Source: Gammaproteobacteria bacterium (lineage in GTDB: Bacteria; Pseudomonadota; Gammaproteobacteria; CAIRSR01). Taken from it: DNA of 32,225 nt. The stretch spans positions 1 through 32,225 of the forward strand of contig CAUYTW010000188.1 in NCBI GenBank assembly GCA_963575715.1, given 5' to 3'. Positions 1-32,225 of the stretch are shown here, one piece after another (within the stretch, counting starts at the first letter, position 1; each line of letters opens with the position of its first letter). The position numbers were made by a program, and so were the translations under genes. Below the pieces are notes generated by a model. That model was not told the DNA's origin. It did not search any database and saw only the letters and a list, made by a program, of their open reading frames with translations.

Positions 1-46
1 ATTATCGCGGTTAATATCATGTTTTTATTCCTATTTTAGTGTTAAC

Positions 47-68
47 AGGCCCTAGTTGGGGCTTTTTT
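47..68 (+). terminator. Probable intrinsic terminator of an upstream gene
   Basis: A short GC-rich stem (AGGCCC pairing with GGGCTT, one G-T pair) is followed directly by a run of six T on the + strand, the form of a rho-independent terminator. It would serve a + strand gene ending before the window. It sits just past the 3' end of the oppositely oriented HPP gene. No coding sequence is recognisable in bases 1-46. Confidence 0.55.
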
Positions 69-71
69 CAA

Positions 72-806
72 TTAAAACCAAAACTCGGGATACTTTCTCC
101 ATTTTACCGTATTGTTAAAGATTAGGGCCACAACCAACATAATTAAAGCACCCGACATCACCGGCATCAACGTATACATAAAACCGAGTTTTTGTATACT
201 CTCACCTCCAATAACCGCAATTAAAGCCGTTGCCCCTCCGGGCGGATGAACGGTTCGCGTCAAGTGCATTACGCTGATTGCCGTCGCTACCGCAAAAGCT
301 GCAGCAAACCATGGTATAGAGGAAAACATCATCCATGAAGCCACGCCGACCAAAGAAGAAACAAGATGGCCGCCAATAAAATTTCTTGGCTGCGCCAGAG
401 GACTTTTTATGGCACCATAAATTAAAACAGCAGAGGCCCCAAAGGAACCAATAATTAAAATTAAATCTCTGGGAGAAAATATAATATTATTTAACCATGC
501 CACTAACCCTATCCCGCAAAGGGACGAAAGCCAGGACCAAAAAATATCCTTGTAACTTACCCTTGGCGCAGGTTCGCTGATCGGCCTCAAAATTTTCAAT
601 ATGCCTGTTCTCTTTTTTTCCGAGATTTCGTGCTCTTCTTTTTTATAGGGTGCTAGAGCCTTGAAAGCAGCTTTCCGATAAGCTATATGATAAATTTTTG
701 AAAAGTCATCTGGAGTGATATCAATAAAGCCGCCAACTTCTTTCATCGCGTCCTCAATTTCTGACTCAGTTAAATCGATCTCGTTTATTTCTATTTTCTT
801 TAGCAT
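72..806 (-). CDS. HPP family integral membrane protein
   Basis: A 244-residue protein with a soluble N-terminal part (about residues 1-85) and four hydrophobic segments between about 90 and 240. The family signature HPPGGA lies at residues 187-192, between the third and fourth segments. HPP proteins are small four-helix membrane proteins; some relatives have been linked to nitrite transport in plastids and cyanobacteria, but the substrate here is unknown. Many relatives carry CBS domains, which this one lacks. The start is the only reasonable ATG ahead of the charged N-terminus. The gene stands alone: a truncated miniature element lies upstream, and a terminator for another gene lies just beyond its stop. 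The family is certain; the transported substrate is not. Confidence 0.85.
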   Translation of the reverse strand: MLKKIEINEIDLTESEIEDAMKEVGGFIDITPDDFSKIYHIAYRKAAFKALAPYKKEEHEISEKKRTGILKILRPISEPAPRVSYKDIFWSWLSSLCGIGLVAWLNNIIFSPRDLILIIGSFGASAVLIYGAIKSPLAQPRNFIGGHLVSSLVGVASWMMFSSIPWFAAAFAVATAISVMHLTRTVHPPGGATALIAVIGGESIQKLGFMYTLMPVMSGALIMLVVALIFNNTVKWRKYPEFWF

Positions 807-828
807 GTTAATTTCTTATATTTTTATT

Positions 829-914
829 AGAAGTTACGCAGTTGAAAAATAGTAAGTCATTCTGCACGCAGTGAAGCGGAGTCGCAGAATCCATCTACAT
901 AGATTCTGCGACTA
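829..914. repeat. Truncated copy of the GTTACGCAG miniature element
   Basis: It begins with the terminal motif AGTTACGCAGTTGAA and continues with the TCATTCTGC and CAGAATCCATCTACATAG blocks shared with the complete copies near 7560 and 26385. It stops after GATTCTGCGACT and lacks the opposite terminal repeat. It lies between the HPP gene and the mutT-thiE gene, in the same orientation as the 7560 copy. Confidence 0.8.
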
Positions 915-972
915 TTAATAATCAACCGGCTAGTTTTTATACAGCCTCTTAGCGGCGGACTCTAAATAACCC

Positions 973-1986
973 ATGTGCACACTGTTACGGGTTGCGGTCG
1001 GAGTGGTTGTCAATACCAACGGCGAATTTTTGGTCGCCTTGCGCGCCGCTCACCGCCACCAAGGTGGCTTGTGGGAGTTTCCTGGGGGAAAAATAGAACC
1101 AGGAGAATCGACGCGAATGGCTCTGGATCGGGAACTATGGGAAGAGTTCGGAATTCGCGTTGTCAACGCACATTTTTTTCTGCGCGTACCATATCAATAC
1201 CCGGATCGCACGGTATTGTTGGAAGTTTGGCGTGTCACCGACTACACCGGAAAACCTTTTGGACGTGAGGGCCAAACATGGCGTTGGGTATCCTCTGATG
1301 CATTACCTATGTTTTCCTTTCCGGCAGCAAATCTACCTATTGTTGCCACACTTCGTATTCCATCATTTTATTTAATTACTGATTCAGCCCCGGAGCAAGA
1401 ATTTTTTTCTCGTTTAGAACAGGCATTGACAGCAGGAGTCCGACTCATTCAACTGCGCCTACCGGGTCTCAACCTGGAGCAGTATGTAGCGCTGGCTAAA
1501 CCGGCTATAGCACTCTGCCGACGTTTCGGTGCTTGGTTATTGCTTAATTGCGCGCCAGCACTTGCCATTTTTTTAGAAGCAGATGGCATCCATCTTTCTG
1601 CGGCGCATTTAAGCACGATTTCCGACCGCCCTTTGCCAAGACCGCGCTGGGTAGCAGCTTCCTGTCATAATCGTGATGAATTAACTAAGGCCTGCCAAAT
1701 TGGAGCGGACTTCGTGGTTCTTTCTCCAGTATTACCCACCACGAGCCATCCCGAAGCATATCCCTTGGGTTGGGAAACGTTTGCCGAATTGATTGCTAAC
1801 CTCGGCATGCCGGTTTATGCCCTTGGAGGCATGACCCCCGATCATTTGCCCCTGGCTCATTCCCATGGCGCGAGAGGCATCGCCGTTCTAAGCGCAGTAT
1901 GGAAAAGCACTAATATTGCTGAAACAATTCGTTCTATGCCTGATATTTTTTCACCAGCTCAAAAAATTAGAAACTTGATTCTCTAA
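973..1986 (+). CDS. mutT: Nudix hydrolase (MutT) / thiamine phosphate synthase-like fusion
   Basis: A 337-residue two-domain protein. Residues 1-130 form a MutT-type Nudix domain with a complete Nudix box at 38-61 (GGK, then RELWEEFGI), which hydrolyses oxidised nucleotides such as 8-oxo-dGTP. Residues about 134-330 form a ThiE-like TIM barrel (starts FYLITDS; contains VVLSPVLPTTSHP and ALGGMTPDH). This fusion is known in gammaproteobacteria. In such fusions it is often unclear whether the ThiE half makes thiamine phosphate or only keeps the fold. The start ATG is followed immediately by the first strand of the Nudix fold. The gene converges with the M50 gene and their 3' ends overlap by 20 bases. 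No other thiamine gene is near, which favours a nucleotide-sanitation role. Confidence 0.9.
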   Translation: MCTLLRVAVGVVVNTNGEFLVALRAAHRHQGGLWEFPGGKIEPGESTRMALDRELWEEFGIRVVNAHFFLRVPYQYPDRTVLLEVWRVTDYTGKPFGREGQTWRWVSSDALPMFSFPAANLPIVATLRIPSFYLITDSAPEQEFFSRLEQALTAGVRLIQLRLPGLNLEQYVALAKPAIALCRRFGAWLLLNCAPALAIFLEADGIHLSAAHLSTISDRPLPRPRWVAASCHNRDELTKACQIGADFVVLSPVLPTTSHPEAYPLGWETFAELIANLGMPVYALGGMTPDHLPLAHSHGARGIAVLSAVWKSTNIAETIRSMPDIFSPAQKIRNLIL

Positions 1987-4087
1987 TCAACAAGGCGGTC
2001 GCTGTTTGGATAAATACGTCCATGATTGCTTTTGGGGCACCAAACAGCACTATCCGACCACGTAAAATTTGGGCGCGATCCGGGGAGTAGGCCGCAGTGA
2101 GTTTTAAAGTTACTCGATAAAGAGCTATTTCTGGAACAATACGCTCCTGGCTTTCGCGCGCCAGCAATCCACCGCCCCGCGTCGAAGCAAGTATTCCATC
2201 GGGCAAATCATGCACAGCGTCATGGTCAATGTGTTCCACCTGAATCGGAAGCACGGCCACGCCCGGAGTTTCGGAATAAAAACGACCACCATCACCTACC
2301 TGGATGCGATTCAGGTCATCTTCGGGTAAATAGGTTTCCACCATCCATTTTGATGTATCGGTTACCACGCCCAAAATGTTGTTCTTGCCAATCCAGTCGT
2401 CGCGCTGAAGATCCGGTGAAACCAGAAAGAAATGTCCGGCAAAGGGCGCGCGAGGTGTATAGCGTGTCTGTTCGGCCACAATTCCAGCAAGCTCCATGTC
2501 GGCTTTGTTGGCTTCTTCCTGGAGGATTTTCTGGCGCTCGCGCAGTTTAGTATCCACGCTTGCCGTGACGGCCCGCCAGCGTAAAGAAACCGCGCGTGCT
2601 GCTAATGCTTTTTTCTGAAAGGCAAGAGTTTCCGCTTCAAGAATCATTAATTTTTCCCGTGCCACGACTTGTGCGCCGTCGGTCACGAGCAACGATTGAA
2701 TACGAGCCGCTCCCGGCGAAACAACGATTGCATGTTCAGTGGGCCGTAATAGTCCTTGAGAATGAATACGACGATCCCAAGGAATGAAAGCAAATGCCAT
2801 AATTAATCCTAATACCGTAATCATCCACCAGGTTCGTGATGATTTTATAATTTTACCTATGCGCGCTTGCCAATTTTTCAGTTCGCTAATAATGGGGAGA
2901 ATGATGAACCAACTAATTTCCACAGCCGCGAGCAGTGGCCCCAGCGGTTTGGGAAACCAGAAATAAACCATGATTGCGATTGAGGTAAAAATAATCAATC
3001 GATAAAACCATATAATAAAGGCAAACAGTAATAAGCCATAATAACGACCGCGTGGTAGGAACTCCGGTGGTTGATCACCGAGTCCGAATAACCGTTCGCG
3101 TAACCACCATCGCGCCAAGGCAAAAATCCGGGCGTGAAGATTCGGCATGTCCAACCAGTCCATGATTAAAAAATAGCCATCAAAACGCATGAAAGGCGAG
3201 ATATTGATGGCCATGGTTGAAATCCAGGTAGTTGTGGCCAGCAAAAAGGTGGCGTCGCGCAGATGGCCTTGTGGCAATAAAGTCCATGCCAAAGTTGACC
3301 AAGCAGCTATGGCTAATTCGACAAGAATTCCGGCCGATCCCACCGCTAGGCGTTGGTGTCGTTCACGCAGCTTCCATGCCTCGTTGACATCGGTATAAGC
3401 CATGGGAAACATTACCAAAAAGGCAATACCCATGGTGGGTACCCTGCATCCATGACGCTTGGCCGTCAATGCGTGTCCCAGCTCATGAAGGAATTTTACG
3501 AATACTAAGGCCAAGGCATACTTAAACATGCCTTCCCATGAAAAATAATCTACCAAGGTTGCAAAAAATTTTTCCCATTGACGAGAAATTTCGATTAGGC
3601 CAAAAAATAATGCCAGCAGAGTGAAGACTAAAAATAAACGAGTGTAAAAAATGTTCACCCAGGGTAAAAAACGGCCCAACCAATTATCTGGTCGCCAGAG
3701 CGGCACACGGAAAAAAAGATAATGATGAATGAGCCAATTCCACCAAGTAATGCGCCGCAGCCGCGATTGTTGCCAATACCAAGTTGAACCTTCACGGCCA
3801 TGACGCTGAATAAGTTCGTTTTCCATAAGAAAATGGATAACCATAATCAGATCTTCTTCTTCGGGATGAATCGTCGTTTCCTGCTCAATCGCACTAAGGA
3901 TGACCTGGGGATCATTCATGCCCCAGCGCGAAAGAATTTCATAGGTCAGCCAATCAATACGAAAAAAAAGATTACGGATTGGATCGTGCAACGACCAGGT
4001 AGGCGCACCCTGACTTGTCGTTGGTCCCGGATGAAGAATCAATTCTTCCCGCAATAACGGGAGAGCATGTTGATTATGGTCCATCAT
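1967..4087 (-). CDS. M50-type membrane metallopeptidase with HlyD-like C-terminal region
   Basis: A 706-residue protein of the 'peptide zinc metalloprotease' type. Residues 1-110 resemble the small PqqD-like/winged domain seen at the front of this family. Multiple membrane segments follow from about 145, including the zinc site HELGH at 201-205 and a downstream NISPFMRFDG motif supplying the third ligand of M50 peptidases. After about residue 430 there is a biotinyl-lipoyl/HlyD-like stretch with a short coiled-coil region, as in efflux adaptor proteins. Relatives sit with peptide export or RiPP systems, but no precursor peptide, radical SAM enzyme or ABC exporter is visible here. Its start overlaps the end of the upstream peptide-binding lipoprotein gene by 14 bases, so the two are probably co-transcribed. 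The substrate is unknown. Confidence 0.8.
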   Translation of the reverse strand: MMDHNQHALPLLREELILHPGPTTSQGAPTWSLHDPIRNLFFRIDWLTYEILSRWGMNDPQVILSAIEQETTIHPEEEDLIMVIHFLMENELIQRHGREGSTWYWQQSRLRRITWWNWLIHHYLFFRVPLWRPDNWLGRFLPWVNIFYTRLFLVFTLLALFFGLIEISRQWEKFFATLVDYFSWEGMFKYALALVFVKFLHELGHALTAKRHGCRVPTMGIAFLVMFPMAYTDVNEAWKLRERHQRLAVGSAGILVELAIAAWSTLAWTLLPQGHLRDATFLLATTTWISTMAINISPFMRFDGYFLIMDWLDMPNLHARIFALARWWLRERLFGLGDQPPEFLPRGRYYGLLLFAFIIWFYRLIIFTSIAIMVYFWFPKPLGPLLAAVEISWFIILPIISELKNWQARIGKIIKSSRTWWMITVLGLIMAFAFIPWDRRIHSQGLLRPTEHAIVVSPGAARIQSLLVTDGAQVVAREKLMILEAETLAFQKKALAARAVSLRWRAVTASVDTKLRERQKILQEEANKADMELAGIVAEQTRYTPRAPFAGHFFLVSPDLQRDDWIGKNNILGVVTDTSKWMVETYLPEDDLNRIQVGDGGRFYSETPGVAVLPIQVEHIDHDAVHDLPDGILASTRGGGLLARESQERIVPEIALYRVTLKLTAAYSPDRAQILRGRIVLFGAPKAIMDVFIQTATALLIRESSF

Positions 4088-5570
4088 GGTTTTTCGTTAC
4101 CTTGGTTATAAGCGCCAAGGCATCGTAATTGCCATCTCTGGTTGTTGCGTAACCTTCGATCTCGCGGCGTACCACGGCAACTTGGTCTTCATACCATAAA
4201 GGGACATAGGGTAAATCTGCGATGAGCAATGCCTGCAATTTTTGGTAAAGGGAGGACGCTGCTGCAAGCGAAGTGGCGCTTTCAGCGGATTCAATCAGAC
4301 TATCCGTTTCTAGGTTGGCATAATGGCCACGGTTAGCACCATCAGGAGGTAGTGAAGCGCTATGGAAAACATAACGAAAAATTTCTGGTGTTTTGATTCC
4401 CACCCAGCTCAAACTGAACATTTGAAAGCGTCCGGCCTTGATGTCACCGTAAAAAGTACCCCAATCATAATTGCGTAGATCAACGCGAATGCCTACCTCT
4501 GCGAGTTGCCGCTGGAACAGGGTGGCGATTCTGACGCGCAGGGGATCGCTAGAAGTTTTATAAACGAGGGTAAGAGGGTGATCGGGGCCATAACCAGCCG
4601 CAGCCAGCAAGGAACGGGCGCGCGCGGAGTCGTGGGGAATTCCATTAAGAGCAGGGTGACCAGCCCAGTGTTCTGGGGGCAGCAATGCCTCGGCTAGACG
4701 GGCATTGCCTCCGAGTAGATAGCGAACACATTCTTCCCGGTCAAGGGCATGGGCTACTGCTTGACGGATGCGAAGATCAGCAGTAACCGGATCATTCAAA
4801 TTAAATCCAAGATAAGAAAACGTAATTCCCTGGCTCCGGCTTATCCGCACTTCGGGACGTTTTTCCAGATAACGTAATAATTCCGGTGGTAAATCGCCCT
4901 GAAGTAAGTCTACTTCACCCCGTAATAGTTTTAGTACGCGTACCGTTGGGTCTTTCACCTCCAAAAATTCCATGGTTAGCCCATCTTTCTGGCGACGCAA
5001 GCGTAATTTCCCCTCTTCCGGGCGTGCCACGAAGGCAAACGGACCGCTACCCACCGGATGCGTGACAAAATCATGGCCAATTGCCAGCAGGTGCGCGGGA
5101 ACGATTCCGTGATTGAGGCGTCCTGGAAACCAGGGGTCGGGACGGGTGAGCACAAAATCAAGGCAATCCGGATCTTGTACGATTACTTCACGTAAGTTAG
5201 CGAGGGCAGCACGGTAGGGAGAACCGGAAGCTGGATTGAGTAAAGCATCATAGGTTGCCTTGACATCCATCGTGGTAAGACGGCTACCATCATGGAAGAT
5301 ACGACCTTCATTCTTCAGGGTAAAACGATAACGAGTAGGCTCAATCTGTGTCCAGGACGCCAAATCGGGTATGGGGCGAAATGTTTCGTCAAAATCCACT
5401 AAATGTCGATAAAGTAGCCGATTGATGCGTTCCGAGGCGGCGTCGGTATCGAATCGGGGGTCTAGGGTCACTGGCGCTGCGACCAAAGAAAAACGCAAAT
5501 CTTGTCGAGGAGTGCCTTCACAGGCTACCAAGACAAACAAAGATAATAACCAAATGAACAGACGATACAT
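4074..5570 (-). CDS. Peptide/solute-binding lipoprotein of an ABC transporter (family 5)
   Basis: A 498-residue OppA/DppA-type (SBP_bac_5) protein that would bind peptides or related solutes in the periplasm. The chosen start gives a lipoprotein signal peptide MYRLFIWLLSLFVLVAC with lipobox LVAC. The reading frame stays open for 35 more codons upstream, but that part lies inside an inverted-repeat element and would bury the signal peptide. The body shows typical family features, such as a D-ATYDAL stretch near the front and RIRQAVAHALDRE in the middle. No permease or ATPase gene accompanies it. It is translationally linked by overlap to the M50-HlyD gene, so the pair may handle one peptide together; that is inference. 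Confidence 0.87.
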   Translation of the reverse strand: MYRLFIWLLSLFVLVACEGTPRQDLRFSLVAAPVTLDPRFDTDAASERINRLLYRHLVDFDETFRPIPDLASWTQIEPTRYRFTLKNEGRIFHDGSRLTTMDVKATYDALLNPASGSPYRAALANLREVIVQDPDCLDFVLTRPDPWFPGRLNHGIVPAHLLAIGHDFVTHPVGSGPFAFVARPEEGKLRLRRQKDGLTMEFLEVKDPTVRVLKLLRGEVDLLQGDLPPELLRYLEKRPEVRISRSQGITFSYLGFNLNDPVTADLRIRQAVAHALDREECVRYLLGGNARLAEALLPPEHWAGHPALNGIPHDSARARSLLAAAGYGPDHPLTLVYKTSSDPLRVRIATLFQRQLAEVGIRVDLRNYDWGTFYGDIKAGRFQMFSLSWVGIKTPEIFRYVFHSASLPPDGANRGHYANLETDSLIESAESATSLAAASSLYQKLQALLIADLPYVPLWYEDQVAVVRREIEGYATTRDGNYDALALITKVTKNHDGP

Positions 5571-5573
5571 GGT

Positions 5574-5819
5574 ATTGGAGTCCGCAGCTAAGGCTGAGTC
5601 GCCTGCCTTCCCTGGTAGGATCGAGCGCATTGCCGCACGGTTCGCGCTGCATTCGACGCTCTCATGAAAGAACATTCCATAGAGTTTCTTTTAGCAGGTA
5701 GTGCCGGTGTGCGATGGCGTTACCGGAATACAGGCACCCGATTAAGCGCGCACTGTGCGGCCATCCGCAGGAGTACGCCAGGGAAGGCGGGCGACCAAGC
5801 ATTAGCTGCGGACTCCAAT
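5574..5819. repeat. Inverted-repeat element between the SBP gene and lipB
   Basis: The two ends are imperfect inverted copies. The left end begins ATTGGAGTCCGCAGCTAA and the right end finishes TTAGCTGCGGACTCCAAT. The match continues inward with gaps for about 80 bases per arm (CGCCTGCCTTCCCTGG against CCAGGGAAGGCGGGCG, then GCCGCAC and CGCGCT blocks). The right arm carries the stop codon and last residues of lipB; the left arm abuts the start of the binding-protein gene. It has no coding capacity of its own. It could be a miniature mobile element or a long RNA hairpin. Confidence 0.75.
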
Positions 5820-6422
5820 TTTGAATAAGTGTGTTGCCAATGCTGCGGCCACTTCCATCAAATTTTCTGGTCCGCCGAGATCAGAGAGTTGAGTAATGGG
5901 TAAATCAGGATAGCCGCAAGGATTAATCCGAGAAAAAGGTGATAAATCCATTGCGACATTTAGGGACAATCCATGGTAAGCACGGCCACGGCGGATACGT
6001 AGTCCTAGAAAAGCGATTTTTGCGGTTTCCACGTATACCCCTGGCGCGTCGAGCCGGGTATGAGCGACGATTCCGTAGTCCGCCAATAAATTCACCACGG
6101 TCTGTTCTAGGATATTTACCAGTTGTCGTACCCCAAGGCCCCGTCGAGTAATATCCAGCAACGTGTAGGCTACTATCTGCCCTGGTCCATGATAGGTAAC
6201 CTGGCCACCGCGATCCGTTTGAATAACTGGAATGGAGCCAGGAGCGAGGAGATGTTCGCTGCGGCTGGCTTGGCCCAGGGTATACGTGGGCGGATGCTCC
6301 AATAACCAAATTTCATCGAGAGTTTGGGAAGTACGCACGGCAGTGAACTGGCGCATGGCTTCCCACGTCGGTAGATAGTCACATTTACCGAGCCTACGCA
6401 CAACAGGTTCGATGAGTTCCAC
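5802..6422 (-). CDS. lipB: Octanoyl-[acyl carrier protein]:protein octanoyltransferase LipB
   Basis: A 206-residue LipB, which moves octanoate from acyl carrier protein to the lipoyl domains of enzymes such as pyruvate and 2-oxoglutarate dehydrogenases and GcvH. The family signature [12 protein letters not shown] is present at about 71-82. The catalytic pair is visible: Lys135 in AKIAFLG and Cys169 in NPCGYPD. Length is normal for the family. The usual partner lipA does not follow; an inverted-repeat element lies at the 3' end and supplies the final residues and stop codon, so the native C-terminus may have been altered. trpS lies 34 bases upstream on the same strand. Confidence 0.95.
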
Positions 6423-6456
6423 GTTACGTTCACAATAGGGCAGAATTTATCGACGA

Positions 6457-7482
6457 TTATTTCGTGATTAATCCTAACGCGCGATGTACTTCGGCAAGGG
6501 TTTCACCGGCTACTTGGCGGGCAGCCGCGCATCCTGCTTCAATCAGGTTGCGTACCCAATCCATCCGTTCCTGATACTCCTGCGCCCGTTTCCGAAAGGG
6601 ATCGGTTTCAGCAAGCACTGCGTCGATCACCGGCCTCTTACAGTCCAAGCAACCAATCCCCGCGCCACGACAGCCTTGTTGAACCCATGCCCTGGTATCC
6701 TCAGCCGAATAAATCTCATGAAATCGCCATACCGGACATCTGTCGGGATCACCACGATCACTACGCCGTACCCGTGCCGGATCGGTGGGCATGGTGCGTA
6801 ACTTTTTTTCAATGGATGCTGGTTGTTCTCGCAAAGCAATAGTATTTGCATAGGATTTTGACATTTTCTGTCCATCCAGCCCCGGCATTTTTGAGGCAGG
6901 CGTCAGCAAGGCCGCAGGTTCTGGCAGAATGGCGGCTGCGGTTTCTTTTGTATAAAGATGATTGAATCGACGCGCTATTTCCCTGGTTAGCTCAATGTGC
7001 GCCACTTGATCTTCTCCGACAGGTACTTGGCCTGCCTTATAAATGAGAATGTCCGCAGCCTGAAGCAGAGGATAGCCAAGAAAACCATAGGTAGCGAGAT
7101 CACGCTCCTTGAGTCGTTCCTGCTGATCTTTATAACTCGGTACCCGCTCCAGCCAGCTAACTGGAGTAATCATGGATAACAGTAAATGGAGTTCGGCGTG
7201 TTCTGGCACCTGGGACTGAATGAATAAAGTCACTGTAGACGGGTCGATACCTACCGCCAGCCAATCAATGACCATCTCCCACAGGTTTTCCCCGATGATG
7301 CGAGGCTCGTTGTAGTGAGTAGTCAGGGCATGCCAGTCGGCAACGAAAAAAAAGCACTGATATTGATGCTGAAGGCGTAACCAATTTTTCAGTACGCCGT
7401 GATAGTGGCCTAAATGGAGAGCGCCAGTTGGACGCATACCGGAAAGGACACGCTGGTTTGATGATGGAGTAATGGCAGGCAT
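6457..7482 (-). CDS. trpS: Tryptophan--tRNA ligase
   Basis: A 341-residue class I aminoacyl-tRNA synthetase that charges tRNA-Trp in the cytoplasm. It begins near SGMRPTGALHLGHYHG with the HIGH-type motif HLGH at 23-26 and has a perfect KMSKS at 205-209. The PVGEDQVAHIELTREIARRF stretch is characteristic of bacterial TrpS. Length matches the family. It lies upstream of lipB and downstream of the site-2 protease on the same strand, with a miniature element inserted between it and the protease. TrpS beside a site-2 protease is a recurrent gammaproteobacterial arrangement. Confidence 0.96.
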   Translation of the reverse strand: MPAITPSSNQRVLSGMRPTGALHLGHYHGVLKNWLRLQHQYQCFFFVADWHALTTHYNEPRIIGENLWEMVIDWLAVGIDPSTVTLFIQSQVPEHAELHLLLSMITPVSWLERVPSYKDQQERLKERDLATYGFLGYPLLQAADILIYKAGQVPVGEDQVAHIELTREIARRFNHLYTKETAAAILPEPAALLTPASKMPGLDGQKMSKSYANTIALREQPASIEKKLRTMPTDPARVRRSDRGDPDRCPVWRFHEIYSAEDTRAWVQQGCRGAGIGCLDCKRPVIDAVLAETDPFRKRAQEYQERMDWVRNLIEAGCAAARQVAGETLAEVHRALGLITK

Positions 7483-7559
7483 GATGGCATCAAGGTGGAT
7501 AATTTTTAACTAGAAAATGATGGAAAATTTACAAAAAGCTGATTCATTTGATTAATTTA

Positions 7560-7728
7560 GTAGTTACGCAGTTGAAAATTGAAAAATAAAGTCATTCTGC
7601 GCGAAGTGAAGTCACAGAATCCATCTACATAGATTCTGCGACTCCGGTCGCTAACGCGACCTCCGCGCAGAATGACAGAAAAAAACTCAATCCTGTATAG
7701 AGTTACAAATTCAACTGCGTAACTCCTA
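7560..7728. repeat. Complete miniature inverted-repeat element, copy A
   Basis: About 165 bases bounded by AGTTACGCAGTTGAA and its inverse TTCAACTGCGTAACT, continuing as CTCCTA on the right. The interior contains nested hairpins around CAGAATCCATCTACATAG and CGGTCGCTAACGCGACC. It matches the 26385 copy in reverse orientation. The flanking TA on the right, and a weaker match on the left, suit a Tc1/mariner or IS630-type miniature element. A further degraded end (AACTGCGAAACTTCTAAA) follows at 7747-7764, which hints at an older nested insertion. Confidence 0.88.
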
Positions 7729-7764
7729 ACTAACAATTAAAGTTTAACTGCGAAACTTCTAAAT

Positions 7765-8427
7765 TTAGATCAGTATTGCAGACATGATAGTTTCCTGCAC
7801 TAGGTTCACCAAAGGTGCAATTACTTGCCCAAAAATCATTGTATTTAATAAAATTAGAAGCAGAATCATGCCATAGGCTTCGATTCGTGCTAACCATCCC
7901 GCGAGCGGCTCGGGTAACAACCCTATAAGGATCCTTCCACCATCAAGAGGCGGTATTGGTAATAAATTCAGAACCATCAGAACGCTATTGATGCTGATGC
8001 CAGCGAATCCCATGAATATTAATGGTCTGACTGTTAATGAAGTTACATCTCCCGATGAAAGCAGATAAGCGATTTTTATCAACCCCGCCCACAGGATTGC
8101 CATAAATAAATTCGAGGCCGGTCCGGCAGCCGCGACCAAAGCCATATCAATCTTGGGACGACGAAGATTTTTGAAATTCACGGGGACCGGCTTGGCCCAG
8201 CCAAGGAGAAAAGAACTTCCGATCAATAACAAAACAAATGGAACTAATACAGTTCCAATGGGATCTATATGCTTAATTGGATTCAACGTAAGACGGCCAA
8301 GCATGAACGCTGTGGGGTCGCCAAGTCGTTTGGCCATCCATCCATGAGCTACCTCATGAACAGTAATTCCTAAGAGCACCGGTAGCATCCAAATTGAAAA
8401 TTGCTGAACAATATTCAAATCATTCAT
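7765..8427 (-). CDS. Site-2 protease family (M50) membrane protein
   Basis: A 220-residue polytopic membrane metalloprotease. The zinc-binding motif HEVAH is at 24-28 in the first helix, and the third ligand lies in NLLPIPPLDGGRI near the middle of the C-terminal half. Size and order fit the compact YwhC/S2P-like group common in bacteria; their substrates are mostly unknown and may include membrane-bound regulators. The start was set at MNDLNIV. The frame extends 34 codons further upstream, but that stretch is a large hairpin and would place non-membrane residues ahead of the first helix. trpS lies downstream on the same strand. Confidence 0.9.
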   Translation of the reverse strand: MNDLNIVQQFSIWMLPVLLGITVHEVAHGWMAKRLGDPTAFMLGRLTLNPIKHIDPIGTVLVPFVLLLIGSSFLLGWAKPVPVNFKNLRRPKIDMALVAAAGPASNLFMAILWAGLIKIAYLLSSGDVTSLTVRPLIFMGFAGISINSVLMVLNLLPIPPLDGGRILIGLLPEPLAGWLARIEAYGMILLLILLNTMIFGQVIAPLVNLVQETIMSAILI

Positions 8428-8460
8428 GGAATTGAAACCCATTCTCACGCTGGTGCTGCG

Positions 8461-8533
8461 CAAAGTAAACGCCCTCCTGTCATCGTCCTCTACAAGAAAA
8501 AGAGGTTGCGACAGGAGGGCGTAAACCACTTTG
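8461..8533. repeat. Large perfect hairpin upstream of the site-2 protease
   Basis: Three nested pairings are visible: CAAAGT with ACTTTG (outer), ACGCCCTCCTGTC with GACAGGAGGGCGT (13 perfect pairs) and CCTCT with AGAGG (inner). It lies between the stop of the repeat protein and the start of the site-2 protease. No T-run follows on either strand, so it is not a classical terminator. It could be an mRNA processing or stability structure. Confidence 0.7.
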
Positions 8534-8589
8534 CTGTTATTTAATCTAAAATCACCTATTAATTCAAGATTAATAATCAGACAAATTTT

Positions 8590-10101
8590 TTAATGCCGTG
8601 GAGGCAACATTTTTCCTTCAACCACAGGATGGGCGTGAGCATGAGCAGCGCCATGGTTGGCGGAATTCGTGGCTGCGGTAATTGCGGAAGCAGTAGCAGC
8701 ACGTTCGCTGGCGGCAGGGATAGTAACAGTAGGATCCGTGGTAGTCGGAATAGCAGCAGGATTCTCTATTCCACCATTTCCGTTTCCGTTTCCATTTTCA
8801 TTACCGTAACCATTATCATTTTCATAGCTACCAAATTTCATGCCTGGTGATTCGGCAATAACTACACCCCGCTCAGTGGCACGCTGGCGAAGCAGCGCAT
8901 ACATTTTTTCCTTAAGCATTTGTCTTTCTTGAAGAGAGATCGCTTGCTTCATGGAACGGCGAAACTCTTTTCTTTCGGCGGGAGTCAGAAGTGCTCGTGC
9001 CGAAATTTTTCGATCCGGCTTGACAACCATCTGTTGGGAGGTTGCCTGCGTGGAAGAGGTTGCGTTGGTTTTTGAGGCACCATTAGTTTGCGCCGTCCTC
9101 TGAGATACACCATGAGATGACGAGGATGTCGCGTTGGTTTGCGAGGCTACCTGAGCGGTTGGGGTAACGACCGGGCTTACCGCTAACTGGGATGAGGTGG
9201 CATTGGTTTGCGCCGTCCCCTGAGATACGCCATGGGATGATGATGAAGTGGCGTTAGTTTGTGAAGCTACCTGAGCGGTTGGAGTAACAACCGGGTTTAC
9301 CGCTAACTGGGATGAGGTGGCATTGGTTTGCGCCGTCCCCTGAGATACGCCATGGGATGATGATGAAGTGGCGTTAGTTTGTGAAGCTACCTGAGCGGTT
9401 GGAGTAACAACCGGGTTTACCGCTAACTGGGATGAGGTGGCATTGGTTTGCGCCGTCCCCTGAGATACGCCATGGGATGATGATGAAGTGGCGTTAGTTT
9501 GTGAAGCTACCTGAGCGGTTGGAGTAACAACCGGGTTTACCGCTAACTGGGATGAGGTGGCATTGGTTTGCGCCGTCCCCTGAGATACGCCATGGGATGA
9601 TGATGAAGTGGCGTTAGTTTGTGAAGCTACCTGAGCGGTTGGAGTAACAACCGGGTTTACCGCTAACTGGGATGAGGTGGCATTGGTTTGCGCCGTCCCC
9701 TGAGATACGCCATGGGATGATGATGAAGTGGCGTTAGTTTGTGAAGCTACCTGAGCGGTTGGAGTAACAACCGGGTTTACCGCTAACTGGGATGAGGTGG
9801 CATTGGTTTGCGCCGTCCCCTGAGATACGCCATGGGATGATGATGAAGTGGCGTTAGTTTGTGAAGCTACTTGAGCGGTTGGGGTAACAACCGGGCTTAC
9901 CGCTAACTGGGATGAGGTGGCATTGGTTTGTGCCGTCCCCTGAGATACGCCATGGGATGATGATGAAGTGGCGTTAGTTTGTACCGCACCTTGGGATACA
10001 GAATTAGCGGATACGTTTTGCGTAGCTACCGCAGATAAGTTGAAACTGAAGATTCCAATCGTAAAAGCAATTAATAGGGAATTAAATTTTTTATCAATCA
10101 T
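8590..10101 (-). CDS. Secreted Ser/Thr/Asn/Gln-rich tandem-repeat protein
   Basis: A 503-residue protein of unrecognised function. A Sec-type signal peptide (residues 1-27, cleavage plausible after AVA) is followed by seven copies of a 40-residue repeat (start TNATSSSSHGVSQGTAQ) and a partial eighth. Next comes a charged helical module, about 360-420 (LTPAERKEFRRSMKQA and LLRQRATERGV), which resembles a motif of uncertain role in many small secreted proteobacterial proteins. The tail is rich in Asn/Gly, then Ala and His (HGAAHAHAHP). The repeat region has no cysteines and very low complexity, as expected for a surface or periplasmic spacer. The ATG is preceded by GGAG at a suitable distance, inside the structured element at 10102-10255. 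Repeat copies are almost identical in DNA, so the true number may differ. Confidence 0.8.
   Translation of the reverse strand: MIDKKFNSLLIAFTIGIFSFNLSAVATQNVSANSVSQGAVQTNATSSSSHGVSQGTAQTNATSSQLAVSPVVTPTAQVASQTNATSSSSHGVSQGTAQTNATSSQLAVNPVVTPTAQVASQTNATSSSSHGVSQGTAQTNATSSQLAVNPVVTPTAQVASQTNATSSSSHGVSQGTAQTNATSSQLAVNPVVTPTAQVASQTNATSSSSHGVSQGTAQTNATSSQLAVNPVVTPTAQVASQTNATSSSSHGVSQGTAQTNATSSQLAVNPVVTPTAQVASQTNATSSSSHGVSQGTAQTNATSSQLAVSPVVTPTAQVASQTNATSSSSHGVSQRTAQTNGASKTNATSSTQATSQQMVVKPDRKISARALLTPAERKEFRRSMKQAISLQERQMLKEKMYALLRQRATERGVVIAESPGMKFGSYENDNGYGNENGNGNGNGGIENPAAIPTTTDPTVTIPAASERAATASAITAATNSANHGAAHAHAHPVVEGKMLPPRH
9110..9990. repeat. Tandem array of a 120-bp coding repeat
   Basis: The 120-base unit recurs seven times with a partial eighth, in frame with the secreted protein. 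From about 9181 to 9870 the successive units are identical base for base. The outermost units carry a few substitutions (for example Ser instead of Asn in the AVNPVV block). Such identity in the middle and divergence at the edges points to recent slippage or unequal recombination. Confidence 0.97.
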
Positions 10102-10255
10102 TCAGAGTCTCCGAGAAACCTCGCCCTAAATTTAGGGCGGTATAGAAAAGGAGACGGTTTTTCAACCGTCCAAAATGCCGGACTTTTCCGGCGGTCAGCC
10201 CGTAAGCGGCCCAAGTGACGCACACCTTACTCGGTGTGGCTCCCATCGCCAAAGT
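10102..10255 (-). promoter_or_regulatory. Structured multi-hairpin leader, copy 1 (before repeat protein)
   Basis: Read on the minus strand, five stem-loops occur in a row: CACACC/GGTGTG, a GCC/GGC stem, GCCGGA/TCCGGC, GACGGTT/AACCGTC and CGCCCTAAA/TTTAGGGCG. A final small hairpin GTTTC-TCG-GAGAC contains the Shine-Dalgarno GGAG, seven bases before the ATG. A second copy with the same order of hairpins, but different stem sequences, precedes petA. It may be a cis-acting RNA, or the end of an IS200/IS605-type element that now serves as a leader. The structure is seen; the role is inference. Confidence 0.6.
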
Positions 10256-10322
10256 TGTGATTGACCCGCAACCATATACTAATAAAAATTAGATTTTTCA
10301 ATGTTGTCCTACAGGGAAACGG

Positions 10323-10500
10323 ACAGGCGATGGTCGATGTTCAACCAATAATTAGAATGCCTGTTTTATTAATCCGTGAGCATACCCAATTAGGTATACT
10401 TATTATATCCATTTTGGGTTATTCTTACCTTTTAATACAAATAGTTATTATTAACTTTATTTTGTAATGGTTTTGGTTAAATAAACCTATACCATTTTTC
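10323..10500. repeat. Diverged direct repeat, left copy
   Basis: Shares with 10803-10976 the blocks ATAATTAGAATGCCTGT, TTTTGGGTTATTCTTACC plus TTTTAATACAAATA, and GTAATGGTTTTGGTTAAATAAA (GTAATTGTTTTGGTTGAATAAA in the other copy). The two copies flank a 300-base segment of unrelated sequence. The hairpin that is nearly perfect in the right copy is decayed here. Confidence 0.8.
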
Positions 10501-10802
10501 TGGACAGGTGTGTCACTTCGAAGCGCGTCATGGATGGTAAGCAACCGCGATGATGTAAGTCATTGCGAAGCGTAGCGAAGCAGGGCAGTCGTCGGCAGAT
10601 TTTGGTGATTGTCCGCCCCGTCGGAGGGTGCTATGGTTAGAGTGGAGTTAGGGTATGTAGTTCTGTCAAGAAGACCTGGAAAAACAGGTAAAACCCGCTG
10701 GGCAGTGTCGACGATTAAGTCGTTACGGGCGGAAGGGTCACGAACGTTATACGCGTGGCAGACGATAGCCACACAAGTGGTGTCGGTTGCGATAGCACTA
10801 AA
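10501..10802. other. Non-coding or relic segment between direct repeats
   Basis: About 300 bases between the two direct repeats. A 69-codon open frame (10609-10818, +) has no recognisable similarity, ribosome-binding site or signal and crosses into the right repeat, so it is probably not a gene. The segment contains GGATGGTAAGC and GTCGGCAGATTTTGGT, both of which recur in altered form at 24748-24870, suggesting a relic of an old dispersed element. Confidence 0.4.
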
Positions 10803-10976
10803 ACAGGCGTATGGCTGATGTAAGACCGATAATTAGAATGCCTGTCATATCCAATCAGGCATACTAATTATATCTATTTTGGGTTATTCTTACCTTTTAA
10901 TACAAATAATTACTATTAAATGTAATTGTTTTCAATGTAATTGTTTTGGTTGAATAAATCTGTATCAATTTTTTTA
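10803..10976. repeat. Diverged direct repeat, right copy, with hairpin, upstream of nifJ
   Basis: The second copy of the 10323 repeat. It contains a strong stem at about 10831-10869: AATTAGAATGCCTG pairing with CAGGCATACTAATT, one mismatch. An AT-rich stretch follows. The copy ends about 110 bases before the nifJ start, so a nifJ promoter may lie within or just after it. Bases 10977-11087 are AT-rich with nothing else recognised. Confidence 0.75.
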
Positions 10977-11087
10977 GATTTAAGTATTTAATTTCTAAAA
11001 TTGATTAATTAATTTAAGATAGTTATTTTTACCCGAGCGTAACGGTTTACGATTGGAATTCGTCCGACTCCCAATTAAGGTTTCGTC

Positions 11088-14000
11088 ATGATACCGCACT
11101 CTAATTTAATTACCCTTGAAGGAAATGAGGCTGTCGCGACCATCGCGCATTTGACGAATGAAGTCATCGCGATCTACCCCATTACCCCTTCCTCGTCGAT
11201 GGCAGAGCTGTCGGATGAGTGGTCTTCCCAGGGCCGCCTCAACTTGTGGGGTAGCGTACCCCAAATCATTGAAATGCAAAGTGAGGCGGGAGCAGCCGCT
11301 GCGGTTCATGGAGCGCTCCAGGCTGGCACTTTGGCGACGACTTTTACCTCGTCGCAAGGGCTACTCCTGATGATTCCGACGATGTACAAGATCGCCGGCG
11401 AGCTAACACCCACGGTTTTTCATGTCGCAGCGCGTTCGTTAGCGCACGCGGCGTTATCGATCTTTGGCGATCATGGCGATGTGATGGCTGTGCGCGCCAC
11501 TGGATTTGCTCTCTTGAGTTCCTGTTCGCCACAGGAAGCGATGGACTGCGCGCTCATCGCCCAAGCCGCGACCCTTGAAGGCCGGGTGCCGATAGTTCAC
11601 TTTTTCGATGGTTTCCGCACTTCTCACGAAGTCGCCAAAATCGAGGAAGTTTCCCGCGCTACGGCGCGAGCCATGATTGATGACCTCTGGATTCTTGCTC
11701 ACCAGCGGCGCGCCTTGTCTCCCGATCACCCGGTGATTCGGGGTACCTCGCAAAATCCTGATGTCTCATTCCAGGTTCAGGAAGCCGTCAATCCTTGGTA
11801 TGAAAGAATGCCAGGTGTGGTCCAAAAAGCGATGGATTCCTTTGGTGCCTTGACAGGCCGTCGCTATCAGCTATTTGAATATGTGGGTGCCGCTGACGCC
11901 AATCGAATTATCATCTTGATGGGATCAGGTACCGAGGTGGTCGAGGAGACCGTCAATCACCTCGTTGCTCGAGGCGAAAAAGTCGGGATGGTTCGGGTGC
12001 GTCTCTATCGGCCATTCTCTCCCGTGCATCTTCTAGCCGCAATACCCGCTGCCATTACTGCCATCGCTGTGCTGGATCGCACCAAAGAGGCGGGTGCCGA
12101 CGGCGAGCCGCTTTACAAGGACGTGGTCACCGCCGTGGCCGAAGCCTGGAACAATAGCGCAACTTCCTTCACACGCCTGCCGCGCATTGTCGGTGGTCGC
12201 TATGGCTTGTCGTCCAAGGAATTCACCCCAGCCATGGTCAAGGGCGTGTTTGACGAGCTGTCGCAATCCATGCCCAAGAATCATTTCACGGTCGGCATCA
12301 ACGACGACGTAACCTATTCAAGTATTAACTACGACCCAAGTTTCCGTACCGATACCTCGCGCGAGGCGGTATGCGCAGTGTTTTATGGCTTAGGTTCGGA
12401 TGGCACGGTCAGCGCCAATAAGAACACCATCAAGATTCTCGGCGAGCGCATGGCCCCTTCCGCTGGGGATGAAGGTAAGGAAGTTATCGAGGCCGTCGAT
12501 GAAAAATATGCGCAAGGTTATTTTGTTTATGACTCCAAGAAAGCGGGAGCGATTACTGTTTCGCACTTGCGCTTTTCACAAAAACCCATTCGTTCCCCTT
12601 ATTTGATTGGCCGCGACGAAGCGCAATTCGTCGGCTGTCATCAGCCGATTTTTATTGAGCGTTATGACGTTCTCGAAAAAGCAGCACCTGGAGCGGTATT
12701 CCTGTTGAATAGTCCCTATCCTGTAGAACAAGTCTGGGACAGCCTGCCACGTTCGCTGCAACAAAGCATTCTTGACAAAAATATCGCGTTTTGGGCAGTC
12801 GATGCTTATGGCGTGGCAGCGCAGACTGGGATGGGGCGGCGCATTAATACCGTGATGCAGACATGCTTTTTCGCTATTTCCGGCGTGTTGCCTCAAGATC
12901 AGGCCATCAAACGCATTAAGAAAGCGGTGGAAAAAACTTACGGCAAGCGTTCGCGCAGTATCGTAGAAAGCAACTTCGCGGCCATTGATCAAACCGTCGC
13001 TGCCTTGCACAAAATTGATTATCCGCGCGCGTTAACTAGCCGCTGGGAGCGTCCAGCGACGGTAGCAGCGGAAGCTCCAGAATTCGTTCAACGCGTTACA
13101 GGAGTGATTTATGGTGGTGATGGCGATACGCTGCCGGTTTCAAGTTTACCCGTTGATGGTACTTGGCCAGTAGGTACTTCGCGTTGGGAAAAACGTAACC
13201 TGGCTTTGGAAATTCCGGTTTGGGAAGAAAAACTGTGCATCCATTGCGGCAAGTGTCCATTAATTTGTCCACACGCTGCGATTCGGAGCAAGGTAGCGCG
13301 GGTTGAGGATCTCGCCGATGCGCCAGCGGGTTTCAAGCATGTTCCGATTAAAGGGAAGGAGTTCGAGTCTGGACTACATGTGATGTATCAGGTAGCACCA
13401 GAAGACTGCACTGGCTGCGGGCTATGCGTCGAGATTTGTCCGGCGCGCGATAAATCCGAAGCGCGGCGCAAAGCCCTCAACATGGTGCCTCAACCCCCTA
13501 TCCGTGAGCGTGAGCGTCAATATTGGGATTATTTTCTTCATCTGCCTGAATATGACCGGCGCAAAGTCAAGGAAACGACCATCAAGGGCGCGATGCTGTT
13601 CCAACCACTGTTCGAGTTTTCCGGGGCGTGCGTCGGGTGTGGTGAAACGCCTTACATCAAGCTCGCCACGCAATTGTTTGGCGATCGCATGGTAATTGGC
13701 AACGCTACGGGGTGCTCGTCAATCTATGGCGGCAATTTACCCACCACTCCCTACACCACCGACGCCGCTGGACGTGGTCCGACTTGGTGCAATTCCTTGT
13801 TCGAGGACAACGCCGAATTTACCTTGGGTCTGCGCGTGTCCATCGACAAGCAGGTGGATCAAGCGCGGACGTTGTTGATGGTTTTACGCTCGCGGCTGGA
13901 TGGAGTTTTAGTGGACGCGCTTCTCAATGCGGAACAACTAAGTGAAACAGCGATTCACGAGCAACGACAGCGTGTAGAACTTCTCAAGGCCGCACTCGCA

Positions 14001-14699
14001 CCCATTGACGATCCCAGCGCCCGTCATCTGACGAATATTGCTGATATTTTGGTACGCAAGAGCGTGTGGGGTGTTGGTGGTGACGGTTGGGCCTATGACA
14101 TCGGCTTCGGGGGTCTTGATCATGTTCTCGCCTTGGATCGAGATGTAAATTTGTTGGTGTTGGATACCGAAGTTTATTCCAATACCGGTGGTCAGACTTC
14201 AAAATCTACTCCTCTTGGAGCCGTGGCCAAATTCGCAGCGGCGGGCAAGGCGATCGGCAAAAAAAATCTTGCGCTGATCGCGATGGCCTATGGCCACGTC
14301 TACGTAGCCCAAGTCGCTCTCGGTGCCAAGGATCAACAAACCCTGCGAGCTTTTCTTGAGGCGGAATCCTATCCTGGGCCTTCATTGATCCTTGCGTATA
14401 GCCCGTGTATTGCTCACGGCGTGGACATGACGCGCAACATTCTTCAACAAGAGTTGGCGGTCGAGAGCGGACACTGGCCACTATTCCGCTATGACCCACG
14501 ACGTTCCGCTAAGGGTGAGAATCCGCTATCGTTGGATTCCAAAAAGCCGTCGATTCCTTACAAGGATTTCATTACCACCGAGACCCGTTTCAACATGTTG
14601 TTCCGTAGCCACCCCGAGCAAGCAGAACGTTTCCTCGTTCAAGCACAATCCGAGGTAAACGCTCGTTTCCATTACTATGAACAGCTCGCCGGACTATAG
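11088..14699 (+). CDS. nifJ: Pyruvate:ferredoxin (flavodoxin) oxidoreductase
   Basis: A 1203-residue single-chain PFOR, which converts pyruvate and CoA to acetyl-CoA, CO2 and reduced ferredoxin or flavodoxin, using thiamine diphosphate and three [4Fe-4S] clusters. Order: N-terminal pyruvate-binding domain (AIYPITPSSSMAE near residue 28), central domains, then two ferredoxin-type clusters (Cys717/720/723/727 and Cys774/777/780/784). The proximal cluster cysteines are Cys848, Cys851, Cys876 and Cys1107. The diphosphate-binding motif GDGWAYDIGFGG and YSNTGGQTSKSTP lie in the C-terminal third. Length is typical and all cluster ligands are present, so the enzyme should be functional. A DHOD-like gene follows, a common partner. 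The enzyme is oxygen-sensitive in many species, which suits a microaerophilic or facultative host. Confidence 0.97.
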   Translation: MIPHSNLITLEGNEAVATIAHLTNEVIAIYPITPSSSMAELSDEWSSQGRLNLWGSVPQIIEMQSEAGAAAAVHGALQAGTLATTFTSSQGLLLMIPTMYKIAGELTPTVFHVAARSLAHAALSIFGDHGDVMAVRATGFALLSSCSPQEAMDCALIAQAATLEGRVPIVHFFDGFRTSHEVAKIEEVSRATARAMIDDLWILAHQRRALSPDHPVIRGTSQNPDVSFQVQEAVNPWYERMPGVVQKAMDSFGALTGRRYQLFEYVGAADANRIIILMGSGTEVVEETVNHLVARGEKVGMVRVRLYRPFSPVHLLAAIPAAITAIAVLDRTKEAGADGEPLYKDVVTAVAEAWNNSATSFTRLPRIVGGRYGLSSKEFTPAMVKGVFDELSQSMPKNHFTVGINDDVTYSSINYDPSFRTDTSREAVCAVFYGLGSDGTVSANKNTIKILGERMAPSAGDEGKEVIEAVDEKYAQGYFVYDSKKAGAITVSHLRFSQKPIRSPYLIGRDEAQFVGCHQPIFIERYDVLEKAAPGAVFLLNSPYPVEQVWDSLPRSLQQSILDKNIAFWAVDAYGVAAQTGMGRRINTVMQTCFFAISGVLPQDQAIKRIKKAVEKTYGKRSRSIVESNFAAIDQTVAALHKIDYPRALTSRWERPATVAAEAPEFVQRVTGVIYGGDGDTLPVSSLPVDGTWPVGTSRWEKRNLALEIPVWEEKLCIHCGKCPLICPHAAIRSKVARVEDLADAPAGFKHVPIKGKEFESGLHVMYQVAPEDCTGCGLCVEICPARDKSEARRKALNMVPQPPIRERERQYWDYFLHLPEYDRRKVKETTIKGAMLFQPLFEFSGACVGCGETPYIKLATQLFGDRMVIGNATGCSSIYGGNLPTTPYTTDAAGRGPTWCNSLFEDNAEFTLGLRVSIDKQVDQARTLLMVLRSRLDGVLVDALLNAEQLSETAIHEQRQRVELLKAALAPIDDPSARHLTNIADILVRKSVWGVGGDGWAYDIGFGGLDHVLALDRDVNLLVLDTEVYSNTGGQTSKSTPLGAVAKFAAAGKAIGKKNLALIAMAYGHVYVAQVALGAKDQQTLRAFLEAESYPGPSLILAYSPCIAHGVDMTRNILQQELAVESGHWPLFRYDPRRSAKGENPLSLDSKKPSIPYKDFITTETRFNMLFRSHPEQAERFLVQAQSEVNARFHYYEQLAGL

Positions 14700-14730
14700 C
14701 TAATTCAGAAAACTACGTTGAAGATAATGT

Positions 14731-14775
14731 CAATCATCCCTCGACTCTTCGAGATCGAGGGGCTTATGGAGCCAC
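14731..14775 (+). repeat. TTCGAGAT stem-loop repeat, copy 1
   Basis: CCCTCGA (14738-14744) pairs with TCGAGGG (14755-14761) around the loop CTCTTCGAGA. The same loop with a different stem occurs at 27055-27080, and related copies lie at 14842, 24946, 25200, 25276 and 28922. It sits 38 bases after the nifJ stop and could act in mRNA 3'-end formation, though no T-run follows. Confidence 0.6.
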
Positions 14776-14841
14776 GAGTTTCGCCCAGTTTCCGGTTTGC
14801 CGATTTTCAAAACCGAATACTCGAATTCCATAAGTGACGAT

Positions 14842-14893
14842 TCATCCCTCGCCACTCTTGGCAATTGCTGGTTATTCTCGTCATTATTTTATA
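14842..14893 (+). repeat. TTCGAGAT stem-loop repeat, copy 2
   Basis: A GATTCATCCCTCGCCACTC beginning, a short GCCA-TGGC hairpin, then TTATTCTCGTCATTATTTTATAAA. The whole layout aligns with 27045-27103, which reads GATCCATCTCTGC, a hairpin, then TTTTCTCGCCATTTTTCTATAAA. It ends directly before the 14894 hairpin. Confidence 0.5.
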
Positions 14894-14930
14894 AAAGATG
14901 GAATCAATAATTAATTTTGATTCCATCTTT
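14894..14930. terminator. Long AT-rich hairpin, candidate bidirectional terminator
   Basis: AAAGATGGAATCAA (14894-14907) and TTGATTCCATCTTT (14917-14930) form a 14-pair perfect stem with a nine-base loop. The ends are A-rich and T-rich, as in bidirectional terminators, but the T-run is only three long. It could end nifJ transcripts or act as an operator for the next gene, whose start is 33 bases on. Confidence 0.45.
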
Positions 14931-14963
14931 GTCCCCATCTCACGAATTTAGAGACTCGACACC

Positions 14964-15974
14964 ATGGATCTCAGCACCAACTACTTGGGTCTTACACTTA
15001 AAAATCCGCTTGTTCCTTCCGCCAGCCCCATATCACGTAGTCTCGATACTGTGCGACGCCTGGAAGACGCGGGTGCCGCAGCTATTGTTATGTATTCTTT
15101 ATTCGAGGAGGAAATTATTGATGAAGAACAGGCTCTAACTCGTTTTTTACGTTATCAAGATATTGGCGATCCAGAAGCGAATAGTTATCGTCCGGTTCCA
15201 GCTGCGTTCAAGAGCGCGGTGGATCGCTATCTCGATCAACTCGCCGCACTTAAGGCTAGTCTCGATATTCCGATTATCGCCAGCCTCAATGGAATTACCA
15301 GTGGCGGTTGGATCCATTATGGCAAGGATCTTGAAGAAGCCGGAGCAGATGCCCTGGAACTTAATGTATATCATATTTCGGTTGATCCAAATGAATCCGC
15401 TATGGATGTCGAGGAGCGCTATTTAGATCTGCTTAATGATCTCACCAGTCAGGTGAATATTCCCATTGCCATGAAAATTGGTGCCCAATTTAGCGCACTT
15501 CCTAATTTTGTCAGGCGACTTGAAATCGCCGGCGCAACGGGAGTCGTGATGTTTAACCGGTTTTATCAACCGAGTATTGATCTTAAAACGCTACAAGTAG
15601 TGCCGAGTCTAACGTTATCGACTGCAACGGAGTCGCTGCTCGCCATGCGTTGGATTGGTATCTTGCGCGGCCAGGTCCAAATATCACTGGGCGCAACTGG
15701 TGGAATTCATGATGCGTCTGATGTCATCAAAATGGTACTCGCTGGAGCGGATGTCACGCAATTATGTAGTGTATTGCTCAAAAATGGTCCTGCTTATCTT
15801 GCTACCATTCTTTCCCAATTGAACGATTGGATGATCGAGAATGAATATAAATCCATTAACGAAATGAAAGGCAGTGTTTCCCAAGCCAAGGCCATCGATC
15901 CCGCTGCCTTTGAGCATTCTAATTATCTTAAGGTATTGGATAGTTATACTCCAGGTAATGGCGTAATGGTATGA
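14964..15974 (+). CDS. Dihydroorotate dehydrogenase-like protein
   Basis: A 336-residue flavin TIM-barrel protein of the DHOD-like family. It starts MDLSTNYLGLTLKNPLVPSA, as do DHODs, and contains IIASLNGITSGGW, ADALELNVYHIS, IAMKIGAQF and GATGGIHDASDVIKMVLAGA, matching the flavin- and phosphate-binding strands. It lies directly downstream of nifJ, a pairing seen in many bacteria. It is therefore more likely to have a redox role connected with ferredoxin metabolism than to be the PyrD of pyrimidine synthesis. The start is the first ATG giving the conserved N-terminus. The true substrate is unknown. Confidence 0.88.
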   Translation: MDLSTNYLGLTLKNPLVPSASPISRSLDTVRRLEDAGAAAIVMYSLFEEEIIDEEQALTRFLRYQDIGDPEANSYRPVPAAFKSAVDRYLDQLAALKASLDIPIIASLNGITSGGWIHYGKDLEEAGADALELNVYHISVDPNESAMDVEERYLDLLNDLTSQVNIPIAMKIGAQFSALPNFVRRLEIAGATGVVMFNRFYQPSIDLKTLQVVPSLTLSTATESLLAMRWIGILRGQVQISLGATGGIHDASDVIKMVLAGADVTQLCSVLLKNGPAYLATILSQLNDWMIENEYKSINEMKGSVSQAKAIDPAAFEHSNYLKVLDSYTPGNGVMV

Positions 15975-16084
15975 TAGTTACTTTATTTTCGATTAAAAAA
16001 GTAGTGTGATTATCCACTCGCATTTGAGATCGAAAATGTTCTAAATAATTGTTACTAAAATAATAGAATTAGGAATTTATTCTC

Positions 16085-16480
16085 ATGTCACATTTTACTC
16101 GGGTAAAAACTGTAATTCGAGACAAGGCAATTCTCGAAGAAACCTTGCGGCGATTAAATTATCAAATTCAAGTTGGTGATCGCGTTCCTATTCGCAGTCA
16201 CCAAGCGAAAGCTAAAAATGGCCAAATAGTCATTGATACTGGCAGTAATTACGATATTGGCTTTCAACGTCAGGCTGATCAAACCTATGCTGTATGTGCG
16301 GATTGGTGGGGTGTCGAAAGAAATACTTCCATCCGCGAGAAAGAATTTATTGAAGATATTAATCGCACTTACGCATTGTTGACAGTGAAAAATCAAGCAT
16401 TGGCTCAAGGATTGATTATTGAAGAAGAAAAAATTTTACTAAACGGTGAAATTGAGCTAGTGATATGTGAAAGATTCTAG
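16085..16480 (+). CDS. DUF1257 (Ycf35-like) protein
   Basis: A 131-residue soluble protein matching the DUF1257/Ycf35 family: it begins MSHFTRVKTVIRD, has a DTGSNYDIGF strand pair and ends with a short charged C-terminus. The function is unknown. In cyanobacteria and plastids the family is conserved and often lies near DUF2997, ferredoxin-like and AAA-ATPase genes. Here it follows nifJ and the DHOD-like gene, and a DUF2997 gene lies less than 1 kb downstream, with an FGE-fold gene between. This context suggests an iron-sulfur or redox accessory role, which is inference. Confidence 0.85.
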   Translation: MSHFTRVKTVIRDKAILEETLRRLNYQIQVGDRVPIRSHQAKAKNGQIVIDTGSNYDIGFQRQADQTYAVCADWWGVERNTSIREKEFIEDINRTYALLTVKNQALAQGLIIEEEKILLNGEIELVICERF

Positions 16481-16525
16481 CTGTCTGGAAACATTAATTA
16501 AAACATCAAACTGTGTGACACTGCT

Positions 16526-17269
16526 ATGGACTCATTTACCCTGCGCTTGTTGCAGGAAAAATTGACCAATCGCATCGCGGTCAATACAAAAGATGGATCG
16601 GTGTTGGTATATGTACCTGCGGGTGAATTTGAAATGGGGGACGGCCATAACATCGATTGTCCGAAACATAAGGTTCAATTATCCGCTTACTGGATCGGGA
16701 TTTACACGGTGTCGAACGGACAGTATTTAAAATTTTTGGAAGATAGCGGGCATAATGCGCCAAATAACTCACATTATAATGATAATGCCTTTTTCAATCA
16801 TCCAGTGACGGATGTTTCTTGGGGTGACGCATTAGCCTACGCCTCGTGGGCAGGTTGTCAATTGCCAACAGAAGCGCAATGGGAAAAAGCGGCACGAGGA
16901 GGACGTGATTTACTCTATCCTTGGGGTAAGGACTGGGATTCAACGAAATGTCAACATGATAAAAGTTTGAATGAAGGAACGTGTTCGGTATATGACTACC
17001 CTGAAGGAGTTTCTGGTTACGGGACATACAATCAAAGTGGAAATGTTTGGGAATGGTGCATGGATTTTTACGATAGTAATTACTATCGGCACTCATTGGA
17101 ACGCAATCCAATGGGAAGTGGCGCATTATACCGGGTAAACCGTGGTGGTTGCTGGTGGAATGGAGGATCTTTGTATTTTCTAGCCACGAACCGCAACAAA
17201 AACGATCCTGAATACTATGCCAATAATCTTGGTTTTCGTCTCGTTAAAACTCACAATTCACTTATTTAA
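16526..17269 (+). CDS. FGE-sulfatase / C-type-lectin-fold protein, possible retroelement-diversified target
   Basis: A 247-residue SUMF1-type protein without a signal peptide. Family features: VYVPAGEFEMGD (residues about 29-40), PVTDVSWGDALAYASWAG, LPTEAQWEKAARGG, LYPWG, GNVWEWCMDFY and a C-terminal GFRLV. Formylglycine-generating enzymes carry a catalytic Cys near the end (in a CRSA-R type motif). Here the matching place reads FLATNRN, so sulfatase activation is unlikely. The last ~40 residues, from RGGCWWNGG through NRNKNDPEYYANN to GFRLV, have the Asn/Tyr-rich layout of variable regions written by diversity-generating retroelements. No reverse transcriptase or template repeat is in the window. 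It sits between DUF1257 and DUF2997, which usually neighbour each other. Confidence 0.85.
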   Translation: MDSFTLRLLQEKLTNRIAVNTKDGSVLVYVPAGEFEMGDGHNIDCPKHKVQLSAYWIGIYTVSNGQYLKFLEDSGHNAPNNSHYNDNAFFNHPVTDVSWGDALAYASWAGCQLPTEAQWEKAARGGRDLLYPWGKDWDSTKCQHDKSLNEGTCSVYDYPEGVSGYGTYNQSGNVWEWCMDFYDSNYYRHSLERNPMGSGALYRVNRGGCWWNGGSLYFLATNRNKNDPEYYANNLGFRLVKTHNSLI

Positions 17270-17403
17270 TTCAAGTTGCCACTTATCCGTGCTTACGATG
17301 TTTCAGCCATAATACCCACTGTGGAATGCAGTTTCAGGTGTATAGATGGCAATTTGGATTATTTAACAATATTATTATTATCTAAAAATCAGGACTTTTA
17401 ATT

Positions 17404-17613
17404 ATGGGCACCAAAAAAATGAGAATTCGCATTAATCAGAATGGCCAGACGGAGATCCGGGTTGAATGCGGGCACGGTGATGACTGCCTTGTCTTTACCA
17501 AGGCCATTGAGCAGGCGTTAGGAAAAGTAGAGCAGCGGGAATTAACTACTGATTATCAAGTAGGTGCTGATATTACGGTCACAAATCGTGAAAATTTAAA
17601 CGAATTATTGTGA
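17404..17613 (+). CDS. DUF2997 small protein
   Basis: A 69-residue protein matching DUF2997: a first strand MRIRINQNGQTEI, a helix with ALGKVEQRELTTDY and one conserved Cys in GDDCLVFTKAIEQ. The function is unknown. In cyanobacteria and some proteobacteria it travels with DUF1257 and ferredoxin-like genes. It lies 134 bases after the FGE-fold gene on the same strand and is the last gene of the nifJ cluster. The gap before it shows no clear terminator, so co-transcription is possible. Confidence 0.75.
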   Translation: MGTKKMRIRINQNGQTEIRVECGHGDDCLVFTKAIEQALGKVEQRELTTDYQVGADITVTNRENLNELL

Positions 17614-18327
17614 CAATGTGTCACTCCATCATGTTGGCGTGACGTTGCAACGTTGCTGTAGGATAGAATGCGAGCGACCCTTCACGTCTGGTTACGGAGA
17701 CCACGGATAAATAACAACCTGGGTTAAAATAATTCTATGGAACCCTATTATCGCCTAAGAATTTATCCTTCTGCCTTCAACTTCTCCTGCCGGGCCATTT
17801 TTAGGGCCGCTCGCTGCGGTTTGAAATACGTGTCTATCCTGGCGCTCTAACTTTGACCAAAAAATTGGCAAGCGCGTTACCGGTGTGGACTTTTCACTAA
17901 TTTTTCTCAAAACGCACATGTTATCCAAAAAACAAAAAACGGCAATCCACGCAAGCGATTCGTTTTCAAATAGACTAACGTGTGATTGCCAATTATTTTT
18001 ATACGGTGACATGACTCCGATTGTCAGAATTAGGCGCTATTCCAGTACGTTGATCGCGGATTCTGGGTAGTATTCCCAAAATGGTCACGATTAGCCGGGA
18101 TGCGGTTGGCCGTTATTTCGTGTTTTTTATGTGCGTAGAAAAAATTTCAAAGCTACCTGCAATCGGGTACGCAATCAGAATTAATTTTAAGATCAATGAT
18201 ATCTTGACTGACTCAAATAAAAGTCATATACCTTGTCAAATCCAATGCTAGTCGTAGATATGTGTTTACAATATATAGATTTAATATATTTGTATCTATT
18301 ACAAGCTATCTAGTAATACTTTTCTCA
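17614..18327. other. Intergenic region between DUF2997 and rpoN
   Basis: About 700 bases without a recognisable gene. Small palindromes follow the DUF2997 stop (GTGACAATGTGTCAC; ACGTTGCAACGT). A weak copy of the stem-loop repeat family may lie at 17665-17705. An imperfect hairpin occurs at about 17941-17990 (GGCAATCCACG against CGTGTGATTGCC). An 85-codon frame on the minus strand (17755-18012) has no start signal or recognisable similarity and is probably chance. The 70 bases before rpoN are AT-rich and may hold its promoter. Confidence 0.5.
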
Positions 18328-19818
18328 ATGAAGCAGTCTCTCCAGCTCAGAATCGGTCAACAGCTGACCATGACCCCGCAGTTGCAGCAGGCTATTCGGA
18401 TGCTGCAACTATCCACTCTGGAACTCCAGCTTGAAATTCAACAAGCGTTGGAATCCAATCCCATGCTTGATGAGGGTGAGGAATCTGATCTGGATGAAGA
18501 ACTCATTGACAAGTCTGAACTGTTGTTGGCAGCGAACGAAACTCAGGAGGTGGTTGAAGCGACCAATGGGAACGGGGAGGACGACAGTGAACAGGAGCTT
18601 GATCTTAAATCAGGAGTTATTCCTGACGATTTGCAAGTAGACAGTAGTTGGGAAGATCTGTATGACCTTCGAAATTCAGGAACGACAAATCCAGACTTTG
18701 ATGATAGGGAATACGAAGAACGCAGCAGTGCTGGTGAATCATTACGCGATCATCTGTTATGGCAGCTTCAGCTTGGACACTTTTCTCCCGTCAATAAGCT
18801 GATTGCCACAGTTTTGGTGGATGCCATCAACGAAGACGGCTATTTGAGTTGCAGCCTAGAAGAAATTCATGCCACTGTAGCGGAACTTGCGGTGGGACTC
18901 GATGAAATTGAAGCTGTCCTGTTGCAAGTACAAAACTTCGATCCTCCTGGGGTTGGAGCACGCGATCCACGGGAGTGTTTGCTGCTCCAATTACGCGCTC
19001 TGCCCGCTAATACCCAATGGCGAGATGAGGCGTATACCCTAGTCAGCGATTATTTATCTCTTTTGGTACGTCATGATTTCGCGCAACTTGCGCGACGCAT
19101 GAAACTTACGGAAGATACGTTGCGTGAGGTGGTCAAGGTGATTCAACGCCTTAATCCCCATCCTGGCGCCCAAATGACGGATACTCAATCGCAATACGTC
19201 ATCCCGGATGTGGTTGTTACCCGATCCGGGGGAACCTGGAAGGTTGAACTCAACAATGATGGTAGCTCACGGCTACGGGTCAATCCTTACTACGCTTCAT
19301 TGGTGCGCCGTGCTGATAATAGTTCGGATAATACTTATCTGCGTAACCAACTTCAGGAAGCGCGTTGGTTTCTTAAAAGCTTGCAAAGCCGTAACGAGAC
19401 CTTGCTCAAGGTGGCCAACGCCATTGTTGAACGTCAAAGTGCCTTTTTGGAACAAGGAGATGAGGCAATGCGTCCATTAGTGCTCCACGATATTTCCGAG
19501 ATACTAGGGATGCATGAATCCACTATCTCACGAGTGACCAGTCAAAAATATATGAATACCCCACGGGGTATCTACGAGCTGAAATATTTTTTCTCCAGCC
19601 ATCTGAATACTTCCAATGGAGAAGAGTGTTCTTCCACGGCCATTCGGGCGTTCATTCGACGTCTGGTGACTGCGGAAAAGCCCGACAAGCCACTCAGTGA
19701 TAATAAAATTGCTGAATTATTGAGTGAGCGAGGGATTCAGGTAGCGCGTCGTACTGTGGCCAAATATCGAGAGGCCATGTCCATTCCGCCTTCCAGCGAA
19801 CGCAAGCGTTTGGCCTGA
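18328..19818 (+). CDS. rpoN: RNA polymerase sigma-54 factor
   Basis: A 496-residue sigma-54. The N-terminal activator-interaction region is MKQSLQLRIGQQLTMTPQLQ, followed by the Gln/Leu-rich helix and an acidic linker (about 45-120, many Asp/Glu). The core-binding and DNA-binding domains follow, and the RpoN box ARRTVAKYRE is at 473-482. The start was placed at this ATG because it gives the universally conserved N-terminus; the frame is open 22 codons further upstream but with non-conserved hydrophobic residues. It directs transcription from -24/-12 promoters and needs AAA+ activators. hpf follows at 57 bases, the standard gammaproteobacterial order. The usual upstream lptB is not here. Confidence 0.96.
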   Translation: MKQSLQLRIGQQLTMTPQLQQAIRMLQLSTLELQLEIQQALESNPMLDEGEESDLDEELIDKSELLLAANETQEVVEATNGNGEDDSEQELDLKSGVIPDDLQVDSSWEDLYDLRNSGTTNPDFDDREYEERSSAGESLRDHLLWQLQLGHFSPVNKLIATVLVDAINEDGYLSCSLEEIHATVAELAVGLDEIEAVLLQVQNFDPPGVGARDPRECLLLQLRALPANTQWRDEAYTLVSDYLSLLVRHDFAQLARRMKLTEDTLREVVKVIQRLNPHPGAQMTDTQSQYVIPDVVVTRSGGTWKVELNNDGSSRLRVNPYYASLVRRADNSSDNTYLRNQLQEARWFLKSLQSRNETLLKVANAIVERQSAFLEQGDEAMRPLVLHDISEILGMHESTISRVTSQKYMNTPRGIYELKYFFSSHLNTSNGEECSSTAIRAFIRRLVTAEKPDKPLSDNKIAELLSERGIQVARRTVAKYREAMSIPPSSERKRLA

Positions 19819-19875
19819 ATAGACTGTATTTTCTTTCCACGCTTCAACAAAACCTATAATCTTGAGGAGTCCGCG

Positions 19876-20190
19876 ATGCAATTGACTGTGACTGGGCATC
19901 ATATTGATATAACGCCTGCCCTGCGTGATTATGTCACCAATAAGCTTGAACGCCTGGAACGTCATTTCGATAATCTCACCCATGTGCATGTGGTGCTCAT
20001 CGTAGAAAAATTACGTCACAAGGTGGAAGCTGATTTAAGTCTCAACGGCACTCCTATTTTCGCCAATGCCGAGGATGAAGATATGTATGCAGCGATTGAT
20101 GCCTTGACCGATAAGCTCGACCGCCAAATACTACGTCATAAAGAAAAGCTTACTGATCATCATCGCAAGGATGGACGAATTGATCGCTAA
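19876..20190 (+). CDS. hpf: Ribosome hibernation promoting factor (short form)
   Basis: A 104-residue HPF/RaiA-family protein, which binds the small ribosomal subunit in stationary phase and promotes dimerisation of inactive ribosomes. It begins MQLTVTGHHIDITPALRDYV and contains the paired helices LERLERHF and YAAIDALTDKLDRQILRHKEK. The short length (no C-terminal dimerisation domain) fits the gammaproteobacterial type. A GAGGAG-like site (TTGAGGAGTCC) precedes the ATG. It follows rpoN, as expected; the ptsN that commonly comes next is missing. Confidence 0.95.
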   Translation: MQLTVTGHHIDITPALRDYVTNKLERLERHFDNLTHVHVVLIVEKLRHKVEADLSLNGTPIFANAEDEDMYAAIDALTDKLDRQILRHKEKLTDHHRKDGRIDR

Positions 20191-20208
20191 ATAACCGAAA
20201 ATTTAACG

Positions 20209-20230
20209 GGGGCGGCTGATAGGTCGCCCC
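20209..20230. terminator. GC-rich hairpin after hpf
   Basis: GGGGCG and CGCCCC pair around a ten-base loop 18 bases after the hpf stop. The following TATTG is not a T-run, so it is at best a weak terminator or a transcript-stabilising hairpin. Confidence 0.35.
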
Positions 20231-20277
20231 TATTGCTGTCATTATTTGGACCATCGATAACTAGGTGGATTCAAAAT

Positions 20278-21402
20278 ATGCAATCAATAATCGCCACTGA
20301 TTTATATGTTGGACTGATGTCCGGCACTAGTCTTGATGGAGTTGACGCCACCTTGACCGCTTTCGATGGCGAACGTCCATATTTGCTTGCTGCTCATTAC
20401 CATCCTTATCCTGACACTTTGCGTGAGGAACTTTTAGCATTATGCACGCCGGGCGAAGAAGATCTTGAGCGGCTTGGTCCTATGGATGTTCTTCTGGGGC
20501 GATTATTTGCAGCGGTTGTACTGGAATTATTGGAAAAAGCGGGAGTATCTCCCGAAAAAATCCGTGCGATTGGCAGCCATGGTCAAACCGTGCGCCATCG
20601 GCCTGCTGGCCTTACCCCGTTTACTTTGCAAATTGGCGACCCAAATATCATTGCCCAAATGACCGGCATCACCACCGTGGCTGACTTCCGCCGCCGCGAC
20701 ATGGCGGTCGGCGGTCAAGGCGCTCCCTTGGTGCCAGCTTTCCATCGCGTGGTATTTTCTACCTCTCAACCCCGCGTGATCCTCAATATCGGCGGTATTG
20801 CCAACATTACTTGGTTACCCATCGCTGGAGAACCCGTCATTGGATTTGATACAGGTCCAGGTAATACCTTAATGGATGCATGGACTCAACGGCATTTAGG
20901 ACAGCCTCATGATGAAGGAGGAAAATGGGCCGCTACTGGACTGGTAATGGGAGAGTTGCTGGAAGCGTTGCTGGCCGATCAATATTTTTCACGCCACCCT
21001 CCCAAAAGCACTGGACGCGAATATTTTGATCTGCATTGGCTTGATGCCATTCTTGCCAATTTTTATCGCCCATGGTTGGTCACCGATGTCCAGGCGACCC
21101 TATGTGAATTGACAGCCGTCACGGTTGAGCGCGCGGTGCGCACCCATTGTTCAATGGCGCAAGAAATATTGGTGTGCGGCGGCGGAGTTCACAACGCTAC
21201 CCTGATGGCTCGCCTTATCGCTCACTTTGCGCCATGCACGGTAAATTCCACCGCTATTGCGGGAATTGATCCGGATTGGGTGGAAGCAATGGCGTTTGCT
21301 TGGTTAGCAAGGCGCACGCTTCATGGACTGGCGGGTAATCTACCAGCGGTGACCGGCGCGCGCCAGGAAGTGGTGCTGGGGGGAATTTATCCCAAACTTT
21401 AA
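20278..21402 (+). CDS. anmK: Anhydro-N-acetylmuramic acid kinase
   Basis: A 374-residue sugar kinase that phosphorylates and opens 1,6-anhydro-MurNAc during peptidoglycan recycling. The phosphate-binding motif GLMSGTSLDGVD lies near the N-terminus, followed by GSHGQTVRHRP, NIGGIANITWLP, GFDTGPGNTLMDAW and CGGGVHNATLM, all characteristic of AnmK. The start ATG follows AGGTGG at a good distance; the frame opens 15 codons upstream at a TTG with no conserved sequence. Length agrees with the family. It is 23 bases from the next gene and could lead the carboxylase genes, though the functions are unrelated. Confidence 0.95.
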   Translation: MQSIIATDLYVGLMSGTSLDGVDATLTAFDGERPYLLAAHYHPYPDTLREELLALCTPGEEDLERLGPMDVLLGRLFAAVVLELLEKAGVSPEKIRAIGSHGQTVRHRPAGLTPFTLQIGDPNIIAQMTGITTVADFRRRDMAVGGQGAPLVPAFHRVVFSTSQPRVILNIGGIANITWLPIAGEPVIGFDTGPGNTLMDAWTQRHLGQPHDEGGKWAATGLVMGELLEALLADQYFSRHPPKSTGREYFDLHWLDAILANFYRPWLVTDVQATLCELTAVTVERAVRTHCSMAQEILVCGGGVHNATLMARLIAHFAPCTVNSTAIAGIDPDWVEAMAFAWLARRTLHGLAGNLPAVTGARQEVVLGGIYPKL

Positions 21403-21425
21403 CTATGTATCCGAGAGCCTACTGA

Positions 21426-22853
21426 ATGAGCCTCCCTATCAAGAAAATACTGATCGCCAACCGTGGTGAGATTGCAGTACGCATTGCCCGTGCTTGCAGG
21501 GAGATGGAAATTACCTCTGTAGCTATTTATTCCGAGGCAGATCGTCATGCACTGCATGTCAAGAAAGCGGATGAGGCCCACAGTATTGGCTCTGACCCGG
21601 TGGCAGGGTATCTAAACGCGCACACGATTGTTAATCTCGCAGTGGCCACAGGCTGCGACGCCCTGCATCCAGGTTATGGCTTTCTCTCGGAAAATCCATT
21701 GCTTGCTAAAATTTGTCAGCGCCGTGGGATTCGTTTCATTGGACCAACGCCCGAAGTCATTCGGCGCATGGGTGACAAGACCGCAGCCCGCCAGGCCATG
21801 GCGGCGGCAGGGGTGCCGATTATTCCTGGCACCCGGAACAATCTCAGTAACCTGGATGAGGCTCTGATCAAAGCAGAGGAGTTTGGCTACCCAGTGATGC
21901 TCAAGGCAACCTCCGGCGGCGGCGGGCGTGGTATTCGCCGTTGTGATTCCGATGCTGATTTACGCCGTAACTATCAGCGTGTTGTCTCTGAGGCAACTAA
22001 GGCTTTTGGCAGCGCGCATGTATTCATGGAAAAGTGCATTGTTCGTCCACGCCACATTGAGGTGCAAATTTTAGGCGACCATCATGGCAACATTATTCAC
22101 CTTTTCGATCGTGACTGTTCCATTCAGCGTCGCCATCAAAAACTCATTGAGATTGCTCCTTCGCCGCAACTTACTCTCGCCCAGCGTAATTACCTGGGTG
22201 AATTGGGGGTGCGGGCCGCGCGCGCGGTAGGATATACCAACGCCGGCACTGTCGAATTTCTCATGGACGATGATGATAATTTCTATTTCATGGAAATGAA
22301 TACCCGGCTCCAAGTGGAGCATACCATCACCGAGACCATCACCGGCATTGACATTGTCCAGGAGCAGATCCGCATCGCGGCGGGCCGTCCCTTGCGTTAT
22401 CGTCAAGAAGATGTAGTCACGCGCGGCTACGCAATGCAATTCCGTATTAACGTCGAAGATCCCAGTAACGATTTTTTGCCAAGCTTTGGGCGTATCACCC
22501 GCTATCTTGCTCCTGGTGGTCCTGGAGTACGCACCGATGCCGCTATCTATACGGGTTATGAAATCCCTCCATACTATGACTCCTTAGCGGTAAAACTCAC
22601 GGTATGGGCATTATCCTGGAGCGATTTGCTCGCCCGTGGCCGTCGTGCCCTTGTCGACATGGGTGTTGATGGGGTAAAAACTACTCTCCCCTACTATCAC
22701 GAAATTTTGAAAAATGAAGAATTTGAAAGCGGAAAATTCGATACCGGTTTCGTGGAAAGTCATCCGGAATTGATCCGCTACACTACTCGGCGTAACCCGG
22801 CGAATGCCGCTACTGCGATTGCCGCCGCCATTGTCGCCCACCTTGGGCTGTAA
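21426..22853 (+). CDS. Biotin carboxylase subunit (pyruvate carboxylase subunit A type)
   Basis: A 475-residue ATP-grasp biotin carboxylase, which carboxylates the biotin carried by a partner protein using ATP and bicarbonate. It starts IKKILIANRGEIAVRIARAC. The ATP-binding loop ATSGGGGRGIRRC, the HIEVQILGD and RDCSIQRRHQKLIEIAP segments and FMEMNTRLQVEHTITE are intact. AccC of fatty-acid synthesis is nearly the same protein, but here the gene is followed at once by an OadA/PycB-like subunit, so the pair is best read as a two-subunit pyruvate carboxylase. The symbol is left open for that reason. Confidence 0.9.
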   Translation: MSLPIKKILIANRGEIAVRIARACREMEITSVAIYSEADRHALHVKKADEAHSIGSDPVAGYLNAHTIVNLAVATGCDALHPGYGFLSENPLLAKICQRRGIRFIGPTPEVIRRMGDKTAARQAMAAAGVPIIPGTRNNLSNLDEALIKAEEFGYPVMLKATSGGGGRGIRRCDSDADLRRNYQRVVSEATKAFGSAHVFMEKCIVRPRHIEVQILGDHHGNIIHLFDRDCSIQRRHQKLIEIAPSPQLTLAQRNYLGELGVRAARAVGYTNAGTVEFLMDDDDNFYFMEMNTRLQVEHTITETITGIDIVQEQIRIAAGRPLRYRQEDVVTRGYAMQFRINVEDPSNDFLPSFGRITRYLAPGGPGVRTDAAIYTGYEIPPYYDSLAVKLTVWALSWSDLLARGRRALVDMGVDGVKTTLPYYHEILKNEEFESGKFDTGFVESHPELIRYTTRRNPANAATAIAAAIVAHLGL

Positions 22854-22880
22854 CTAATCGATGATTTGACGGGGATTTTC

Positions 22881-24707
22881 ATGCCACGAGTATTAATTAC
22901 CGACACAACCCTCCGCGATGCCCATCAATCCAAAATCGCCACGCGGATGCGAACGGAAGACATGCTCCCCATTTGCCCTAAACTAGATCAGGTTGGTTTT
23001 TGGTCCCTGGAGGTTTGGGGTGGTGCCACTTTCGATGCTTGCCTGCGTTTCCTCAAAGAAGATCCATGGGAGCGACTACGCAAACTACGCAAGGCACTGC
23101 CCAATACCCGACTTCAAATGCTGTTGCGTGGTCAAAATCTTCTTGGTTATCGTCATTATTCCGATGACGTGGTTCGTTTTTTCGTCAGACGTGCTGCAGA
23201 TAACGGGATGGATATTTTCCGTATTTTTGATGCGCTGAACGATACTCGTAATCTACGGGTATCCATTGAGGCAGTGAAGGCAGCGGGTCGGCACGCACAG
23301 GGGGCAATTTCGTATACCACGAGTCCGGTTCACACGGTTGAAGGTTTTGTTGAAATGGCCAAGGAATTAGAGGAGATGGGCTGTGATTCAATCGCTATTA
23401 AGGATATGGCCGGTCTGTTGACGCCAGCTGCAACTCGAGAATTGATCCCGGCCCTAGCTGCGGCAGTGAGGATTCCTCTCGCATTACACTCTCATGCCAC
23501 TTCAGGATTGTCCGGGATTTGCCAGTTTCTGGCAGTAGAACGCGGCTGCTATCATGTGGATACCGCAATCTCCGCCTTTGCAGATGGCGCTTCTCACCCG
23601 GCCACCGAAAGTATCGTAGCAGCCTTTAGCAACACTCCGTGGGATACAGGGCTGAACTTACCACTCATTCAGGAGATTGGATTTTATTTTTACGCCGTGC
23701 GCAAAAAATACCGTCAATTTGAGAGTGAATTCACTGGGCTTGATACGCGAGTACAGGTCACTCAGGTGCCAGGGGGGATGATCTCCAACCTTTCCAACCA
23801 ACTTCGTGAACAAGGTGCCATCGACAGAATGAACGAGGTACTCGCGGAAATTCCTCGAGTACGGGAAGATTTAGGTTTTCCGCCACTGGTTACTCCCACT
23901 TCGCAGATTGTCGGTACTCAGGCATTGTTCAACGTCCTCACCGGAACTCGCTATAAAAATATTACTAATGAAGTCAAACTTTACCTGCAAGGTAAATACG
24001 GACAAGCACCGGGTCCAGTAAATTCATTAGTACGTCAACAGGCTATCGGCAACGAGCCAATCATCGAATGTCGTCCCGCCGATTTGTTGCGTGCAGAAAT
24101 GAATGAATTACGCGATCAGATCGAAGGTACTTCCCTCAATGAGGAAGATGTCCTTTCCTATGCAATGTTCCCCGAGATTGGCCGTAAATTTCTAGAAGAA
24201 CGCAATAGCGGTATTCTTCAACCAGAACCCTTAGAGCTACCAGCGGTAATTAATACCCAAGCCGTGATTTCCAAAGCACCGGTGGATTTCCGCATTAGTT
24301 TTCATGGTGAAACCTATCATATCAAGGTCACCGGCACTGGTCATAAGACTAAGGCGCAGCGTCCATTTTACGTCGTCCTCGATGGAATGCCCGAGGAGGT
24401 GCTCGTCGAGGCCATTGAGGAAATTGCTCCATCAAGCGGAAGCGTGGCCCCAACCGCCAATACCGTGAAAGGCGGTCGGCCCAAAGCGACGAAGCACGGG
24501 CATGTCACTACCGCCATGCCAGGTACACTCATTGATGTTCTGGTACATGTAGACCAAGAGGTAATGGCCGGTGATCCAGTGCTAGTAATTGAGGCAATGA
24601 AGATGGAGACCGAAATTCACGCTCCTATTGCAGGTAAAGTGTTGGCGATTCATGTTGCCAAGGGCGATAGCGTGGTACCTGATGATGCTTTGCTGGAAAT
24701 CGGGTAA
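22881..24707 (+). CDS. Carboxyltransferase-biotin carrier subunit (pyruvate carboxylase subunit B / OadA type)
   Basis: A 608-residue protein with a carboxyltransferase TIM barrel (residues about 1-270: DTTLRDAHQSKIATRM, IFDALNDTRN, IKDMAGLL, HSHATSG) and a conserved central domain. After an Ala/Thr-rich linker comes a biotinyl domain with the biotin lysine at 574 in EAMKMETE. It would transfer CO2 from biotin to pyruvate, giving oxaloacetate. OadA of sodium-pumping oxaloacetate decarboxylase looks the same, but the membrane subunits are not here and the biotin carboxylase is immediately upstream, which favours pyruvate carboxylase. The start was chosen five codons inside the longest frame, at the ATG beginning the conserved sequence. 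It fits an anaplerotic role opposite PFOR. Confidence 0.9.
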   Translation: MPRVLITDTTLRDAHQSKIATRMRTEDMLPICPKLDQVGFWSLEVWGGATFDACLRFLKEDPWERLRKLRKALPNTRLQMLLRGQNLLGYRHYSDDVVRFFVRRAADNGMDIFRIFDALNDTRNLRVSIEAVKAAGRHAQGAISYTTSPVHTVEGFVEMAKELEEMGCDSIAIKDMAGLLTPAATRELIPALAAAVRIPLALHSHATSGLSGICQFLAVERGCYHVDTAISAFADGASHPATESIVAAFSNTPWDTGLNLPLIQEIGFYFYAVRKKYRQFESEFTGLDTRVQVTQVPGGMISNLSNQLREQGAIDRMNEVLAEIPRVREDLGFPPLVTPTSQIVGTQALFNVLTGTRYKNITNEVKLYLQGKYGQAPGPVNSLVRQQAIGNEPIIECRPADLLRAEMNELRDQIEGTSLNEEDVLSYAMFPEIGRKFLEERNSGILQPEPLELPAVINTQAVISKAPVDFRISFHGETYHIKVTGTGHKTKAQRPFYVVLDGMPEEVLVEAIEEIAPSSGSVAPTANTVKGGRPKATKHGHVTTAMPGTLIDVLVHVDQEVMAGDPVLVIEAMKMETEIHAPIAGKVLAIHVAKGDSVVPDDALLEIG

Positions 24708-25316
24708 AAAAATCTTGACTGTTTCGATACTCATCGAAGCTTACTTTGGATGGTAAGCGACTTAGCCGCGAGTTAAACTATTACATAGCGTCAAATCGAA
24801 ACTGACTTAATTATTTTTCAATTTCGATAGCGGAGTAAGGCGGTCGGCGGCAGATTTTAGTTCTCCGCACGATGCAGATAGATTTGCGTTTCGTAGGGTG
24901 TCGCAATAAAATGAGAAATGGTAATCGACGGCATCCGTCAATCACCCATCGACCTTTCGGGATCGAAAGTGCTTGTGGGGTAACTTATAATAGTAACTAA
25001 TTGATTATAATCAATAAAATGTTACTTCACACTCATGGTGATGCTCCTCAAGTTCTCTGTCCTGTCGCAGTTCGTAAAAAAAACGGAAACGGTCAGTGCG
25101 TTCGGTATAAAAAGCCTTTACAACATTGACGAAGAGGATCCACGAATTTCGTTCGGTTCTTAGTTTAATGCATTCAAAACCGGACGCTTACTCAAGACAG
25201 CGATTCATCCTTCACAATTTTTAACGATTGAGGGGATTTTTTCACAGAGGATTTATAAAATAAAGTCAAGAACACCGCGACCCTACGGGATCGAAGTGTT
25301 TCCACGCCGAGGATTT
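24708..25316. other. Repeat-rich intergenic region before rplM
   Basis: About 600 bases with no gene recognised. It contains TTTCGAT-ACTC-ATCGAA (24721-24738, possible end of the carboxylase transcript). Blocks GGATGGTAAGC (24748) and GTCGGCGGCAGATTTTAG (about 24844) are shared with 10528-10605. Stem-loop repeat copies lie at 24946, 25200 and 25276. A perfect palindrome TTGATTATAATCAA (25001-25014) is enclosed by AGTAAC and GTTACT. The rplM promoter must lie here but is not clear by eye. Confidence 0.55.
25200..25316 (+). repeat. Two tandem stem-loop repeat copies leading into rplM
   Basis: Both copies end in GAGGATTTAT: the first at 25247-25256 (followed by AAAATAAAG), the second at 25309-25318. 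The second includes the GAGG ribosome-binding site and runs into the rplM start codon. Each copy starts with a hairpin-forming block (ATCCTTCACAAT...ATTGAGGGG; GCGACCCTACGGGATCG). The second aligns closely with the minus-strand copy at 28922-28963 through GTTTCCACGC. Confidence 0.6.
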
Positions 25317-25745
25317 ATGAAAACTTTTAACGCCAAACCGGAAAATGTTCAGCATCAATGGTATATAGTGGACGCTGCCGGTAAAACCCTTGGTCGTTTA
25401 GCCAGCGAAATTGCCAGACGTTTGCGGGGTAAACACAAGCCAGAATATACTCCGCATGTAGACACGGGTGATTATATTATTGTGATTAATGCCGCCAGAG
25501 TTAAGGTTACTGGCAATAAGGTCGATGACAAATTGTATTATCGACATACTGGATACCCAGGTGGTCTGAAAGTGACCAATTTCGCCAAACTTATCCAAAA
25601 AGATCCTGGTGAAATTATTGAACACGCCGTACGTGGCATGTTACCCAAAAATCCATTGGGACGAGTAATGTTTCGCAAGCTTAAGGTTTATGCTGGAGCA
25701 GATCATCTACATATTGCCCAACAACCTCAGCTACTTGATATTTAA
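25317..25745 (+). CDS. rplM: 50S ribosomal protein L13
   Basis: A 142-residue L13, an early-assembly protein of the large ribosomal subunit. Typical sequence: [53 protein letters not shown] and [14 protein letters not shown]. The start is the ATG seven codons inside the longest frame, preceded by GAGG in a proper position; the upstream residues belong to a repeat. rpsI follows 51 bases later, as in nearly all bacteria. Confidence 0.98.
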
Positions 25746-25796
25746 GTAAATTATTTTCCAACTCCAGTTATTTAATCACGGATTAGTAACAATAAA

Positions 25797-26189
25797 ATGG
25801 TACAACAAACAGAACGCGCGATTGGGCGTCGCAAGACTTCTACGGCTCAGGTAATTCTCAAAGCAGGCACAGGCAAAATTATTATTAACCAGCGTAATCT
25901 GGAAAATTACTTTGGCCGGGAAACCGCACGCATGGTAGTGCGTCAACCTTTAGAAACTACACAATTAAGTGACCGATTAGATATTCAAGTTAATGTTCGC
26001 GGTGGTGGCACTACAGGTCAGGCGGGTGCAATTCGACATGCAATTACACGCGCGTTGATTAAATATGATGAAATGTTACGAAGTCCTCTACGTAAGGCCG
26101 GTTTCGTTACCCGTGATGCTCGTGCGGTAGAAAGAAAACTGGTTGGTCTACATAAATCTCGCAAAGCTCCTCAGTATTCCAAGCGCTGA
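25797..26189 (+). CDS. rpsI: 30S ribosomal protein S9
   Basis: A 130-residue S9 of the small ribosomal subunit, whose C-terminal tail reaches the P-site tRNA. Features: [45 protein letters not shown] and the universal end KAPQYSKR. It forms an operon with rplM. In many gammaproteobacteria petABC and sspAB follow; here a terminator, a miniature element and a tRNA follow instead, and petA with sspB lie 4.5 kb away on the other strand. Confidence 0.98.
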
Positions 26190-26325
26190 TGTTTAAACGG
26201 CTAAATTAAAGAAAATGGCAAAAAAGCCTATGGTTTTAATCATGGGATGAATCATCTTAGAATCGGCTGCGTTTTTTAAGGTCGTAGAATTTCACTCCTG
26301 GCATTCTGGTTTTTGCGATGTCATT

Positions 26326-26358
26326 CCCCCGCAACGCTGCGCAATTGCGGGGCTTTTT
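26326..26358 (+). terminator. Intrinsic terminator of rplM-rpsI
   Basis: CCCCGCAA and TTGCGGGG form an eight-pair GC-rich stem followed by CTTTTT. It lies about 140 bases after rpsI on the coding strand and is the clearest rho-independent terminator in the window. Confidence 0.85.
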
Positions 26359-26384
26359 CGCTACATTTTTATAGATGATAATTG

Positions 26385-26555
26385 TAGGAGTTACGCAGTT
26401 GAATTTGTAACTCTATACAGGATTGAGTTTTTTTCTGTCATTCTGCGCGGAGGTCGCATTAGCGACCGGAGTCGCAGAATCTATGTAGATGGATTCTGCG
26501 ACTCCGCTTTGCTTCGCGCAGAATGACTTCCTATTTTTCAACTGCGTAACTCCTA
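26385..26555. repeat. Complete miniature inverted-repeat element, copy B
   Basis: Bounded by perfect terminal inverted repeats GGAGTTACGCAGTTGAA and TTCAACTGCGTAACTCC, with a TA at each outer edge, the pattern left by Tc1/mariner or IS630-type insertion. Inner hairpins: CATTCTGCGCG near one end and CGCGCAGAATG near the other; GGTCGC-ATTA-GCGACC; and GGAGTCGCAGAATC with GATTCTGCGACTCC. It is in inverse orientation to the 7560 copy and has no coding capacity. Confidence 0.92.
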
Positions 26556-26624
26556 AATTGTTTAGTTTTGTTATCCAAATAGATAGAGTTTATTTCCATT
26601 CGCCAGGTATAAAACCTTCGCCTT

Positions 26625-26895
26625 TAGGCGAACAGCTTTAGCTAGATTTTGAATTTGAAGTTGGAGTAGGCAACCGCCGTCTACTCAATGCGGGCATAGA
26701 CTGAATTTTGGTGGCATGCCAACCTCTTTCCTTGGTGGAATCCAAAATACAGCTGATGCCCGCCAACTGGACGTTGACTTTCCGAGTTTCAGTCGGAAAC
26801 TTAAGTTGGCTTCAGCCAAAGGCCTTTCAGCTGGCTTTAGCCTGAGAGACCACTTTCAGTGGTTTTCCAAACCTACCGGCTTTAGCCGGTAGTCG
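26625..26895. repeat. Run of stem-loops with TTTAG/TTCAG loops
   Basis: Several short hairpins with similar loops follow one another: TTCGCCTTTAGGCGAA, CCGAGTTTCAGTCGG, TTGGCTTCAGCCAA, CCACTTTCAGTGG and ACCGGCTTTAGCCGGT. Before them, about 26690-26770, a longer interrupted stem pairs GCGGGCAT with ATGCCCGC and ATTTTGG with CCAAAAT. No gene is visible. It could be the relic end of an IS200/IS605-type element, or a structured RNA. Confidence 0.55.
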
Positions 26896-26906
26896 TTTAG
26901 TTTTGT

Positions 26907-26980
26907 TGGGGGATCGTCTAACGGCAGGACAGCGGACTCTGACTCCGTCAATCTAGGTTCGAATCCTAGTCCCCCAGCCA
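26907..26980 (+). tRNA. tRNA-Gln (anticodon CTG)
   Basis: A complete cloverleaf: acceptor TGGGGGA pairing with TCCCCCA, D-arm GTCT-AACGGCA-GGAC, anticodon stem GCGGA/TCCGT around loop CTCTGAC with anticodon CTG, and T-arm CTAGG-TTCGAAT-CCTAG. The 3' GCCA is encoded. It reads CAG glutamine codons. It is a single gene about 200 bases before the kinase-like gene. Confidence 0.95.
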
Positions 26981-27044
26981 ATATTAGTATTGTCTAGTTT
27001 TCGATTTATCGATTATTAAAGTCGGATGTTTGAATTGCATAAAT

Positions 27045-27103
27045 AATGATCCATCTCTGCAATTCTTCGAGATTGTAGAGTTTTCTCGCCATTTTTCTAT
27101 AAA
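27045..27103 (+). repeat. TTCGAGAT stem-loop repeat, copy near the kinase gene
   Basis: CTCTGCAAT (27055-27063) and ATTGTAGAG (27072-27080) form a nine-pair stem (one G-T) around TCTTCGAG, the same loop as at 14745 on a different stem. It is followed by TTTTCTCGCC and TCTATAAA, as in the copy at 14842. It lies 80-135 bases ahead of the kinase-like start. Confidence 0.6.
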
Positions 27104-27180
27104 CGTATTTTTAGATCTCCCTTTTGGCTCTCATCCGGAGAAAATGGTTTAATGTTTTGTTTGGATGATGACGCAATTCA

Positions 27181-28917
27181 ATGATTGATTTGTTCGATGC
27201 TTCCTGCCAGCGCGTACCCCTCGGAAAGAAACTTGGTACCGGCGGCGAAGGGGCGGTCTATGATGTACCAATCTACGGGCCTGATTTTGTCGCTAAGGTC
27301 TATCATCATCAACTACCTCCACACCGACAGACCAAACTCTTGGCAATGGTGGACGGTGGTAGTGAATCATTGCACAAAATCGCAGCGTGGCCAGTCGATA
27401 CCCTTTACGCGACACCACTGGGAATGATTTGTGGCTTCGTCATGCCGAAAGTTATCGGCTACGAACCAATTCACCACCTTTATGGACCAGGTCATCGTAA
27501 ACAACAGTTCCCAAATGCTGATTGGGCATTCTTGGTTAATACCGCGCGCAACGTTGCAGCCGCATTCGATGTTATTCATTCACATCACCATGTTATCGGT
27601 GATGTGAATCAAAATAATATTGTGGTGGCGCGCAATAGCATTGTTAAGTTAATCGACTGTGATTCTTTCCAGATTACTACAGCAACCAAACACTATTTGT
27701 GTGAGGTTGGAGTAGGTCATTTTACTCCTCCAGAATTACAGGGCCATTCTTTTCACGGCATTCATCGAACGCGCAATCACGATAATTTCGGATTAGCTGT
27801 TTTAATTTTTCATTTATTGCTTATGGGTCGCCATCCGTATAGCGGTGTTTATTCAGGCGTAGGAGATATGCCGGTTGAAAAGGCTATTCAAGAATTTCGT
27901 TTTGCCTTTGGTAGTAATGCAGCTGCAAAAAAAATGGCACCACCACCGAACAGTGTATTACTTAATATACTCCCCCCTGCAATCGCGTGGCTATTTGAAC
28001 GCGCATTTTCAGAGGAAAGCGTGCGTACTAAGTACCGTCCCACTGCTAGGGAATGGCTCTCAGCCTTGGATGCGTTGAAGGAACAATTACGGATCTGTAA
28101 TCGCGAGCCTATTCACCAATACTTTGACGCCCTGACTACCTGTCCTTGGTGTAAACTTGAACAGCAATCTAAAGTATTCTTTTTTAATACACTAGTATCT
28201 ACTAACTCCAACGATATTACATTTTTTCCAAGTAAATTTGATCTCGCTAAGGCATGGGAAGAAATTAGCGCAGTTCCATCGCCAGGAGAAGCACCTCCGA
28301 TTAATTCAGCAACATTACGAGTCCATCCAACACCACTGCCACATGAATTGACTACTCCATTTGCCATATTCAAAACCAAGAAGTATCATGCCGAATTAAA
28401 AAGGCGTGAGCTTGCGCTAAAAGATGCTCATGATATTTTTGACGCGATGATCGAAAAATGGAAATTGGAGGCCAGTGATGATGCTTTTAACAAAAAATTC
28501 AGGGAACTTTTTTATCTTCGTCTTGAATATGAACGCCTGATTCGTGATTTTGAAATAGAACGCGAACAGATTCAGCCAACCTCTGAAGGAAAAGTATTTT
28601 TGCGTTTACTGAGGATTATTTTTAGGCGCAAAAAAATGCCCAGAATTAGTTCAACATTCATTGGCGCAACGTTGAATTTAACTACAGAAAATTCGACATT
28701 AAATCAGCATAAAAGAAAAGAAGATATTAGCGCATTAGTGCGCCGTTTTATGCTGCGGCGCGATCAACTTGAATTAGCATTAACGGAAGGAGTGGATCAA
28801 TTAAATCGATTGCATGAAGATGCAATCCTTGCTCGCCAAACCATGCATATCCCATTGCTGGAAGCAGCGCGAGCCTTAGCTCAAGCGGAGGTGGATCTAC
28901 GGTTGATGCGTGAATAG
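27181..28917 (+). CDS. Orphan protein-kinase-like protein (TerY-P-type kinase)
   Basis: A 578-residue protein with an atypical Ser/Thr kinase domain (about 1-310). It has a glycine-rich loop GTGGEGAVY at 19-27, a probable lysine at 39 (VAKVY), a catalytic-loop equivalent GDVNQNNI with Asp141 and Asn146, and Asp159 in LIDCDSF replacing DFG. TPPEL stands in the APE position. A CPWC pair lies near 330. The second half is charged and probably coiled-coil (about 395-470 and 520-575), with a basic stretch between. This kinase type usually sits with a von Willebrand-A TerY gene and a PP2C phosphatase in a signalling triad; neither is here. The substrate is unknown. A tRNA and a stem-loop repeat precede it. 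Confidence 0.75.
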   Translation: MIDLFDASCQRVPLGKKLGTGGEGAVYDVPIYGPDFVAKVYHHQLPPHRQTKLLAMVDGGSESLHKIAAWPVDTLYATPLGMICGFVMPKVIGYEPIHHLYGPGHRKQQFPNADWAFLVNTARNVAAAFDVIHSHHHVIGDVNQNNIVVARNSIVKLIDCDSFQITTATKHYLCEVGVGHFTPPELQGHSFHGIHRTRNHDNFGLAVLIFHLLLMGRHPYSGVYSGVGDMPVEKAIQEFRFAFGSNAAAKKMAPPPNSVLLNILPPAIAWLFERAFSEESVRTKYRPTAREWLSALDALKEQLRICNREPIHQYFDALTTCPWCKLEQQSKVFFFNTLVSTNSNDITFFPSKFDLAKAWEEISAVPSPGEAPPINSATLRVHPTPLPHELTTPFAIFKTKKYHAELKRRELALKDAHDIFDAMIEKWKLEASDDAFNKKFRELFYLRLEYERLIRDFEIEREQIQPTSEGKVFLRLLRIIFRRKKMPRISSTFIGATLNLTTENSTLNQHKRKEDISALVRRFMLRRDQLELALTEGVDQLNRLHEDAILARQTMHIPLLEAARALAQAEVDLRLMRE

Positions 28918-28921
28918 TTCA

Positions 28922-28963
28922 TCAATAAATCTTTAGCGTGGAAACCCTTCGATTCCGAAGAGT
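28922..28963 (-). repeat. Stem-loop repeat, minus-strand copy
   Basis: Read on the minus strand: GACTCTTCGGAATCGAAG, then GGTTTCCACGCTAAAGATTTATTGA. This aligns with 25277-25320 before rplM, which reads CGACCCTACGGGATCGAAGTG, then TTTCCACGCCGAGGATTTATGA. CTTCG and CGAAG pair. It lies directly after the kinase stop codon. Confidence 0.65.
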
Positions 28964-28978
28964 CAAGCAGTTTTTGAT

Positions 28979-29641
28979 TCAAAAAGATCGATTTGGTGCC
29001 TCAGTAACTACAAATTTAGCTATCTCTTCCAGCAACCTGATAATGGCTCGATTAGCGGCAACTACTCCGCCATAAGGGTCTTCAGAAGACGCAGATTCTA
29101 GCGTATCAAATGTACGGATAGCCTGCACTTGTTGATGACGTATATCCAAAAGCTGAACTCGCAATGTGATATGGAATTGGCTAGGTTGAGTCAGTAGCTC
29201 ATGTTGCAAGCAAAGAAACTCAGTTTCCAGCCGCAAATCTCCGCTGATTGATGAAGAGGCGGGCAAAACTGCCTGAAACCGTCCAGTATTTTCCAGAGCT
29301 GTGACTAAAAGAGGAGAAAGCATTCGTTGCGGTGAATCAATCCATTGATTTTTTGAATAAAAATCTAAACGATATGGCTTGTGAACATAAGCGATGCCTG
29401 TGGTGTCGAAGCCTGCTTGAGCAGTCGGAGTTGCTACTATTATTACTATCTTTCCTTTCCCTATATAAACTTCCTTGGGAGCAATGGAGCCAAATAAATA
29501 AGTTTGCGTTGGTTCAACTTCGGCTGTCGTTAATAAACCGCCGCAACCAGCAATGTTCAATATAACAAAAAGAATAAAGGCCAAGTGATAAATATGGCAT
29601 AAAGAATATCTATCTTTCAACAGGTACAAAGAGTGATTCAT
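28979..29641 (-). CDS. ABC-type transport auxiliary lipoprotein
   Basis: A 220-residue outer-membrane-type lipoprotein with a signal peptide ending in lipobox NIAGC (Cys33). The mature part has the ABC_trans_aux/PqiC-like layout: an YLFGS-like start, RLDFYSKNQWIDSPQRMLSP, a LENTGRF strand, LRLETEFLCLQHE and a C-terminal region with Tyr-Gly-Gly-Val-Val and ANRAIIRLLEEIAKFV. Such proteins work with MCE/MlaD-type or PqiAB lipid transport systems. Those partners are usually adjacent but are not in the window, so the gene is an orphan here. It is on the same strand as the L,D-transpeptidase, 100 bases downstream. Confidence 0.8.
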   Translation of the reverse strand: MNHSLYLLKDRYSLCHIYHLAFILFVILNIAGCGGLLTTAEVEPTQTYLFGSIAPKEVYIGKGKIVIIVATPTAQAGFDTTGIAYVHKPYRLDFYSKNQWIDSPQRMLSPLLVTALENTGRFQAVLPASSSISGDLRLETEFLCLQHELLTQPSQFHITLRVQLLDIRHQQVQAIRTFDTLESASSEDPYGGVVAANRAIIRLLEEIAKFVVTEAPNRSF

Positions 29642-29741
29642 TAATTTGCAAGTTATCTATATTATTAAGTAATAAAAAAGAAGTATATTTATTTTATAAA
29701 TAAATCGCTTTAGAATCTAATTTTTCAATGAATCTAAAAAA

Positions 29742-30674
29742 TTAAAATTCTCTTCCGACCTCACTCAGTAATCCTTTTTGCTCTTCCTTTGCTCGTAAAA
29801 TCGCCTCACCGTTTATCCGATAACTCCCTTTTGGTCGTCCCGCCACCGCCTTGGTAAGAACATTGGTTAATTCATTTTCCTCGGCTAATCTTTCTGCGTC
29901 TTCTTCCAGCGGAGGAAAGACTTGCAGATATAAAATTCCAGCCAGCCACCCAGCCTTGAACGGTTGATTAACCAGACGTACCGGAGTTCCTACCGAAACT
30001 TGTTGAAAAATTACTTCAATATCCTCAGGGTATAAACGCATGCAACCATGAGTAACACGCATTCCAATCCCCCATGGTTTATCGGTACCATGAATTAAAT
30101 ATCCTGCTTTTCCCAAACGTAATGCGTATAAACCAAGAGGATTATTTTCTCCCGCAGGAACCACGTCGGGTAAAATATCACCTTCCGCAGCGTGTTCCCT
30201 CTTAATGGTCTCAGGAGGTGTCCAAGTTGGATTTTTAATTTTGGCTACTACCGAAGTTAATCCAAGCGGCGTTTTCCAATCCATACGACCAATACTAACA
30301 GGATAAGTAATTACAACTGGAGTTTCATTGTCTTTGGGTTTTGGATAATAATAAATTCGCATTTCCGGCAAGTTAAGAACAATTCCCTCACGTGGGGTAT
30401 CTGGCAAAATACGCCTTTTAGGTAACACTACCTTGGTTCCAGCGCCGGGTAACCAAGGACTAATATCAGGATTAGCCTTGGTAATCTCGTTAAACCCCAA
30501 ACTATGACGCCGTGCAATATCAGATAGCGTATCTTTATAAACAGCTTGCTCAATTTCGTCTTGGCCTACAATCGAAACATCATCTGGAGGCAAAAGATAA
30601 GATACTGCGGGCACCACATCAATGAAGCTCAACATTAATAAAAAGGTACACCAGAAAAATAATGAGCGTAACAT
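29742..30674 (-). CDS. L,D-transpeptidase with N-terminal LysM-like domain
   Basis: A 310-residue periplasmic YkuD/ErfK-type enzyme that makes 3-3 crosslinks in peptidoglycan or attaches proteins to it. It has a signal peptide (1-24), a LysM-like peptidoglycan-binding segment at about 45-86 (VYKDTLSDIARRHSLGFNEI) and the catalytic domain at about 98-240. The full motif is visible: His195 in IHGTDKPWGIG and Cys211 with His209 in THGCMRLYP. A Pro/Glu-rich tail extends beyond the domain. It starts six bases after the sspB stop, so it is in the petA-sspB transcription unit or close to it. Confidence 0.93.
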   Translation of the reverse strand: MLRSLFFWCTFLLMLSFIDVVPAVSYLLPPDDVSIVGQDEIEQAVYKDTLSDIARRHSLGFNEITKANPDISPWLPGAGTKVVLPKRRILPDTPREGIVLNLPEMRIYYYPKPKDNETPVVITYPVSIGRMDWKTPLGLTSVVAKIKNPTWTPPETIKREHAAEGDILPDVVPAGENNPLGLYALRLGKAGYLIHGTDKPWGIGMRVTHGCMRLYPEDIEVIFQQVSVGTPVRLVNQPFKAGWLAGILYLQVFPPLEEDAERLAEENELTNVLTKAVAGRPKGSYRINGEAILRAKEEQKGLLSEVGREF

Positions 30675-30680
30675 TGTTGA

Positions 30681-31076
30681 CTACTTCACAATTTTAAGGA
30701 TCGGACGACCTGATGGTCGTACCGGAGATGAGGAGGGTGGTGGTTGCGGAGTCCCTTCTTCTTCTGTGGGCTCCTGGGAAAAGCTCATTCCTTGACCATT
30801 TTCTTTCGCGTAAATGGCCAGTACGGAACTAATTGGAAGATGCACTCCAAGTATTTTACCCGAAAATCGTGCTCGAAAACTAATCCATTCGTTTCCCATC
30901 ACTAGAGTTTGTACCGCAGTTGGATTTAAATTCAGAACGATTCTTCCTTCTTTGACATACTGCATTGGAATTTCTATTCCTTGTACCTGGGCATCGGCCA
31001 CGATATAAGGAGTGAAGCCGTTATCGATAATCCATTCATGAAGTGCTCGAATCAAATAAGATTTAGTTGAAGTCAT
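30681..31076 (-). CDS. sspB: ClpXP protease specificity-enhancing factor SspB
   Basis: A 131-residue SspB adaptor, which binds ssrA-tagged peptides and delivers them to ClpXP. The substrate-binding domain (1-105) has PYLIRALHEWI-like opening residues, VQGIEIPMQYV, VLNLNPTAVQ and WISFRARFSGK. A flexible Pro/Ser-rich linker leads to the ClpX-binding tail RPILKIVK at the very C-terminus. In related genomes it follows sspA and the petABC genes; here petA is directly upstream and sspA is absent. Confidence 0.94.
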   Translation of the reverse strand: MTSTKSYLIRALHEWIIDNGFTPYIVADAQVQGIEIPMQYVKEGRIVLNLNPTAVQTLVMGNEWISFRARFSGKILGVHLPISSVLAIYAKENGQGMSFSQEPTEEEGTPQPPPSSSPVRPSGRPILKIVK

Positions 31077-31156
31077 GGCGAGGTTGTTAAAAAATTTAAA
31101 TGGATTCCGTGAAAATTATTTAACTATGCAACATTGCTTCAATAACTGAAATTATT

Positions 31157-31765
31157 CTAGTTATTTTTTGATGATGAATCAGTGAGATCTTGGCCAACTA
31201 TAATGCGGGTTTTATCCAAATAATAATACGGTGGCACCTCTAGGTTAAGAAGCGCGGGTACACCTTCGAAAACTCTTCCCGCTAAATCGAAGCGCGAGCC
31301 GTGACAAGGACAAAAAAATCCTCCCTTCCAGATTGGCCCAAGATCGAGGGGAGCAAGATCAGGACGAAAAATGGGCGCGCATCCCAAATGCGTACAAACC
31401 CCAATTACTACTAAATACTCAGGGTTGATGGAACGATGCTGGTTGGCAGCATACGTCGGCTGTGTTGATGATTCTGATTTCGGATCGCGCAGTACATCAT
31501 TCAGTGTGCCGAGGTTGTCAATGATTTCCTTGGTTCGACGCAAAATCCAGACTGGCTTGCCACGCCACTCCACAGTCATCATCTGACCTGGTTCGAGTTT
31601 ACTAATGTCCACTTCGATTGGAGCACCGACGGCCTGATCTTTGGCACTCGGTTGCATGGATGATATAAATGGTACCAATGCTGCAACCGTTCCTACTCCA
31701 CCCATCACCGACGTGGCCATGAGGAAGAAACGACGCCGGTCCTTGTTGACATCATTTACGTTCAT
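31157..31765 (-). CDS. petA: Ubiquinol-cytochrome c reductase, Rieske iron-sulfur subunit
   Basis: A 202-residue Rieske protein of the cytochrome bc1 complex, moving electrons from quinol to cytochrome c1 at the inner membrane. The N-terminus has a twin-arginine type signal/anchor (RRRFF, then a hydrophobic helix to about 36). The [2Fe-2S] ligands are Cys124 and His126 in CTHLGC and Cys152/His155 in CPCHGS, with the disulfide cysteines Cys129 and Cys154. The start was set at the ATG directly after the structured element; the frame continues upstream but without protein-like sequence. petB and petC are not downstream: sspB follows after 80 bases, so cytochrome b and c1 must be encoded elsewhere or be lost. 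Confidence 0.96.
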   Translation of the reverse strand: MNVNDVNKDRRRFFLMATSVMGGVGTVAALVPFISSMQPSAKDQAVGAPIEVDISKLEPGQMMTVEWRGKPVWILRRTKEIIDNLGTLNDVLRDPKSESSTQPTYAANQHRSINPEYLVVIGVCTHLGCAPIFRPDLAPLDLGPIWKGGFFCPCHGSRFDLAGRVFEGVPALLNLEVPPYYYLDKTRIIVGQDLTDSSSKNN

Positions 31766-31915
31766 CAGTGTCTCCGAGAAACCTCGCCCTTCAGGGCAGG
31801 AAAGGAGACGGTTTTCTCCGTCTCTTGTGGATAGCAAACTTTTAAAGTTGCCGGTCTTTCCCGGCTGTCTTACGGGCCTAGTGACGCACATCTTGCGGTG
31901 TGGCTCCCCTCGCTC
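31766..31915 (-). promoter_or_regulatory. Structured multi-hairpin leader, copy 2 (before petA)
   Basis: Same order as copy 1, read on the minus strand: CACACC/GATGTG, GCCGG/CCGGC, an extra AACTTT/AAAGTT stem, GAGACGG/CCGTCTC and GCCCT/AGGGC. The terminal GTTTC-TCG-GAGAC hairpin with GGAG lies six bases before the petA ATG. The linear stretches GGGCGAGGTTTCTCGGAGAC and GTGCGTCACT are shared with the copy at 10102, whereas several stems differ by paired changes. Confidence 0.6.
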
Positions 31916-32167
31916 GCTTATTCGTGGATTTTTGTACCCTTTTGGGTCCATCCTTGGCAAGCAACACTGGCTTCGACCCCGTATGCCGCAGTGTCCGGAA
32001 CTGAGGAAGCATTCCGAAGTGCCTATTACACCGCTTGCGCGGATTCCACAATAAAGTCTCGTCGCAAAGCGACCGAGCTGGTCAACTCCAAGACTTGCTT
32101 TCACAAACCTTGCCCTTTACGGCGGAGTAGTTGACTATATTTTTAAGCACTGTTTTACAATAATAAT
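31916..32167. other. Upstream region of petA, no gene recognised
   Basis: About 250 bases with open frames on both strands but no recognisable protein. A hairpin-like pair GTCAACTCC and GGAGTAGTTGAC lies at 32081-32133. Because the adjacent 31766-31915 element resembles an insertion-sequence end, this stretch may be a decayed transposase C-terminus, but no motif confirms it. Confidence 0.3.
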
Positions 32168-32225
32168 TAAGAGTTACGCAGTTGAATTTGTAACTCTATA
32201 CAGGATTGAGTTTTTTCTGTCATTC
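32168..32225. repeat. Miniature inverted-repeat element, copy C, cut by the window end
   Basis: Starts GAGTTACGCAGTTGAATTTG and continues through CTCTATACAGGATTGAG to TCTGTCATTC, matching the left part of the 26385 copy almost base for base and in the same orientation. The right half lies outside the window. Confidence 0.9.

Follow-up and report, generated by a model that had tools for sequence, protein, structure and literature searches.

The two hairpin-rich elements that end at start codons in the window (i.e. the whole stretch of 32,225 nucleotides that was analysed) are most probably derivatives of HEARO/ISC elements devoid of iscB, for which an ATGA target makes start codons suitable landing sites, and whose right end would restore the ribosome-binding site of the gene concerned. 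As judged from the sequences of the elements and of their intact relatives, both represent the 3' portion of an IS200/IS605-type element of the HEARO/IscB kind from which iscB has been lost.

The elements of the window

Both copies are on the minus strand, reading from 10265 to 10102 (copy 1) and from 31921 to 31766 (copy 2). The gap between the end of the element and the ATG is 1 nt for copy 1 (10102) and 0 nt for copy 2 (31766), the ATGs being located at 10101 and 31765, respectively. Along the minus strand, the two copies share, in this order, the blocks GGCGA..GGGAGCCACACC, GTGCGTCACT, GCCGG..CCGGC, AAAACCGTCTCCTTT and GGGCGAGGTTTCTCGGAGACnCTG, and each encloses a GGAG, 7 nt from the ATG in copy 1 (10112-10109) and 6 nt in copy 2 (31775-31772). 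The preliminary description of this DNA, which reported two multi-hairpin elements with common blocks, ending at ATGs and enclosing the GGAG, is confirmed in these respects. The region of copy 1 is predicted to fold more stably than its own shuffled sequences (z -4.6), and the same is true of the full element of copy 2 (z -3.6); in neither case was any shuffle equally stable. The conserved structure that had been proposed stands as far as this stability and the covariation of other stems (see below) are concerned. The stem pair cited in its support, GACGGTT/AACCGTC versus GAGACGG/CCGTCTC, does not: copies 1 and 2 have the same 3' strand (AAAACCGTCTCC) and differ only in the 5' partner and the register, because they belong to different subfamilies.

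Copy 1 (10102..10265, minus strand; match to model R1 at 10103-10257, E 4.6e-32) appears to be an internally deleted HEARO/IscB-derived element. A left-end remnant of 8 nt, GTCAATCA (10265-10258), is joined to the 3' tail of the omegaRNA and the right end; no Rfam match to the HEARO body, most of which has presumably been lost by internal deletion, was found in this copy. Its GGAG (10109..10112, minus strand) is Shine-Dalgarno (SD)-like and lies within the stem of the right end, on its 3' side. The gene that starts beside it (8590..10101, minus strand) codes, according to its translation, for a secreted-looking protein with tandem repeats, whose near-identical units measure about 120 bp; a Pfam search of the protein found no domain. 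A match of copy 1 to PsrR1 in Rfam (E 7) was dismissed as due to chance, and a search of plasmids with copy 1 gave no match.

Just upstream of copy 1, positions 10501-10830 hold a member of a second repeat family, for which there was no match in Rfam. It is 76-86% identical over 240-280 nt to sequences at three other loci (L114, L193 and L194), with shorter matches at about ten further loci, and is flanked by AT-rich direct repeats (10380-10500 and 10846-10973; 82% identical, 128 nt).

Copy 2 is a full element without iscB (31766..32135, minus strand), with left end GTCAAC at 32135 and right end ACTG at 31766, the latter directly before the ATGA of petA. The sequence of the elements thus extends farther in the 5' direction than had been described, the petA element reaching 32135. 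In a relaxed Rfam search, the HEARO RNA (RF02033), i.e. the scaffold of the IscB omegaRNA, was matched directly upstream of copy 2, into which it runs (31898..32135, minus strand, read from 32135 to 31898; E 5.7e-14), with a score of 69.4 bits, below the Rfam gathering cut-off of 83; at gathering thresholds, only a tRNA was found in the whole window. A GGAG (31772..31775, minus strand) precedes the ATG of petA by 6 nt. The petA gene (31157..31765, minus strand; Rieske iron-sulphur subunit according to Pfam) adjoins copy 2 with its ATGA start, which is regarded as genuine because the TAT-signal domain is recognised from residue 4 onwards.

Before rplM, positions 24937-25316 are occupied by two elements from other subfamilies, nested or in tandem. 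The first, which is the third element of the window (24937..25254, plus strand), has left end GTCAATCACCC, a right end ..CACAGAGGATTT that is followed by ATAAA, not ATGA, and a weak HEARO match at 24937-25143. The other is a miniature of 52 nt (25265..25316, plus strand), made up of a left end and a right end, GTCAAGAAC..CGCCGAGGATTT; it ends directly before the ATGA of rplM at 25317 (ribosomal protein L13 by Pfam; 25317..25745, plus strand).

Parentage and spread of the family

The whole genome gave 129 HEARO matches, 63 of them above the gathering score, and nine pieces of iscB. On one contig (C351), HEARO, iscB and a Y1 tnpA stand together, with iscB intact and just 3' of HEARO; the domains detected (PF14239, PF01844 and PF01797) are those of a RuvC (RRXRR) and HNH nuclease and a neighbouring Y1 transposase. 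This is an autonomous relative from a subfamily different from those of copies 1 and 2, which are themselves without an iscB/HNH ORF. Its iscB is the sole intact one of this genome, and its belonging to another subfamily counts against our main reading. The Y1 tnpA genes on contig C342 were considered as mobilisers and rejected, as they are plain IS200 genes without the right-end motif.

The architecture of the parent elements can be read in two sister genomes. In G001, which is from the same genus, HEARO and the omegaRNA tail GGGGAGCGAGCC..GCGCGTAAGCGC run straight into an intact iscB (contig C187), and in G002 iscB passes without interruption into AAAACCGTCTCCTTTC..TTTCTCGGAGGCACTG, with ATGATG immediately after. 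In these genomes, one half of the unit, the 5' one, is contiguous with the start of iscB, and the 3' half follows iscB, ending GGAGGCACTG next to ATGA. Since iscB lies between both halves, the unit consists of the omegaRNA tail and the right end, with iscB gone. The nearest named relatives of IscB are from Thiotrichaceae and Candidatus Marithrix.

The genome and its relatives were searched with a covariance model built from the 3' unit, as the preliminary description had suggested. At least 150 copies of the 3' unit were found in this genome (the matches listed favour well-preserved copies), 93 in G001, 92 in G002 and a single, weak match in G003, so that the "two copies" described before were a large undercount. 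Copy number, which varies widely among these genomes although they are of one family, tracks iscB, which is intact in G001 and G002 and missing from G003. A pattern for the right end gave 194 matches in the genome and 0 in the reversed control; the exact right end had no match in the viral contigs searched.

Across 43 copies, compensated changes amounted to 39 cells in which both sides had changed and the pair was kept, compared with 11.3 +/- 2.6 in shuffles and 5-16 with slid partners; it should be noted that this test leans towards structure, because the structure had been derived by RNAalifold from the very alignment that was tested. In the terminal stem GTCTCC/GGAGAC, covariation was seen at one pair, with both sides changed in 10 cells.

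The right ends differ between subfamilies, as read at L084 (positions 19500-21800 of contig C304 of this genome) and other loci. The sister subfamily A ends ..CTCGCGGGCATTTG before GTGA, subfamily D ends ..GCGCCGAATTTGG before ATGA, and the C351 type ends before ATAAA; the type of right end and the target co-vary, different right ends having different targets.

Target motif, start codons and ribosome-binding sites

Among the matches listed, ATGA was present within -1 to +4 nt of the end of the model in 126 of 148 copies, and GTGA in 9. These motifs are not forced by the search, because the model stops short of the target letters. In the loci read from G001 and G002, ATGA abuts the element in 29 cases out of 29.

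A large part of these ATGA are start codons. Among the matches listed, 80 of 141 copies (57%) sit on an ATG that opens an ORF of 100 codons or more, as against 15.4% of 7,331 background ATGA sites (binomial p 3e-29), the background DNA having been sampled around the elements; in the same DNA, gene starts, taken as the first possible starts, account for 2.0% of all ATGA and for 11.5% of non-coding ATGA. ORF length is here a proxy for genes, except for 20 randomly chosen downstream proteins that were tested, 18 of which had Pfam matches. The families include biotin carboxylase (from residue 1), TadA-like deaminase, thioredoxin and nitroreductase; rpmH (contig C66) is also among the docked genes, identified from its own sequence alone. 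The genes downstream of copies 1 and 2, a repeat protein and petA, had been described as unrelated, and this lack of a functional relationship extends to the wider set. Docking varies with the target: one of 16 copies of the GTGA-target subfamily A is at a start codon, compared with 25 of 51 copies of the ATGA-target subfamilies. In the distant genus Duodenibacillus, an iscB element ends at the ATGA opening a lipoprotein-like frame (one case, examined by eye). Enrichment at start codons could partly reflect survival, insertions inside genes being purged.

The accB-accC locus offers a comparison with relatives. Here, the accB stop is followed by the native spacer ..TTCTTCGCATCG (..CATCG), the element and then ATGATAAAAA. 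In G001, G002 and G003, accB, a short spacer and accC follow one another without an element, the junction in G003 reading ..GACATCG and then ATGATA, and no target duplication was seen with respect to these three relatives. By this comparison, the accB-accC spacer contains one clean insertion. At rplM, the nested elements present here are missing at the start in the loci read from G001 and G002, and HEARO was not found at petA of G001, the only relative from the same genus for which there was a match. The petA leader of G001 (L245) reads GGAGACCCACTGATGA / TGCTGGAGACCCACTGATGAACG, which is right-end-like and lacks the hairpin of the right end; it may be a remnant or a coincidence.

An SD-like tetramer is present 3-11 nt before the start in 65 of the 80 start-docked copies (81%), in 31 of the 56 other copies (55%) and at 11.7% of background ATGA. 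The right end commonly closes as GGAGAC-N3/4, which places GGAG 6-7 nt from the ATG; it may therefore substitute for the displaced ribosome-binding site, so that the gene would still be translated. The SD appears dispensable for docking itself, since subfamily D has 10 of its 17 copies at start codons without a clear SD. The left flanks contain a possible displaced native SD in 10 of 27 start-docked copies and 8 of 35 others, again with a background of 11.7%; the test is weak and no more than suggestive of displaced native sites.

Interpretation and comparison with known systems

We propose that these are non-autonomous IscB/HEARO elements (ISC, IS200/IS605 superfamily) that have retained the omegaRNA-bearing left end and the right end with its hairpin, but have lost iscB. 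Clean insertion would take place on the 5' side of ATGA, and IscB is expected to have this very motif next to its target. As ATGA includes ATG, any gene that begins with ATGA offers a suitable target. The element would come to lie downstream of the 5' untranslated region, directly before the start codon and in the orientation of the gene, where its right end would serve as a working ribosome-binding site. Host promoters may drive transcription of the omegaRNA, for which the host leader would be the guide, and mobilisation may occur in trans through a Y1 transposase. We tentatively consider a further step, namely a lineage adapted to start codons, in which the motif holds the start codon and the right end gives the ribosome-binding site, so that insertion would be near-silent, the host promoter would make an omegaRNA guided by the host leader, and old copies would persist only in the form of their right end, by then the ribosome-binding site of the gene.

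The same distribution might arise, and this is a plausible if not the expected case, from neutral landing at any ATGA followed by purifying selection, starts being a frequent surviving ATGA and GGAG an accident of the right-end stem. The target is indeed merely ATGA, about half of the copies of ATGA-target subfamilies are away from starts, the SD-like tetramers are common also in copies that are not at starts, and subfamily D docks without one. However, the share of copies at starts is far above that of starts among non-coding ATGA; in GGAGAC-type copies GGAG is kept in 54 of 69 at starts vs 17 of 35 elsewhere (Fisher p 0.003), and HEARO-less remnants favour starts over fuller copies (30/41 vs 50/95, p 0.036), although the age of the subfamilies may confound both results.

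A regulatory role is less easily reconciled with the data. If the right-end hairpin masked the ribosome-binding site, it might have been exapted for translational control of the downstream genes, and GGAG is in fact the 3' strand of the partly covarying terminal stem, with a mean predicted unpaired probability of 0.17 at docked genes vs 0.26 for the SDs of other genes. The difference is nevertheless small and non-specific, copies away from genes giving 0.15; with pairing only slightly above that of other genes, regulation by masking is not favoured. Moreover, the genes are functionally unrelated, the relatives read lack the element and a domain for binding a ligand or factor was not detected, all of which makes such control unlikely. 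It is scarcely credible that the family is a host regulatory RNA conserved by descent: structure and covariation would fit, but sister species differ in the presence of the element, a clean insertion is seen at accC, right ends are numerous in a single genome, and the genes are unrelated. The undescribed cis-regulatory RNA envisaged in the preliminary description is unsupported: the relatives read lack the element at accC and rplM, as does G001 at petA, and its presence follows iscB and ATGA targets and not gene function. Its other suggestion, an IS200/IS605-type, omegaRNA-like end adopted as a leader, came close, with IscB/HEARO and not TnpB as the parent. An omegaRNA of TnpB, or IS605 right end, is very improbable, in spite of a superficial likeness in hairpins, fixed target and multi-copy state, because the RNA matched is HEARO and intact elements enclose iscB and Y1 tnpA. 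The copies read have no tnpB beside them, where the parent elements hold iscB instead, and copies neither lie beside tnpB genes nor are placed at random with respect to starts, so that the preliminary description is not refuted on these grounds, which it had named itself.

HEARO RNAs reportedly occur adjacent to ATGA or GTGA. The present family resembles HEARO (RF02033)/ISC elements in its left-end scaffold, in the iscB of intact relatives, in insertion at ATGA/GTGA and in the existence of ORF-less copies. It differs in its numerous iscB-less copies, over half of which border the start codon of an intact host gene, in the SD-like GGAG of the right end and in a further hairpin domain on the 3' side, which the Rfam model does not cover. 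DtIsrB cleaves targets with a TTGA or ATGA motif 3' of the guide match (PMC9581776), and the ATGA found here corresponds in side and letters to the NTGA motif of IsrB/IscB OMEGA systems; unlike those systems, the copies encode no nuclease. With non-autonomous IS200/IS605 derivatives they share terminal hairpins, a fixed tetranucleotide target, clean insertion and a Y1 transposase in the genome, but their guide RNA scaffold is of the IscB type, and no tnpA is inside the copies read. No report of start-codon docking by such elements was found in the limited literature collection searched.

The family can be described as an expanded, iscB-less branch of HEARO/ISC, whose ATGA target would place copies on starts, with a right end that may serve as a ribosome-binding site. 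Leaders of this kind can pass for riboregulators, which calls for caution. They are a natural example of start codons coinciding with the motif that a Cas9-ancestor system targets, and they suggest how IscB-type elements may reach hundreds of copies while sparing genes, including rplM, rpmH, accC and petA, as well as a route by which transposon ends may become ribosome-binding sites.
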